From the NCBI RefSeq assembly GCF_001729745.1, contig NZ_CP017186.1, positions 1,612,001 through 1,676,000 of the forward strand: a stretch of DNA of 64,000 bases, given 5' to 3'. The translations under genes were made by a program, and so were the position numbers. This DNA comes from Enterobacter hormaechei subsp. hoffmannii (GTDB lineage Bacteria; Pseudomonadota; Gammaproteobacteria; Enterobacterales; Enterobacteriaceae). This document shows, one piece after another, positions 1-64,000 of this stretch (positions are counted from its first letter, which is position 1; each line of letters starts with the position of its first letter). A model generated the notes under the pieces. It made no database searches and was not told where the DNA came from. It saw nothing but the letters and a program-made list of their open reading frames with translations.

Positions 1-255
1 GTCCATGGCCTTGTACAGGGCGTCGGATTCCGCTACAGCACCCAGCGCGAAGCCCTTCAGCTCGGACTGACGGGGTATGCGCGTAACATGGATGATGGCA
101 GCGTGGAGGTTGTGGCCTGCGGTGAGGCGGATCGGGTAGAGAAGCTGGTGGCGTGGCTGAAAGCGGGCGGACCGCGCAGCGCGCGGGTTGATAAGGTGCT
201 AACGGAACCGCATCAACCCGGCCGGGAATACGCTGACTTCAGTATTCGCTATTAA
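1..255 (+). CDS. acyP: Acylphosphatase, 3' part
   Basis: The visible 84 residues are the C-terminal nine tenths of acylphosphatase (YccX/AcyP), a small cytosolic enzyme that hydrolyses the carboxyl-phosphate bond of acylphosphates. The phosphate-binding loop [10 protein letters not shown], with its catalytic Arg, starts at the fifth visible residue. The catalytic Asn lies in the [11 protein letters not shown] strand. The start codon is outside the window. The stop at 253-255 overlaps the end of the convergent tusE by four bases, the E. coli arrangement. Identification is firm; only the N-terminus is unseen. Confidence 0.95.
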
Positions 256-581
256 ATGCATTTTACCGGCTTTGGCAGGCCGGCAATTTTTGTCGCCTGT
301 TTAGCCGGGCCTTTCGGAAACAGGCGATACAGATAACGGCTGTTGCCTTTCTCTTCGCCAAATTTATTCGCCATGGCTTTGACCAGCATGCGGATAGCCG
401 GAGAGGTGTTGAATTCGAGGTAGAATTCGCGCACAAAGCGCACCACTTCCCAGTGTTCCGGGGAGAGGGTAATTCCTTCGTTTTCCGCAATTTTCTCCGC
501 CAGCGCTTCGCTCCATTGGCTGCTCTCTTTCAGATAACCGTCGTTATCGGTTTCGATCTCTTTGCCTTCAAAACTCAACAT
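252..581 (-). CDS. tusE: Sulfur relay protein TusE
   Basis: 109-residue DsrC/TusE family protein. TusE accepts sulfur from TusBCD and passes it to MnmA for 2-thiolation of the wobble uridine in tRNA-Lys, -Glu and -Gln. The C-terminal GLPKPVKCI carries the conserved penultimate Cys that holds the persulfide. Most of the chain is nearly identical to E. coli TusE. I start at the internal ATG at 579-581 ([10 protein letters not shown]), which gives the family length; an in-frame ATG two codons earlier is possible and neither has a strong Shine-Dalgarno. It converges on acyP. Confidence 0.95.
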
Positions 582-628
582 ATTCATTCACGCGTTAGTC
601 AAAAACCGCCTCAGTCTACCAAAAAAAC

Positions 629-652
629 AAAGCCCCGCATAAGCGGGGCTTT
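629..652 (-). terminator. Rho-independent terminator of yccA
   Basis: Perfect 10-bp stem AAAGCCCCGC / GCGGGGCTTT with an ATAA loop. It is followed on the minus strand by a T-rich run (the A tract at 621-628 on the plus strand). It sits 17 bases past the yccA stop and ahead of tusE, so it separates the two genes. Confidence 0.9.
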
Positions 653-669
653 GTTCACAGCACGGTGAG

Positions 670-1329
670 TTAATCGCGGCTGGCGAAGCCCAGGATACTC
701 AGCAGGCTGACAAAAATATTGTACAGCGACACATACAGGCTCACGGTGGCGCGGATATAGTTCGTCTCACCGCCGTGAATGATGTTGCTGGTTTCATACA
801 GGATTGCGCCGGATGAAATCAGGATAAACACCGCGCTGATTGCCAGATGCAGAGCAGGCAATTGCAGGAAGATGTTCGCCAGCATACCGACCAGCACAAT
901 CACGATACCCGCCATCAGCATACCGCCGAGGAAGGACATGTCCTTACGGGTGGTCAGCACGTAGGCCGAGCAGCAGAAGAACACCAGCGCGGTACCGCCC
1001 AGCGCCATACCAATCACGTCGCCCATTCCGGCAGACAGATAGGCGTTCAGGATTGGCCCCAAAATGTAGCCCAGGAAGCCGGTGAAGGCGAAAGCGGAGA
1101 GAATACCCACCGGTTTATCCGCGGTTTTATAGGTCAGGAACATCAGACCATACATACCCACCAGCGTCAGGATCAGGCCCGGAGAAGGCAGCATCAGTAC
1201 GGTGCTGGCCGTCGCGGTGATCGCCGAAAACGCCAGCGTCAGGCTGAGCATGAAATAGGTATTGCGCAGCACCTTATGGGTGCTGAGTAGCGATGTGCGG
1301 TCGCGTGAAGAAGTAATTATACGATCCAT
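670..1329 (-). CDS. yccA: FtsH modulator YccA (BAX inhibitor-1 family)
   Basis: 219-residue inner-membrane protein of the BI-1/TMBIM family, nearly identical along its length to E. coli YccA. It shows seven hydrophobic segments between about residues 24 and 215 and a charged N-terminus ([19 protein letters not shown]). In E. coli YccA is a substrate and inhibitor of the FtsH protease and protects SecY when translocons jam. The length equals the E. coli protein, so the start is secure. It is a single-gene unit with its own terminator downstream. Confidence 0.96.
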
Positions 1330-1599
1330 GAGTCACTCTCTTATGACAGATGTAATTAGCGCAAAGAATAGGAAACGGCGCGGCAGACGCAAAGTGGTTT
1401 TACCCATCTTTACTCAGCCCCTTAGGGATTATGCTGGTTTTTTATTCTGGTAAAGCCTTTGTACTCAGAATGAAGTGCGGTATGCAAGGTGTATTCAGAT
1501 CAACCTCTTATAGGTCACTGAAAAATATTGCGTTATTTCCCTAAGGCCGCTAAGAGTTATTTCCGGATCGTCATAAAAACAGACAATAAGGCGAAGGAA

Positions 1600-3228
1600 A
1601 TGAAACCACAAACACGCATGCACTTTACGCTCTCTTTGTTAACCGCAGGGGTCCTGTGCGCCAGCACGGCAACCTGGGCGGCTAACGTGCCGGCAGGAAT
1701 CCAGCTGGCAGATAAGCAGGAACTGGTCAGGAACAACGGCAGTGAACCCGCCTCGCTCGACCCGCATAAAGTCGAAAGCGATGTCGAATTCAATATTATC
1801 AGCGATTTATTCGACGGGCTGGTCAGCGTCTCTCCGGCAGGTGAAATCCAGCCGCGCCTGGCGGAGAAATGGGAAAATAAAGATAACACCGTCTGGACTT
1901 TCCATCTGCGCCCGGGCATAACCTGGAGCGATGGCACCCCCATCACCGCGGAAGATATTGTCTGGAGCTGGCAGCGACTGGTCGACCCGAAAACCGTCTC
2001 TCCGTATGCCAGCTATCCCGGCAGTATGCGTATCGTCAACGGCACTGATATCGCAGAAGGCAAAAAAGCACCCGAGTCGCTGGGCGTGAAAGCCATCAAT
2101 GACACCACGCTGGAAGTGACGCTCACCCAGCCAAATGCTGCTTTCCTGGCGATGCTGGCTCACCCGTCTCTGGTGCCGATAGATAAAGTCCTGGTAGGTC
2201 GTTTCGGTGATAAATGGACCAAACCGGAGCACTTCGTCAGCAGCGGGGCCTATAAACTGTCACAGTGGGTGGTGAACGAACGCATTGTGGCGGTGCGAAA
2301 CCCGAAATACTGGGATAACGCACATACCGTCATCAACAAGGTGACCTATCTGCCCATTTCCTCTGAAGCCGCTGATGTCAACCGCTACAAAGCGGGGGAA
2401 ATCGACATCGCCTACACGGTGCCGATCAACCAGTTTGCTCAGCTGAAGAAAACGCTGGGGAGCGAGCTGGACGTATCGCCGCAGCTTGCCACCTATTATT
2501 ACGAATTCAACACCACCAGGCCGCCGTTCAGCGACGCCCGCGTGCGTAAGGCGCTGAATCTGGCGCTGGATAAAGATATTATCGCCGGGAAAGTTTTAGG
2601 GCAGGGGCAACGCCCGGCATGGCTCATCAGCCAGCCGGATATTGGCGGCGTCAAGTTACAGAACCCTGATTACGCCAGCTGGCCGATGGATAAACGCATT
2701 GCCGAGGCGAAAAAACTGCTGGCCGAAGCCGGATTTAACGACAGCCATCCGCTCAGCTTTAATCTCCTCTATAACACCTCGGAATCGCACCAGCGTATTG
2801 CGATTGCCGCCAGCTCGATGTGGAAGAAGAACCTCGGCGTAGAGGCGAAGCTGCAAAACCAGGAGTGGAAAACCATGCTTGATACCATGCACACCCATAA
2901 CTTTGACGCGGTGCGCTACGCCTGGATTGCTGATTACGATGACGCCGCAACCTTCCTGAATAACTTCCGTACCGGTGACAGCCAAAACACCACTCAGTAC
3001 AGCAATCCGGAATACGATCTGGCTCTGGTGAATGCGGCGAAGGCGAAAACGGCGGAGGAGCGCGGTAAGTTCTACCAGCAGGCAGAAGATCTGCTGGGGC
3101 GCGATGTGCCGGCGATCCCTGTCTATCACTACGTGCGCACGCACCTGGTGAAACCGTGGGTAGGGGGCTTCACGCCGGATAAGCTTGGCTACTACTACAC
3201 CAAAGATATGTACATCAAAAAGCACTAA
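1600..3228 (+). CDS. Oligopeptide ABC transporter substrate-binding protein (OppA/MppA family), orphan
   Basis: 542-residue periplasmic binding protein of the SBP_bac_5 family (OppA is 543, MppA 537). It begins with a Sec signal peptide of about 27 residues ending in TATWA, followed by the family core (LDPHKVESD, LAEKWENKDN, PAIPVYHYVR). I start at ATG 1600, with TAAGG eight bases upstream, rather than the longer 1528 frame whose extra 24 residues do not resemble a signal. No permease or ATPase genes accompany it, so it probably delivers peptides to a shared Opp/Dpp membrane complex encoded elsewhere. E. coli has nothing here between yccA and serT. OppA versus MppA orthology cannot be settled by eye. 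Confidence 0.85.
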   Translation: MKPQTRMHFTLSLLTAGVLCASTATWAANVPAGIQLADKQELVRNNGSEPASLDPHKVESDVEFNIISDLFDGLVSVSPAGEIQPRLAEKWENKDNTVWTFHLRPGITWSDGTPITAEDIVWSWQRLVDPKTVSPYASYPGSMRIVNGTDIAEGKKAPESLGVKAINDTTLEVTLTQPNAAFLAMLAHPSLVPIDKVLVGRFGDKWTKPEHFVSSGAYKLSQWVVNERIVAVRNPKYWDNAHTVINKVTYLPISSEAADVNRYKAGEIDIAYTVPINQFAQLKKTLGSELDVSPQLATYYYEFNTTRPPFSDARVRKALNLALDKDIIAGKVLGQGQRPAWLISQPDIGGVKLQNPDYASWPMDKRIAEAKKLLAEAGFNDSHPLSFNLLYNTSESHQRIAIAASSMWKKNLGVEAKLQNQEWKTMLDTMHTHNFDAVRYAWIADYDDAATFLNNFRTGDSQNTTQYSNPEYDLALVNAAKAKTAEERGKFYQQAEDLLGRDVPAIPVYHYVRTHLVKPWVGGFTPDKLGYYYTKDMYIKKH

Positions 3229-3331
3229 CGATCCGCGGTGGATATTATGCTGGTAAAACGGCCAATCTGTTGTCTATTCAACCGATTAAACGCATTTTGG
3301 CTATTTTTGAAGCGAACGAATGCGCGCACCC

Positions 3332-3360
3332 TTTACAGCGCGCGGTGAGGTGTTTATAGT
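3332..3360 (+). promoter_or_regulatory. Promoter of tRNA-Ser copy 1
   Basis: TTTACA (3332-3337) and TATAGT (3355-3360) are separated by exactly 17 bp and followed by a GC-rich discriminator (TCGCCTC), as expected for a stable-RNA promoter. The same two hexamers with the same spacing stand before the second tRNA-Ser copy at 9767-9795, but the spacer sequences differ. Confidence 0.75.
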
Positions 3361-3372
3361 TCGCCTCACTTA

Positions 3373-3460
3373 GGAAGCGTGGCCGAGCGGTTGAAGGCAC
3401 CGGTCTTGAAAACCGGCGACCCGAAAGGGTTCTAGAGTTCGAATCTCTACGCTTCCGCCA
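3373..3460 (+). tRNA. serT: tRNA-Ser(UGA), copy 1
   Basis: 88-nt class II tRNA including encoded CCA, with the long variable arm typical of tRNA-Ser. The anticodon loop CTTGAAA gives UGA. Acceptor stem GGAAGCG pairs with CGCTTCC. It is identical base for base to the copy at 9808-9895. It occupies the E. coli serT position after yccA. Its 3' end overlaps by 14 bp the antisense end of the reading frame of the ABC ATPase gene. Confidence 0.97.
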
Positions 3461-4283
3461 AATTCGAAACCCCTGCGATAGCAATATCGCAGGGGTTTTT
3501 GCTTTTGTTCTGGCTCTCCGCCATGTTACCCATGTTATAGCTTATCGTGATCCCGGCGTCGGCCTTACAGACCTGAGCTTTTACGCACCAGGTATCCGCG
3601 ATGTTCGAGGGCGTCAGCACCGCTTCGGGCGCACCCGTGGCTGCGATCTGCCCGGCCTTCATGAGGATCAGACGCTGACAATAATTGGCCGCAAGATTGA
3701 GATCGTGCAGTGCAACCACCACCGTAAGCGGCAGCTGTGAAACGAGCCGCATCAGCTCCAGCTGGTGCTGAATGTCCAGGTGGTTTGTCGGTTCATCGAG
3801 CAACAGCACCTGCGGCTGCTGGGCCAGCGCGCGGGCTATCTGACTTCGCTGTCGTTCTCCGCCTGACAAAGAGTGCCATCGCCGCTGGCGTAAGCTGCAT
3901 AACTGCATCAGGCCAATCGCCTGTTCAACCGCAGCCTCATCGTCGCGCGTGGTTCTCTGGAATGTTTTCCGGTAGGGCGTACGCCCCAGCCTGACCATAT
4001 CCTCAACGGTCAGTTCCCCGTCGACCTCAGCATGTTGCGGGACAAACGCCATGTGCTGCGCCCGTATTTTCAGCGGCATCAAGCCAAGCGTTGTGCCATT
4101 AAGCGCAACACGTTCGCTGTGTCGTGGAAACAGCCCGGCGAGGCAGCGCAGCAGCGTCGACTTGCCTGAGCCGTTTGGCCCTAACAGGCCGACAATCTGC
4201 CCGGATGGCAGGTCGAGATCGATATCCTTAAGCACCGTCTGCGCCTGTCGGGTTACGGTTAACCCGGCCACTGTTATATTCAT
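3447..4283 (-). CDS. Metal-chelate ABC importer, ATPase subunit
   Basis: 278-residue ATPase of the FecE/FhuC/BtuD class that powers uptake of metal chelates. Walker A GPNGSGKST at residues 35-43, signature LSGGERQR at 139-146, Walker B VLLLDEPT at 159-166, D-loop NHLD and switch His near 193. Start ATG 4283 overlaps the permease stop by 4 bp, which fixes it; the open frame further upstream is permease sequence in another frame. The family is usually about 255 residues. Here the frame runs on through the tRNA terminator and ends inside the tRNA-Ser gene on the opposite strand, so the last 20-25 residues look like read-through of the tRNA junction, not family sequence. Confidence 0.88.
   Translation of the reverse strand: MNITVAGLTVTRQAQTVLKDIDLDLPSGQIVGLLGPNGSGKSTLLRCLAGLFPRHSERVALNGTTLGLMPLKIRAQHMAFVPQHAEVDGELTVEDMVRLGRTPYRKTFQRTTRDDEAAVEQAIGLMQLCSLRQRRWHSLSGGERQRSQIARALAQQPQVLLLDEPTNHLDIQHQLELMRLVSQLPLTVVVALHDLNLAANYCQRLILMKAGQIAATGAPEAVLTPSNIADTWCVKAQVCKADAGITISYNMGNMAESQNKSKNPCDIAIAGVSNLAEA
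3471..3500 (+). terminator. Terminator of tRNA-Ser copy 1
   Basis: Ten-bp stem CCCTGCGATA / TATCGCAGGG with GCAA tetraloop, then GTTTTT. A near-identical hairpin follows the second copy, so the duplicated unit runs from promoter to terminator. Confidence 0.9.
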
Positions 4284-5311
4284 GGATGCTCCTTTCGGTT
4301 TTGATAAAGCAACGCCACAAAGACGGGGGCGCCCACCAGCGCAGTCACCACCCCGATGGGCAGAACCTGGTGCACGATCAGCGTGCGTGAGACGATATCG
4401 GCAAGGATCATAAAGTGGGCGCCGATGAGAAACGTCAGCGGGATCGAGCGGCGATGGCCCGGCCCGCATAGCATGCGCGTCACATGGGGAATGACCAGCC
4501 CGACAAACCCCACTGCGCCTGTGGCGCTCACCAACGTGGCGGTGACAACGGCACAGGTCAGCAATAAGACAATACGCACGGCGGTAACCGGGATCCCCAG
4601 CGTGGTGGAGACCTCATCCCCGAAGGTGAAGGTGTCCAGCGCCCGGGAAAAGAGCAATACCACCAGTAAACCCGCAAGCGTAACGGCCAGCGCCAGCAGC
4701 GCGTCAGGCCAGCGCACGCCGCTCAGACTCCCCATCAGCCAGAACATGACGCTACGGGACTGCTCGGCATTGGCGGACGTGCTGACGACGTACGCGGTCA
4801 TGGCGTTGAAGAGCTGGGTGCCCGCAATACCGGCCAGCAAAATGCGCGACGGGCTTTCACTCATCCCGTTTGTAATCACCATGATGAGCGCAAAGGCGGC
4901 GCAGGAGCCGACAAACGCACCGCTGCTCACGCCAATCACGCTTCCCCCCATGCCGAGAAGCATCACGCAGACGGCCCCCAGCGAGGCGCCCGCGGAAATC
5001 CCCAGCAGATAAGGCTCAGCCAGAGGGTTACGCAGGATCGACTGTAACACCAGCCCGCACAGCGCCAGGCCACCGCCGCTGCACGCGGCCATCACTGCCC
5101 GGCTCATGCGATATTGCCAGACGATACCCTCCTCCGTTTGTGGCAACGCATAAGAGGTCAAACCCAGTCCGTTGAGGATCGCTTTCCCGGTACTGGCATA
5201 CGACACCGGCATATCACCGATACTGGCGGCAAAAACCAGCATTAGCGGCAGCGCCATGACGCCTGCTGCCAGTAAACCTTGCTGGCGGCGGTCAAAAGCG
5301 AAATGACTCAT
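4280..5311 (-). CDS. Metal-chelate ABC importer, permease subunit (FecCD family)
   Basis: 343-residue polytopic inner-membrane permease of the FecCD/BtuC family, with about ten hydrophobic segments. It carries the family blocks RNPLAEPYLLGISAGASLGA near residue 93 and GAVGFVGLVIPHVTR near 264, followed by the coupling region that docks on the ATPase. It overlaps the neighbouring genes by four bases on each side, so binding protein, permease and ATPase are translationally coupled. A single permease gene implies a BtuC-like homodimer. The substrate cannot be read from this subunit; iron-siderophore, cobalamin, heme or zinc chelates are all transported by the family. Confidence 0.9.
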   Translation of the reverse strand: MSHFAFDRRQQGLLAAGVMALPLMLVFAASIGDMPVSYASTGKAILNGLGLTSYALPQTEEGIVWQYRMSRAVMAACSGGGLALCGLVLQSILRNPLAEPYLLGISAGASLGAVCVMLLGMGGSVIGVSSGAFVGSCAAFALIMVITNGMSESPSRILLAGIAGTQLFNAMTAYVVSTSANAEQSRSVMFWLMGSLSGVRWPDALLALAVTLAGLLVVLLFSRALDTFTFGDEVSTTLGIPVTAVRIVLLLTCAVVTATLVSATGAVGFVGLVIPHVTRMLCGPGHRRSIPLTFLIGAHFMILADIVSRTLIVHQVLPIGVVTALVGAPVFVALLYQNRKEHP

Positions 5312-6315
5312 TGTTCATCCCGGAAAGAAGCCAGCCGATCGCTGATAAGCTCAACCGCATCGACGTTACGTAATGAAGGGTTTAACGACATTGCCGGCAC
5401 CACAATAATGTGGTTGTTCCTGACCGCAGGCATGTTCTTCGTCACCGGGTCATTACGCAAGAATGCTTTTTTTACCTCAACGTCATCGGCAGGGTAAAGC
5501 CTGCGGGACATCCCGGCGATAACAATCACGTCCGGCTGCGACTGGGCAATATGTTCCCAGGTTACAGCCGGCCATTCGTCATGAGAGTCAATAATGTTCT
5601 TCAACCCCAGAGTTCGGCTGATCCAGCCAGGCGCGCCGTAATTCCCCGCCACCCAGGGATCGCCATTCAGACGGCTACTTGAGAACCAGAATACGACGCG
5701 AAGCGGTTTCGCTGAGACGCGCGCCTGGGCCTTTTTGATACGTTCCGTCAGCGTATGATTAAGCTGCTCACCTCGCGCGGAAACATCAAATATCGTCGCC
5801 AGATCTGTCACTTCCCGTGTGATTTCGGCCAGCGAAAACGGCGCGCTGCGTGCTCCGTCTGCGTTTGACTTTTCCGTCACCGCTTTATCCGTGCAGTCGG
5901 CAGGAGAGATCCACGTATTAATCCCCAGCGAGGCAAACTGCTCACGGGTGCCCACTTCTCCCTGCGGACCAATGTGCCAGTGATACTGCGCGAGAACGAG
6001 CTCAGGTTTCTGTCCCACCACGGCTTCAAAGGAGGGGGAATTATCTGCAAGCCGGGGGATATTTTTCCCGGCATCTGCCAGCGGATCCGGGAGCTTGCCG
6101 AACCAGACCGACGTTGCGGCGATCTTTTTCTCCAGCCCCAGTGCGAGCAGTAATTCTGTTTCATGCTGTCCCACGGTCACGACGCGCTGAGGAGCCTGCG
6201 CAAAGGTCTGCTTTACGCCGCAATTTTCAAACGTGAGGGGCCATGAGGTTGCTGAGAAAGCGGCAGGCACCGTGGAGAGCAATAAAGCCAGAAATAACCC
6301 TTTTTTAAGTAACAT
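5308..6315 (-). CDS. Metal-chelate ABC importer, periplasmic binding protein
   Basis: 335-residue periplasmic binding protein of the FepB/BtuF/TroA-helical-backbone class (PF01497 type). A Sec signal peptide of about 21 residues ends in AAFSA. The mature part opens with the family's PQRVVTVGQHETELLLALG segment. Two lobes are joined by a central helical stretch, and QYHWHIG near residue 117 offers possible metal or chelate ligands. First gene of the SBP-permease-ATPase operon. No clear Shine-Dalgarno precedes ATG 6315; TTG at 6330 is a weaker alternative. A Zur-like palindrome overlaps its -10 region, so zinc or a zinc chelate is my preferred substrate guess. There is no B12 riboswitch upstream. 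Confidence 0.85.
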   Translation of the reverse strand: MLLKKGLFLALLLSTVPAAFSATSWPLTFENCGVKQTFAQAPQRVVTVGQHETELLLALGLEKKIAATSVWFGKLPDPLADAGKNIPRLADNSPSFEAVVGQKPELVLAQYHWHIGPQGEVGTREQFASLGINTWISPADCTDKAVTEKSNADGARSAPFSLAEITREVTDLATIFDVSARGEQLNHTLTERIKKAQARVSAKPLRVVFWFSSSRLNGDPWVAGNYGAPGWISRTLGLKNIIDSHDEWPAVTWEHIAQSQPDVIVIAGMSRRLYPADDVEVKKAFLRNDPVTKNMPAVRNNHIIVVPAMSLNPSLRNVDAVELISDRLASFRDEQ

Positions 6316-6328
6316 AGAACACAATCCC

Positions 6329-6351
6329 AAATTGTTATGTTATAACATAAT
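6329..6351 (-). promoter_or_regulatory. Candidate Zur operator
   Basis: The core at 6333-6347 is TGTTATGTTATAACA and matches 13 of 14 informative positions of the enterobacterial Zur core TGTTATA-N-TATAACA. The site overlaps the inferred -10 box and start of transcription of the importer operon, where a repressor would act. It does not resemble a Fur box. The consensus is from memory; no genome-wide scan was possible. Confidence 0.6.
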
Positions 6352-6374
6352 ACATATATTGTGATTGAGAGCAA
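6347..6374 (-). promoter_or_regulatory. Promoter of the metal importer operon
   Basis: On the minus strand TTGCTC (6369-6374) and TATTAT (6347-6352) are separated by 16 bp. Transcription would start near 6340, giving a leader of about 25 nt to ATG 6315. The -10 box lies inside the candidate Zur site. Confidence 0.5.
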
Positions 6375-6488
6375 CACGCTCACCGTCGCTTGTTGCAGAA
6401 ACGAAAGGCTGGACTATTCTCAACATACCCACCTGGCATTCGCGGGTTGCCTGAAAAACAACAAGATTTCTGATTTGGGGTAGTGAGG

Positions 6489-8102
6489 ATGAAAAAGATC
6501 CTGCTCGCGTTTGCGTTCTGTTTTGCCTCCCTGAGCGCCTTCTCATCGTATGCCGCTGAGCCCCGCCAGGCGCCTTCTGAGCAGGAGCGCGCCCGGACGG
6601 TCTATATCTTTCATCAGCCGATCGTCATGCTTCAGGCGAAATTTGGCCTGACCACGCCGGAGGAGCGCGTTTTACGCATCCGCAACACCCTGCGCAATTT
6701 TACCGAGGCGGACGTGCGTGAGCCGCTCACTATCGTCCCCGTGACCCGCTATAACCAGCAGGGGCGGCTGATCGTGATGAACGGTAAGCCCGTGATGCTG
6801 CTGACGGAAGGGGATTTGGACGAAGGGGACGATCTCACCCTCGATCAGGCGGCGCAGCGCGTGCTGGCGCGCATGGAAGCGCAGAGAATGGCGCTGCGCG
6901 ACCAATACGATACCGGCTGGCTGGCGCTGTCGACGGTAAAAGCTGCCGCTGGCCTGCTGGCGCTTTTGCTGCTCTGCTATGGCGCCTGGCGATCCTGGCG
7001 CTGGTTTCGACGCGTCTACCGTCTGCGTATTGTGGAGAATCGCAGCCGGGTGCCGCAAAGCTGGCGGCGGTACATTGGCGCAATTGAGATTCGGCTTTAC
7101 GCCTTGCTGATGTTCCTGCTGGGTTTAATCGGCTTTTACGTCTGGCTGAGCTGGGCATTCAGTCTGTTTCCGTGGACGCGGGTGTGGGGCACGTCGCTGG
7201 GAGACTGGTCGCTTCGCGTGGTGCAGCAAATTGCCCTGGCGATTGTCTCGGCTTTGCCGGGGCTGACGATTGTTCTGATCATTTTCCTCATTACCGCTTT
7301 TATTCTGAAGCTTCTGAGGATGGTGCTGAATCAGGTGGAGGCTGGTCGTCTGCAACTTCCCAGCGTACATCCGGAAACCGTGGGGGCAACCCGTAAGCTC
7401 ATTTCCGTCGCCGTCTGGCTATTTGCTCTCTCCGCTGCCTGGCCGTTTCTCCCCGGCGCAAACTCACTGGCGTTTAAAGGTATTAGCGTCTTCTTCGGCC
7501 TGATGTTAACGCTGGGTTCGGCAGGGGTGATGAACCATGCCATGAGCGGTCTGGTCCTGATTTACTCCCGCGCACTGCGTAAAGGCGATGTCATTCGGGT
7601 GGCGGATAACGAAGGTAAGGTCAGTGAAATAGGCATGCTGGCGACCAAAATTATTACCCGGGAAAATTATGTCGTTACCGTGCCCAATGCGGTGGTGGTG
7701 AGCGGTAAGATCACCAACCTTAGCGCGCTACAGCCCGATGGCAGCCTCAATCTGACGGTCAGCGTCACTATCGGTTATGACACCCCATGGCGTCAGGTGC
7801 ATGCCATGCTGGAGCTGGCCGCGAAACGGGCAAAAGGGATTGATCTTTCCGAGCCGCCGCTGGTGCGCCAGTTAGGGTTAATGGACTGGTATATCGCCTA
7901 CGAGTTGCAGGTTCGTCTGCTGCCCGACCAGTCCCTCGCGGTTGCCCGCAATGAACTGCATAGCCAGATACAGGATGTGTTTAACGAATTTAACGTGCAG
8001 ATCATGTCTCCGAATTTTGTTATGCAGCCAGAGGGCAGCGTAATGGTTGCCAAAGAGAACTGGTATACCGCGCCCGCCAAACCCCCTCAGGGCGAAACCT
8101 GA
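6489..8102 (+). CDS. MscS-family mechanosensitive ion channel with periplasmic domain
   Basis: 537-residue inner-membrane protein. A signal peptide (residues 1-24, ending SSYAA) leads into a periplasmic N-terminal domain of about 115 residues, then about five membrane segments. The pore helix and beta-domain signature of MscS follow, around LGSAGVMNHAMSGLVLIYSRALRKGDVI at roughly 343-370 (quoted in part as a motif region). The soluble C-terminus forms the cytoplasmic vestibule. The channel should open on membrane tension and release solutes on hypo-osmotic shock. It is longer than MscS (286) and resembles the medium-size homologues. GGGG eight bases upstream supports ATG 6489. Transcribed divergently from the importer; it lies between the two tRNA-Ser copies and has no counterpart at this E. 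coli position. Confidence 0.85.
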   Translation: MKKILLAFAFCFASLSAFSSYAAEPRQAPSEQERARTVYIFHQPIVMLQAKFGLTTPEERVLRIRNTLRNFTEADVREPLTIVPVTRYNQQGRLIVMNGKPVMLLTEGDLDEGDDLTLDQAAQRVLARMEAQRMALRDQYDTGWLALSTVKAAAGLLALLLLCYGAWRSWRWFRRVYRLRIVENRSRVPQSWRRYIGAIEIRLYALLMFLLGLIGFYVWLSWAFSLFPWTRVWGTSLGDWSLRVVQQIALAIVSALPGLTIVLIIFLITAFILKLLRMVLNQVEAGRLQLPSVHPETVGATRKLISVAVWLFALSAAWPFLPGANSLAFKGISVFFGLMLTLGSAGVMNHAMSGLVLIYSRALRKGDVIRVADNEGKVSEIGMLATKIITRENYVVTVPNAVVVSGKITNLSALQPDGSLNLTVSVTIGYDTPWRQVHAMLELAAKRAKGIDLSEPPLVRQLGLMDWYIAYELQVRLLPDQSLAVARNELHSQIQDVFNEFNVQIMSPNFVMQPEGSVMVAKENWYTAPAKPPQGET

Positions 8103-8133
8103 GGCCCCGGTTTTCCCAAGGTAAGCCAAAAGA

Positions 8134-8661
8134 TCACAGTTTCTGATCGACAATCGCCGATTTTATACGGGTCATCGCCAGAATGTTTTTTGAACGCATA
8201 TTCAATTTCTCGAGGATCCTCACGCGGTAGGTGCTGGTCGTTTTTTGTGACAGTTGCAGCTTTTTCGCGATTTCATGATTTTCCATATGGAAAAGCTTTA
8301 GCACGTCATATTCGCGTCGGGTAAAGGAGTGTGTCCTGAGCGCCCGATAAAAACGCATCAGCTGCTGAAAAGGGTGAGCAGTAAAATGCATCGACGAATA
8401 GATAATATTATCAATTCTCACCGCGCTGTTGGCTTCTATCTCATGCATCAGGACAATGTAATCACGCTTGACTTTTTTGACCTGCTGAATGGTTTTATTG
8501 CGTAACTTATCCTGTTCAATCGCAATGATAAAATCCAGCTCGGGATCGACCTCATAAAGATGGTGAATATCCTCCTCATCGCGAATCAAATGGGTAGATG
8601 TCAGTGAGCTTGAGACACCGTGGCAAAGGTAATAGTTATCGCTGATAAAAATAAAATTCAT
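8134..8661 (-). CDS. LuxR-type transcriptional regulator with degenerate receiver-like N-terminus
   Basis: 175-residue DNA-binding protein. The C-terminal 60 residues form a LuxR/GerE helix-turn-helix (FTRREYDVLKLF, then NHEIAKKLQLSQKTTSTYRVRILEKL, residues about 112-155). The first 100 residues start FIFISDNYYLCHGVSSSL, like the receiver-related domains of BglJ, YjjQ or RcsA-type regulators. I see no convincing phosphorylatable Asp pocket, so it probably works without a kinase or with a partner protein. It is downstream of the 283-codon gene by 17 bases, so the two form an operon. Sequence is more AT-rich than its neighbours, which suggests transfer. Targets are unknown. Confidence 0.8.
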   Translation of the reverse strand: MNFIFISDNYYLCHGVSSSLTSTHLIRDEEDIHHLYEVDPELDFIIAIEQDKLRNKTIQQVKKVKRDYIVLMHEIEANSAVRIDNIIYSSMHFTAHPFQQLMRFYRALRTHSFTRREYDVLKLFHMENHEIAKKLQLSQKTTSTYRVRILEKLNMRSKNILAMTRIKSAIVDQKL

Positions 8662-8678
8662 AATTAATGGGCAGGGTA

Positions 8679-9530
8679 TTAGATAAAATTCATTAAAAAT
8701 CTGAGAGGCTTAATCTGTAGTATTTTCTGCCAGACAGCGGCGAGGTCGACGACCCCGGCCATCGACAGCAGAACCAGAATAATCAGCAGCGTAGATAGCG
8801 TTATCGCAAACATAAAACGCGTAATTTTTTTCTGCATTTTTTGCTGATGCGTTACCCGCTGGTCCTCTTTTTCATACTCGACCATGGTGGTAATAGCCTG
8901 GCCCTGCACGTAGTACACCTTACCCTCTTCGCTGAGATCGCCCGTGATCACGAGCGACTCAAGTAAGAGCGCGATTTTTCTGCTAAACGACTCATTTTTG
9001 ATATGTTTATACCAAAGTGTGCCGTAAAGCATGGCGATCACTTCCCGCTGGGTGAAACCAAACGAAACGCGCGAAGGGCGCTGGTTGACGTAGTCGGTCA
9101 CCAGCAGCCTGAGCAAGTTGTAACGGTCCCGGCTGATGGTTTCTGAATCAGATTTCAGGCCAGAAATACAGCGCCCTTTTAGACGAGCAAGGGCCGTTTT
9201 TAAGGTGATGATTTTCGTATAATGGTCAAAGGCAAACGGGATAATGCCTTTGTAAGCCTGAAACCCATTGCGCTTATAGTGAATGATTTCAGCCTGCATT
9301 TCGCTGATATCTTCCACGTTCATACTGACATCTTCGCTTTTATGCATCGGGCAGAGCACAACGTTGCTGCTTTCGTGCTTCTTCAAAATATAACGCGTAT
9401 TGTCGACATCTTTTAAGTACACCAGAAAATAGTCATGCGGGTTGTTTTTTTGCGCACCGTTCTGGATCAGCCACGGCAGAAATTTACGCCAGAGAATAAG
9501 TCTGTAGTTATCGGTATCGAATAATTTCAT
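8679..9530 (-). CDS. Unrecognised protein with a C-terminal membrane anchor
   Basis: I do not recognise this 283-residue protein. There is no signal peptide. Residues 1-235 are hydrophilic and mixed alpha/beta in character (HDYFLVYLKDVDNTRYILKK near the start), with a Lys/Gln-rich stretch at 231-236. One strong hydrophobic segment covers about 237-263 and a short basic tail follows. The topology fits a cytoplasmic domain anchored to the inner membrane. It is the first gene of an operon with the LuxR-type regulator, which suggests a membrane-held sensor or sequestering partner for that regulator. It is AT-rich relative to its surroundings and confined to the tRNA-bracketed segment. Confidence 0.75.
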   Translation of the reverse strand: MKLFDTDNYRLILWRKFLPWLIQNGAQKNNPHDYFLVYLKDVDNTRYILKKHESSNVVLCPMHKSEDVSMNVEDISEMQAEIIHYKRNGFQAYKGIIPFAFDHYTKIITLKTALARLKGRCISGLKSDSETISRDRYNLLRLLVTDYVNQRPSRVSFGFTQREVIAMLYGTLWYKHIKNESFSRKIALLLESLVITGDLSEEGKVYYVQGQAITTMVEYEKEDQRVTHQQKMQKKITRFMFAITLSTLLIILVLLSMAGVVDLAAVWQKILQIKPLRFLMNFI

Positions 9531-9766
9531 GGAAAATCTCTTATCGCAGTGACCTGCGTGAATAGGGTCTTACAAGGGCATATTGAGGTGGCAATGTTGC
9601 ACGGATAAGCTGCGGTGTATGAAAAAGAGTCTAGATCACAAACTTTCATTCTAATAAGTTTATGTGATGTAAAAATAAATGTTTACATTTTAGCCAGCCG
9701 ATGACGAAGAAGTGATCGGAGCGGAAGGGAATGACGCAAGAAGCTCAACGTAATGCAATTTCCTGC

Positions 9767-9795
9767 TTTACATCATGCTCAGAGATGTTTATAGT
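9767..9795 (+). promoter_or_regulatory. Promoter of tRNA-Ser copy 2
   Basis: TTTACA (9767-9772), 17-bp spacer, TATAGT (9790-9795), discriminator GCGCCTC. The hexamers and spacing are the same as before copy 1. The -10 flank GATGTTTATAGT-CGCCTCACTT is shared with copy 1, while the rest of the spacer and upstream DNA differ. Confidence 0.75.
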
Positions 9796-9807
9796 GCGCC
9801 TCACTTT

Positions 9808-9895
9808 GGAAGCGTGGCCGAGCGGTTGAAGGCACCGGTCTTGAAAACCGGCGACCCGAAAGGGTTCTAGAGTTCGAATCTCTACGCTTCCGCCA
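9808..9895 (+). tRNA. serT: tRNA-Ser(UGA), copy 2
   Basis: 88-nt tRNA-Ser identical to the gene at 3373-3460, same orientation, 6.4 kb downstream, with full promoter, encoded CCA and terminator. E. coli K-12 has one serT. Together the two copies bracket the importer, MscS and LuxR-operon segment. Either copy could be the ancestral gene: yccA lies before the first, the agp region after the second. Confidence 0.96.
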
Positions 9896-9906
9896 AATTC
9901 GAAAAC

Positions 9907-9935
9907 CCTGCGATAGCAATATCGCAGGATTTTTT
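9907..9935 (+). terminator. Terminator of tRNA-Ser copy 2
   Basis: Nine-bp stem CCTGCGATA / TATCGCAGG with the same GCAA loop as copy 1, followed by A and six T. The convergent mgtE stop is two bases further on, so mgtE may use the same hairpin in the other direction. Confidence 0.88.
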
Positions 9936-9937
9936 CG

Positions 9938-10939
9938 TTATTCCAGCCCAAGCGTATACTGTGCGATTTTGAAGTAGATAATGAGCCCGGTACCGTCGAT
10001 CAGCGTGGCGATAAACGGCGCGGAAACGACCGCCGGGTCGATTTTGCAGCGTTTCAATACCATCGGGATCACCGATGAGACAATGGCGCTCCACAGCGTA
10101 ATGCAGACAAGCGTCAGGCTGACGATAAGCGTGATTTCCATCCCAATGCCCATCATCCAGGCACGAACGCAGCCCGCCAGGCCTAGCGTGGCGGCAATCA
10201 TTAACGAGGTGCTCATCTCTTTGCGCAGCACGCGACCCACGTCGCGAAGGTGGACTTCACCCAGCGCCATGGCGCGCACCAGCGTCGAGGTAATCTGCGT
10301 CCCGCTGTTTCCGCCGGTGCCAATCAGCAGCGGAATAAAGAACGCCAGCGCAATGGCGGATTCCAGCGCCTCTTCAAAATGCTGGATCACCGAGCTGGTA
10401 TACGCTTCCGCGACAAACAGCAGCAGCAGCCAGACGGAGCGTTTCTTCCACAGGCTAAAGGCGCTGGTTTCCAGATAGGGCTTCTCCAGCGGCAGCGTTG
10501 CCCCCTGAAGCTGGGCATCTTCAGTAACGTCATCTTCCAGCAGATGGGCGATTTCACGCTCGGTAAGGCAGCCCACCAGCTTGCCGTGGGTCACCACCGG
10601 TACGACATCCGCACCTGCGTGCGCCAGCAACCCGGCGACATCCGCCCGCTCATCTTCCGGTTTAAGCTGGATAAAATCCGATATCATCAGCCCCTTAACG
10701 GGCTGTACGGTATCCGTGGCCTGCAATAATTTACGTACGGCAATCAAACCCGCGAGGCGACCGTTGTCTTCGATAAAAATATGTGACGGAATATCATCAT
10801 CTTTTAATTTTTCAAAGAACTGCTCGCGTGCCAGAGCCACGCATAATGAAATATCAATAACGATAAAATCGGTATTCATATATTGCGCGATGGCGCTGTC
10901 GTTAAAAGCCAGATTTTGGTTGTGAATAGCGTAAGGCAT
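9938..10939 (-). CDS. mgtE: Magnesium transporter MgtE, short form
   Basis: 333-residue MgtE-type Mg2+ channel. Residues about 14-130 form a tandem CBS pair, the cytosolic Mg2+ sensor. Five membrane segments follow and contain the signature PLLIGTGGNSGTQ at about 208-220 in the pore region. Full MgtE (about 450 residues) has an N-terminal superhelical domain before the CBS pair; it is absent here, as far as I can see by natural design because the start has a good Shine-Dalgarno (GGGAAG, five bases before ATG 10939). The gene is monocistronic and preceded by an M-box-like leader. Not in E. coli at this place. Confidence 0.88.
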   Translation of the reverse strand: MPYAIHNQNLAFNDSAIAQYMNTDFIVIDISLCVALAREQFFEKLKDDDIPSHIFIEDNGRLAGLIAVRKLLQATDTVQPVKGLMISDFIQLKPEDERADVAGLLAHAGADVVPVVTHGKLVGCLTEREIAHLLEDDVTEDAQLQGATLPLEKPYLETSAFSLWKKRSVWLLLLFVAEAYTSSVIQHFEEALESAIALAFFIPLLIGTGGNSGTQITSTLVRAMALGEVHLRDVGRVLRKEMSTSLMIAATLGLAGCVRAWMMGIGMEITLIVSLTLVCITLWSAIVSSVIPMVLKRCKIDPAVVSAPFIATLIDGTGLIIYFKIAQYTLGLE

Positions 10940-11004
10940 TGTAACTTCCCTTTGAATAATAAAATCTCTCAGGGGCGAGCAAGACAGGGCATGTCGGAAA
11001 GGAG

Positions 11005-11163
11005 ATCCCCACGTCCTGGGTTCAGCACTGTACACCGTATCCCGTAAGGGAAGTTATACTGGCAAAGCCTTGATTCGACAGTGCCTGTTTTACCCTGTGC
11101 CGGTTCTCTCGAACCCACCAGAGCGATAACGTGTATTTGTACAGGAGCCTCGCCATAACGAGA
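11005..11163 (-). ncRNA. M-box (ykoK leader) magnesium riboswitch candidate
   Basis: The mgtE leader on the minus strand carries the blocks of the M-box aptamer in order. GTTATGGCGAGGCTCCTGTA (the conserved core GAGGCTCCTGTAC at 11139-11151) corresponds to the GTTAGGTGAGGCTCCTR segment. TTCGAGAGAACCGGCA then GGGTAAAACAG corresponds to the GTCGAGAGACGCCA...GGGTCAACAG block. ACAGTGCT at 11024-11031 corresponds to the 3' core. The M-box senses Mg2+ and switches off magnesium transporter genes, which fits mgtE directly downstream. The platform between about 10940 and 11005 is not resolved: I find no convincing terminator stem by eye, so control could be translational. The match is from remembered consensus, not a covariance search. 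Confidence 0.75.
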
Positions 11164-11327
11164 TCGTTGTAAAACGTGAGGGATAATACGCTTATTTAAA
11201 ATGGCTGCTGAGGAATTTAAATAATGTTTAAGTATGGTTTAAATGAATATTATTGAATGAATGTTGACGTTTTATTTAACTATTTTCACTTCTAATGGGG
11301 AATTCTGATGTTACCGGGGAGAGTAAA

Positions 11328-11828
11328 ATGGCATGGCTGGACACGCTGCTGGATCATTTTGCGCATTATCCAACGCATCTCTTCGCGTTGCTCGTTGTTA
11401 TGGCACTGAGTAAATCAACGGTACTGATCTCTTCCGTGCTCCCGCCCGCATCGATCATGCTGCTGGCGGGGATTGCCGTCAGCCAGTCGAGTATGCATCC
11501 GGCGCTGACGTGGCTGGCGGTGGTGATGGGCGCTACGGCAGGATCGGTGCTGAATTACCATATCGGCCAGCTGATGGGGCATACCCGGCGAGTGTCACGC
11601 TTCACGGCAAAACATGCCGGGAAGTTTTTGCGGGTACAGCACCAGCTGCATAAAAATGGCCTGCTGGCGTTGTTCACCTCGCGTTTCCTGGCGGTACTGC
11701 GCTATATCGTGCCGCTGGCGGCGGGCATGCTCAGGCTGAGCGCGATAAAGGTTTACGCCATCAGCCTGCTTTCAGCCTGCGCATGGGCGGCGCTGTATGT
11801 CGGCATCGTCACCGGCATCAGCCTCTGA
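11328..11828 (+). CDS. DedA-family inner-membrane protein, small
   Basis: 166-residue SNARE-associated/DedA (VTT) family protein. It has hydrophobic segments at about 16-38, 50-72 and 118-165, and the family's characteristic FTSRFLAVLRYIVPLAAGM stretch with Arg and Pro at about 111-130. DedA proteins act in envelope lipid flipping and proton-motive-force homeostasis. It is shorter than DedA/YohD (about 200), mainly at the N-terminus. GGGGAGAG four bases ahead of ATG 11328 sets the start; an in-frame ATG at 11295 lacks such a site. It is divergent from mgtE across a 388-bp gap that holds the M-box leader and otherwise AT-rich promoter sequence. Confidence 0.82.
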   Translation: MAWLDTLLDHFAHYPTHLFALLVVMALSKSTVLISSVLPPASIMLLAGIAVSQSSMHPALTWLAVVMGATAGSVLNYHIGQLMGHTRRVSRFTAKHAGKFLRVQHQLHKNGLLALFTSRFLAVLRYIVPLAAGMLRLSAIKVYAISLLSACAWAALYVGIVTGISL

Positions 11829-11933
11829 ATCAGCGAGTCACGTATTCATCAGTTTGAGAAATGCTTCCCGAAAAACCTGTCACGAATCTGTCACACTCAA
11901 AGCGACATTAAAAAAACGTGTGAGGAATTAGGG

Positions 11934-13175
11934 ATGAGAAAAGCACTACTCGCAGTTGCCGTGGCAGGTACCCTTGCCGTGACCTTTGGCGCACAGGCGC
12001 AGGACACACCGGACGGCTATCAGCTGGAACAGGTACTCATCATGAGCCGCCACAACCTGCGTGCGCCGCTCGCCAATAACGGCAGCGTGCTGGAGCAGTC
12101 CACGCCGAAGCAGTGGCCGGAGTGGGACGTCCCGGGTGGACAGCTCACCACCAAAGGGGGGGTACTGGAAGTGTATATGGGTCACTATATACGCGAGTGG
12201 CTGGCAGAGCAGGGGATGGTGAAGACGGGTGAATGCCCGCAAGCGGATACCGTCTATGCCTACGCCAACAGCCTCCAGCGCACCGTGGCGACCGCGCAGT
12301 TCTTTATCACCGGCGCGTTCCCGGGGTGCGATGTGCCTGTGCATCATCAGGAAAAAATGGGCACCATGGACCCCACCTTCAATCCGGTCATTACCGATAA
12401 TTCCCCTGAGTTTCGTGAGAAAGCGCTGAAAGCGATGGAGACAGAACGGCAGAAAATGCAGCTGGATGAAAGCTACAAACTGCTGGAGCTGCTGACAAAC
12501 TATAGCGACTCGCCGTCCTGCAAGGAGAAAAAAGTCTGTTCCCTGACGGAGGCGAAAGATACGTTCAGCGCCGATTATGAAAAAGAGCCGGGCGTCTCCG
12601 GGCCGCTGAAAGTGGGTAACTCGCTGGTGGATGCGTTCACCCTACAGTATTACGAAGGATTCCCGGCAGACCAGGTGGCATGGGGGGAAATCAAAACCGA
12701 TCAGCAGTGGCGCGTGCTGTCGAAGCTGAAAAACGGCTACCAGGACTCGCTGTTTACCTCGACGGACGTGGCGCAGAACGTGGCTAAACCGTTGGTGAAG
12801 TACATTGATAAAGCGCTGGTGACCGAACAGGCCAAAGCGCCAAAAATTACCCTGCTGGTGGGGCACGACTCCAACATTGCCTCGCTGCTGACCGCGCTGG
12901 ATTTCAGGCCGTATCAGCTGCACGACCAGCAGGAACGAACCCCGATTGGCGGTAAAATTGTCTTCCAGCGCTGGCATGACAAAAACACTAACCAGGAGCT
13001 GATGAAAATTGAGTATGTCTACCAGAGTTCTGAGCAGTTGCGTAATGCCAGCGTGCTGTCGCTGCAATCTCCTGCGCAGCGCGTGGCGCTGGAGCTGAAG
13101 GGCTGTCCGGTAGATGGCAACGGCTTCTGTCCGATCGATAAATTCAATGCGGTGATGAACAACGCGGCGAAATAG
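11934..13175 (+). CDS. agp: Periplasmic glucose-1-phosphatase
   Basis: 413 residues, the exact E. coli Agp length, with a 22-residue signal peptide (ending GAQAQ). It belongs to the histidine acid phosphatase family: RHNLRAP (the RHGxRxP-type motif, His nucleophile) at about 38-44 and the second catalytic GHDSN at about 311-315. Pairs of Cys form periplasmic disulfides. It hydrolyses glucose-1-phosphate so that the glucose can be taken up, and it has some phytase activity. GAGGAATTAGGG precedes the ATG. Convergent with yccJ as in E. coli. Confidence 0.96.
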
Positions 13176-13182
13176 AAGAAAA

Positions 13183-13202
13183 CCCCCCGCGCGGGCGGGG
13201 GG
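13183..13202 (-). terminator. Terminator of the wrbA-yccJ unit
   Basis: Eight-bp all-G/C stem CCCCCCGC / GCGGGGGG with GCGG loop. The T-rich tract (TTTTCTTC) lies on the minus-strand side, so it primarily ends yccJ transcripts; it may also slow agp transcripts from the other side. Confidence 0.8.
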
Positions 13203-13207
13203 AACAT

Positions 13208-13435
13208 TCAGACGTTTTTACGTTCGATGGTTTGCTCGCCCCAGAACAGCGAGTCTTTGTCGGTTTTTTCGAAAGCGCGAACCAGCACTTCATCGTTGCC
13301 TTCTTCCCAAATCTGCTCAGCCAGCTTTTCGTCATACCTGGCGACTTCAAAGATGGCTTCTGCAATCTCCGGAGAGGTATTGCGTAAACTTGCCCATTCG
13401 CCCACGTGGTGAGCTTTGGATTCTTGAGTTGGCAT
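13208..13435 (-). CDS. yccJ: Conserved protein YccJ
   Basis: 75-residue acidic protein matching E. coli YccJ ([20 protein letters not shown] at the start). It is predicted helical and soluble, with no known catalytic function; it is stationary-phase expressed in E. coli and co-transcribed with wrbA. It follows wrbA by 18 bases. AGGAGGAC upstream of the ATG is a strong ribosome-binding site. Confidence 0.93.
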
Positions 13436-13453
13436 ACTTGTCCTCCTGTTGGG

Positions 13454-14441
<988 letters not shown>

Positions 14442-14612
14442 ATGGCAAACCATCGTGGTGGTTCAGGTAATTTCGCTGAAGACCGTGAAAGAGCATCAGA
14501 AGCAGGCCGTAAAGGTGGCCAGTCTAGCGGGGGCAATTTTAAAAACGACCCTCAGCGCGCATCAGAGGCTGGCAAAAAAGGGGGTAAAAATAGCCACGGC
14601 AGCAACAAGTAG
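14442..14612 (+). CDS. ymdF: KGG-repeat stress-induced protein YmdF
   Basis: 56-residue protein made of three repeats of the KGG (general stress GsiB-like) motif: GNFAEDRERASEAGRKGGQ, then a second NFKNDPQRASEAGKKGGK, plus a Gly/Asn/Ser-rich tail. It is hydrophilic and probably disordered. E. coli YmdF (57 aa) sits in the same position after wrbA. These small proteins are linked to general stress and motility phenotypes; the mechanism is unknown. GGAGG lies six bases upstream. A strong terminator follows 20 bases later. Confidence 0.92.
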   Translation: MANHRGGSGNFAEDRERASEAGRKGGQSSGGNFKNDPQRASEAGKKGGKNSHGSNK

Positions 14613-14632
14613 TACGCCGGGTTAACTCTCTG

Positions 14633-14658
14633 CCGCCGGGTTTCCCGGCGGTTTTTTT
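14633..14658 (+). terminator. Terminator of ymdF
   Basis: Perfect stem CCGCCGGG / CCCGGCGG with TTT loop, followed by seven T. Confidence 0.93.
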
Positions 14659-14728
14659 ATGTCTGCTACATTGAACTGTAATCAAAGGCATCGCACACTA
14701 CAGGATTGATTCTTCGTGCTGGTGTCCC

Positions 14729-15649
14729 ATGTCCGTTTCCCGTTTTACTTTCTCCATTAAGCCTCAGGAAGCCATCCTGATTTTGATCACCATGTTCTGG
14801 GGCGGAACCTTTCTTGCCGTTCAGTACGCGGTCACGATGAGCGATCCGTTTTTCTTTGTAGGGCTGCGTTTTGCAACCGCGGCGGTTGCCGTGGCGCTTA
14901 TTTCGCTGAAAACCCTGCGCGGGTTGACCCTGAGAGAGCTTAAAGCGGGTGTCGCTATTGGCGTGGCGATTGCCATGGGCTATAGCCTGCAAACGTGGGG
15001 GCTCCAGTCTATCTCCAGCAGTAAATCCGCCTTCATCACCGCCATGTACGTACCGCTGGTGCCGCTGTTGCAGTGGCTGTGCCTGGGCAGAATACCGGGC
15101 CTGATGTCGTGCATTGGTATCGTGCTGGCGTTCATCGGCCTCATTTTATTAGCCGGGCCGGGAAATAATCTGCTGGCGCTGGGGCCGGGAGAGATCATCA
15201 CGCTGGTGGGGGCCGTTGCCATTGCGGCAGAAATTATTTTGATTAGCGCCTGGGCAGGAAAAGTGGACGTCAAGCGGGTGACGGTCGTGCAGCTTGCCAC
15301 CGCGTCGCTGGTGGCGTTCGCGACGATGGTGCCGGCAGGGGAGTCCGTCCCGCCGATGTCTACCGGGCTTATCGTCGTGGCGCTGGGGCTGGGCGTTTTT
15401 AGCGCCATTATTCAGGTCACCATGAACTGGGCGCAGCGCAGCGTATCTCCGACACGGGCGACGGTCATCTATACCGGTGAACCGGTGTGGGCGGGTATTT
15501 TCGGGCGACTCGCCGGGGAGCGTCTGCCGCTGCTGGCGCTGGTGGGCGCGGCATTTATTGTCGCCGGGGTGCTGGTGAGCGAGTTAAAGTTAAAAAAACG
15601 ACGTAAGTCGATTGCCGGGTTGGGCACTGAACAAGGGGCAGATAGCTAA
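14729..15649 (+). CDS. EamA/DMT-superfamily transporter
   Basis: 306-residue inner-membrane protein with ten hydrophobic helices in two EamA halves (about 13-142 and 160-288). Conserved DMT features: MFWGGTF in helix 1, SSKSAFITAMYVPLVP around 96, and YTGEPVWAGIFG around 251, the second-half counterpart. DMT proteins export or import small metabolites such as amino acids; the substrate is not predictable. The last 20 residues are basic and cytoplasmic. Not part of the E. coli order between ymdF and rutG. It converges on the rut operon across a REP element. Confidence 0.85.
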   Translation: MSVSRFTFSIKPQEAILILITMFWGGTFLAVQYAVTMSDPFFFVGLRFATAAVAVALISLKTLRGLTLRELKAGVAIGVAIAMGYSLQTWGLQSISSSKSAFITAMYVPLVPLLQWLCLGRIPGLMSCIGIVLAFIGLILLAGPGNNLLALGPGEIITLVGAVAIAAEIILISAWAGKVDVKRVTVVQLATASLVAFATMVPAGESVPPMSTGLIVVALGLGVFSAIIQVTMNWAQRSVSPTRATVIYTGEPVWAGIFGRLAGERLPLLALVGAAFIVAGVLVSELKLKKRRKSIAGLGTEQGADS

Positions 15650-15670
15650 CAACGCGCACGCTGTCCGTTT

Positions 15671-15741
15671 TGCCCGGCGGCGCTTCGCTTGCACGGGCCT
15701 ACAATTGGCATGTAGGCCGGGTAAGCGTAGCGTCAACCGGC
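15671..15741. repeat. BIME: two inverted REP elements
   Basis: Two REP-type palindromic units in opposite orientation: CCCGGCGGCGCTTCGCTTGC around 15672-15691, and TAGGCCGGGTAAGCGTAGCG around 15713-15732. They form a bacterial interspersed mosaic element between the convergent DMT transporter and rutG. Confidence 0.85.
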
Positions 15742-15751
15742 TATTTCAGGT

Positions 15752-17067
15752 TCAGGGGGTGATGGCTTCCGCTTGCGCTTCATCCCCTTTGCGGCGGCTA
15801 AGCAGGGCGTTGAGCAGGATCGCGCCGAAGGTCGCCGTGCCAATCCCGCCCACCGTAAACCCGCCCAGCGTCAGGGCGAAGTCGCCTGCGCCCAGCACCA
15901 GCGTGACCGCCACCATGATCAGGTTACCGTTCTGGCTCAGATCAACATGATTCTGCACCCAGATGCGTGCCCCCGCGACGGCAATCAGACCAAATACAAC
16001 AATCGAGGCGCCGCCAATCACGGGTGCCGGGATGGTGTGGATCAATGCGCCGAATTTTGGGGAAAAGCCGAGCAGCATCGCCATCACCGCCGCCGCCACG
16101 AAGACCAGCGTCGAGTAGACTTTGGTCACTGCCATCACGCCGATGTTTTCCGCGTAGGTCGTCACGCCGCTGCCGCCGACCGAGCCGGAGAGCATGGTCG
16201 CCAGACCGTCTCCCACAAACGCCCGCCCCATATACGGGTCCATATTGCGCCCGGTCATTCCCGCTACGGCTTTCAGGTGGCCCAGGTTTTCAGCCACCAG
16301 AATCACCGCGACAGGCGCGATGAGCATCATCGCCTGAGCGTTAAAGGTGGGTGAGGTCACCTGCGGCATGCCGAACCAGGCGGCCTGGTGAATCAGTGTG
16401 AAATCAACTGGCTTGCCGAGACCAAACACGTTCGCCAGCAGCGCGTAGATCAGACAGGCCGCAATCAGCCCGACCAGGATCAGCAGCCGCTGGATCATCC
16501 CGCGCGTAAAGACCGCCACCACGCCGATGCACAGCACCGTAATCACCGCCATCCAGCTTTCAAACGGTGAGCCGGAAACGCTCTTCACCGCAATCGGCGC
16601 GAGGTTCAGGCCTATCGCCATCACCACCGCCCCGGTGACGACGGGGGGCATCATCCGCTCGATCCAGCGCGTGCCGACTTTCATCACCACCAGACCGGTC
16701 AGGGTGTAGACCAGCCCACAGGCGATAATGCCGCCGAGGGCCACGCTCAGGTTGGGGTTAATGCCCTACCGTTAAACCCGGTCGCTGCAATAACGACTCC
16801 CACAAAGGCGGCGCTGGAGCCCAGATAGCTGGGCACGCGCCCGCCGGTGACAAAAAAGAACAGCAGGGTACCCATACCCGACATCAAAATGGCGAGGTTA
16901 GGATCCAGCCCCATCAGCATGGGCATTAGCACCGTCGCACCAAACATCGCGACCGCATGCTGCACGCCCATCACCATTGTCTGCCCGAGCGGGAGCCTTT
17001 CATCCGGCGCGACCACGCCTGCTTCTGTGGAGGTCGATTTCAACTGCCAGTGGGGAAGTCCGAACAT
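15752..17067 (-). pseudogene. rutG: Uracil permease gene, single-base frameshift
   Basis: The 5' part (from 17067, 100 residues matching RutG) runs to ...ATGFNG and then goes out of frame to a stop at 16747. The remaining family sequence resumes in the next frame (from NPNLSVALGGII) to 15752. At 16766-16768 the expected GGT-CAG-GGC reads GGT-AG-GGC, so one base is missing; restoring it gives a 438-residue NAT/NCS2 uracil:H+ symporter. No other damage is seen: pore motifs (AENLGHLKAVAG, FVGDGLATMLSGSVGGSG) are intact. It is last in the operon, 21 bp after rutF. A sequencing error cannot be excluded. Confidence 0.9.
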
Positions 17068-17088
17068 GTTCTGTCTCCTGAATGCGGA

Positions 17089-17583
17089 TTAACAGGCGGG
17101 TCGCATAAGTGCGTGATAGCCGCGGTCGAACCACACCAGCCCTTGCGGCGCCGGGTGGCGGATAATCGATACAATGTCGCAAAACAGAATGTCGTGGGTG
17201 CCGACGCTAACCACCTGGCTGATGCGGCAGTCGAACGAGGCCAGGGCATTTTCCAGACGTGGACAGCCCGTGTCGCCTGTCTGCCAGCGGGCAGCGGCAA
17301 AGCGTTCCGCCATCGGCGTTTTACCGCCAAACAGGTTGGATAATGGCTCCTGTCCGGCACTCAGCGTGTTAACGCACAGGGTGCGGTTCTCGCTGAAAAT
17401 CGGCCAGACGGACGCGCCACGGTTGAGGCAAACCAGCAGAGTGGGCGGGGAATCGGTCACGCTGCATACCGCGCTGGCGGTAAAGCCCGCCATTCCCGCA
17501 GGGCCGTCGGTGGTGATGATATTGACCGCCGCACCGACGCAGGCCATGGCATCACGGAAGGTTTGTTGATCGGGTGTCGTCAT
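17089..17583 (-). CDS. rutF: FMN reductase of the uracil pathway
   Basis: 164-residue flavin reductase of the HpaC-like split-barrel family. It supplies reduced FMN from NADH to the RutA oxygenase. The flavin-binding region [21 protein letters not shown] is at about 35-55 and the C-terminal HDILFCDIV strand near 133. Same length as the E. coli protein. Fifth of the operon genes downstream of rutA, 9 bp from rutE; GGAGC upstream of the ATG. Confidence 0.95.
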
Positions 17584-17592
17584 GATGGCTCC

Positions 17593-18183
17593 TTACGCCA
17601 GCCCGCAGGCGTCTTCGAAGGTCAGACGCGGTAAGCGCCCATAGACTTTGCTCATATCGCCATAACCGATGTTAATCAGCAGATTGCTTTTAAGCAGCGT
17701 GCCCGTGAAAAAGGCCGCGTCCACTTTTTCCCGGTCAAAGCCGGACATCGGCCCGGTGTCGAGCCCGAGCGCGCGGCAGGCGAAAATCAGGTACGCGGCC
17801 TGCATCGAGCTGTTGCGAAAGGCGGTCTCTTCCGCCAGTGCGGGGCTGGAGGTAAACCAGCTTCTGGCATCGCCGTGCGGGAACAGTACAGGCAGGCGCT
17901 CATAAAACTCGCTGTCCCAGGCGACAATTGCCGTGACCGGGGCGGTGAGCGTTTTCTCAAGGTTGCCGCTGGAGAGCGCCGGGCGCAGCTTCTCTTTTCC
18001 TTCCGGGCTTCGCACAAAGACAATGCGCGCCGGGGAGCAGTTGGCGGACGTCGGCCCCCATTTCATCAGGTCATAAATCTCGCGCAGCGTCTCGTCACTG
18101 ACCGGTATATCCAGCCAGCCGTTATGGGTACGTGCGCCGGTAAACAGCGTTTCCAGCGCGGCGGGCGTGATGGCTTCGCTCAT
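17593..18183 (-). CDS. rutE: Malonic semialdehyde reductase
   Basis: 196-residue nitroreductase-family FMN protein. In the Rut pathway it reduces toxic malonic semialdehyde to 3-hydroxypropionate, which is excreted. Family landmarks: the FMN phosphate-binding region [20 protein letters not shown] at about 42-61 and the C-terminal [10 protein letters not shown] near 171. Length equals E. coli RutE. It lies between rutD and rutF with 9-bp gaps, so translation is probably coupled. Confidence 0.95.
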
Positions 18184-18192
18184 TCAGGCTCC

Positions 18193-18993
18193 TTACAAAG
18201 CGGGTTCAGGGCTGTGCAGCAGGCTGGCAAGCCCGTTCAGCAGCAGCGTGTTAAAGATGTCCGGCGCGGTCACGTTGCAGGCATGCCCGCCCTGGCGCAT
18301 GACCGTTTTGCGGGCGTGCGCCAGGGCGGCGTGCAGTTCCGCGGAGCAGACGGACGGCACCAGCAGATCGTCGGTGGAACAGATAATCTGCACGGGGCAG
18401 CGAACGCGTGCAGCGTGGCGGCTGAAATCGGCCTGTTTCAGCGCATGCAGCCTGCGCAGCAGATTGGCTTTGCCCTGGAAATGGGCCAGCGCCAGCGCTT
18501 CCTCGGCCTCCAGCCGCGGAGCGCGGGCGGCCATCCAGTCTGCCGGGTAAAGAAACAGCGGCTGTGCCTCTACCCACGCCTGAGCCCCGCCCGCATGCAG
18601 CAGACGTTCGCGAACGTCAAAACAGCGTCGGGTATGGGCATTGAGGGTCAGCCAGCCGTTGACACAAACCAGCGCGGTGAGGGCGTCAGGCTTATCAATA
18701 GCCAGCCGCAGGCCGACCAGCGCCCCCAGTGCGTGGCCGACCACGCAGTAACGGGCGATCCCGGCCCCGGCTAACGCCAGCGCGAGCTCGTCGGCCATGT
18801 GTGCGAGGGTGTAGTCTTCCGGCAGGGTATCCGGGTTATTCCCCGTGCCCCGCTGGTCGTAGCACACCACCTGATACTCCTGCCCCAGCACGGCGAGCTG
18901 AGGCAGCCAGTAGCTCCCGCTGCCGCCGAGCCCGGCAATCAGCACCACCACGGGCGCGCCCGCAAAGGGGGGCGGGGAAATGGACAGTTTCAT
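18193..18993 (-). CDS. rutD: RutD alpha/beta-hydrolase-fold protein of uracil degradation
   Basis: 266 residues, E. coli length when started at ATG 18993 ([10 protein letters not shown]); an open frame 14 codons longer overlaps rutC and is rejected. The alpha/beta hydrolase core shows the oxyanion region [12 protein letters not shown] near residue 18. At the nucleophile elbow GHALGAL (about 85) has Ala where hydrolases have Ser, as in E. coli RutD. RutD speeds turnover of aminoacrylate/carbamate intermediates in the pathway; the missing nucleophile fits a non-classical role. Confidence 0.94.
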
Positions 18994-19000
18994 GGCGGCC

Positions 19001-19387
19001 TCACTTCGCGATGTGCGCAACGGTGGCAATTTCAACCAGCGCTTCAGGCTTTACCAGCCCGCACTGGATGCAAAATCGCGCCGGTTTATCGCCGGGGAAA
19101 AACTCCGCGTAGATCTCGTTAATCGCGGCGTAGTTTTTCCAGTCGGTGATAAAGATGCTGTTGAAGGTCACGTCCTCCATCGTGCCACCCGCCGTTTCGA
19201 TCACGGTTTTGATCGTCTCCAGCACGTGGCGGGTTTGCGCCTTTGGGTCATCGATAAACACCACGTTGTTGTCTTTATCAAACGGCAGCGTGCCTGAGAC
19301 ATACACCACGCCGTCGGCGAGGGTACCGGGGACAAACGGGGCTATCGGGGTGCTGGTGCCCGGCGGAATAATCACGGATTTCGGCAT
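19001..19387 (-). CDS. rutC: 3-aminoacrylate deaminase RutC (Rid family)
   Basis: 128-residue YjgF/YER057c/UK114 (Rid) protein. It forms trimers with active sites between subunits. It speeds deamination of 3-aminoacrylate to malonic semialdehyde. The Rid signature is visible: [18 protein letters not shown] at about 26-43, [17 protein letters not shown] around 68, and the substrate-carboxylate-binding Arg in [11 protein letters not shown] near 104. 7 bp from rutD and 11 bp from rutB. Confidence 0.96.
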
Positions 19388-19398
19388 AGCGGTTCTCC

Positions 19399-20088
19399 TC
19401 AGGCGATGCGGGCGAGCGGGGGATCCAGCGCGTCGCAGAAATCATTGACGTTACTGACCCAGCCAAAAAAAGTTTCGATATTGAACAGGGCGGCTTTCTG
19501 GGCAAAATCCGGCCCGGCCTGATGGGTAGCGTCTTCCAGCACCACGCCAAAATACTCGAGGAAGAAGCCGTCGCGCAGGGTGGACTCCACGCAGACGTTG
19601 GTGGCAATGCCCGTAAAGACCAGATGACGAATGCCCCGGCTGCGCAGCAGGCTGTCGAGCGGGGTATTGAAAAAGCCGCTGTAGCGCGGTTTCGGCAGTA
19701 CGATATCGCCAGCTTCCGGTACCAGCTCATCCACCAGCTGATAATCCCAGCCGCCTTTCGTCAGCAGCGTGCCCTGGAGTTCAGGCCGTTGGCGCATGGT
19801 TTTCAGGGCGTTGGATTTGTGAAAGTTGGGTGAGCCGGGACCGCCAGCTTCGACGTACTGGTCGTCCCAGCCATTCTGGAACCAGACGATCAGCATGCCC
19901 GCAGCACGCGCGGCGCTCACGGCGGTTTTGATATTCTCAATCACCGGCTGCGTGGCCGAGACGTCGAACCCGGCCAGATCCAGATACCCGCCTTTACTGG
20001 CATAGGCGTTTTGCATATCCACCACGATCAGCGCGCTCTGCTGCGCGTCAAAGGTGATGGCCTCCGGGCGAGCGTTGAGGGTCGTCAT
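19399..20088 (-). CDS. rutB: Ureidoacrylate amidohydrolase
   Basis: 229-residue isochorismatase-like amidohydrolase. It hydrolyses the ring-opened product of RutA (ureidoacrylate/peracid) to release carbamate and aminoacrylate. The catalytic triad is in place: Asp in [10 protein letters not shown] near residue 22, Lys in [11 protein letters not shown] near 131, and Cys in [12 protein letters not shown] near 164. ATG 20088 overlaps the rutA stop (TAATG), which decides the start over the 14-codon-longer frame. Confidence 0.95.
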
Positions 20089-21179
20089 TACGCCACCTCC
20101 TTCGTCACGGCAGGGATGTGGGCGCGGCACTGCATCAGCGGCTGAATACGCTCGCCGAAGGTTTCCACGCCGGTGAGAAAATCATCGAAGGTCAGCAGCA
20201 CGCCTTCGGCGCCGGGCACGGCAGCCACTTCGTCGAGCATTCTGGCGACGCTGGCATACGAGCCAACCAGGGTGCCCATGTTGATATTGACGGCAGACGT
20301 CGGGTCGGCCATCTGGCGAACGTTGGTGTCCGCGCCGGAGCGGGTATCCTTCTGGCTCTGCTCGGTCAGCCAGCTCAGGGCTTCCTCGTCGGCGCCGTCC
20401 TTGTATCGTTCCCATTTGGCGCGCGCGGCGTCGTCGGTTTCGTCGGCAATCACCATAAACAGCACGTAGGAGCCCACGTCGCGCCCGATTTTGTCGGCGG
20501 CCGCTTTCATGCGTGCCGCGGTGGGCGCGAAGGCGGCAGGGGTGTTAACGCCTTTGCCGAAGCAGAAGTTGAAGTCGGCGTATTTGGCGGAGAATTCCAT
20601 CCCCGCGTCGCTCTGCCCGGCGCAAATCACCTTCATCGGCACCGACGGCTGGGGGCTGACGCGGCAGTCGTTCATGGTGAAGAAGTCGCCTTTGAAATCG
20701 CTTTTGCCGGTGCCCCACAGATCGCGCAGCACCTGCACGTATTCAGTCAGGTAGTCGTAGCGACGGGAGAAGTAATCGTCCCCCGGCCAGATCCCCATCT
20801 GCTCGTACTCCGGCTTTTGCCAGCCGGTGACCAGGTTGACGCCAAAGCGCCCGCCGGAGATGGAGTCGATGGTGGAGGCCATCCGCGCCACGATTGCCGG
20901 GGGAAGGGTAAGGGTAGCGGCGGTGGCGTAAATCTGGATGCGCGAGGTTACCGCCGCCAGGCCCGCCATCAGGGTAAAGGACTCCAGGTTGTGGTCCCAG
21001 AATTCGGTCTTACCGCCGAAGCCGCGCAGCTTGATCATCGAGAGCGCAAAGTCGAAGTGGTAGTGCTCCGCTTTCTGCACGATGGCTTTATTCAGCTCAA
21101 AGGTCGGCATGTATTGCGGGGCCGTGGTCGAGATAAGCCAGCCGTTGTTGCCGATCGGTACAAATACGCCAATTTTCAT
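20088..21179 (-). CDS. rutA: Pyrimidine oxygenase
   Basis: 363-residue flavin-dependent monooxygenase of the luciferase-like family. It opens the uracil ring between N3 and C4 using reduced FMN from RutF, O2 and NADH: the committed step of the Rut nitrogen-scavenging pathway. Landmarks: [18 protein letters not shown] at the start, [10 protein letters not shown] near 85, [17 protein letters not shown] near 110. AGAGG six bases before ATG 21179 supports this start; GTG 21182 is adjacent. First gene of rutABCDEFG, behind a sigma-54 promoter and a RutR operator. Confidence 0.96.
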
Positions 21180-21222
21180 CACGAACCTCTCTTCATTACG
21201 TCGCAGGTGTCACGACGTTTTT

Positions 21223-21237
21223 GCAAAGGGAGTGCCA
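21223..21237 (-). promoter_or_regulatory. Sigma-54 promoter of the rut operon
   Basis: On the minus strand TGGCAC, five bases, then TTGC: GG and GC are ten bases apart with the invariant dinucleotides, giving 13 or more matches to TGGCACG-N4-TTGC. Transcription should start near 21211, 32 nt before rutA. It fits nitrogen control through NtrC, known for this operon in E. coli. Confidence 0.85.
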
Positions 21238-21301
21238 GTTTTGAAAAATACTTTGTTATTAGGGTGTTAACTGGCGGTTGTTAAATTTAACAGCGAAAAT
21301 G

Positions 21302-21317
21302 TGGACTAAGTGGTCAA
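21302..21317. promoter_or_regulatory. RutR operator
   Basis: TGGACTAAGTGGTCAA, reverse complement TTGACCACTTAGTCCA, fits the RutR palindrome TTGACCANNTGGTCAA with two mismatches in one arm. It lies between divergent rutA and rutR, about 100 bp from each start codon, so uracil-responsive RutR could act on both. Confidence 0.85.
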
Positions 21318-21424
21318 AATCATTGCACAGAAAACAGGCACTCATGCGCGCTGAGGGTGCAGAAGGTCGTGGCGAGACGGGGGTTTTGCTATGCTGAGCG
21401 CAGGACAGAAAATGGAGAGCGAAA

Positions 21425-22063
21425 ATGACACAAGGCGCAGTGAAAACACCCGGTAAACGTTCGCAGGCGGTGAGCGCCAAGAAACAGGCGATCCTCAGCG
21501 CCGCGCTGGAGACATTTTCGCAGTTTGGTATTCACGGTACACGCCTTGAGCAGGTGGCGGAGCAGGCCGGGGTGTCCAAGACCAATCTGCTCTACTACTA
21601 CCCGTCGAAAGAGGCGCTATATGTGGCGGTGATGCAGCAGATCCTGGATATCTGGCTTGCGCCGCTTAAAGCATTTCGCGAAGAGCTGGCCCCGCTGGTG
21701 GCGATAGAGGAGTACATACGCCTGAAGCTGGAGGTATCGCGCGATTACCCGCAGGCCTCGCGGCTGTTCTGTCTGGAGATGCTGCAGGGCGCGCCGCTGT
21801 TGCAGGCGGAGCTCACCGGAGATTTAAAACAGCTGGTGGACGATAAATCGGCGATTATTGCCGGATGGGTCGCCAGCGGAAAACTGGCGCCCGTCGATCC
21901 GCAGCATCTGATTTTCATGATTTGGGCCTCAACCCAGCACTACGCTGACTTCGCGGTCCAGGTCGAGGCGGTAACCGGTAAAACGCTCCAGGACGAGGCG
22001 TTTTTCCAGAGCACCCTGGAAAACGTGCAGCGGATGATTATCGAAGGGATCCGTGTGCGCTAA
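21425..22063 (+). CDS. rutR: TetR-family regulator of pyrimidine metabolism
   Basis: 212 residues, E. coli RutR length. The N-terminal HTH is ILSAALETFSQFGIHGTRLEQVAEQAGVSKTNLLYYYPSKEALY (residues about 19-62; cited as region). The C-terminal domain binds uracil or thymine, which releases DNA. RutR represses rutA-G and influences pyrimidine and purine synthesis genes such as carAB. Divergent from rutA, with its operator in the 245-bp gap. GGAGAGCGAAA precedes the ATG. Confidence 0.95.
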   Translation: MTQGAVKTPGKRSQAVSAKKQAILSAALETFSQFGIHGTRLEQVAEQAGVSKTNLLYYYPSKEALYVAVMQQILDIWLAPLKAFREELAPLVAIEEYIRLKLEVSRDYPQASRLFCLEMLQGAPLLQAELTGDLKQLVDDKSAIIAGWVASGKLAPVDPQHLIFMIWASTQHYADFAVQVEAVTGKTLQDEAFFQSTLENVQRMIIEGIRVR

Positions 22064-22554
22064 TTTCCCTCACCCTAACCCTCTCCCGCGGGGCTGAGGG
22101 ATCCCCAGTAATTTTTTTATGCAGAAGCAATAAAGTTGCTTTCTAAATGACTGAGGGCTGTCAGCGATGCCCTGGTCCGGCTGTAAATCGCTGAGGCGTT
22201 TGCCTTCCGGCCGGGGCGAGGCGCAGGGATGCGCCGAGAGGGCGGCTTTACAGGGACGTTGCCTCCGCCCGTACCCGATAAGCCGGAAGGAATAAGCCGA
22301 GGGCACCGCGAAGCGGCGATTTACCGCCGGGAGCCCGGGTCGCCAGGGTGGTGGCGACTGAGCCACCCTGGCACGTTCACCGGTCATGTCGTTACAGAGT
22401 GGCAAGGAACATAAAGTGAACGGAATGACCACCACCGCCGTATGTTCCCCTCACCCTAACCCTCTCCCCGGAGGGGCGAGGGGATTGCTCAGTGCTCGCA
22501 TTAATTTGTGGGGAACCCTCAGCCCTGTGGGAGAGGGAATAGTTCAGTGCCGCG
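22064..22554. repeat. Mosaic interspersed repeat block
   Basis: 490 bp without a credible gene. Two direct copies of CCCTCACCCTAACCCTCTCC (22067-22086 and 22448-22467) flank about 360 bp of GC-rich, stem-rich sequence (e.g. CGCCAGGGTGGTGGCG around 22341, GCCACCCTGG around 22361). An inverted-sense relative, AGCCCTGTGGGAGAGGGAAT, follows at 22521-22540. The short open frames inside it have no signal, ribosome-binding site or recognisable product. A third copy of the 20-mer is at 28948. Confidence 0.7.
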
Positions 22555-22947
22555 TCAGCCCGGCGGGAGGGGACAGCTTAAGTCGCCCTCTTCACACTGC
22601 ATCAGCGTGGCCAGAAACGCTTCGCGCTCCACGGTTTTTTCCGCCAGACACTGGTTCACAATCATTGGCTGAACGCTCCCGCCTTCCGTACCCGAACCGA
22701 TAAACGCACAGTCCGCGTCGCGCAGGCTGATCCACGCCTGCTGCGCCTTTTTCAGCAGATCGCGCTGAGGCGCAGCCGCACGTTTGATGGCGGCCTGATA
22801 GGTCTCGTTGAGCTTTTTATCGGCGGCCTGGTACTGCTGCGCGCTACAGGTGTTCAGTTCAAGCTGGGTGGTCGCTTTGTCGCACTCGTCGGCAAGCGCA
22901 CTGGCGCTGAGCAGCAGTGCTGCACCTGCGAGAAATACTCTTTTCAT
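22555..22947 (-). CDS. DUF1311 (LprI-type) secreted protein
   Basis: 130-residue exported protein. A signal peptide of about 20 residues (ending ASALA) is followed by the DUF1311 core: DECDKATTQLELNTCSAQQY at about 20-39, AWISLRDADCAFIGSG near 70 and NQCLAEKTVEREAFL near 95, with the paired Cys typical of the family. Related to the mycobacterial lysozyme inhibitor LprI; a lysozyme-inhibitor role is possible but unproven here. I start at the second of two adjacent ATGs (22947), five bases from GGAGG. It sits alone between rutR and putA, where E. coli has no gene. Confidence 0.82.
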   Translation of the reverse strand: MKRVFLAGAALLLSASALADECDKATTQLELNTCSAQQYQAADKKLNETYQAAIKRAAAPQRDLLKKAQQAWISLRDADCAFIGSGTEGGSVQPMIVNQCLAEKTVEREAFLATLMQCEEGDLSCPLPPG

Positions 22948-22967
22948 CATTCCCTCCGTGTAAAAAA

Positions 22968-23036
22968 GCCGGATGCGCTGCGCTTATCCGGCCTACGGTG
23001 ATTTTGTAGCCCCGGTAAGCGTAGCGTCACCGGGGA
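22968..23036. repeat. BIME: two REP elements
   Basis: GCCGGATGCGCTGCGCTTAT (from 22968) and a second unit, CCCCGGTAAGCGTAGCGTCA (from 23010), form inverted REP palindromes in the gap between putA's 3' end and the DUF1311 start. Confidence 0.85.
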
Positions 23037-23048
23037 AAGTTTACACGA

Positions 23049-26000
23049 TTAACCGATTGTCATCAGGCTGGCGTTACCGCCTGCCGCCGCGGTGTTGACG
23101 CTGAGCGAGCGCTCCACGTACAGACGCTCCAGCAGCAGGTTGGTTTCCCCGCGCGCAAAGCCCTGCACGGAAACGATGGCACCGCTGCGGGCCGCAACCT
23201 GCTCACACAGTTCGCGCAGCTGGTCGGAATCACCATGGTAGATCACCGCATCAAACGGCTGCGTCAGCAGCGCATCGACCTTCGCAAAGCGAATGCGGGC
23301 CGAGACCGCTTTTGGCAACTGTTTGGCGAGATCGCGATGCAGCGCATCTTCCGGCCACAGCACTTCACAACCGGTTGCCATTGCGGCAGCCAGCTGCACC
23401 AGCGCGTCCTGCTCGTTATCGGCCACGCACAGTACGCGCTCGCGCGGCATCAGCGTCCAGGTGTTGCGCTCACCGGTTGGACCCGGCAGCAGGCGCTGGG
23501 TACCGGCCTGCGCCAGCTCGCCGTACTGCTGCGCAATTGCACGCAGTTCAGGGCGGTTTTCTGCCCACTTAATCAGCGCCTCCAGCGGCTGGGTCAGCAC
23601 GGTTTTCACCTGCGTATCCACCGGATAGTGTGCGTCCTGACGCGCCAGGGTCACGCCCAGGGCGTTCTCCGGACGGTTAGCCAGCAGACGGTACAGGTAG
23701 AGCGGGCCACCCGCTTTCGGACCGGTGCCGGAGAGGCCTTCACCGCCGAACGGCTGCACGCCCACGACTGCGCCGACCATATTACGGTTGACGTACAGGT
23801 TGCCGACTTTAGCATTGCCGGTCACCTGGGCAATGGTTTCGTCGATACGGGTATGCACGCCGAGCGTCAGGCCGTAACCCGAGGCGTTGATCTGATCGAT
23901 CAGCTCGTTGAGGTTGTTACGGTTGTAGCGCACAACGTGCAGTACCGGGCCGAAGACCTCTTTTTTCAGCTCGTCGAAGCTTGCCAGCTCAATCAGCGTT
24001 GGCGGCACGAAGGTGCCGGTCTGCCACTCGCGGGCATCTTCACTGTTCTCACGCACCGCCTGGAACACCGGACGGCCTTTGGCACGCATGGTCTGAATGT
24101 GGTTTTCGATGTTGGCTTTGGCTTCCGCGTCGATCACCGGCCCGATATCGGTGGTGAGACGGCCCGGGTTGCCCATGCGGCATTCCGCCATCGCACCGCG
24201 CAGCATCTTCAGCGTGTGGTCAGCCACGTCATCCTGTAAGCACAGCACGCGCAGGGCGGAACAGCGTTGACCCGCGCTGTCGAAGGCAGAGGCCAGCACG
24301 TCAACGACGACCTGCTCAGTGAGCGCGGAGGAGTCCACGATCATGGCGTTCATGCCGCCGGTTTCAGCGATCAGCGGCGTTGGACGGCCCTGCGCATCCA
24401 GACGGGTGGCGATGTTGCGTTGCAGCAGGGAGGCTACTTCGGTCGAACCGGTAAACATCACGCCGCGCACGCGGTTATCGGAGGTCAGTTTGGCACCCAC
24501 CGTTTCACCGCGCCCCGGCAACAGCTGCACCACGCCCGCCGGTACGCCCGCTTCCAGCAGAATGTTGATGCCCTGAGCGGCAATCAGCGGAGTCTGCTCT
24601 GCCGGTTTTGCCAGCACGCTGTTGCCTGCGGCAAGGGCCGCGGCAATCTGGCCGGTGAAGATTGCCAGCGGGAAGTTCCACGGGCTGATACAGACCACCG
24701 GGCCGAGCGGACGGTGCGTTTCGTTGTCGAAATCATCGCGCACCTGACCGGCGTAGTAGTGCAGGAAGTCGACCGCCTCGCGCACTTCGGCGATGGCGTT
24801 GCTGAAGGTTTTACCCGCTTCACGCACCAGAATGCCGATAAGCTGCTGCATCTGATCTTCCATCAGCACCGCCGCGCGTTCCAGAATGGCGGCACGCTCC
24901 TGCGGCGGGGTGGCAAACCAGATTGGCGCGTTGTTCACCGCGCTCTCCAAAGCCTGATCCACTTCCGCTTCTGTGGCTTCGCGCACGTAGCCGACGATAT
25001 CCTTCGGCTCTGCCGGGTTGATCACCGGCTGCATTTCACCGTCTTCAACGGACTGCTCAAGGATCGGTTTGGTCTGCCACTTCTGCAATGCGCTGTTAAG
25101 CAGGGCAGAAGAGAGCGACGCCAGACGGTGTTCGTTGGCGAGATCCAGACCCGCCGAGTTGACGCGACCTGCACCATACAGCTCGCGCGGCAGGGCAATC
25201 TTCGGATGCGGCAGACCAATCTGGCCTTCCTGCGCCGCCATCTTCTCTACGGCCTGTACCGGATCGGCCACCAGTTCGTCCAGCGGCAGGGTGGTATCGG
25301 CGATGCGGTTAACGAAGGAGGTGTTCGCCCCGTTCTCCAGTAAACGACGCACCAGGTAGGCCAGCAGGGTTTCGTGAGTACCTACCGGGGCATAAATACG
25401 GCACGGACGGTTCAGCTTGCCGTCGGCCACTTTACCGGTCACCTGTTCGTACAGCGGTTCACCCATGCCATGCAGACACTGGAACTCGTACTGGCCCGGA
25501 TAGTAGTTCTGACCCGCCAGGCTGTAGATCGCCGCCAGGGTGTGGGCGTTGTGGGTGGCGAACTGCGGATAAATCAGGTTCGGCACGCCGAGCAGTTTTT
25601 TCGCGCAGGCGAGGTAAGAGACGTCGGTGTAGACCTTGCGGGTATAGACCGGATAGCCTTCCAGTCCTTCCATCTGGGCGCGTTTGATTTCGCTGTCCCA
25701 GTAGGCACCCTTCACCAGACGGATCATCAGGCGGCGACGGCTGCGGCTGGCCAGGTCAATCAGGTAGTCAATGACGAACGGGCAGCGTTTCTGGTAGGCC
25801 TGGATAACGAAACCAATCCCGTTCCAGCCCGCCAGCTCCGGCTCGAAGCACAGTTTTTCCAGCAGATCGAGGGAGATCTCCAGACGATCCGCCTCTTCGG
25901 CGTCGATGTTGATGCCGATGTCATACTGGCGCGCCAGCAGGGTCAGGGACTTCAGGCGCGGGTAGAGTTCTTCCATCACCCGGTCGTACTGCGCGCGGCT

Positions 26001-27011
26001 GTAGCGCGGGTGCAGAGCGGAAAGCTTGATAGAGATGCCTGGCCCTTCATAAATACCGCGACCGTTGGACGCTTTACCGATGGCGTGGATCGCCTGCTGG
26101 TAAGAGACCATGTAGGCCTGCGCGTCGGCGGCGGTCAGCGCCGCTTCGCCCAGCATGTCGTAGGAGTAGCGGAAGCCTTTGTCTTCCAGCTTGCGGGCGT
26201 TCGCCAGCGCTTCGGCAATGGTTTCCCCGGTGACGAACTGCTCGCCCATCAGGCGCATCGCCATGTCCACACCCTTGCGGATCAGTGGCTCGCCGCTCTT
26301 GCCGATAATACGGTTCAGGGAACGCGACAGGTTGGCTTCGTTATGGGTGGAGACCAGCTTGCCGGTAAACAGCAGGCCCCAGGTGGCGGCGTTCACGAAC
26401 AGGGACGGACTGCGGCCAATGTGGGAGTGCCAGTTGCCGTTGCTGATTTTGTCGCGGATCAGGGCATCGCGGGTGGCTTTATCTGGGATACGCAGCAGCG
26501 CTTCCGCCAGACACATCAGCGCCACGCCTTCCTGCGAGGAGAGGGAGAACTCCTGCAACAGACCCTGCACCATACCGGCGCGTCCGCTGGCGGTTTTCTG
26601 ATTACGCAGCTTGTCGGCGAGCTGATACGCCAGGCTGTGCGCCTGAGCGGCAACGGCTTCCGGCAGGCGCGCCTGCTCCAGCAGCATCGGCACGGCGTCG
26701 GTTTCGGCACGGCGATAGGCGCCGGTAATGGCGGCGCGGCTGACGGACTGCGGCAGGATCTGCTCGGCAAATTCCAGGAACGGCTGGTGGTTCTCATCAG
26801 CGGCCGTCGCGGCCTCTTCGCCTTCGTTCGCAGCGCCCGCCAGCAGGGCAGGCAGCTCCGGCAGACCTTCTTCACTCTCCAGTCTTTCCAGATAGTTAAA
26901 AATCGCCTGCTTGATTAACCAGTGCGGCGTGCGGTCGATACGGGTCGCAGCGGTTTTAATCCGTTCGCGGGTAGCGTCATCCAGCTTAACCCCCATGGTG
27001 GTCATCCCCAT
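23049..27011 (-). CDS. putA: Bifunctional proline dehydrogenase / P5C dehydrogenase and repressor
   Basis: 1320 residues, exactly the E. coli PutA length from ATG 27011 (CAGGAG seven bases upstream); the longer frame is rejected. Order: ribbon-helix-helix DNA-binding domain (1-47, MGVKLDDATRERIKTAATRI), FAD-containing proline dehydrogenase barrel (about 260-610, with YEGPGISIKLSALHPRYSR), NAD-linked P5C dehydrogenase (about 650-1130, catalytic Cys in SAGQRCSALRV), and a C-terminal lid domain. It oxidises proline to glutamate at the inner membrane and represses putA/putP when proline is low. The dehydrogenases form a substrate-channelling tunnel. Divergent from putP. Confidence 0.97.
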   Translation of the reverse strand: MGMTTMGVKLDDATRERIKTAATRIDRTPHWLIKQAIFNYLERLESEEGLPELPALLAGAANEGEEAATAADENHQPFLEFAEQILPQSVSRAAITGAYRRAETDAVPMLLEQARLPEAVAAQAHSLAYQLADKLRNQKTASGRAGMVQGLLQEFSLSSQEGVALMCLAEALLRIPDKATRDALIRDKISNGNWHSHIGRSPSLFVNAATWGLLFTGKLVSTHNEANLSRSLNRIIGKSGEPLIRKGVDMAMRLMGEQFVTGETIAEALANARKLEDKGFRYSYDMLGEAALTAADAQAYMVSYQQAIHAIGKASNGRGIYEGPGISIKLSALHPRYSRAQYDRVMEELYPRLKSLTLLARQYDIGINIDAEEADRLEISLDLLEKLCFEPELAGWNGIGFVIQAYQKRCPFVIDYLIDLASRSRRRLMIRLVKGAYWDSEIKRAQMEGLEGYPVYTRKVYTDVSYLACAKKLLGVPNLIYPQFATHNAHTLAAIYSLAGQNYYPGQYEFQCLHGMGEPLYEQVTGKVADGKLNRPCRIYAPVGTHETLLAYLVRRLLENGANTSFVNRIADTTLPLDELVADPVQAVEKMAAQEGQIGLPHPKIALPRELYGAGRVNSAGLDLANEHRLASLSSALLNSALQKWQTKPILEQSVEDGEMQPVINPAEPKDIVGYVREATEAEVDQALESAVNNAPIWFATPPQERAAILERAAVLMEDQMQQLIGILVREAGKTFSNAIAEVREAVDFLHYYAGQVRDDFDNETHRPLGPVVCISPWNFPLAIFTGQIAAALAAGNSVLAKPAEQTPLIAAQGINILLEAGVPAGVVQLLPGRGETVGAKLTSDNRVRGVMFTGSTEVASLLQRNIATRLDAQGRPTPLIAETGGMNAMIVDSSALTEQVVVDVLASAFDSAGQRCSALRVLCLQDDVADHTLKMLRGAMAECRMGNPGRLTTDIGPVIDAEAKANIENHIQTMRAKGRPVFQAVRENSEDAREWQTGTFVPPTLIELASFDELKKEVFGPVLHVVRYNRNNLNELIDQINASGYGLTLGVHTRIDETIAQVTGNAKVGNLYVNRNMVGAVVGVQPFGGEGLSGTGPKAGGPLYLYRLLANRPENALGVTLARQDAHYPVDTQVKTVLTQPLEALIKWAENRPELRAIAQQYGELAQAGTQRLLPGPTGERNTWTLMPRERVLCVADNEQDALVQLAAAMATGCEVLWPEDALHRDLAKQLPKAVSARIRFAKVDALLTQPFDAVIYHGDSDQLRELCEQVAARSGAIVSVQGFARGETNLLLERLYVERSLSVNTAAAGGNASLMTIG

Positions 27012-27069
27012 GCCAAAACTCCTGTTGTTCTGTAATAGCGTTCTGTTGATAGCGTGAAATATCCACCAT

Positions 27070-27246
27070 GTTGCAACTTTGTGCAACCGTGTTAAATGTG
27101 ACCTGGTCTGCAAGCTGGAAAATGAATGGATTGTTAACGATTAGTTAGCTGTGAAAAAGAACGCGCGGCGGTTTCTGAGCCCAGTTTTTATGCGGTGCTT
27201 AACACTTTTTAAAGGTGCAACCCGTAAAAGCGTGAGCGAGTGCAAC
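27070..27246. promoter_or_regulatory. Array of PutA-type operator motifs in the putA-putP control region
   Basis: Four copies of the hexamer GTTGCA or its complement: 27070-27075, 27082-27087 (inverted, 6 bp apart), 27216-27221 and 27241-27246. GTTGCA is the core recognised by the PutA ribbon-helix-helix in E. coli. They spread through the 422-bp region between the divergent starts, which must also contain both promoters. Confidence 0.7.
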
Positions 27247-27433
27247 CTATAGGAAAGACGTATAAAACCAGGGATGAAATTCATGTAAATGCAGTGTTAA
27301 ATCGTTTGTCAGTGGGATGCGTATACGGCAGGATAGCGCGCCCAACGGAAACACATACACACATCACTACGTTCCGGTGATGACATAACAAGGCAGCCCG
27401 GACGGCTGTCGCTCGACATTTTGGAGAATTTGA

Positions 27434-28942
27434 ATGGCTATTAGCACACCGATGCTGGTGACATTTCTCGTTTATATTTTTGGCATGATCCTGATAGGGT
27501 TTTTGGCATGGCGTTCCACTAAAAACTTTGACGACTACATCCTCGGCGGGCGCAGCTTGGGCCCGATGGTCACCGCACTCTCAGCGGGCGCATCCGACAT
27601 GAGCGGCTGGCTGCTGATGGGGCTGCCGGGCGCGATTTTCATCTCCGGTATCTCCGAAAGCTGGATCGCCATCGGCCTGACCGTTGGCGCTTGGATTAAC
27701 TGGAAGCTGGTAGCAGGCCGTCTGCGTGTGCATACCGAAGCCAACAACAACGCCCTGACGCTGCCGGATTACTTCACCGGACGCTTTGAAGATAACAGCC
27801 GCATATTGCGTATTATCTCTGCGGTGGTGATCCTGCTGTTCTTCACCATCTACTGTGCCTCCGGCATTGTGGCGGGCGCGCGTCTGTTCGAAAGCACCTT
27901 CGGCATGAGCTATGAAACGGCGCTGTGGGCCGGTGCGGCCGCGACCATCCTCTATACCTTCGTGGGCGGATTCCTGGCGGTAAGCTGGACCGATACCGTG
28001 CAGGCGAGTCTGATGATTTTCGCCCTGATCCTGACCCCGATAATTGTGATTTTTACCGTCGGCGGCTTTGGCGAATCGCTGGAAGTGATCAAGCAGAAGA
28101 GCATCGAAAACGTCGATATGCTGAAAGGGCTGAACTTCGTGGCCATCGTCTCCCTGATGGGATGGGGCCTGGGCTACTTCGGTCAGCCGCACATTCTGGC
28201 GCGCTTTATGGCGGCGGATTCTCACCACACCATCGTTCACGCGCGTCGCATCAGCATGACGTGGATGATCCTGTGTCTGGCGGGGGCGTGCGCGGTCGGT
28301 TTCTTCGGTATCGCCTACTTCAACAACAACCCGGCGCAGGCGGGCGCGGTGAACCAGAACGCCGAGCGCGTGTTCATCGAGCTGGCGCAGATCCTGTTCA
28401 ACCCGTGGATTGCCGGTATCCTGCTCTCCGCGATCCTGGCGGCAGTCATGTCCACCCTGAGCTGTCAGCTGCTGGTGTGCTCCAGTGCCATCACCGAAGA
28501 CCTCTACAAAGCGTTCCTGCGTAAGGGCGCGAGCCAGAAAGAGTTAGTGTGGGTAGGGCGTTTTATGGTGCTGCTGGTGGCGCTGGTGGCGATTGCGCTG
28601 GCGGCTAACCCGGAAAACCGCGTGCTGGGGCTGGTGAGCTACGCGTGGGCGGGCTTTGGCGCCGCATTTGGTCCGGTGGTGCTATTCTCCGTTCTGTGGT
28701 CACGCATGACCCGCAACGGCGCGCTGGCGGGGATGATCATCGGTGCGGTTACCGTTATCGTCTGGAAACAGTTCGCGTGGCTGGGCCTGTACGAAATTAT
28801 CCCGGGCTTCATCTTCGGCAGCCTCGGTATTGTGGTGTTTAGCCTGCTGGGTAAAGCGCCGTCTGCATCTATGCAGAAGCGCTTTGCGGAAGCGGATGCG
28901 CATTACCACTCAGCGCCGCCGTCTAAGCTCCAGGCTGAGTAA
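27434..28942 (+). CDS. putP: Sodium/proline symporter
   Basis: 502 residues, E. coli PutP length; solute:sodium symporter family with 13 membrane helices. Na+-site residues are recognisable in SAGASDMSGWLLMGLPG (about 50-66, the Asp55/Met56/Ser57 region) and in the helix 8 region ILAAVMSTLSCQLLVCSSAI near 340. It brings proline in for PutA. GGAG seven bases before the ATG. The C-terminal tail is hydrophilic. Confidence 0.97.
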   Translation: MAISTPMLVTFLVYIFGMILIGFLAWRSTKNFDDYILGGRSLGPMVTALSAGASDMSGWLLMGLPGAIFISGISESWIAIGLTVGAWINWKLVAGRLRVHTEANNNALTLPDYFTGRFEDNSRILRIISAVVILLFFTIYCASGIVAGARLFESTFGMSYETALWAGAAATILYTFVGGFLAVSWTDTVQASLMIFALILTPIIVIFTVGGFGESLEVIKQKSIENVDMLKGLNFVAIVSLMGWGLGYFGQPHILARFMAADSHHTIVHARRISMTWMILCLAGACAVGFFGIAYFNNNPAQAGAVNQNAERVFIELAQILFNPWIAGILLSAILAAVMSTLSCQLLVCSSAITEDLYKAFLRKGASQKELVWVGRFMVLLVALVAIALAANPENRVLGLVSYAWAGFGAAFGPVVLFSVLWSRMTRNGALAGMIIGAVTVIVWKQFAWLGLYEIIPGFIFGSLGIVVFSLLGKAPSASMQKRFAEADAHYHSAPPSKLQAE

Positions 28943-28947
28943 TTTCC

Positions 28948-28985
28948 CCCTCACCCTAACCCTCTCCCCAAAGGGGAGAGGGGAC
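28948..28985 (+). terminator. putP terminator within a CCTCACCCTAACCCTCTCCC repeat
   Basis: The interspersed repeat begins 6 bases after the putP stop. Its end folds as CCCTCTCCCC / GGGGAGAGGG with an AAA loop (28960-28982). There is no T run, so termination efficiency is uncertain. Same repeat family as at 22067 and 22448. Confidence 0.6.
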
Positions 28986-29005
28986 AGACCGTTCACCCGT
29001 TCGAG

Positions 29006-29431
29006 ATGAGAATGATGATTAAAACAGGGTTGATGATGGCAGCATTACTGCTGCTGGCGGGGTGTAACGCTCCCACGCAGCATGCGGCGGTGGAGACCTG
29101 CAAAGCGGATAACCAGATGCAGCAGACTACGCTCTATTTTGGCTTGAATCGCCCGGCAGGGGCGCAGATTACCGGCAGCGAGTGGCAGCAGTTTGTCGAC
29201 CAGGACGTGACGCCGCGTTTTCGCGATGGCTTAACGGTGGTTGATGCCCGCGGGCAGTGGCTGGGGAACGACGGAAAAGTGGCGCGTGAACCCAGCAAAG
29301 CGTTAATGCTCATCCATGGTAAAGACGCGCAGAGCGAGAAGAACATCGAAGCGTTGCGCGGGATCTATAAGTCTCGTTTCGCGCAGGAATCGGTAATGCG
29401 GGTCGACCAGCCGGTGTGCGTGCAGTTTTAA
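29006..29431 (+). CDS. DUF3574 small lipoprotein
   Basis: 141-residue predicted lipoprotein. A short signal peptide ends in the lipobox LLAGC (Cys near residue 19), so it should be lipid-anchored; the +2 Asn predicts outer-membrane sorting. The mature part (ETCKADNQMQQTTLYFGLNR ... QFVDQDVTPRF) matches the DUF3574 family, of unknown function. Several in-frame ATGs (29006, 29012, 29015) make the start uncertain and none has a clear Shine-Dalgarno. Inserted with the NupC-type gene between putP and efeU, which adjoin in E. coli. Confidence 0.8.
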   Translation: MRMMIKTGLMMAALLLLAGCNAPTQHAAVETCKADNQMQQTTLYFGLNRPAGAQITGSEWQQFVDQDVTPRFRDGLTVVDARGQWLGNDGKVAREPSKALMLIHGKDAQSEKNIEALRGIYKSRFAQESVMRVDQPVCVQF

Positions 29432-29437
29432 TGAGAA

Positions 29438-29460
29438 CGGCGGGAATTCCCGCCGCTGTT
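29438..29460 (+). terminator. Terminator of the DUF3574 gene
   Basis: Perfect palindrome CGGCGGGAATTCCCGCCG (29438-29455), six bases past the stop, followed by CTGTTGTTTT. Likely works for both convergent genes. Confidence 0.75.
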
Positions 29461-29464
29461 GTTT

Positions 29465-29496
29465 TGTAGGCCGGGTAAGCGAAGCGCCACCCGGCA
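29465..29496. repeat. REP element
   Basis: Single REP palindrome, GTAGGCCGGGTAAGCGAAGC then GCCACCCGGC, between the convergent DUF3574 and NupC-type genes. Confidence 0.85.
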
Positions 29497-29501
29497 TTGC
29501 A

Positions 29502-30686
29502 TCAGAGCACCAACCCCGCAAAGCTCGCCGACAGCAGGCTCACCAGCGTCGCACCGTATACCAGGCGCAGACCAAACCGCGACACCACGTTACCCTGTTG
29601 CTCGTTCAGGCCTTTTATTGCCCCCGCTACAATGCCAATCGAGGCGAAGTTAGCGAACGACACCAGGAACACGGACAAAATACCCAGACCGCGCGGGGAC
29701 ATTTGATGGGCTATTTTTTGCAGCTCAATCATCGCCACAAATTCATTCGCCACCAGTTTTGTTGCCATAATACTCCCCGCGTTTAAGGCATCGCTCAGCG
29801 GAATACCAATAAGCCACGCCAGCGGATAAAACACGTAACCCAGAATCTGCTGGAAGCTCAGGCCAAATACGCTGGAGAAGAGGGCATTAACGGCGCTAAT
29901 AAGGGCGATAAAGCCAATCAGCATCGCCAGAATAATCATCGCCACCTTAAAACCGGCCAGAATATATTCGCCCAGCATTTCAAAGAAGCTCTGGGATTCA
30001 TGCAGCTTTTCCAGTTTGATATCGGGTTCGGCTTCCGGGCGGGCCGGGTTAATGACCGAAAGGATAATAAAGGTGCTGAACATGTTCAGGATCAGTGCCG
30101 CGACGACAAATCTGGCGTCGAGCATGGTCATATAGGCACCGACAATCGACAGCGAAACCGTCGACATCGCCGTTGCAGCCATCGTAAACAGGCGGCGTGA
30201 GGAGAGATCGCCCAACACGCCCTTGTAGGCAATGAAGTTTTCAGACTGACCGAGTATCAGTGAGCTCACCGCGTTAAAGGATTCCAGCTTGCCCATGCCG
30301 TTCAGTTTTGACAGCAGCGTCCCGATAACCCGAATAAAGATCGGCAGAATACGCCAGTGCTGCAGAATACCAATCAGCGCCGAGATAAAAATAATGGGGC
30401 AGAGCACGCCAAGGAAAATGAACGCCAGCCCTTTTTCACCCATCCCGCCAAAGACAAAATTCGTCCCTTCGGCAGCGAATTTAAGCAGTGATTCAAAGAA
30501 ACCGGAGACATGTTTAATAATGAACAGGCCGCTTTCTGCATGCAGAAAAAAGAATGCCAGCGCGATTTCAATCACGATCAGCTGTAAAACGAAACGAATG
30601 CGAATTTTTCGGCGGTCGAAACTCACCAGCCAGGCAAGCGCAAGAATAATCACCAGCGCCAGCAGGAAATGGACAATTTTAAACAT
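29502..30686 (-). CDS. NupC-family nucleoside permease
   Basis: 394-residue concentrative nucleoside transporter, clearly related to E. coli NupC (400) and to NupX/YeiM. It carries the diagnostic blocks [20 protein letters not shown] (about 132-151), [15 protein letters not shown] near 100, and [15 protein letters not shown] near 308, which include nucleoside- and proton-binding residues. About ten hydrophobic segments. It should import pyrimidine and/or adenine nucleosides with protons. It is an extra paralogue: the canonical nupC is elsewhere in E. coli and none lies here. Divergent from efeU across 251 bp. Which nucleoside subset it takes is not readable. Confidence 0.87.
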
Positions 30687-30861
30687 GGTTTATTTTCAGT
30701 TGGTTTTCGAGGCGGACATTTAGCCACAGCCCCGGTTAACCGTAAATGGGCATTTTCGTTATACCTTATAAACGCAACGGTTACTCAGGCAATTATTATT
30801 CCGCAATGCGTTTACATCTGGTCATCAAAACTCCACATATTTCGCTTGTTTTTCTTGTAGC

Positions 30862-30880
30862 CGTAATGATAATCACTATC
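30862..30880. promoter_or_regulatory. Fur box upstream of efeUOB
   Basis: CGTAATGATAATCACTATC matches 16 of 19 positions of GATAATGATAATCATTATC. It lies 57 bp before the efeU ATG, where Fur with Fe2+ would repress the iron-uptake operon. Confidence 0.8.
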
Positions 30881-30937
30881 ACAAGAATTTACCTTTCTTT
30901 GCATCAGTTGACCGCGATAAACATTTAAGGTGTCTGC

Positions 30938-31771
30938 ATGTTTGTTCCTTTTCTCATTATGTTACGTGAAGGCCTTGAAGCGGCCCTGATTGTTAGCCTT
31001 ATCGCCAGTTATCTGAAGCGCACCCAGCGTGGACGCTGGATCGGCGTGATGTGGGTTGGCGTCTTCCTGGCCGCGGCGCTCTGCCTGGGGCTGGGTATTC
31101 TTATCAACGAAACCACCGGTGAATTTCCTCAGAAAGAGCAAGAGCTTTTTGAAGGCATTGTTGCCGTAATAGCGGTGGTGATCCTCACCTGGATGGTGTT
31201 CTGGATGCGCAAGGTCTCCCGTAACGTGAAGGTACAGCTGGAGCAGGCGGTGGATAACGCCCTGCAAAAAGGCAACCACCACGGCTGGGCGCTGATCATG
31301 ATGGTTTTTTTCGCCGTGGCGCGTGAAGGCCTGGAGTCAGTGTTCTTCCTGCTCGCGGCTTTTCAGCAGGACGTGGGCATCTGGCCGCCGCTGGGCGCGA
31401 TGCTTGGGCTGGCCACGGCGGTTGTGCTTGGCTTCCTGCTCTACTGGGGCGGCATTCGTCTTAACCTGGGCGCGTTCTTCAAGTGGACCAGCCTGTTTAT
31501 TTTGCTGGTGGCCGCGGGGCTGGCGGCAGGGGCGATCCGCGCCTTCCATGAAGCGGGCCTGTGGAACCACTTCCAGAACGTGGCGTTTGATCTTAGTAAC
31601 GTTCTCTCCACCCACTCACTGACCGGCACGCTCCTTGAAGGTATCTTCGGCTATCAGGAAACGCCGAGTGTCAGCGAGGTGGCGATGTACTTTATCTATC
31701 TTATTCCGGCGCTGGTGCTGTTCTTCATGCCATCGCGCCCCAGCGCTCAGCCGTCGCGTACTGCGCCGTGA
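30938..31771 (+). CDS. efeU: Ferrous iron permease EfeU, intact
   Basis: 277-residue inner-membrane permease of the Ftr1/OFeT family, seven hydrophobic helices. The two iron-binding REGLE motifs are both present (residues 10-14 and 129-133). The gene is uninterrupted; in E. coli K-12 efeU is frameshifted and inactive, so this strain should have a working system. First gene of efeUOB, 41 bp before efeO. In E. coli the operon is induced by low pH through CpxR and by iron shortage through Fur; a Fur box is visible here. Confidence 0.96.
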   Translation: MFVPFLIMLREGLEAALIVSLIASYLKRTQRGRWIGVMWVGVFLAAALCLGLGILINETTGEFPQKEQELFEGIVAVIAVVILTWMVFWMRKVSRNVKVQLEQAVDNALQKGNHHGWALIMMVFFAVAREGLESVFFLLAAFQQDVGIWPPLGAMLGLATAVVLGFLLYWGGIRLNLGAFFKWTSLFILLVAAGLAAGAIRAFHEAGLWNHFQNVAFDLSNVLSTHSLTGTLLEGIFGYQETPSVSEVAMYFIYLIPALVLFFMPSRPSAQPSRTAP

Positions 31772-31812
31772 AGCGCTTTGTTTAGTTACAACATACTTTA
31801 AAGGGAAGAGAC

Positions 31813-32940
31813 ATGGCTATTCAATTCCGTCGTAGCGCGTTACAGGTTGGTGTGGCAGCGCTGTTCGCGTCTGCCTTCGCCGCTCAGGCAGCAGATATTC
31901 CGCAGGTAAAAGTCACCGTCAACGATAAACAGTGCGAGCCGATGACCATCACGGTTAACAGCGGTAAAACCCAGTTTATTATTCAGAACCACAGCCAGAA
32001 GGCGCTGGAGTGGGAGATCCTGAAAGGCGTGATGGTGGTAGAAGAGCGTGAAAATATCGCGCCTGGCTTCAGCCAGAAAATGACCGCTAATCTTCAGCCG
32101 GGGGAATATGACATGACCTGCGGCCTGCTGACTAACCCGAAAGGTAAGCTGATCGTCAAAGGCGCAGCGACGGCGGACGCGGCCAAAGGCACCGCGCTGC
32201 TGAGCCTCGGCGACGCCATTACCGCCTATAAAGCCTACGTCACCAAAGAGACGGCTGACCTGGTGGTAGGCACCAAAGCCTTTACCGACGCGGTGAAAGC
32301 GGGCGATATCGAAAAAGCGAAATCCCTGTATGCGCCTACACGTCAGCACTACGAGCGCATCGAGCCGATTGCCGAGCTGTTCTCTGACCTCGATGGCAGC
32401 ATTGACGCCCGCGAAGATGACTACGAGCAGAAGGCCGCCGATCCGAAATTCACCGGCTTCCACCGCCTGGAAAAAGCCCTGTTTGGCGATAGCTCCACCA
32501 AAGGGATGGAGAAATACGCCGATCAGCTCAACAGCGACGTGCTGGAGCTGCAAAAACGCATCAGCGAGCTGGCCTTCCCGCCGTCGAAAGTGGTGGGTGG
32601 TGCTGCGGGTCTGATTGAAGAAGTGGCCGCGAGCAAAATCAGCGGCGAAGAAGATCGCTACAGCCACACCGACCTGTGGGACTTCCAGGCAAACGTCGAC
32701 GGCGCACAGAAAATTGTCGATCTGCTGCGGTCCCAGCTGCAAAAAGAGAACGGCGAACTGCTGGCGAAAGTGGATGCCAACTTTAAGAAAGTTGACGCCA
32801 TCCTGGCGAAATACCGTACCAAAGACGGGTTCGAAACCTACGACAAGCTGACCGATGCTGACCGTAACGCGCTGAAAGGCCCGATTACGACGCTGGCGGA
32901 AGATCTCTCCCTGCTGCGTGGCGTTCTGGGTCTGGACTAA
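31813..32940 (+). CDS. efeO: Periplasmic iron-uptake component EfeO
   Basis: 375 residues, E. coli EfeO length, with a 26-residue signal peptide (ending AAQAA). An N-terminal cupredoxin-like domain (about 28-118, with Cys/Met residues such as KQCEPM and YDMTCG) is joined to an imelysin/M75-type domain holding the HxxE motif in [11 protein letters not shown] near 218. It probably binds iron and works with EfeB to feed EfeU. AAGGGAAGAG precedes the ATG; 3 bp separate it from efeB. Confidence 0.96.
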
Positions 32941-32943
32941 GCG

Positions 32944-34227
32944 ATGAACAAGCATGATGAGTACGACGTGGCGGAACCTTCCCGACGTCGGTTGTTAAAA
33001 GGGGTAGGGGCGCTGGGCGGCGCGTTTGCCCTGGCGGGCGGCTGTCCGGTGGCGCATGCGGCAAAACCGCAAAGTGCCCCCGGCACGCTCTCCCCGGATG
33101 CGCGTATGGAAACGCAGCCATTTTATGGTGAGCACCAGGCAGGAATCCTGACGCCGCAGCAGGCCTCGATGATGCTGGTGGCTTTCGATTCGCTGGCGAG
33201 TGATAAGGCTGACCTTGAGCGTCTGTTCAGGCTGTTGACCACGCGCATTGCCTTCCTTACGGCGGGCGGTCCGGCACCGGAAACACCGAATCCGCGCCTG
33301 CCGCCGATGGATTCCGGGATCCTCGGGGCGTTTATCGCTCCCGATAATCTGACCATCACCGTGTCGGTGGGGGAATCGCTGTTTGATGATCGCTACGGTC
33401 TGGCGAAGCAGAAGCCGAAAGCGCTGCAAAAAATGACGCGATTCCCGAATGACTCTCTCGACGCGGCGTTGTGCCACGGCGATCTGCTGTTGCAGATCTG
33501 CGCCAATACCCAGGATACGGTGATCCACGCCCTGCGCGATATCATCAAGCACACCCCGGATCTGCTCAGCGTGCGCTGGAAGCGGGAAGGTTTTATCTCT
33601 GACCACGCCGCGCGCAGTAAAGGGAAAGAGACGCCGGTCAACCTGCTGGGCTTCAAAGACGGTACCGCCAACCCGGACAGCAGCAATACCGTGTTGATGA
33701 AAAACGTGGTCTGGGTGACGGCGGATCAGGGCGAACCGGCCTGGGCGGTGGGTGGCAGCTATCAGGCGGTGCGTATCATTCAGTTCCACGTGGAGTTCTG
33801 GGACCGCACGCCGCTGAAAGAGCAGCAGACGATCTTCGGCCGCGATAAGCAAACCGGCGCACCGCTCGGCATGAAGGACGAGCACGATGAACCCGACTAC
33901 GCCCGCGATCCGAACGGAGATGTCATCGCGCTGGACAGCCATATTCGTCTCGCCAATCCTCGCACCAAAGAGACCCAGTCCAGCCTGATGATGCGCAGGG
34001 GCTACAGCTACTCGTTGGGGGTGACCAATTCCGGTCAGCTTGATATGGGACTGCTGTTTGTCTGCTATCAGCACGATCTGGAGAAAGGGTTCCTCACCGT
34101 GCAGAAGCGGCTCAACGGCGAAGCGCTGGAGGAGTACATCAAGCCCATCGGCGGCGGCTATTTCTTTGCCCTGCCCGGCGCGCGTGACGCGAAGACCTGG
34201 CTCGCTCAGGGTCTGATAGAAGCCTGA
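32944..34227 (+). CDS. efeB: Tat-exported DyP-type heme peroxidase EfeB
   Basis: 427-residue dye-decolourising-type peroxidase. A twin-arginine signal ([20 protein letters not shown], near residue 18) sends it folded, with heme, to the periplasm. The DyP signature [10 protein letters not shown] is at about 237-246, with distal Asp, and a proximal His and Arg further on ([10 protein letters not shown] region). It is proposed to oxidise Fe2+ or help extract iron from heme for EfeUO. Last gene of the operon, followed directly by a terminator. Confidence 0.96.
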
Positions 34228-34232
34228 TAATC

Positions 34233-34265
34233 GTCCCTGCGACAGTTCGCGGGGACATTATTTTT
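34233..34265 (+). terminator. Terminator of efeUOB
   Basis: Ten-bp stem GTCCCTGCGA / TCGCGGGGAC (one G-T pair) with CAGT loop, then ATTATTTTT. Starts five bases past the efeB stop. Confidence 0.85.
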
Positions 34266-34281
34266 CCATATGACTATCTTG

Positions 34282-34299
34282 TTGTTATATTTCTGTAAT
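34282..34299 (+). promoter_or_regulatory. Pho box upstream of phoH
   Basis: TTGTTATATTTCTGTAAT fits the PhoB site CTGTCATAWAWCTGTCAY: two TGT half-sites 11 bp apart followed by A/T-rich spacers. It lies about 150 bp before the phoH start and implies phosphate-starvation induction, as known for E. coli phoH. Confidence 0.75.
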
Positions 34300-34450
34300 A
34301 TTCATATATGAGACTGATTCCGCTGCAGGAGCAGTCTTAAAGGTTGCATCTAGGTAAAATAAATGTTGCATTTATGATAATTCCTGATGTACTTAAGATA
34401 AGACAGCGGTAGTTCCCGGCAGTGATATTGACTCACTATGGAGATCGCGA

Positions 34451-35518
34451 ATGGTTGCGTCCTGTACTGGACAAGGTAAACACATCAACCGCAGCACCCG
34501 GCGCGGAGGCTCAGACTCCGGCAGCGATTTCCTCACCACAAAATTCTCCCCTCCACCTCTAAATACGATTTCTACCGACGTGCATAACGGTGCGCGTAGC
34601 CGTTCTGTATCGTCATCCGGTAATGCAAGCAATGGCTTACAAGGAAGCCAACCCTCTGATGTTCGTGCGCATAATCGTGCCGATGCTGGCGCGTGTGATG
34701 AATACCAACAACTCAAGGTGCTATCCATGGGAAGACAGAAAGCAGTGATCAAAGCTCGTCGCGAAGCAAAACGTGTGCTGAGACGGGATTCACGTAGCCA
34801 TAAACAGCGTGAAGAAGAATCGGTCACCTCGCTTGTGCAGATGAGCGGCGTAGAATCCATTGGCATGGCGCGGGACAGCCGCGATGCATCGCCAATAGTG
34901 GCGCGGAATGAAGCTCAGGCGCACTACCTGAATGCTATCGAGAGTAAACAGCTCATCTTTGCAACCGGGGAAGCCGGATGCGGGAAAACCTGGATCAGTG
35001 CCGCCAAAGCGGCGGAGGCGCTGATTCATAAGGACGTGGAAAGGATCATCGTTACCCGTCCGGTACTGCAAGCGGATGAAGATCTGGGCTTCCTGCCTGG
35101 CGATATTTCTGAGAAGTTTGCCCCGTACTTCAGGCCCGTCTATGACGTGCTGGTGAAGCGGTTGGGCGCTTCCTTTATGCAGTACTGCCTGCGACCAGAG
35201 ATTGGCAAGGTGGAAATCGCGCCGTTCGCCTATATGCGCGGACGTACATTTGAAAATGCGGTCGTTATTCTTGACGAGGCTCAGAACGTGACCGCTGCGC
35301 AAATGAAGATGTTTTTAACGCGCCTCGGGGAGAACGTGACGGTTATCGTCAACGGCGATATTACCCAGTGTGACCTGCCGTCGGGCGTGAAGTCTGGCCT
35401 GAGCGATGCCATGTCACGTTTTGAGGAAGATGAGATGATAGGGGTGGTCCGCTTCACAAAAGAGGACTGCGTCCGCTCAGCGCTGTGTCAACGAACGCTG
35501 GAAGTGTACTCCGACTAA
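34451..35518 (+). CDS. phoH: PhoH, phosphate-starvation-inducible ATPase
   Basis: 355 residues (E. coli 354). The first 95 residues are basic, Ser/Gly-rich and probably disordered. The PhoH P-loop domain then begins (MGRQKAVIKARREAKRVL, near 96) with Walker A ATGEAGCGKTW at about 172-182 and Walker B VVILDEAQN at about 271-279. PhoH is a cytosolic ATPase related to helicase domains, with proposed RNA-related roles. The internal ATG 34736 has been used as an alternative start in the family. Pho box upstream, strong terminator downstream. Confidence 0.93.
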   Translation: MVASCTGQGKHINRSTRRGGSDSGSDFLTTKFSPPPLNTISTDVHNGARSRSVSSSGNASNGLQGSQPSDVRAHNRADAGACDEYQQLKVLSMGRQKAVIKARREAKRVLRRDSRSHKQREEESVTSLVQMSGVESIGMARDSRDASPIVARNEAQAHYLNAIESKQLIFATGEAGCGKTWISAAKAAEALIHKDVERIIVTRPVLQADEDLGFLPGDISEKFAPYFRPVYDVLVKRLGASFMQYCLRPEIGKVEIAPFAYMRGRTFENAVVILDEAQNVTAAQMKMFLTRLGENVTVIVNGDITQCDLPSGVKSGLSDAMSRFEEDEMIGVVRFTKEDCVRSALCQRTLEVYSD

Positions 35519-35543
35519 GATCATTTCACATTTTAAGTCATTT

Positions 35544-35571
35544 CTTCCCGGCGTCATGCCGGGAAGCTTCT
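35544..35571 (+). terminator. Terminator of phoH
   Basis: Nine-bp perfect stem CTTCCCGGC / GCCGGGAAG with GTCAT loop, followed by CTTCTTTT. Confidence 0.88.
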
Positions 35572-35937
35572 TTTATTCCCTCTGCTCGCATGGCTTTTTT
35601 TAAATCATATTTATTTCCTATAGCATTCAACGGCATTTACGCACCGTTTTGCGGTAATAATAATATTACTGTTAATTTGCTGCGAACGCTTTTTATACAG
35701 TTAGAAAAAATGTGATATGTATTTACAATACCCACAAAATACCTGTGAATATAATGATCGCGCTAATTGTTAGGTGAAAATTAAACGTGAATGTTGTCAC
35801 AGAACATGACTAAGCAGTAAAAATTAAGTTGGTGTCTTTTGGGTAATTATCTATGTTTCGTACTTGTTCAAATTAAATTCTAAGAAGAAACACACCAGGG
35901 GATCGTTTCCTCTGGAACATCACGCTGAGGGTCATAC
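35572..35937. other. AT-rich region before the AGCS symporter gene
   Basis: 366 bp with no credible gene. It is strongly AT-rich, which contrasts with both neighbours and suggests a horizontally acquired promoter region or H-NS-bound DNA. I looked for a glycine riboswitch, common before this transporter family, and saw none of its core (no paired GGAGAG...CACCGAAGG blocks). Confidence 0.55.
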
Positions 35938-37443
35938 ATGAACGAACTGGTTAGTGCAATTAACGGTGTTATCTGGAGCCCTGCGTTAATATTTTTATGT
36001 CTGGGGGTCGGTCTCTATTTCTCACTGCGTAGTCGTTTTCTACAATTACGTCATATAAAACATATGATTACCCTGATGTTTCAGGGCGGGGCTACCGATG
36101 CCGGCGTATCATCGTTTCAGGCGTTGACGATGACGCTGGCGGGTCGCGTAGGGACAGGGAATATCGCCGGTGTGGCGACCGCCATTACCTTTGGTGGCCC
36201 CGGTGCGCTTTTCTGGATGTGGGTAGTGGCATTTTTAGGCGCCAGCTCTGCTTTTGTTGAATCCACGTTAGGTCAGGTTTATAAAGAAAAAATTAACGGC
36301 GAATATCGTGGGGGACCTGCCTTTTATATTGAAAAAGGGTTGGGGGTGAAGTGGTACGCATGGTTATTTGCTATTGTGACCATTTTCTCCTGCGGTTTAT
36401 TACTTCCGGGCGTACAGGCAAACTCAATTGCCGCCAGCCTGGATATTGCCTTCGGTCTTAACCCAAACGTTACGGCGGCAATACTGGCTGTACTGTTAAG
36501 CTTCATTATTTTCGGTGGTGTAAAAAGGATCGCCAGCTTTAGCAGTATGGTCGTTCCGTTTATGGCGCTCGGCTATATTATTGTTGCCTGCGTTATTATC
36601 GCGATCAATATTGAAAAACTGCCTGCTGTTATCCTGCTGATCTGGAAAAGTGCTTTTGGCCTTGAAGCGGGATTTGGCGCTATTCTGGGCCAGGCTATCA
36701 TGTGGGGCGTTAAACGCGGTGTCTATTCCAACGAGGCGGCGCAGGGCACCGGGCCACATGCCTCCTCGGCAGCAGCCGTAAGTCATCCGGTGAAACAAGG
36801 GCTGGTTCAGGCGTTCTCCGTATATATCGACACGCTGTTTGTCTGCTCCGCGACCGGGTTTATGCTGTTGATCACCGGGCTTTATAATGTTCAGGGCGTC
36901 GACGGAGCAGCCCTTTATACCGGTATTGCAGGCGTGGCGGCCGGTCCTGGCTATGTGCAGACAGCGATGGAAAGTATGATGCCGGGCTTTGGTAATTACT
37001 TTGTCGCCATCGCGCTATTCTTCTTTGCCTTCACCACCATCATTGCCTATTACTATATCGCTGAAACCAATATCGCCTACATCAACCGTAAAATTCACCG
37101 TCCGTGGCTGACATTCCTGCTTAAATTATGTCTGATGGCTTCCACGGTATATGGCACAATCCGCACCGCGGATCTGGCATGGGGATTAGGGGATATCGGG
37201 GTAGGGCTGATGGCCTGGCTCAACATTATTGCCATTGTCCTCTTGCATAAAAAAGCCTTTGCCAGCCTGAAGGATTATGAAACCCAGAATGCGCAGGGAA
37301 TTGATCCACAGTTTGATCCGGTTCGGCTTGGGATTAAAAATGCGGATTACTGGCTGGGGGAGCGCAGAGATGAAGAGGGGGGATTGCCGGGGCAGGTTTC
37401 TTCTCCTGAAGGAAAGCAGCCGGCGGGGAAGTTGAATAACTGA
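35938..37443 (+). CDS. Alanine/glycine:cation symporter (AGCS family)
   Basis: 501-residue sodium- or proton-coupled amino-acid symporter (AgcS/YaaJ/DagA type), about 11 hydrophobic helices. Family signatures: FQALTMTLAGRVGTGNIAGV at about 61-80 and GAILGQAIMWGVKRGVYSNEAAQGTGPHAS around 246 (the N-terminal G-x-G-N and the GVxRGxxSNEAG-type motif). It imports D/L-alanine or glycine. The last 60 residues are hydrophilic and variable. It stands where E. coli carries pga genes. A terminator follows; regulation is not visible. Confidence 0.88.
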   Translation: MNELVSAINGVIWSPALIFLCLGVGLYFSLRSRFLQLRHIKHMITLMFQGGATDAGVSSFQALTMTLAGRVGTGNIAGVATAITFGGPGALFWMWVVAFLGASSAFVESTLGQVYKEKINGEYRGGPAFYIEKGLGVKWYAWLFAIVTIFSCGLLLPGVQANSIAASLDIAFGLNPNVTAAILAVLLSFIIFGGVKRIASFSSMVVPFMALGYIIVACVIIAINIEKLPAVILLIWKSAFGLEAGFGAILGQAIMWGVKRGVYSNEAAQGTGPHASSAAAVSHPVKQGLVQAFSVYIDTLFVCSATGFMLLITGLYNVQGVDGAALYTGIAGVAAGPGYVQTAMESMMPGFGNYFVAIALFFFAFTTIIAYYYIAETNIAYINRKIHRPWLTFLLKLCLMASTVYGTIRTADLAWGLGDIGVGLMAWLNIIAIVLLHKKAFASLKDYETQNAQGIDPQFDPVRLGIKNADYWLGERRDEEGGLPGQVSSPEGKQPAGKLNN

Positions 37444-37460
37444 GGAATAGTTTAAAACGG

Positions 37461-37487
37461 GCCCGTGCTTATGCGCGGGCTTTTTTT
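37461..37487 (+). terminator. Terminator of the AGCS gene
   Basis: GCCCGTGC / GCGCGGGC stem (one T-G pair), TTAT loop, seven T. Confidence 0.9.
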
Positions 37488-37513
37488 ATGGGTGAGGCGG
37501 TATCACCCGCACC

Positions 37514-37597
37514 GGCGGGGATTGACTCGCTTCGCTCTCAGTCTGTCCAACTGGCTGCGCCAGTTGTCGAACCCCGGTCGTGGGTTCTCATCCCCCC
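37514..37597. repeat. tRNA-Ser-associated palindromic repeat, copy A
   Basis: About 84 bp with hairpins CAACTGGCTGCGCCAGTTG (37548-37566) and a GAACCCC...GGGTTC palindrome (around 37569-37588). It lies downstream of tRNA-Ser(GGA) copy 1 on the minus strand, beyond its terminator. A longer version, with an extra insert, sits at 40585-40687, joined directly to a tRNA 3' fragment. Confidence 0.75.
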
Positions 37598-37623
37598 GCA
37601 GACGTGCAACATGCGAAAAAAAA

Positions 37624-37645
37624 AGCCCGCATTTTCATGCGAGCT
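37624..37645 (-). terminator. Terminator of tRNA-Ser(GGA) copy 1
   Basis: AGCCCGCAT / ATGCGAGCT stem with TTTC loop (one mismatch), preceded on the plus strand by nine A, i.e. a T run on the transcribed minus strand. Confidence 0.85.
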
Positions 37646-37657
37646 CTTCTTAAAATA

Positions 37658-37745
37658 TGGCGGTGAGGGGGGGATTCGAACCCCCGATACGTTGCCGTAT
37701 ACACACTTTCCAGGCGTGCTCCTTCAGCCACTCGGACACCTCACC
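37658..37745 (-). tRNA. serX: tRNA-Ser(GGA), copy 1
   Basis: 88-nt class II tRNA with encoded CCA; acceptor stem GGTGAGG/CCTCACC, anticodon GGA in CTGGAAA, long variable arm. E. coli serX lies just before ghrA, as the second copy does here. It is identical to 40747-40834, same orientation, 3.1 kb apart. Confidence 0.97.
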
Positions 37746-37882
37746 ATATTGTTTTGCTGCCTGACCGCTTGGGGGGCAACGGGGCGCTACTATAGGGAGT
37801 TGCGCGAAAGCGGTCAAGCAGATTTTCTGCATTCGTGCCTGTTCGGTTAAGCCTTAATCAGCTTATGGCGCACCGCGCAGGA

Positions 37883-38560
37883 TCAACGCTGCGAATCGAG
37901 CACTTCGCTGTTTTTCACGACGTCCTGCGCTTTGCTGTAACTTTCGATCAGCAGCTGGTAGGCAGGGAAGATGTGTGTGTACACCTCTGCCCATTCTCCC
38001 GCATCTTCACGGTTCCACGTGCGCTGGATCTCTGAGGCCACTGCCGCTGTGTCCATCGGTACCACGCCTGCCTGCACCACGCGCGCCAGGGTGATCTCTT
38101 GCGCCATTTTGCTGTAGGTGCCGGAGGCATCAATCACCGCAAACACTTTATATCCGTCCGCCACCGCGCTGATGGACGGGAAGGCCATGCAAACGCTGGT
38201 AATCGTCCCCGCGATAATCAGCGTTTTGCGTCCGGTGGCTTTCACCGCCGCCACGAACTCCGGATTATCCCAGGCGTTGATCTCACCCTTGCGTGCCACA
38301 TACTGTGCGTGCGGCGCATTGGCGTGGATCTCCGGGATAAGCGGGCCGTTCGGTCCCTGTGGAACCGACGCCGTGGTGATCACCGGGATCTTCGCCAGCG
38401 AGGCGATCTTTGCCAGCGCTGCTGCACGAGCGCGCAGCTCAGGCATTGGCATGTCTCCAACAGTCTGGAACAATCCGCTCTGGTGATCGATAAGCAGCAT
38501 AACGGCATCATTGACGTCAATAACGGGACGTGCACCGTTGAAGTTTGCAGGGGTAGACAT
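37883..38560 (-). CDS. Isochorismatase-family cysteine hydrolase (YcaC-like)
   Basis: 225-residue hydrolase of the isochorismatase-like fold. The triad is visible: Asp in [12 protein letters not shown] (near 25), a Lys candidate in [13 protein letters not shown] (near 92), and the nucleophilic Cys in [12 protein letters not shown] (near 124). The sequence is closest in style to E. coli YcaC and related hydrolases of unknown substrate. 20 bp downstream of the pirin gene and therefore co-transcribed; in many proteobacteria pirin, such a hydrolase and a LysR regulator cluster. Substrate unknown. Confidence 0.85.
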
Positions 38561-38580
38561 AATGCGCTCCTTTATTACGT

Positions 38581-39441
38581 TTAGATTTGGCCAAAGCGGC
38601 CGGAGTTGAAATCGCGAATAGCTTCGGCGATTTCGGTTTTACTGTTCATCACAAACGGGCCATAGCCCACGATGGGTTCATTCAGTGGCTCCCCGGCCAT
38701 CAGCAACACTTTGGCATCGCTGCTGGCTTCGAGATGCAGCTTGTCGCCGCTCTGACTCAGCACGACCAGCTGCGCCTCACCCGCAGGCGTGGTGCCGTTC
38801 ACTGTCACGCTGCCCTCAACAACAACCAGCGCCGTGCTCCAGCCTTCGGGCTGATTGAGCGTCAGGTGGCTGCCCTGGTGCAGCGCGAGATCCCATACGT
38901 TAAGCGGTGAGAAGGTATGCGCCGGGCCGGTTACCTCTCCAAAGCGGCCAGCAATCACGCGCATTGTTCCGCTGTTATCCGGCAGGGTGACCACCGGGAT
39001 ATCCTCCTGAGTGATGCTCTGGTAGCCAGGCGTCGCCATTTTGTCTTTAGCGGGCAGGTTGACCCACAGCTGCATCATTTTCAGTTCACCGCCTTTCTGC
39101 GAGAACGCGCTGGAGTGGAACTCCTCGTGCAAAATGCCTGCGCCTGCCGTCATCCACTGCACATCGCCTGGACCAATAACGCCGCCTCTGCCGGTGGAAT
39201 CACGGTGCTCAACTTCGCCTGAGTAGACGATGGTCACCGTTTCAAAACCGCGATGAGGATGCTCGCCCACGCCGCGTTTTGCGCCATCCGCCGGGAAGGT
39301 ATGTGGTCCGGCGTAGTCAAGCAGCAGGAACGGGCTCAGCGGTTCGCCGTGCGTCTGGTAAGAAAACATCGAACGAACCGGAAAACCATCACCGACCCAG
39401 TGCGGACGAGGTGCGGTATACATGCCTGTTACGTTTTTCAT
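38581..39441 (-). CDS. Pirin-family protein
   Basis: 286-residue bicupin pirin. The N-terminal cupin contains the metal ligands [19 protein letters not shown] (two His about residues 60-62) and GAGILHEEF (His/Glu about 104-106), expected to hold Fe. Bacterial pirins include quercetin dioxygenases (YhhW) and redox-sensing proteins. AGGAG seven bases before ATG 39441 decides the start; the 27 upstream codons have no family match. Divergent from a LysR gene that probably controls it; upstream of the isochorismatase-type gene. Confidence 0.9.
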
Positions 39442-39550
39442 GATTAACTCCTGATGTCCTGTTGATGTAATTAGCTTATATTCATGGTTAATATCCCGGT
39501 AGATAGCAAAAATGACATTCACTGTTCCTTAAATAGAACAATGGGGGCGT

Positions 39551-40456
39551 ATGCAGGATCTCAATGATTTCGTATGGTTTGTGAAGGTGGTGGAGCATGG
39601 CGGCTTTGCGGCGGCGGGGCGGGCGCTCGATCAGCCAAAGTCGAAACTGAGCCGTCGGATTGCGCAGCTGGAAGAACGCCTGGGTGTTCGGTTGATACAA
39701 CGTACCACGCGGCAGTTTGCGGTGACTGAAGTGGGGCAGACGTTCTTTCAGCACTGTAAAGCCATGCTGGTGGAGGCTGAAGCTGCGGAGGAGGCGGTGG
39801 CTGCTTTACAGGCTGAGCCGCGCGGTATGGTCAGGATCACTTGCCCCGTAACCCTACTGCACGTTCACGTGGGGCCCATGCTGGCGAGGTTTATGGCGCG
39901 CTATCCGGGAATTAACCTCCAGCTTGAAGCCACCAACCGCCGGGTCGATCTGGTGGGGGAGGGGGTGGATGTGGCGATCCGCGTTCGTCCGCGCCCGTTT
40001 GATGACAGCGATTTGGTATTAAGGGTGCTGGCGGACAGGGGTCACTGTCTGGTTGCCGGGCCGACACTGATTGAACGGATGGGCAACCCGGCGATGCCTT
40101 CTGAGCTCAGCGAATGGCCGGGTTTAAGTATGGGCGCTGGTAAACACCTGCATAAGTGGGAGCTGAGCGGGCCGGAGGGGGCGAAAGCAGACATTCACTT
40201 CACGCCGCGCCTGGTGACTACCGATATGCTGGCGCTGCGGGAGGCAGCGATGGCGGGCGTGGGCGTGGTACAGTTGCCCATTTTGATGGTGAAGGATCAG
40301 CTGGCTTCAGGTGAGCTTGTTCGGGTGCTGAACGCGTGGGAGCCAAGACGGGAAGTGATTCACGCAGTATATCCTTCCCGGCGCGGCCTGCTGCCATCGG
40401 TCAGGACGCTGGTGGATTTTCTCACCGAAGAGTATGCAAAGATGGTTGAGGACTAG
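39551..40456 (+). CDS. LysR-type transcriptional regulator
   Basis: 301 residues. N-terminal winged HTH (MQDLNDFVWFVKVVEHGGFA, then GRALDQPKSKLSRRIAQLEE, residues 1-60) and a C-terminal ligand-binding domain with the family TCPVTLLHVHVGPMLARFM start near 98. Divergently transcribed from the pirin-hydrolase pair with a 109-bp gap: the classical layout of a LysR activator and its target operon. Electrophile or phenolic signals control related systems, but the ligand is unknown. Confidence 0.9.
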   Translation: MQDLNDFVWFVKVVEHGGFAAAGRALDQPKSKLSRRIAQLEERLGVRLIQRTTRQFAVTEVGQTFFQHCKAMLVEAEAAEEAVAALQAEPRGMVRITCPVTLLHVHVGPMLARFMARYPGINLQLEATNRRVDLVGEGVDVAIRVRPRPFDDSDLVLRVLADRGHCLVAGPTLIERMGNPAMPSELSEWPGLSMGAGKHLHKWELSGPEGAKADIHFTPRLVTTDMLALREAAMAGVGVVQLPILMVKDQLASGELVRVLNAWEPRREVIHAVYPSRRGLLPSVRTLVDFLTEEYAKMVED

Positions 40457-40461
40457 CTTTT

Positions 40462-40493
40462 CGTAGGTCGGGTAAGCGTAGCGCCACCCGACA
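40462..40493. repeat. REP element
   Basis: CGTAGGTCGGGTAAGCGTAG then CGCCACCCGACA: a single REP palindrome just after the LysR stop. Confidence 0.83.
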
Positions 40494-40531
40494 TAAAGAG
40501 CGCAGGGAGCGAATAGAATATAAAAGAAAAA

Positions 40532-40584
40532 AGCCCGCATTTTCATGCGAGCTCTTCTTCAAATATGGCGGTGAGGGGGGGATT
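40532..40584 (-). pseudogene. tRNA-Ser(GGA) 3' remnant with its terminator
   Basis: TGGCGGTGAGGGGGGGATT (40566-40584) is exactly the 3' terminal 19 nt of tRNA-Ser(GGA), CCA included. It is followed on the minus strand by the same terminator hairpin (40532-40553) as the whole copies. At 40585 homology breaks and palindromic repeat copy B begins. So a third tRNA copy was here and lost its 5' 69 nt. Confidence 0.85.
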
Positions 40585-40687
40585 GACTCGCTTCGCTCGC
40601 CCTTCGGGCAGCCTGTTCGCTACGCTCTCAGTCTGTCCAACTGGCTGCGCCAGTTGTCGAACCCCGGTCGGGGGTTCTCATCCCCCC
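40585..40687. repeat. tRNA-Ser-associated palindromic repeat, copy B
   Basis: Same sequence as 37514-37597 with an internal extra of about 28 bp (CGCCCTTCGGGCAGCCTGTT region, itself a hairpin). It contains the palindromes CAACTGGCTGCGCCAGTTG and GAACCCCGGTCGGGGGTTC. One end abuts the truncated tRNA at position 40584. Confidence 0.75.
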
Positions 40688-40711
40688 CTTGCAGAGAATA
40701 TAAAAGAAAAA

Positions 40712-40733
40712 AGCCCGTACTTTCGTACGAGCT
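40712..40733 (-). terminator. Terminator of tRNA-Ser(GGA) copy 2
   Basis: AGCCCGTAC / GTACGAGCT stem with TTTC loop, T run on the minus strand. The stem differs from copy 1 by a compensated base pair change (GCAT/ATGC versus GTAC/GTAC), so it is an independently drifting copy. Confidence 0.85.
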
Positions 40734-40746
40734 CTCGTCTTGAATA

Positions 40747-40834
40747 TGGCGGTGAGGGGGGGATTCGAACCCCCGATACGTTGCCGTATACACACTTTCC
40801 AGGCGTGCTCCTTCAGCCACTCGGACACCTCACC
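40747..40834 (-). tRNA. serX: tRNA-Ser(GGA), copy 2
   Basis: 88 nt, identical to 37658-37745, same strand, in the E. coli serX position upstream of ghrA. With copy 1 it brackets the pirin/hydrolase/LysR segment and the tRNA remnant. Confidence 0.97.
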
Positions 40835-41063
40835 ATATTGTCATCCCGTTGTTGTCGGGACGGGCGCTAATGTAAGGAAAAGCCGTACTGCCGTCAACCC
40901 ACTTTTTCAGTAATTTAGCGTGTTTAGACAAACTTCAGGCAACCTGATTTCGAAATGTGCGAAAAGCGCCTCTTTTATCAGCAACGCGGTTTAGCGATAA
41001 ATTTGTTATGCTGACAAGCCAGTTGAAAATGAAAATAAAACAGCGCACTAAAAGGCAATGACT

Positions 41064-42002
41064 ATGGATATTATCTTCTATCACCCCACTTTTGATACGG
41101 CTTACTGGATTAAGGCGCTCACGGCGGCACTGCCTGGCGCACGCGTTCGCGAATGGAAACAGGGCGATAATGAACATGCCGACTACGCGCTGGTCTGGCA
41201 TCCCCCGGTCGAAATGCTACAGGGACGCCGTTTGAAGGCGGTGTTTGCTCTTGGTGCGGGGGTGGATTCCATTCTCAGTAAGCTGAAGGCTCACCCTGAA
41301 ATGCTGCCGGAAGATATTCCCCTGTTTCGTCTGGAAGATACCGGTATGGGGGAGCAGATGCAGGAATACGCCGTAAGCCAGGTGCTGCACTGGTTCCGCC
41401 GCTTCGACGATTATCAGGCGTTTAAACAGCAATCCCACTGGGAACCGCTCCCGGATTATCAGCGTGAAGATTTCACCATCGGCATCCTCGGAGCGGGTGT
41501 GCTGGGTTCGAAAGTCGCCGAAGCGCTCGCCCCGTGGGGCTTCCCACTGCGCTGCTGGAGCCGGAGCCGTAAGGATTATCCGGGCGTCGAGAGCTTTGCC
41601 GGAACGGACGAACTCCCGGCGTTCCTGAAAGGGACACGCGTTCTCATTAACCTGCTGCCGAATACGGCGGAAACGGTCGGCATTATCAATGGCACGCTCC
41701 TCAACCAGTTGGCAGAAGATAGCTACTTAATGAACCTGGCGCGCGGGGTACACGTTGTGGAAGACGATCTGCTGAAAGCGCTGGATAGCGGTAAACTGAA
41801 AGGCGCAATGCTGGATGTGTATAGCCGCGAACCGCTGCCGACAGACAGCCCGCTTTGGGCACATCCACGCGTGGCGATGACGCCCCATATTGCGGCCGTG
41901 ACGCGACCGGCGGAGGCCGTGGCGTATATCTCGCATACCATCAGCGAAATAGAGAAGGGCAATGCGGTGACCGGACAGGTCGACAGACAGCGAGGCTACT
42001 GA
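41064..42002 (+). CDS. ghrA: Glyoxylate/hydroxypyruvate reductase A
   Basis: 312 residues, E. coli GhrA length from ATG 41064 ([10 protein letters not shown]); the ORF opens two codons earlier. D-2-hydroxyacid dehydrogenase family: Rossmann motif [15 protein letters not shown] at about 141-155, catalytic Arg in LARGVHVVE near 227, Glu in SREPLP near 256 and His in TPHIAA near 275. NADPH-dependent reduction of glyoxylate to glycolate and hydroxypyruvate to glycerate in the cytosol. Start of the ghrA-ycdX-ycdY-ycdZ cluster, but with its own terminator. Confidence 0.96.
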
Positions 42003-42006
42003 GAGA

Positions 42007-42029
42007 AACCCGGCGTTCGCCGGGTTTTT
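42007..42029 (+). terminator. Terminator of ghrA
   Basis: Perfect 9-bp stem AACCCGGCG / CGCCGGGTT with a two-base TT apex (longer effective loop), then TTTTG. Confidence 0.85.
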
Positions 42030-42086
42030 GCTAATATTCGCCGCTGATAACTGCTATCCTTTGGAAAAACCGCAGAGGAGAGAAAG

Positions 42087-42824
42087 ATGTATCCCGTTGA
42101 CCTGCATATGCACACCGTCGCCAGTACTCACGCTTACAGTAACCTCCATGATTATATCGCTCAGGCGAAGCTGAAAGGCATCAAGCTGTTTGCGATAACC
42201 GATCACGGTCCGGATATGGCGGATGCGCCGCACTACTGGCATTTTGTGAATATGCGTATCTGGCCACGTCTGGTTGACGGTATCGGGATACTGCGCGGCA
42301 TCGAAGCGAACATCAAAAATACCGACGGTGAAATTGACTGCACCGGCCCGATGCTGACCTCGTTAGATCTGATCCTCGCCGGCTTCCACGAGCCGGTCTT
42401 TGCGCCCCAGGATAAAGAGACCAACACAGCGGCGATGATTGCCACCATTGCCAGCGGCAATGTGCACATTATCAGCCACCCGGGAAATCCGAAATACCCG
42501 ATCGATATTCAGGCCGTGGCACAGGCCGCAGCGAAGCACCGCGTGGCGCTGGAGATCAACAACTCCTCGTTCGTGCATTCGCGTAAGGGCAGTGAGGCCA
42601 ACTGCCGCGACGTTGCGGCGGCCGTGCGTGACGCGGGCGGAATGGTGGCGCTGGGCTCTGATTCACACACGGCCTTCACGCTGGGTGATTTCAGCGAGTG
42701 CATGAAAATATTGCGGGACGTGAATTTCCCGGAAGAACAGATCCTGAACGTCACGCCGCGTCGTATGCTCGACTTCCTTGAGTCGCGCGGCATGGCGCCG
42801 ATTGATGAATTTGCCGATCTTTAA
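42087..42824 (+). CDS. ycdX: PHP-domain phosphatase YcdX
   Basis: 245 residues, same as E. coli YcdX. The PHP metal site is visible: [13 protein letters not shown] (His 7, 9 and 15 region), AITDHGPD (His near 40), EAN near 73, HISHPGNP near 131 and GSDSHTAF near 192, ligands for a trinuclear zinc centre. It acts as a phosphatase; in E. coli YcdX is needed for swarming and its zinc loading is helped by YcdY. GAGGAGAG precedes the ATG; ycdY starts 19 bp after it. Confidence 0.95.
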
Positions 42825-42843
42825 TTAATAACGGAATAAAAAC

Positions 42844-43398
42844 ATGAATGAGTTTTCCATCCTTTGCCGCGTGCTGGGCACCTTATATTACCGCCAGCCG
42901 CAGGATCCGCTGCTGGTTCCGCTGTTTACCCTGATTCGTGAAGGTAAACTGGCGCAGAGCTGGCCGCTGGAACAGGATGAGTTGCTGGAACGCTTGCAAA
43001 AAAGTTGCGATATGCAGCAGATTTCAACGGATTACAACGCGCTGTTCGTGGGGGAAGAGTGTCGCGTGTCGCCGTATCGTTCTGCCTGGCAGGAAGGTGC
43101 GACCGAAGCGGAAGTTCGGGCGTTTCTTTCAGAACGCGGCATGCCGCTGACGGATATGCCTGCCGATCATATCGGTACCCTGTTGCTGGCGGCCTCATGG
43201 ATTGAAGATAAAGCAGGTGATGATGAGAATGAGGCGATTGAAACCCTGTTCGAAACGTATCTGCTGCCGTGGGTCGGAACCTTCCTGGGTAAAGTTGAAG
43301 CCCACGCCACCTCTCCGTTCTGGAGAACGCTGGCTCCGCTGACGCGTGACGCTATCGCTGCCATGTGGGATGAGCTGGAAGAAGAGAGTGAAGAGTGA
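42844..43398 (+). CDS. ycdY: TorD-family chaperone YcdY
   Basis: 184-residue all-helical protein of the TorD/DmsD redox-enzyme maturation family. It contains the family's EECRVSPYRSAW stretch (about 68-79) and an acidic C-terminus. In E. coli YcdY binds YcdX and raises its phosphatase activity, probably by helping zinc insertion. Directly downstream of ycdX, supporting the same pairing here. Confidence 0.93.
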   Translation: MNEFSILCRVLGTLYYRQPQDPLLVPLFTLIREGKLAQSWPLEQDELLERLQKSCDMQQISTDYNALFVGEECRVSPYRSAWQEGATEAEVRAFLSERGMPLTDMPADHIGTLLLAASWIEDKAGDDENEAIETLFETYLLPWVGTFLGKVEAHATSPFWRTLAPLTRDAIAAMWDELEEESEE

Positions 43399-43494
43399 TT
43401 TAAATCACAAAAATTCTGCAACGATACATTTCAACTTGCACGTAACGTGCTTCTGATCTCATTTCTAGGGTGCGCATCTGCTAAGATGCGCACC

Positions 43495-43977
43495 ATGAAC
43501 ATATTACTTTGTATTGCAATCACGACTGGCATCCTCTCCGGCCTCTGGGGTTGGGTGGCGGTATCTCTCGGTTTGTTGAGCTGGGCCGGTTTTCTTGGCT
43601 GCACGGCCTATTTCGCCTGTCCGCAGGGTGGTTTTAAAGGGCTCTTTATTTCAGGCAGCACGTTACTGAGTGGCGTGGTCTGGGCGCTGATCATTATGAA
43701 GGGCAGCGCGCTGGCGCCGCATGTGGAAATCCTGGGGTACGTCATGACCGGTATTGTGGCTTTCCTGATGTGCGTTCAGGCAAAACATCTGCTGTTGTCC
43801 TTTGTGCCCGGCACGTTCATGGGTGCCTGCGCGACCTTTGCAGGCCAGGGGGACTGGAAGCTGGTGGTCCCTTCGCTCATGCTGGGATTACTGTTTGGCT
43901 ACGCTATGAAGAACAGCGGTCTCTGGCTTGCAGCCCGACGCGAGAAGAGCCAGAACGTTCCTGTGGTAAGTAAATAA
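43495..43977 (+). CDS. ycdZ: DUF1097 inner-membrane protein YcdZ
   Basis: 160-residue membrane protein with five hydrophobic segments, very similar to E. coli YcdZ. Start ATG 43495 (MNILLCIAITTG) matches the family N-terminus; an in-frame start 16 codons upstream overlaps the promoter. Function unknown. A shared terminator separates it from the convergent csgG. The gap after ycdY (96 bp) may hold its own promoter. Confidence 0.93.
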   Translation: MNILLCIAITTGILSGLWGWVAVSLGLLSWAGFLGCTAYFACPQGGFKGLFISGSTLLSGVVWALIIMKGSALAPHVEILGYVMTGIVAFLMCVQAKHLLLSFVPGTFMGACATFAGQGDWKLVVPSLMLGLLFGYAMKNSGLWLAARREKSQNVPVVSK

Positions 43978-43983
43978 AAAAAA

Positions 43984-44008
43984 GGCGAGACGAAAATCTC
44001 GCCTTTTT
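43984..44008. terminator. Bidirectional terminator between ycdZ and csgG
   Basis: GGCGAGA / TCTCGCC stem with CGAAAA loop, A run on one side and TTTTT on the other, so it serves both convergent transcripts. Confidence 0.93.
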
Positions 44009-44020
44009 ATACGCCGCCAA

Positions 44021-44854
44021 TCATGACTCCGGCGGAACCGACATCTCACGGTATTTCACCAGCACCGCATTACTCACGTCACTTTTATTCTGAAGATCCC
44101 ACAAGCCGCGATCGATGCCGTCATTAATCAGGAAAATCACCCCGGTTTCGATGGCCGACATCAGACACAGCATGACCGGCTCGTTAGAGGTATAGCCAAT
44201 TTCAGCCTCCAGCAAACGCTGGTAGTCGATAAAGCGGAATACCCCCGCCTGCACTTCATATGAGAGAATCGTTTTGCTGGTGGTCACGGAGGATAAAATT
44301 TCACCCGTGCTCACGTTAACCACGCGCAGGTTGACGGCAATCTGATCCAGCTGATACTGCGTGTCGGCCCCGATACCAAAGTAACGGGCACCCGCGCCGC
44401 CCGATTTCACGTTACTTTCGTAGCCGATAATCGAGCCTTCCACCATGATATTGGCTGCGGTGAGAGACTGTAGCGGCATGCGGTTATTGACGCCAACGGT
44501 ACCATTCTCCTGTGCAGCACGAATGATTTTTCGTTCGTTAAGCAGGTTTTGCAGCCCCTGGCGTTCCAGCGGGATAAACCAGCGCGAATCTTTCAGGGCG
44601 GTAACCAGCATCGCGGTGGCGCTCTGCGGTACGGCCGTGGAGAAGTTACTGGCCGGATACGGTTTGAACTGGCCCGTCTCATCCTGAATGTTATAGACCG
44701 AGACGAATATCTTCCCGGTAGGGCCCGGCAGATGCGTCAGATCCCGATAGCTCTGGGCACGGGGCATTAGGGTGGGTTTAGCGGCTTCTTTTGGCGGGGC
44801 AGTTAAACAACCGCTTAATAAGCACACTGCAACTAAAATAAAAAAGCGCTGCAT
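44021..44854 (-). CDS. csgG: Curli secretion channel lipoprotein CsgG
   Basis: 277-residue outer-membrane lipoprotein. Signal peptide with lipobox LLSGC (Cys 16). CsgG forms the nonameric diffusion channel for curli subunits. The constriction loop Tyr-Asn-Phe region is recognisable around YPASNFSTAVPQ (about 66-77) and the transmembrane hairpin regions around EGSIIGYESNVKSGGAGARYFGI. Last gene of csgDEFG, 26 bp after csgF. Length equals E. coli. Confidence 0.97.
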   Translation of the reverse strand: MQRFFILVAVCLLSGCLTAPPKEAAKPTLMPRAQSYRDLTHLPGPTGKIFVSVYNIQDETGQFKPYPASNFSTAVPQSATAMLVTALKDSRWFIPLERQGLQNLLNERKIIRAAQENGTVGVNNRMPLQSLTAANIMVEGSIIGYESNVKSGGAGARYFGIGADTQYQLDQIAVNLRVVNVSTGEILSSVTTSKTILSYEVQAGVFRFIDYQRLLEAEIGYTSNEPVMLCLMSAIETGVIFLINDGIDRGLWDLQNKSDVSNAVLVKYREMSVPPES

Positions 44855-44880
44855 GATAATTGTCCTTATTTCGGGGTTGT

Positions 44881-45297
44881 TTAGAAATCAGTTGAACTGG
44901 TCTGCAAACCGGAAACCTGGATTGTCGACGTCTTACCGGTTTTTCGGTCTGTCACATTTAACTGAAGCTGCCCGTCTTTATTGGCAATATCGACGATAAA
45001 GTCATTAGTGACCATCCGGCCGGGTTTTCCGGTATTAATGTTGGTTAATAAGCCACCTAATATTTGCGACTGGATGGCCTGAGTAAAATTATCCAGAGCT
45101 GACGGGGTCTCGATACCGAAATCATCGTCATAGCTGGGGTCTTTATAGGAATTTTGAGCCTGCGCCTGGTTAAGCATAAAGGCTCCGTTATTCGGGTTGC
45201 CGCCAAAATTAGGGTTGCGGAACTGGAATGTCATATTTCCGGCCCAACTCAACGGCGCAATGAGCATTAACGAAATCACTGTGTGTGCGAGACGCAT
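44881..45297 (-). CDS. csgF: Curli assembly factor CsgF
   Basis: 138-residue secreted factor with a 19-residue signal peptide. Its mature N-terminus ([19 protein letters not shown]) is the segment that inserts into the CsgG pore and forms a second constriction; the C-terminal part is exposed at the surface and helps CsgB nucleate. Same length and nearly the same sequence as E. coli CsgF. Confidence 0.96.
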
Positions 45298-45323
45298 TAC
45301 AGCCTCCGAAATAGGTGTCGTTG

Positions 45324-45713
45324 CTAGAACTCATCTTTTGCTAAATCGCCTGTGCTCAAAAGGGCTTTATCTAACTGTAGGCGGTTAATAGCTTCTTCTG
45401 TTTGTGCCAGTGCGAAAGCGACGTTCTGATCGAAGTCTCTTTTCGTTGGGAATAAAAAAGTCTGGTAAATAACGTCCTGATTAGCGGTTATTGTGATCCA
45501 GCTTCCCCACCGCGCACTGGGCCGTTCGTTGATGGTTAAATTACCCGGATAATCGCTTTCCCACTTATCGCTGAAGGCACGATAAAAATCGTGTCCGACA
45601 GAGGTGACAGTGTGGTCGGTCAACAGTCCAGGAACTTCCACCTCAACAGCCTGAAGGTTTCCGGCAGCAAGCATAATGCCTGCGGCGGCAATCCAACTTA
45701 GGGTGCGTTTCAT
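45324..45713 (-). CDS. csgE: Curli secretion specificity factor CsgE
   Basis: 129-residue periplasmic protein with a signal peptide of about 22 residues (ending GNLQA). CsgE caps the CsgG channel in a nonameric ring and guides CsgA to it. Features such as [19 protein letters not shown] and [10 protein letters not shown] match the family. It starts four bases after the csgD stop, so translation is coupled. Confidence 0.96.
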
Positions 45714-45717
45714 GCTA

Positions 45718-46368
45718 TTAACGCCTGAGGTTATCGTTTGCCCACGACACCGCCTGCGTGCGATTTTTAACAGCTATCTTTTTGAAAAGATTATAAAGAT
45801 GCGTCTTAACCGTATTTTCGCTGATAAATAACGAACGGGCGATTTCAATATTTGAAGCACCAATACGCAGTTTGTTCAGGATCTCTTTCTCACGGTGCGT
45901 CAGAAGGGCCGATTCCGAACTGTTATAGCGATAATTTCCGGAGTGGGTAATGAGGTAGCTGGCCAGTTTTTGCGAGAAATAACACTCCCCCCGCAATATG
46001 CCCTGCAAACCCTCCACGACACGGTTTTCTTCTTCTGTAACGTAAAACACGCCGTTAATATGCGGCCAGCTCTCAATTTCGCGGAAAGGATACTCATCAG
46101 GCGTATTCAATAACAACACGCGGATATTATTGTTTTTCCTGCTTAAATTATCTTGCCAGTAATGGATCAGTTTTTTATCCGCTTCCATCATATCGAGAAG
46201 AATGATGCTGCCAGGAGCGATATCATCAAAAGAACGTTGAATGTTATGAAGTTTCCCGTTAAGTGACAGGCATTGTTTTAAATGCTGCAATAACGCTGTC
46301 GCTTGTAAGGAAGGTTTTGTGATCAACAATAATGTATGACCGGGTAAGCTATGGACTTCATTAAACAT
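45718..46368 (-). CDS. csgD: Curli and biofilm master regulator CsgD
   Basis: 216-residue LuxR/FixJ-type regulator. A receiver-like N-terminal domain (1-145) without the canonical phospho-acceptor context is followed by a Lux[24 protein letters not shown] then [14 protein letters not shown] (about 155-200). It activates csgBAC and, through adrA, cellulose synthesis. Same length as E. coli CsgD. First gene of csgDEFG. The 742-bp region upstream would host the RpoS, OmpR, IHF and MlrA inputs known in E. coli. Confidence 0.97.
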
Positions 46369-47110
46369 GATGAAACCCCACGTTATTTATGACACCCGGC
46401 AGCTGCCCTCGTATTATTGAAAAGGGCACCAGAAGTACTGCAGGTGTGGCACTGCTGTGTGTAGTTAAAAAACCTTCCTCCAAAGGAGGCGGTAAAATTA
46501 AAAACAAATAACGTACTGCTGTTTTCAATCTAGCTATTGCAAACTTTAAAGCAAGTGTTAATCGTGTAACAGAATGTAAAATTCGATATTTATTTGTGTA
46601 TTTTGCAGGGTTAATAGATTTTAAGATAAGGGGAAAGTTGTACAGGTGTATAAACGTGCACAGATTTTAAAAACCATACGGTATATTATAATGAGTTGTA
46701 TTATCTGGTTTTTTATTATTGTAAGCCAGCCGGTAAAAAGTATGAGCTCTGCTAAAAACATAAGACTTCCCTAAGCCGGAATTTTTTCTTAAGAAAACTT
46801 GCTTCGTGTCACGCGCGTGACAAAGGGCATTGTCGTTTTTGTCTGAAGAAGCCGGTACAGGTTGGACAGCCTGTCTCGCTGTTGTACAAGCGCAGGAAGA
46901 CATTTTTGGTTTCTGCTTTAGGCGAGTATCCCGTCGTTTCAGGCGAGATTTACGACTTTGAGGTGAAGGGGAATATAAAAATAAGGCGCACGGGTGAGAT
47001 ATTAAACATGTTTCGGCAGACATACTCTTTTCCGTAACGCGGCGTTAACAAAACGAATCGCGTTAACGGAGTAAGGAATACCTTTTTTATAGCCAGGTCC
47101 AGGTGACAGC
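46369..47110. promoter_or_regulatory. csgD-csgB divergent control region
   Basis: 742 bp between divergent csgD and csgB, AT-rich in its middle (46500-46760), as in E. coli. I identify one site: CGGGTGAGATA at 46991-47001, a full match to the CsgD box CGGGKGAGNKA, 110 bp before the csgB ATG. Other known inputs (OmpR, CpxR, IHF) cannot be placed reliably by eye. Short open frames here are spurious. Confidence 0.75.
46991..47001 (+). promoter_or_regulatory. CsgD-binding site of csgBAC
   Basis: CGGGTGAGATA matches CGGGKGAGNKA at every defined position and is oriented towards csgB. Confidence 0.75.
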
Positions 47111-47566
47111 ATGAAAAACAAAACGTTGTTTATGATGTTTACATTACTGGGTGCGCCTGGGTTTGTAATCGCAGGTGATTCAGATTTAGCCAGTTCTGAA
47201 TATAATTTTGCGATAAATGAATTAAGTAAAGCTTCATACAATCAGGCAGCCATTATTGGTCAACAGGGTTCAGGAAATAATGCTGATGTACGCCAGGGCG
47301 GTTCTAAATTGCTGTCCGTTATTTCCCAGGAGGGCGGGAATAACCGCGCGAATGTTGATCAGTCAGGGACGTATAACCTTGCTTATATCGATCAGACCGG
47401 CAACGGCAACGATGCGAGTATTAAGCAGGGCGCTTTTGGCAACACCGCCATGATTATCCAGAAAGGCTCGGGTAACAGGGCGAATATAACGCAGTATGGT
47501 ACGCAGAAAACAGCAGTTGTAGTACAGAGACAGTCGCAGATGGCTATTCGCGTTATTCAACGCTAG
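47111..47566 (+). CDS. csgB: Curli nucleator CsgB
   Basis: 151-residue minor curlin with a signal peptide of 21 residues. It contains five imperfect repeats of the S-x5-Q-x-G-x-N-x-A-x3-Q type (QAAIIGQQGSGNNADVRQGG, then LAYIDQTGNGNDASIKQGAF, etc.). The last repeat is charged (QRQSQMAIRVIQR) and lacks the consensus Gly/Asn, a known CsgB feature for surface attachment. It templates CsgA polymerisation on the outer membrane. 39 bp before csgA. Confidence 0.96.
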   Translation: MKNKTLFMMFTLLGAPGFVIAGDSDLASSEYNFAINELSKASYNQAAIIGQQGSGNNADVRQGGSKLLSVISQEGGNNRANVDQSGTYNLAYIDQTGNGNDASIKQGAFGNTAMIIQKGSGNRANITQYGTQKTAVVVQRQSQMAIRVIQR

Positions 47567-47605
47567 CGATGTGTGACGCCTTAATCAATCCGATGGGGGT
47601 TTACC

Positions 47606-48061
47606 ATGAAACTTTTCAAAGTGGCAGTTATTGCAGCAATCGTAGTTTCTGGCAGTGCTTTCGCAGGTGCGGTACCACAATTTGGCGGCGGTCACGGTGG
47701 TGGCTGGGGTGGCGGCAATAACGGCCCTGACTCAACCCTGAGCATTTACCAGTACGGCGGCGGTAACTCCGCGCTTGCTTTGCAGACGGACGCCCGAGAT
47801 TCTGAATTGACCATTACCCAGCATGGTGGCGGTAACGGCGCAGATGTTGGCCAGGGCTCTGATGACAGTTCTATCGATCTGCTGCAAAAAGGCTTTGGTA
47901 ACAGCGCCACCATCGACCAGTGGAATAGCAAAGATTCTGTTATCAACGTGAAACAGTTCGGCGGCGGCAACGGCGCGGCGGTAGACCAGACAGCGTCCGG
48001 CTCAACGGTGACTGTGCACCAGGTTGGCTTCGGCAACAACGCGACCGCACACCAGTACTGA
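47606..48061 (+). CDS. csgA: Major curlin subunit CsgA
   Basis: 151-residue amyloid subunit. A signal peptide of 20 residues is followed by the N22-type secretion segment GAVPQFGGGHGGGWGGGNNG (residues 21-40). Five amyloid repeats then run to the C-terminus: STLSIYQYGGGNSALALQTD, SELTITQHGGGNGADVGQGS, SSIDLLQKGFGNSATIDQWN, SVINVKQFGGGNGAAVDQTA, STVTVHQVGFGNNATAHQY. Gln and Asn ladder positions are conserved. A strong terminator follows 19 bases on. Confidence 0.97.
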   Translation: MKLFKVAVIAAIVVSGSAFAGAVPQFGGGHGGGWGGGNNGPDSTLSIYQYGGGNSALALQTDARDSELTITQHGGGNGADVGQGSDDSSIDLLQKGFGNSATIDQWNSKDSVINVKQFGGGNGAAVDQTASGSTVTVHQVGFGNNATAHQY

Positions 48062-48080
48062 TTCATTTCTGTACCAAAAA

Positions 48081-48105
48081 ACAGGGCATGCGCCCTGTTT
48101 TTTTT
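48081..48105 (+). terminator. Terminator / attenuator between csgA and csgC
   Basis: ACAGGGC / GCCCTGT stem with ATGC loop and an eight-T run, between csgA and the csgC ATG at 48118. It would make csgC expression much lower than csgBA. Confidence 0.9.
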
Positions 48106-48117
48106 CGGGAGGATCTC

Positions 48118-48450
48118 ATGAGCACCTTCATTCTCCTTGCCGCGCTTGCCAGCCAGATAACGTTCAGCACCTCACAGCAGGCAAATGTGACAACCATTAT
48201 TCCTCAGGTCACGCTGGCAGACGCCTGCGAATGTCAGGTTGAGGTGTTATCTGTCCGACAGGGGCAGGGGGGACAAATTACATCGCGGCAGAAAAATACT
48301 CTTTTTATACCCGCTAATCAGCCGATTGATTTAACGCGAATCAGTTTAAATATTCGCTCAGGGGATGCGGTAAAAATAATCGTCACCGTTTCCGATGGAA
48401 AATCGCTTCATTTATCACAGCAGTGGAACGCACCGGCAAGTACGCTTTAA
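48118..48450 (+). CDS. csgC: Curli amyloid inhibitor CsgC
   Basis: 110-residue periplasmic immunoglobulin-like protein with a short signal sequence (MSTFILLAALASQITF). It carries the C-x-C motif ECQVE-type (DACECQVEVLSV, about 39-50). CsgC blocks premature CsgA amyloid formation in the periplasm at low stoichiometry. CGGGAGG eight bases upstream supports ATG 48118 over the longer frame from 48088, which overlaps the terminator. E. coli length. Confidence 0.94.
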   Translation: MSTFILLAALASQITFSTSQQANVTTIIPQVTLADACECQVEVLSVRQGQGGQITSRQKNTLFIPANQPIDLTRISLNIRSGDAVKIIVTVSDGKSLHLSQQWNAPASTL

Positions 48451-48603
48451 TCATTCATAAAATCAATGATTTAATAAAGTGGCGGCGCTGCACAGGTAAG
48501 CTATGCTGATATCAAGAACCCAGCAAACGGGTTGCTTAAATTGATACGTCATAACGGAGCGTTTTTACCCCTCAAGGACGAATTTCATTGAGGAGTACAA
48601 ATA

Positions 48604-48924
48604 ATGTTCAAATCCGCAGCGTGTATTATTCCTGGTCTGGGACTGATCCTGTCCTCTTTTTTTTCTCCGGCTTATTCAGCAACTATAGAGAATGGTGGGG
48701 TGATTCATTTTCGTGGCGCGGTGGTCGCTGACCCGTGCGAAGTCACGCCCCAGCATCGGCAGTTTGCGATTTCCTGCCCGGAAAATAACCGTATGAAAAC
48801 GCATACCATCAGTTATGACGAGGCGCTCCGGGGCCATCATCCTCACTCAGCGCTGGCCGCTGTCACCATGAAATACCTGAATGAAAAGAAAACGCTTGCG
48901 GTCGTTCAGGTGGATTACCGTTAA
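48604..48924 (+). CDS. ymdA: Secreted protein YmdA
   Basis: 106-residue exported protein (E. coli YmdA is 103), signal peptide of about 25 residues (ending AYSA). The mature part ([19 protein letters not shown], then FAISCPEN) resembles the start of a type 1 fimbrial subunit: one disulfide pair and an Ig-like first strand. It is too short to be a full pilin, and the role is unknown. Follows csgC with a 153-bp gap, then ymdB. Confidence 0.9.
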
Positions 48925-49004
48925 CCGCCGTTTTTTTCGCGACAGTTTTTCTCCTTCTCCCTCTGCGATACACTGATGAAAAAGGCGGGTTGCAGAGGGT
49001 GTTT

Positions 49005-49541
49005 ATGAGACCGCAAATCGACGTTATTCATGGCGATATCACGACGGTGCACGTTGACGTGATCGTCAACGCAGCCAATTCCTCCCTGATGGGTGGGGGC
49101 GGGGTAGACGGTGCCATTCACCGGGCCGCGGGCCCTCAGCTCCTTGAAGCATGCAAAACCGTGCGCCAGCAGCAGGGAGAGTGCCCGCCGGGGCATGCTG
49201 TTATTACGCTTGCGGGCGATCTCCCGGCCAAAGCGGTGATCCATACCGTTGGACCCGTCTGGCACGGTGGCGACCGCCATGAGGCTGAGATTCTGGAGCA
49301 GGCTTATCGTAACTGCCTGCGGCTTGCGGCAGATAACGGCTATAAGACCATGGCATTCCCCGCCATTAGCACCGGGGTGTACGGTTATCCAAAGGAAGCG
49401 GCAGCTACGATCGCCGTGAATACCGTTTATCACTACCTTTCCCTCAAACCCATGCCGGAAAAAGTCATTTTTGTCTGTTTCGATGAGCACACCGCCGACT
49501 TGTATCAACGGATTTTGACCGCGCGCAGCCAGGCATTTTGA
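49005..49541 (+). CDS. ymdB: Macrodomain O-acetyl-ADP-ribose deacetylase YmdB
   Basis: 178-residue macrodomain protein. ADP-ribose-binding loops are clear: [26 protein letters not shown] region (about 20-45) and [16 protein letters not shown] near 116-131. It removes acetyl from O-acetyl-ADP-ribose and, in E. coli, also inhibits RNase III and affects biofilm formation. AGAGGG six bases before ATG 49005; the ORF's five earlier codons are dropped. Position after the curli genes is as in E. coli. Confidence 0.94.
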
Positions 49542-49554
49542 TGTCTGAAAAGCA

Positions 49555-49581
49555 AAAACGGCGCTCTGGAGGCGCCGTTTT
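49555..49581. terminator. Bidirectional terminator between ymdB and mdoC
   Basis: AAAACGGCGC / GCGCCGTTTT stem with a seven-base loop, A-rich on one side and T7 on the other; serves both convergent genes. Confidence 0.92.
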
Positions 49582-49582
49582 T

Positions 49583-50722
49583 TTATCCCGCTTTAACCTG
49601 AGGTTTGCCTGAGAACAGGAAACGCAAAAGCGGGATCCGCAGGTGGATTTCATACAACACGATGGCAATGCCAACCACAAAGACCAGACCGGTGAAGAAG
49701 CCCAGCGCATTCGATTTGATATGCGGCGTAATGTACGCCCCGAAAAACAGCGTCAGCGGATGGTGGACCAGGTAGATAAACAGTGAAGCATTAACGAAAT
49801 AGGTGACGCGACTTGATTTAAAATTCAGCAGACGATGGCCAAGGGCAAACACCACATTAACCATCCACAGGCCCATCAGCATCGTTATCACGCTCTCTGT
49901 CTCATACATCCACGCGTCCCCGCTGCCAAAGCGCTGATTGAGAAGATAGGCGGCAAAGGCCAGCGCAGCACCCACCGCACACCAGGGGGAGGGGGTGGTA
50001 AACAGCGCTTTAAGCCGGGGATGAATAAATGCCAGCGCCCCAATCAGGAAGAAGGGAATGTAGAACAGGGTCTGCATCACCACGAAATTAAACAGCCCAT
50101 CGCTCAGAATGGGAGGGTAGACAATGAGCAGGGTACGCCTGACGGCGGCATACGCGACCCCCAGCGCAAGAAACAGCAGCGACAGCTTGCCCAGGGTGAT
50201 GTTGGCGAAGAAGGTCGAGGTTGCGGCGCTCGCGCGCTGGCGCAGTTGACTGAAGATCAGCAAACTCACCGTGGTTAGCACCACCAGTACCAGCAGGAAC
50301 CAGAGGTGGGAAATCAGCTCCCAGACCAGGGTGTTGTATTTCTCATAGAACGAGAGATTAGGCCAGTTTTCCGCCTTGCCTTTAACATGCTGCAACATGA
50401 TGAACTGCGGCAGCGTCAGCAGCGGAATGGCCGTCAACATTGGTATGCCCACGCGCTCCACGCGCACTTTCCACCACCGCTTGAGGGGATAGCGCAAGAA
50501 GAGCATGTAAGAGAAATAGCCTGAAATGACGAAAAACACCTGCATGCGGAAGGCATGGATAAAATCATTGAACAGCGTCAGCCACCAGGAGGGCATCTGG
50601 CTGTTCACATGCCAGGTGTGGCTGGAATAGATCAGTGAAATATGAAAAGGGATCCCCAATAGCATGAGCCATGCGCGGATCGAGTCGAGGAAATATTCAC
50701 GTTGTACAGGGGTTGTGCTCAT
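49583..50722 (-). CDS. mdoC: Glucan succinyltransferase MdoC/OpgC
   Basis: 379-residue inner-membrane acyltransferase-3 family protein (E. coli 385), ten hydrophobic helices. It adds succinyl groups to osmoregulated periplasmic glucans, giving them charge. The N-terminus [25 protein letters not shown] (about 9-33) holds the conserved R-x10-H motif. Divergent from mdoG across 255 bp, the E. coli arrangement. Confidence 0.95.
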
Positions 50723-50917
50723 ATAACTTTGCGCATTCTCAGACTTTTCGCCTTATCCCTAAGGCTCATAATGGTTACATTCGGAGCCAACCCTACACCA
50801 AGACCGACACCCTGTCTCCAGGATAAGCACGCAAAGTGTAAAGCGGGTTCTTTCATTTGCTTAATCCATGAGCCAGCGAGCTGAACAAAGCAGTGATAAT
50901 GTTGTCGGATTGCCTGA

Positions 50918-55052
<4,135 letters not shown>

Positions 55053-55060
55053 GTTGTTAA

Positions 55061-55090
55061 GTAGGGCGGGTAAGCGAAGCGCCACCCGCC
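55061..55090. repeat. REP element
   Basis: GTAGGGCGGGTAAGCGAAGC then GCCACCCGCC: one REP palindrome between mdoH and its terminator. Confidence 0.83.
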
Positions 55091-55097
55091 AAATAAA

Positions 55098-55125
55098 ATA
55101 CCGGCTGTGAGGCCGGTATTTTTTT
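55098..55125 (+). terminator. Terminator of mdoGH
   Basis: ATACCGGC / GCCGGTAT stem, TGTGAG loop, seven T. Confidence 0.93.
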
Positions 55126-55136
55126 AGAGGTCAGAA

Positions 55137-55364
55137 ATGAAAGTAATCATCGTCGTCATGATGGCATGCCTGCTCAGCGGCTGCGGCAGCATCATCAGCC
55201 GCACCATTCCCGGACAGGGCCACGGGAATCAGTACTACCCCGGCGTACAGTGGGATGTCCGCGATTCCGCATGGCGCTATCTCACCGTGCTCGATCTGCC
55301 GTTTTCGCTGATTTTCGACACGCTACTGCTGCCCATCGATGCCAGCCACGGCCCTTACGAGTAA
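55137..55364 (+). CDS. yceK: YceK lipoprotein
   Basis: 75-residue DUF1375 lipoprotein. Lipobox LLSGC with Cys near 16, followed by Gly, then a conserved IPGQGHGNQYYPGVQWDVRD segment and a hydrophobic C-terminal half (LDLPFSLIFDTLLLPID). Same length as E. coli YceK; function unknown. AGAGG seven bases before the ATG. Converges on msyB with seven bases between stops. Confidence 0.93.
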   Translation: MKVIIVVMMACLLSGCGSIISRTIPGQGHGNQYYPGVQWDVRDSAWRYLTVLDLPFSLIFDTLLLPIDASHGPYE

Positions 55365-55371
55365 CGAGAGC

Positions 55372-55746
55372 TTATCGCTCATCCCATTCATCCGCTGCGG
55401 CCTGACCCTCTTCGGTATCCAGCGGCGGTTCGAGCTGAAACTCACCTTCATCCCATTCATGCAGCGTATTTTCTTCCAGCCACTCCTGACGTAACTCAAT
55501 TTCGTCATAGTCGCCGTCGAATACCGCCTGCGCACCTTCACCACTCAGTATCGGCAGACATTCTCCGTCTTCACCTTCATCAGCAAAGAATTCGGCCTGC
55601 CACATAATATCGCCGTCCTGAAGGACGTATTTTTGGATATTGAGTTGTTGCACGTCAGCATCTTCTTCCTCAATGCCGGGATTATCGGCGAGGAATTCTT
55701 CGCGAGCGGCATCGATAGCTTCTTCCAGCGTGGCGTACATGGTCAT
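55372..55746 (-). CDS. msyB: Acidic protein MsyB
   Basis: 124 residues, very acidic: about a third Asp plus Glu, with runs such as GIEEEDADVQ and DGDYDEIELRQ. E. coli MsyB has the same length and is a multicopy suppressor of secretion defects (secY24, secA51); its own role is unclear and it is RpoS-induced. GGGAGACACCA precedes the ATG. Confidence 0.94.
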   Translation of the reverse strand: MTMYATLEEAIDAAREEFLADNPGIEEEDADVQQLNIQKYVLQDGDIMWQAEFFADEGEDGECLPILSGEGAQAVFDGDYDEIELRQEWLEENTLHEWDEGEFQLEPPLDTEEGQAAADEWDER

Positions 55747-55825
55747 TGGTGTCTCCCTGTTTTTCGTGAAGGTATTCAGGGAAAGAATAGCTGATTATAT
55801 GATTTTGCAAGTATGAATGCGTAAA

Positions 55826-57061
55826 TTAGCCGTCACGATGTTGTGTTATGCGCGCCGGGCGTAGCGCCCGGGATAAGCTGAGCCAGGAATAAACAGCGTT
55901 GAACAGCACGACGCCTGCCGTCACGATAAAGACCGCCCGGAAACCGAAACTGGCCGAAACCCCCGCGCCGACCAGCGGCCCGGTGACGTTACCCAGATCG
56001 CGAAACGACTGGTTGTAGCTGAAAATACGCCCGGCAATCTGGTTGGTGGAGTTATAAACCAGCAGCGTCTGCACCGCAGGAAGCAACGCGCCGTCCGCTG
56101 CGCCCAGCAGAAAGCGCAACACGCCGAGCTGCCAGGGAGACTGCACCATCGACATGGGGATCAGCAGCAGAACGGAGAGGATCAGGGCGCAGATCAGAAT
56201 TTTCTCCGGGCCGATGCGATCGCCCAGCTTGCCGAGCCGCGGCGCGCTCAGCAACGCGGCCACGCCGGGAACAGAGGCGATCAGGCCGCTAATAAAAGCA
56301 ATGTTGCTGACGTTTCCCGCCAGATCGCGGACATAGAGCGTCAGAATAGGCGCGATTGAACCGGTGGCCACCTGAATAATCATGGTGGTCACAAACAGGC
56401 TCAGCACCAGCTTTGGGTTTTTCAGCGAGGCCAGCACATCCCGGGCGTGCAGCATCTCTTTTTTGGCTACCGGCGTGAAATTCTCGCGGATGCAGATAAG
56501 CGTCACGAGGAAGCAGAGGAACAGCACGCTGGCGGTAATGAAGAATACCGGCCGCAGTCCGTAGTGGTCGGCCAGCAGCCCGCCCGCCAGCGGACCCAGC
56601 AGTGCGCCGCTTACGCCGCCAGTGGAGAGCGTACCCAATGCCCAGCCGCTTTTATGGCGTGGGATTTGGGTTGCGATCAGGGCGTTGGCATTGGGGATAA
56701 ATCCCCCGAGCAGACCCAGAAGCGCGCGTAATATCAGAAACTGCCAGACATTTTGCGCCACCCCCATCAACAGCATTATGATCGCCATGCCGAGCGCGGA
56801 GCGCAGCAGCATAATTTTGCGGCCTTTGCGATCCGCAAGCCCACCCCAGAAAGGCGACGCAATGGCGGAGAACAGGAACGTAATGCTGAACACCAGGCCG
56901 GACCACATATTCAGTGCGCTATGGCCGGTGACGCCGAGCTGTTCAACGTAGAGGGGCAGGAAGGGCATTACCAGGCTAAAGGCGGCGCCAGTAAGAAAAC
57001 AACCCAGCCATGCAACCGTCAGGTTGCGTTTCCAGTTTATGGGAGCATCTGTGGAGGACAT
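55826..57061 (-). CDS. mdtG: Multidrug efflux MFS transporter MdtG
   Basis: 411-residue major facilitator (E. coli 408), 11-12 helices, with the loop 2-3 motif [15 protein letters not shown] (about 75-89) and its second-half counterpart [12 protein letters not shown] (about 280). In E. coli it raises resistance to fosfomycin and deoxycholate and belongs to the Mar/Sox/Rob regulon. Start [13 protein letters not shown] at 57061 matches the family better than the ORF's first Met four codons earlier. Confidence 0.94.
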
Positions 57062-57202
57062 AACTATCCGCATAATGAGGTGCAGGGCACCGTGACCAGT
57101 GAGGTAATAAGCCTGCTAATTATGCGCCTGGGGTATGATTGCCGCAATGACGGGGAGTTTTTAAAGCTAAAACAGCTTGCGGCCCGGAAGACCGCATGCA
57201 GA

Positions 57203-58129
57203 TTAATAACGAGAAGGGACGCCCTGAGGCCGGGTTTTGAAGCGGCGATGCAGCCACATGTACTGCTCGGGAGCGAGCATAATGCATTTCTCCACAATGC
57301 CGTTCATCCAACGCGCGGTAGTTTCCGCGTCGTCGAGCGGCGGAGCGAGTTCCGGCTCCAGCATGATGAGCTGATAGCCTGAACCGTCCGGCTTACGGCG
57401 CGGCACAAACGGCACGATAGCGGCTTTGGACATCCGCGCCAGCATCCAGGTCCCGGTGGTCGTCGCGGCCTCTTCCACCGCAAAGAACGGGACAAACACG
57501 CTGGATTGCGGGCCGTAGTCATGATCCGGGGCATACCAGACCACTTCACCTGATTTGAGGGCGCGGATCATCCCTTTAAGGTCTTTGCGGTCGATCATGC
57601 TTTTATTCGAGCGCATGCGTCCGTTGGTCTGGATCAAATCGATCACCGGATTATCGTTGGGACGATAAACGCCAATACCCGGCGCCTGCATGCCGAACAT
57701 GCGTGCGCCAATTTCGAGTGTCAGGAAATGAACGCCAATCAGCAGGACGCCAGTCTGGTTGGCCTGGAGATGATGCACCGGATCCATGCCGGTTCCGGCC
57801 ACTTCCGTCCAGCGCGCCATGCGCTTATCAGACCAGAACCAGGCCATACCGGTCTCCATCAGTCCCATGCCGACAGATTCGAAGTTTTTAACCACCATGT
57901 CGTGACGCTCAGATTCGCTCATCTGAGGAAAGCAAAGCTCAAGATTTCGATACGCGATCCTGGCGCGACGCTTCATAAATTGTTGAGCAATGCGGCCCAG
58001 TCCTTTACCCATGCGGAAAATTACGGGATAAGGCAGCTGTACAATTAGCCACAACAAGCCAATGCCTGACCATGTTAACCAATAGCGTGGGTGTAAAAGC
58101 GCGGCAGTAAATTTCGGTAACTGGGTCAT
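57203..58129 (-). CDS. lpxL: Lipid A lauroyltransferase LpxL/HtrB
   Basis: 308 residues (E. coli 306). N-terminal membrane anchor (about 17-35) and the HtrB/LpxL acyltransferase domain with the catalytic H-x4-E in [10 protein letters not shown] (about 131-140) and downstream [15 protein letters not shown]. It moves laurate from acyl carrier protein to Kdo2-lipid IVA at the inner face of the inner membrane. Neighbourhood mdtG-lpxL-yceA is as in E. coli, which argues against one of the paralogues (lpxM, lpxP). Confidence 0.95.
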
Positions 58130-58347
58130 GTCTGTCCTGTGTTCTAACGTCCTGAAGGGCTATTGTCTCATTTTTTGAGGCATAGCCAAAATGTCTGTCA
58201 TCGAAACATGAAAGAATATGCAAGTGTTAAGTCTGATTAATCAGGTTGACTGAAATGTAGCGTAAATTGTGTGGATGTAAATTGTCTTTGTTTGCTATAT
58301 CATGCCGACCGATTTTTATTTCTCAACGATTGCAGGACTTGTACACC

Positions 58348-59397
58348 ATGCCAGTGTTACACAACCGCGTTTCGAATGAGATGTTGAAAGCGCGTATGTT
58401 GGCCGAAACCGAACCGCGCACAACGATCTCTTTCTATAAATATTTTACCATCAACGATCCACAGGCGACCCGCGATGCGCTTTACCAGGCTTTCACCGCC
58501 CTGAACGTGTTTGGTCGCGTCTATCTGGCGCGTGAGGGTATTAACGCGCAGATCAGCGTGCCGGAAAGCAAAGTCAGCGCCTTCCGCGATCTCCTTTATG
58601 GTTTTGATCCGGCGCTTAACGGCTTACGCCTGAACATTGCGCTGGATGATGACGGCAAATCGTTCTGGGTGCTGCGCATGAAGGTGCGTGAGCGTATTGT
58701 GGCGGATGGCATCGACGATCCGAGCTTCAATGCCGCGAATGTGGGGGAGTACCTCAAGGCCGCTGAAGTGAACGCGATGCTCGACGATCCGGATGCAGTG
58801 TTCATCGATATGCGTAACCACTACGAATATGAAGTGGGCCACTTCGAGAATGCGATGGAAATTCCTGCCGACACTTTCCGTGAACAGCTGCCGAAAGCGG
58901 TTGAGATGATGCAGAAGCATAAAGACAAAAAGATCGTTATGTATTGCACCGGGGGGATCCGCTGCGAAAAAGCCAGTGCCTGGATGAAACACAACGGTTT
59001 TAATAAAGTCTGGCATATTGAGGGTGGGATCATTGAATATGCCCGCCGCGCCCGCGAGCAGGGGTTACCGGTGCGTTTTATCGGTAAAAACTTTGTGTTT
59101 GATGAGCGTATGGGCGAGCGAATTTCAGAGGACGTAATCGCTCACTGCCACCAGTGCGGTACGCCGTGCGACACGCATACCAACTGCAAAAACGACGGTT
59201 GTCATCTTCTGTTTATTCAGTGTCCTGCATGTGCCGAGAAGTTTAATGGCTGCTGTAGCGAGCTGTGCAGTGAAGAGAGTATCCTGCCTGAAGAAGAGCA
59301 ACGTCGTCGCCGTGCCGGGCGCGAGAACGGGAATAAGATCTTTAATAAATCCCGGGGCCGACTGAATACCAAACTGGGTATTCCGGACCCGGAGTAA
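58348..59397 (+). CDS. trhO: tRNA uridine(34) hydroxylase TrhO (YceA)
   Basis: 349 residues (E. coli 350). An N-terminal acylphosphatase-like half, a rhodanese domain with the active Cys loop [12 protein letters not shown] at about 193-204, and a C-terminal Cys-rich segment ([20 protein letters not shown], then CPACAEK and CCSELC) that looks like a metal-binding site. TrhO makes 5-hydroxyuridine at tRNA position 34 using O2, a step to cmo5U. I start at ATG 58348 ([10 protein letters not shown]), GCAGGA upstream, not at the ORF's earlier Met. Confidence 0.95.
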
Positions 59398-59403
59398 AAC
59401 ATT

Positions 59404-59434
59404 GCCCGGCGGCGCAAAAGCCTGCCGGGCCTGT
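59404..59434. terminator. Terminator between yceA and yceI
   Basis: GCCCGGC (59404-59410) and GCCGGGC (59424-59430) pair across a 13-base loop; then CTGTTTTA on the plus side and AATGTTTTAC on the minus side. It plausibly serves both convergent genes. Confidence 0.65.
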
Positions 59435-59435
59435 T

Positions 59436-60014
59436 TTATGACTTCTGCTGAACGCCTTCCACCGAAATAATCAGCTCTACATCCTGCGATGCCGGTCCTA
59501 AATCTGTGGTGATATTAAAATCTTTCAGATGAATTTTGCCGGCGGCTTCAAAGCCAGCACGTTTTCCGCCCCACGGATCGTCGCCCTGGCCGATTAATTT
59601 CGCATCCAGTGTTACCGGTTTTGTTACGCCGTTCAGCGTAAGATTACCGGTAATAGCGAGCTTATCACCGTCTTTCTTCACTTCTGTCGACGCGAAAGTA
59701 GCTTGCGGGAATTTGCCTACGTTCAGGAATTCAGCGCTGCGCAGATGTTTATCACGCTCGGCGTGATTAGTGTCGACGCTGTTAGTATTAATGGTGACGT
59801 TTACTTTATCGGCAGCAGGGTTTTTCTCGTCGAAACTAAATGTGCCATCGAAATCATTGAACGTACCATATAACCAGCTGTAACCCAGATGCTGAATACG
59901 GAAATTGACGAAGGCATGCTGGCCTTCTTTATCAATTTTATAGTCGGCGGCAATGGCCGAACCGGTGGTAAATAACAGCGAACCTAATGCGATACCCAAC
60001 AGGCGTTTTTTCAT
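59436..60014 (-). CDS. yceI: YceI periplasmic lipocalin-like protein
   Basis: 192-residue protein (E. coli 191), signal peptide of 22 residues (ending GSAIA). The mature chain [20 protein letters not shown] begins an eight-stranded lipocalin-like barrel; relatives bind polyprenoids. In E. coli it is induced at high pH and by osmotic stress. Start ATG 60014 lies just one base past the yceJ stop (60016), so the two are coupled. Confidence 0.94.
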
Positions 60015-60015
60015 T

Positions 60016-60582
60016 TTATGCTCCAGAGTCAACTGACGAACGGCCAAGCATGCGCTTCAGCGTATCGTCTTTATCAATAAAGTGGTGTTTCAGGGCCGCA
60101 AGGCCATGCAGAACAGACAGGATCACCACGCTCCATGCCAGCCACAGATGAACCACACCTGCGGTGTCAACCTGTGAACCGGCGTCAGCCAGCGTGGCAG
60201 GGACGTCAAAGAGCCCAAACACGCTGATCGGTTTGCCGTCTGCGGTCGAAATGAGATAACCGCTGATCAGAATGGCGAACAGCAGGGCATAGAGTGCGAT
60301 ATGTGCGCCAACAGCGCTTATGCGGGTAAGACGGCCATGGCTTTTGGGGGCTGGAGGGGGCGGAGAGAGATGTCGCCAGATCACGCGAAAAACCAGACCC
60401 ATCATCAACAGAACCCCAATGCTTTTGTGCAATTCGGGGGCCTGATGATACCAACCGTCATAATAGCTTAATGTCACCATCCAGAGGCCGAGACCAAACA
60501 TGGCATAGACAGCAAGTGCAAATAGCCAGTGTAAACACATGGATATTATTCCGTAGCGGCTGGAGGAGTTACGCCATTGCAT
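60016..60582 (-). CDS. yceJ: Cytochrome b561-family protein YceJ
   Basis: 188 residues, E. coli length. Four membrane helices with the family's heme-ligand histidines ([10 protein letters not shown] near 18, PELHKSIG near 53, and [14 protein letters not shown] near 160). It probably moves electrons from ubiquinol across the inner membrane; a partner role with YceI-bound isoprenoid quinone has been suggested by their constant pairing. The start at 60582 ([11 protein letters not shown]) follows the family. Confidence 0.93.
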
Positions 60583-60808
60583 ATGAATTTCCGTTCTCAA
60601 ATGACTGAGCAATAAAAATGGCCGGATTAATTAAATAATGCAACTGAAAAAAAGGAATAATGTTATTTAGTTATTTTATTTCAGCGAATTTGAATATGTT
60701 TCCGCAATGTATTTCAATCGCTTCGTTCAATAAATTTGAGATGACTTTTTATAAAAACTATAAGTTAAATAAGTTTAAAGGAGTGTCAATAAACGTCAGT
60801 GATGGTTT

Positions 60809-60922
60809 TCAGAAGAATACAATAAAGATGACGTCAACAATCGCCAGCAGCGACCAAAGGACAATGTAGAGCATGAAATGCTCGCGGATGTTACTGATAA
60901 GGTAATTCACCAGTCTGCGCAT
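60809..60922 (-). CDS. yceO: Small membrane protein YceO
   Basis: 37-residue (38 if the adjacent ATG 60925 is used) hydrophobic protein: MRRLVNYLISNIREHFMLYI, then VLWSLLAIVDVIFIVFF. It aligns along its whole length with the C-terminal 37 residues of E. coli YceO (46 aa), which sits between yceJ and solA too. One membrane helix is predicted at about 17-37. Function unknown. AGAGG lies six bases before ATG 60922. The E. coli N-terminal extension of nine residues is not conserved here. Confidence 0.85.
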   Translation of the reverse strand: MRRLVNYLISNIREHFMLYIVLWSLLAIVDVIFIVFF

Positions 60923-60972
60923 CATGATCCTCTCGCAAATCAGGCTCCGGTTATTCGGAGCCTGTAGCGGTA

Positions 60973-62091
60973 TTATCGGCTAAAGCGCGAGAGCGCGAAG
61001 GGTTTGAGATCAAACGAAGGCGCAATCCCCTGAGCAAACTGGGCGGCGATTTCACCTAACACAGAGGCAAATTTAAACCCGTGACCGCTGAGCCCGGTTA
61101 CGATCAGGGTGTTGTCGTGCCCAGGCAAGGTGTCGATGATGAAGTCTTCATCTGGCGTATTGTCGTAGGTGCACGCTGCGCCATAAAGCAACCCGCCTAC
61201 GCCCGGCAGAATATTACGCAGGAACGTGAAGGCTTCGGAACCATCCTGCGGATAGGCTCCGTACGGCTTGCGTTCTTCCGCAGAGGAAATTACCTGTCCG
61301 CCGTTATGTTTGCCAATCTTGAGCGCGTCTTTTTCCGAGGGGAAACCGTAGTACTGGTCGCCATTAGGTAACTCGCCCGTGAACGCCGGGAATTTGTTCT
61401 GGCTGCTGTAACGCCCGTCAGACTGGAACCAGGAGAAGACTTTGCGTACCGGCTGGATGGGCAGATCCGGCAGCAGTTTCGTCACCCACGTTCCCGCACT
61501 GACCAGCAGGCGTGCGGCGGTATATTCACCTTCAGACGTGGTGACGGTTGAACCCCCGGCATGGTGGGTGATGCCCGTGACCGGACAGTTAAACAACTGT
61601 GCGCAGCCCGCTTTGGCGGCGAGATCAATCCAGGTCTTAATGGCCGTTTCGCTGTGCAGTACCCCGGAATTGGCTTCAAACAATCCAATGTAGTCTTCAG
61701 GGACAGAAATTTCCGGCCAGCGCGCCATTATGTCGTTCGCATCCAGACGCTCAACGTCCAGACGGTAGGCTTTCGCGCTCTCCTCGACATTCGCCAGAAA
61801 CGTGGAGTTGGCGGGCCCCAGATTAATAACCCCGGTGCGCTCAAAAATGCGTTCTTCGGTGACTGCGGCCAGCTCATCCCACAGCGTCTGAGCCCGAAGC
61901 ACCAGCGGTACATAGCGTTCACCTTCACCGTAAGCGTGACGGATCAAACGGGTATCGCCGTGATGGCTTCCTTCAGAATGGGGGGGAAGGTGGGCGTCAA
62001 TCATCAGCACATTCAGACCCGCCTGCGTAGCGTAATAACCGGCTGCAGATCCAACGGAGCCGCTTCCGATAATGATCAAATCGTATTTCAT
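60973..62091 (-). CDS. solA: N-methyl-L-tryptophan oxidase
   Basis: 372 residues, E. coli SolA length. Rossmann dinucleotide motif [17 protein letters not shown] at residues 8-24 and the monomeric sarcosine-oxidase family Cys for covalent FAD in [14 protein letters not shown] near 306. It demethylates N-methyl amino acids to aldehyde and H2O2. A hairpin CAGGCTCCG / CGGAGCCTG at 60941-60964, past the stop, may be its terminator although the T run is weak. Confidence 0.95.
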
Positions 62092-62205
62092 AGGCTTCTC
62101 TTTACTAACGCTTTGTTAGCAGAGTAATTAACTATGTGGGCTTATACAAGAGCGAAATAAATAAGGCACCGCGAGGGTGCCTGTTGAGTGAAAAGGGGCA
62201 TAAGG

Positions 62206-62460
62206 TCAATGCCGTTTATACTCATTTTCCTGGTAGTCGCCAGATTCTATTTTTGCGATGCCTGCTTCCAAAATAGAAATAAACTGACGGGCGACGTCTG
62301 TTGTAAGCCACAGCGTCTGTCCAACTTCCGCTTCGTCACGGTTTAGCTGATTCGGGGTCTGGTAGTGCAAACGCAGCATCAGCGCATCGTAGCTGTCTAC
62401 GGTGCTGATATCCCAGCCAACGAGTGGATGGGTCTGGATGACTTCATTATTCTTTTCCAT
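62206..62460 (-). CDS. bssS: Biofilm regulator BssS
   Basis: 84 residues, same as E. coli BssS (YceP), a small soluble protein that lowers biofilm formation through indole and quorum signals. It opens MEKNNEVIQTHPLVGWDIST; no recognised DNA-binding motif. A very strong Shine-Dalgarno GGGGG stands six bases before the ATG. A 272-bp upstream gap to dinI holds its promoter and the dinI terminator. Confidence 0.94.
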   Translation of the reverse strand: MEKNNEVIQTHPLVGWDISTVDSYDALMLRLHYQTPNQLNRDEAEVGQTLWLTTDVARQFISILEAGIAKIESGDYQENEYKRH

Positions 62461-62692
62461 TATAACCCCCTTAATGCGTGTTAGAAGACAACGACTTTGA
62501 GGTTCAATGCATGTTTTTCTGAAAGCTTTTTCAGTATATCAATTAATAAGGGTTCCGCAGGAAAAAATAAACGGGTAGCAACACATTTTTCTGCTTTTTA
62601 GGATTGTTCGAACAATAAAACGTCATCTTGTTCACGATTTTCTAAGAAGATACTGAAATATTTTGAACTTCCAGGAGACGAAACGAAAAAAA

Positions 62693-62708
62693 GCCGGGGC
62701 GACCCGGC
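62693..62708 (-). terminator. Terminator of dinI
   Basis: GCCGGG / CCCGGC with a GCGA tetraloop; T-rich run on the minus strand (A tract 62684-62692 on plus). 26 bases past the dinI stop. Confidence 0.92.
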
Positions 62709-62734
62709 AAAAAAACACAATGAGGGAGCAAATT

Positions 62735-62980
62735 TTAATCAGTGATAAACCAGTCGTCGGCGCTTTCCCATGTTTCCTGCAAAATTTCGCTGATGCGGTC
62801 TTTGTCTTCTTTCGCGCCGCCAATGACGGAAAGATGGTTTGCTGTCGCATAACGTACCGTTATGGCGCCATCGTTTTCAGGAAAAGTGCTGTTAATACGT
62901 CGGGATAGCTCACCCGCCAGAGCGTCGAGTGCGCCAGCAGGCAGGACGGTGGTTTTGGCAATGGTGACTTCAATACGCAT
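62735..62980 (-). CDS. dinI: DNA-damage-inducible RecA modulator DinI
   Basis: 81 residues, E. coli length from ATG 62980 (MRIEVTIAKT). DinI fold with the acidic C-terminal helix (KEDKDRISEILQETWESADDWF) that mimics DNA and binds RecA filaments, stabilising them and slowing UmuD cleavage. A LexA box lies 22-37 bp before the start, fitting SOS induction. GGGGGCA upstream of the ATG. Confidence 0.96.
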   Translation of the reverse strand: MRIEVTIAKTTVLPAGALDALAGELSRRINSTFPENDGAITVRYATANHLSVIGGAKEDKDRISEILQETWESADDWFITD

Positions 62981-63001
62981 AAATGCCCCCTGTGTAATAT
63001 A

Positions 63002-63017
63002 CTGTTTATTTATACAG
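63002..63017. promoter_or_regulatory. LexA box of dinI
   Basis: CTGTTTATTTATACAG: the consensus CTGT-N8-ACAG, with an A/T-only spacer as LexA prefers. Confidence 0.92.
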
Positions 63018-63055
63018 TTATATTGGCGGTTTGACAACAGGGGGATGACAATTTT

Positions 63056-64000
63056 TTAGCTTTTTACCGTCCAGCTTACGGTTTCACCGGCCAGGAAGGG
63101 GATCAGCGTATCGTCGGTGAGCTCAATCGACGCTTCAACCTGGCTTTCTTTGCGCTCCAGCTCAATGAACGTGTCATTAACCGGCAGACCGTAGAAACGC
63201 GGGCCGTTAAGGGAGCAGAAGGCTTCGAAATGGCCTAACGCGTTCATCTCGTCAAAGACGGTTGCGTAACTTGCCAGGGCGGTCGGGGCGTTAAAGCAGC
63301 CTGCACAACCGCAGCTAGCCTCTTTTCGGTGACGGGCATGCGGGGCGGAATCCGTGCCGAGGAACGCGCGCGGGAAGCCGCTGGCGACCAGTTCACGTAG
63401 CGCCTGCTGGTGGATATTGCGCTTGAGGATCGGCAGACAATACAGATGTGGGCGAACGCCACCCACCAGCATGTGGTTACGGTTAAACATCAGGTGCTGC
63501 GGGGTGATGGTGGCGGCAATCAATTCGTTTCCATCCCGGACATACTCTGCGGCATCTTTGGTCGTAATGTGTTCAAACACTACCTTCAGCCCAGGAAGAC
63601 GCTGGCGCAGCGGCTCCATGACCGTTTCGATAAAACGCGCTTCGCGATCGAAAATATCAATGTCAGCGTGGGTCACTTCCCCGTGCACCAGCAGTGGCAT
63701 TCCCAGTTTTTGCATACGCTCCAGAACGGGCATGATGGCGTCAATGCTCGTCACCCCATGGCTGGAGTTGGTGGTGGCGTTTGCCGGGTAGAGCTTCGCG
63801 GCGGTGAACACACCTTCGTTAAATCCGCGCTCAACCTCATTGGGATCCAGCGAGTCCGTCAGGTAGCAGGTCATCAACGGAGTAAAATCGTGCCCGGCCG
63901 GAACGGCGTCAAGGATACGCTGGCGATAGGCGATCGCGGCCTCGACGGTGGTGACTGGCGGAACCAGGTTAGGCATAACAATCGCACGGCCATAAATTTC
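63056..64000 (-). CDS. pyrC: Dihydroorotase, N-terminus beyond the window
   Basis: The 314 visible residues correspond to the C-terminal nine tenths of the 348-residue class II dihydroorotase. It closes the pyrimidine ring (carbamoyl-aspartate to dihydroorotate) with a binuclear zinc centre. Seen here: [14 protein letters not shown] with the carbamylated Lys, LLVHGEVT with its His, VFEHITT with its His, and GTDSAPH with the catalytic Asp. The first zinc-binding HLH near residue 17 lies outside the window. The coding frame stays open to 64000 (EIYGRAIV precedes the internal Met at 63976). Confidence 0.96.

Follow-up and report, generated by a model that had tools for sequence, protein, structure and literature searches.

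Variable genes between fixed core neighbours characterize the recombination hotspots that lack integrases (Oliveira et al. 2017, PMC5635113). The locus described here was found in a 64,000-nt stretch of Enterobacter hormaechei subsp. hoffmannii (NZ_CP017186.1; hereafter the window). It resembled these hotspots in that arrangement, in a slot that held no mobility gene in the window, and in a flanking gene that bore a sign of homologous recombination, but it differed in its twin tRNA borders, both of which were kept at the empty site. In the accessible part of that study, 29% of hotspots had tRNA or tmRNA genes, and no paired-tRNA slot was described for them.

Other systems share single features with the locus. 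According to excerpts of the respective papers, Salmonella carries SPI-5 at the same tRNA gene, serT, with foreign genes beside it (PMC6465278), and the HPI, anchored at asn tRNA genes, is spread by homologous recombination together with the chromosomal DNA that flanks it (Schubert et al. 2009, PMC2606025). However, the HPI is a pathogenicity island with an integrase, whereas metabolic cassettes lay here between two tRNA copies and no integrase was found. In the available text on evolving Pseudomonas, a second tRNA-Ser(UGA) gene (serTGA) was gained by tandem duplication (PMC7661048); those laboratory duplications measured 45–290 kb, whereas the present pair was about 220 bp apart across a genus group and was used as a cargo slot. 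The accessible portions of PMC2884548 and PMC3771936 held nothing on a twin tRNA-Ser(UGA) locus. Among titles and abstract openings of the open-licence literature, no description of a twin-tRNA bracket or of twin or tandem tRNA slots was found. Islands at asn tDNA of Klebsiella are reportedly the subject of a published study (PMC4891358).

The twin locus works like the known integrase-less hotspots. It is probably (roughly 0.72) a plastic region of the genome, anchored at tRNA genes, that has two slots in a row and whose cassettes move mainly by homologous recombination.

The twin tRNA-Ser(UGA) locus in the window

The window contained the following features, in window coordinates.

1528..3228, + strand, oppA-like gene, the conserved left neighbour of copy 1
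3332..3360, + strand, promoter of copy 1, TTTACA - 17 nt - TATAGT (from the sequence)
3373..3460, + strand, tRNA-Ser(UGA) copy 1, serT-like (ARAGORN)
3447..6330, - strand, FecCD-type importer of three genes: ABC ATPase, permease, and periplasmic binding protein (Pfam/NCBIfam)
3470..3500, + strand, terminator of copy 1, CCCCTGCGATA-GCAA-TATCGCAGGGG followed by a T run (from the sequence)
4280-5311, - strand, FecCD-type permease, slot I cargo
5308-6330, - strand, periplasmic binding protein of the importer, slot I cargo
6483..8102, + strand, MscS-type channel, 539 aa (Pfam)
8134..8661, - strand, LuxR-type (GerE) regulator (Pfam)
8679..9530, - strand, 283-aa protein with a hydrophobic C-terminal stretch, as judged by eye
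9767..9795, + strand, promoter of copy 2, TTTACA - 17 nt - TATAGT, F type (from the sequence)
9808..9895, + strand, tRNA-Ser(UGA) copy 2 (ARAGORN)
9906..9935, + strand, terminator of copy 2, GCAA-loop hairpin with a T run (from the sequence)
9938..11828, slot II: MgtE/CBS-domain protein (- strand) and VTT-domain (DedA-like) protein (+ strand) (Pfam)
11934..13175, + strand, agp-like gene (histidine phosphatase branch 2), named by position as in E. coli

The two tRNA genes were identical at 88 of 88 positions. The repeat around them measured 170 nt with 93% identity. The 42 nt upstream of the copies matched at 33 positions, with the promoter hexamers kept and the spacer diverged, and the 40 nt downstream matched at 37. 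Just outside the repeat, identity fell to about chance level (8/50 and 14/60). The divergence of the promoter spacer favours an old duplication, in which the tRNA body stayed conserved, over a fresh copy. An earlier note, made from the window alone, had described identical tRNA genes, a promoter and a GCAA-loop terminator for each copy, and a repeat running from promoter to terminator with differing DNA outside, all of which agreed with these results.

Slot I, between the twins, held 6.3 kb of cargo in the window. The importer matched EitA/EitC and F420-0-type models of NCBIfam best, but every match fell short of the model's cut-off. When the proteins of 58 other loci were clustered, the LuxR-type regulator also turned up in slot I of four genomes (G027, G028, G037, and G039), and the MscS-type channel in that of two (G027 and G028). 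The 283-aa protein had no Pfam or NCBIfam family match and no slot I counterpart clustered in the 58 other loci; homologues were located outside slot I in G002, G005, G012, and G023 (62–65%), and a short 48% match occurred in G026. In three other genomes, homologues of the LuxR-type and 283-aa proteins were likewise close together. The cargo had been listed in the earlier note as an importer, an MscS channel, and a LuxR pair; the importer and the channel were recovered, and the pair was half right, with one GerE protein and a partner that matched no family. Slot II, measured from copy 2 to the agp-like gene as right boundary, was 2,038 bp long in the window.

The claims that the interval lacks an integrase and that its cargo is absent from the E. 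coli locus both held. The genome had nine matches to the tyrosine recombinase family PF00589, none of which fell within 1612001-1676000 of contig C1, the window; other recombinase families were sought by Pfam on the cargo proteins, and no integrase was found among those of 3373-9935. E. coli K-12 has a single serT beside hyaA-F, and none of the window cargo genes is annotated there. When positions 3000-11000 were compared with E. coli genomes, 5,374 of 5,426 gave some match and none reached 80% query coverage; among the 20 matches listed, the covered part was 3% and lay under the tRNA.

Slot I across the Enterobacter group

The survey set was composed of 61 genomes of Enterobacter and close relatives, one per species, and exchange within a species was not seen in it. 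The serT gene was present as twins in 52 genomes and as a single copy in seven, and no match was found in two incomplete genomes (G043 and G054). Twelve of the 52 twin loci were cargo-free, with the copies 209–221 bp apart; the other 40 bore several alternative gene sets in a gap of 866–19,755 bp. In each cargo-free locus both tRNA units were complete, and their promoters were distinct. The oppA-like gene was located left of copy 1 in 58 of 59 loci and was not called in G001, a frameshifted genome (78% complete) that was left out of the classes, trees, and promoter types. The single-copy genomes were a five-member clade (two members named Lelliottia) together with G038 and G056 (Pseudenterobacter), all outside the clade holding the window. 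Tandem serT copies without cargo were also present in other genera.

As in integrase-less hotspots, the accessory genes that lay between the conserved neighbours differed among the relatives; as in a tandem tRNA gene duplication, the two copies followed one another and each was complete with its own promoter. From these comparisons, the interval between the twins is an exchangeable slot, and the Fec/MscS/LuxR set of the window is probably one among its alternative cargoes. Such a slot had been proposed in the earlier note, with a comparison of relatives as the way to examine it. Since the 61 genomes included some with empty twins, some with alternative cargoes, and some with a single tRNA, the outcome named there as contrary, the same genes and both tRNAs everywhere, did not occur.

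Slot II and probable insertion at the tRNA 3' end

A second variable slot began at the 3' end of copy 2 and extended over 0.15–81 kb to agp (54 loci). Slot II of G025 corresponded to that of G007 with about 6.1 kb added directly after copy 2, that of G010 to that of G025 with about 34 kb in front, and that of G024 to that of G017 with the same 6.1-kb layer as in G025. This comparison shows cassettes that evidently stack in layers. The terminator behind the tRNA changed with the cargo, with types judged from the hairpins themselves, loop variants included. The hairpin after copy 2 was of a non-serT type in 10/10 layered slot II loci and of the serT type in 11 layer-free dioxygenase loci; that after copy 1 was of a non-serT type in 17/17 loci with the alpha/beta-hydrolase set and of the serT type in 10/10 Fec loci.

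In G032 and G009, the inserted DNA measured about 13.7 and 56.6 kb, respectively, and was bordered on its far side by a displaced tRNA end, CCGCCAAATTT (GCGCCAAATTT), and a serT-type terminator. These remnants suggest that part of the slot II DNA was inserted at the tRNA end and did not arrive through flank recombination. No integrase was found near the two far borders by eye or in the four ORFs scanned there, and no displaced serT-type terminator in eight assembled slot II right sides.

The displaced ends would fit a classical tRNA island, in which an integrase acted at the tRNA 3' end, the att region was duplicated, and the integrase was later lost. One slot I cargo set and the slot II layers, which start directly behind a tRNA 3' end with a different terminator, are consistent with this, as is SPI-5 at Salmonella serT, which differs from the twin locus in its single serT and its effector cargo. 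However, integrase insertion at a tRNA 3' end repeats that end alone, with the upstream promoter excluded, whereas the whole unit was repeated here, also in the 12 cargo-free loci. No tRNA fragment of at least 13 nt was found inside slot I of 59 loci, although remnants of the small size seen in G032 and G009 would escape this threshold; the sole match listed, in G001, was the first tRNA copy of that genome, which has an indel. A search of slot I in the 59 loci for a displaced serT-type terminator was negative too, and one match listed in G026 was a chance-like sequence right of copy 2. An integrase was not found in or beside slot I of the window, and Pfam detected no recombinase among the 31 slot I representatives scanned from other genomes.

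For slot I, an integrase island with a lost integrase was rejected on account of the empty twins with both complete tRNA units. The island with complete att duplication suggested in the earlier note was not supported for this slot, given these loci, the cargo-less tandems in other genera, and the lack of remnants in the slot I searches; a classical tRNA island is unlikely. Because the cargo-free loci keep both separately promoted tRNAs, the second copy is probably an old gene duplication and no att scar of this cargo.

Recombination, inheritance, and the proposed order of events

The sister pair G017 (Fec) and G024 (empty) shared 99.16% in rpoBC. Among informative sites at -2900 to -1700, G017 agreed with G024 at 111 and with the Fec carrier G037 at 9, whereas at -1500 to -300 it agreed with G037 at 107 and with G024 at 50; the bins in between and nearest the tRNA were mixed (15:10, 15:13, and 2:1). 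The left crossover of G017 is thereby placed about 1.6 kb upstream, inside the oppA-like gene and outside the tRNA, which points to homologous import. The first 500 bp after copy 2 were 79–83% identical to G024 and 77–82% to G037, and from +1.35 kb the values were 90–97% and 70–88%, respectively; the right end of this tract, the single one mapped, was blurred. A recombination tract in a flanking gene is also what integrase-less hotspots display. In addition, Fec identity correlated with that of the oppA-like gene at r 0.93 versus r 0.63 with rpoBC (45 pairs). The values for the Dlt set were 0.87 with rpoBC versus 0.84 with the flank, and the hydrolase alone tracked neither well (0.66 and 0.62); the trees of the cargo genes gave a mixed picture.

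On an rpoBC tree of 57 genomes and E. coli (G051, in which rpoB was not found, was left out), six slot I states required at least 14 changes, and the binary traits empty, Fec, and alpha/beta-hydrolase set changed 7, 5, and 6 times, respectively. Shuffled labels required at least 27 changes, so slot I also has a clear vertical signal. Fec copies were only 73–94.5% identical across loci; most Fec cargo is therefore old and could partly have been inherited and lost instead of exchanged. Together with the partial sets inside one clade (Fec; Fec+Lux; Fec+MscS+Lux), this is consistent with vertical inheritance of a large ancestral slot from which lineages lost different parts. Against it, Fec and the alpha/beta-hydrolase set occurred together in 0 of 51 classified loci, and the type of promoter 2 was tied to the cargo class: the E type was present in 12/12 empty and 16/17 hydrolase loci, and the F type in the remaining 22 loci and G034, including all 10 Fec-bearing loci. 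With the crossover signature of G017, these patterns make inheritance and loss an improbable account.

RecA-dependent pop-out and pop-in of the interval between the twins, which offer 88 identical bases in direct orientation, is very hard to uphold as the main route of cargo change, since 88 bp is short for frequent RecA events, pop-out leaves one tRNA while the 12 cargo-free loci are twins, and the seven single-copy genomes lie outside the clade of the window. The earlier note had also suggested recombination between tandem copies that captured DNA. C49T, present in both copies of G023 and in no other genome, suggests gene conversion between the copies and supports that idea in part, whereas the mapped left crossover lay in the oppA-like gene and not in the tRNA.

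The preferred reading, a plastic region whose cassettes move mainly by homologous recombination, would comprise four steps. First, a serT unit (promoter, tRNA, and terminator) would have become a tandem pair about 220 bp apart in the ancestor of the Enterobacter group; alternatively, the pair itself may have spread by recombination. Second, metabolic and transport cassettes, free of integrases where scanned, would have settled behind the tRNA 3' ends, in slot I between the copies and in slot II from copy 2 to agp, where they stack. Third, the transfer of cassettes, or of the empty state, from species to species would rely mainly on homologous recombination in the conserved flanks, namely in the oppA-like gene to the left and, to the right, in DNA at copy 2 or up to about 1 kb beyond it; from the one event mapped on its left, with a blurred right end, we infer this route in general. 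Fourth, cargo gain or loss would not cost the cell tRNA-Ser(UGA): the cargo-free loci were observed to keep both tRNA units, and a benefit to the cell may follow from these states.

The tRNA-Ser(GGA) genes, 28 kb from the tRNA-Ser(UGA) locus, had the same twin pattern; their spacing was counted among the matches listed, with 8 of the 61 genomes, which did not show both copies on one contig in that listing, left out. Paired tRNA-Ser genes might form a recurrent double docking design with identical docking ends and a spare copy, the UGA/GGA stretch being a dedicated exchange zone with cargo class tied to promoter-2 type, although this is rather doubtful. If it were true, cargo could enter, stack, and swap beside either copy while a working tRNA is always kept.

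Integrases are missing from many hotspots of gene exchange, and the way in which such hotspots are loaded is unclear. Here the states of one small locus across a genus group (empty, filled, layered, and single-tRNA) are clearly bordered, which makes it possible to read and test the order of tRNA duplication, insertion at tRNA ends, and spread through recombination in the flanks. The twin locus also hints at a reason for which redundant tRNA genes might be retained next to variable DNA.

Twin tRNA units and the cargo between them

The earlier note had described two tRNA-Ser(UGA) (serT) units with their own promoters and terminators around a cargo, and this arrangement proved to be real. The interval between the copies is termed slot I, and that from copy 2 to the agp-like gene is termed slot II.

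3373–3460: tRNA-Ser(UGA), copy 1
9808–9895: tRNA-Ser(UGA), copy 2
Between the copies: importer (Fec) composed of an ABC ATPase, a FecCD permease, and a periplasmic protein
Between the copies: MscS-type channel
Between the copies: one LuxR-type protein
Between the copies: 283-aa protein with no family

The two copies were identical at 88 of 88 positions, and each had a TTTACA-17-TATAGT promoter and a GCAA-loop terminator. The 42 nt upstream were alike at 33 positions, where the promoter hexamers were retained and the spacer had diverged. Since the tRNA bodies were identical and the upstream stretches matched at only 33/42, the pair looks old, with its body seemingly kept constant by selection or gene conversion. 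No tyrosine recombinase was found within the window.

The frame of the importer ATPase ran antisense across the copy 1 terminator, with its stop codon inside the tRNA 3′ end (3447–3500), as if the original C-terminus had been cut at the slot border. The palindrome TGTTATAACA (6338–6347; one in the window against 0.01 expected), located just upstream of the importer, is by resemblance a candidate metal-regulator (Zur-like) operator. Homologues of the LuxR-type and 283-aa proteins (8134–9530) were about 1 kb apart elsewhere in three related genomes (L256, L257, and L258), with identities of 54–56% and 62–63%, respectively; therefore, the two may travel as a pair.

The serT locus in related genomes

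In a genus-level group of 61 genomes, including Enterobacter, Leclercia, Lelliottia, Silvania, Huaxiibacter, and Pseudenterobacter, serT was present in 59 (twin in 52, single in 7), with no match in two incomplete genomes. All 59 loci were retrieved, and an oppA-like gene was the left neighbour of copy 1 in 58 of them. The twin copies were 209–221 bp apart with nothing between them in 12 of 52 loci (the empty state), and 866–19,755 bp lay between them in the other 40. Cargo was classified by homology clustering with Pfam on representatives. Set (a) was the Fec importer, to which MscS and LuxR were optional additions (10 genomes). Set (b) was an alpha/beta hydrolase (17 genomes), joined in 14 by a Dlt-like operon (AMP-binding, MBOAT, DltD) and in some by YjhX, methyltransferase, or GGDEF genes. 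Set (c) comprised GH43/MFS/LamB, LacI/inositol-phosphatase/ABC-transporter, or BCCT/PQQ sets (10 genomes and G001), and class (d) took in two other genomes. The slot I representatives scanned gave no Pfam match to a recombinase. Empty, single-tRNA, and alternative-cargo states thus occurred among the 59 loci, which bore out the proposed exchangeable slot; the proposal that the duplication was an att scar of the window's cargo was not borne out.

A tRNA allele combining the linked changes 6 C>T, 61 T>C, and 77 A>G was copy 1 of 14 twin genomes, where it spanned several cargo classes and copy 2 was the common allele; it was also the single copy of G056.

On an rpoB–rpoC tree of 57 genomes rooted on E. 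coli, in which several deep nodes were weakly supported, slot I, scored as six states, required 14 or more changes, against a mean of 35.3 and a minimum of 27 in 1,000 label shuffles. Therefore, slot I carries a vertical signal too. Treated separately as binary traits, empty changed 7 times, Fec 5, and set (b) 6. The window's Fec+MscS+Lux state belonged to a clade whose members had Fec, Fec+Lux, or Fec+MscS+Lux. The single-tRNA genomes were a five-member clade (two named Lelliottia), G038, and G056 (Pseudenterobacter).

E. coli K-12 has one serT in the opposite orientation, adjoining hyaA. Among named loci, at least 21 of 80 had two copies within a stretch with a 10-kb flank, a count that leaves out L135 and L139 (twins exceeding the flank) and L138 (too short) and possibly misses wider twins; of the 21, two were from Raoultella, spaced at 1,173 and 1,462 bp, and another was from isolate RIT691. 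In other genera, tandem copies were 240–367 bp apart with their own promoters (G224, G374, G308, and G296) or 136–139 bp apart without a second promoter (G166, G345, and G405), and G410 had three copies. We infer that these were independent events.

Slot borders and movement of cargo

The copy 2 promoter was of two types at 51 loci. The E type was found at all 12 empty loci and at 16 of the 17 set (b) loci, and the F type in the remaining 22 loci and one set (b) locus (G034). Among the 28 E-type genomes, promoter-stretch identity was 97.2% for copy 2 versus 91.5% for copy 1 (378 pairs each), which fits recent spread or constraint. The hairpin behind copy 1 was of a non-serT type in 17/17 set (b) loci and of the serT type in 10/10 Fec loci.

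Slot II was between 0.15 and 81 kb long at 54 loci (6 measured from the only copy) and was 2,038 bp in the window. The genomes G007, G025, and G010, which were 99.1–99.2% alike in rpoB–rpoC, had layered DNA here. Directly behind copy 2, G025 carried a layer of about 6.1 kb, with genes for an AraC-type regulator and a DUF2264 protein among others, after which the DNA of G007 resumed at +128. G010 (L228, L229) had about 34 kb more, directly behind copy 2 and ahead of the 6-kb layer, including methylaspartate mutase and CobQ-like genes, with the remainder cobalamin-type by eye. The same 6.1-kb layer was found in G024 relative to G017. One common foreign hairpin followed copy 2 in 10/10 layered loci, and the 11 layer-free dioxygenase loci retained the serT type. 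Two inserts were bounded on the far side by a displaced tRNA end with a serT-type terminator. That of G032 was about 13.7 kb long and bore a type VI secretion IcmF gene on this side, and that of G009 measured 56.6 kb and bore polysaccharide-export genes there. Therefore, this DNA, at least, entered at the tRNA 3′ end. In Leclercia-like genomes, the first slot II gene (L007:16707–17174; cluster F30, 6 genomes) encoded a transposase-type HTH (PF01527).

The sister species G017 and G024 (rpoB–rpoC 99.16%) were Fec-bearing and empty, respectively. Left of copy 1, G017 shared 111 informative sites with G024 and 9 with the Fec-bearing G037 from −2900 to −1700, and 107 with G037 and 50 with G024 from −1500 to −300. 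Mixed bins were at −1700 to −1500 (15:10), −300 to −100 (15:13), and the tRNA (2:1). This switch places the start of the import within the oppA-like gene. On the right-hand side of copy 2, G017 was close to neither genome over the first 500 bp; the sequence was nearer G024 from +0.6 kb (90% vs 75–86% to G037) and clearly so from +1.35 kb (90–97% vs 70–88%). The pattern bears the signature of homologous import with flanking DNA, the right end being uncertain. Fec copies were 73–94.5% identical, i.e., old, and their identity tracked that of the oppA-like gene (r 0.93) more closely than that of rpoB–rpoC (0.63). The corresponding values did not discriminate for the Dlt set (0.84 and 0.87), and the hydrolase tracked both poorly (0.62 and 0.66).

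A second twin and the proposed history

A second pair was located 28 kb from the first, around LysR, pirin, and isochorismatase genes, with copies 3.1 kb apart and 88/88 identical.

37658–37745, minus strand: tRNA-Ser(GGA)
40747–40834, minus strand: tRNA-Ser(GGA)

Among the matches listed, the two copies shared a contig in 53 genomes, where the spacing was 263 bp–35.8 kb (8 at 263–603 bp, 43 at 2.1–3.8 kb, and two at 7.9 and 35.8 kb). By eye, tRNA-like debris lay 3′ of each window copy (about 40560–40700 and 37500–37600, minus strand). That after the 40747 copy ended in CCCCCCTCACCGCCATATT and a further terminator, resembling what is left of an older tRNA 3′ end. Elsewhere on the contig, four tRNA genes of equal score lay within 20 kb (C1 2811207–2831079), which by eye we take to be the asn tRNA cluster, an island site known in other enterobacteria.

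The best account of the tRNA-Ser(UGA) locus is an old tandem duplication of the tRNA unit, whose neighbourhood would have become a two-slot hotspot; the slots would have been loaded at tRNA ends, and their contents reshuffled through homologous recombination. The locus works like integrase-less hotspots (PMC5635113) and like the HPI, for which spread via flanking DNA was demonstrated (PMC2606025). Literature searches of titles and abstract beginnings found no description of paired tRNA genes that bracket cargo and also exist as an empty pair, the arrangement seen here at both tRNA-Ser loci, which are separated by 28 kb.
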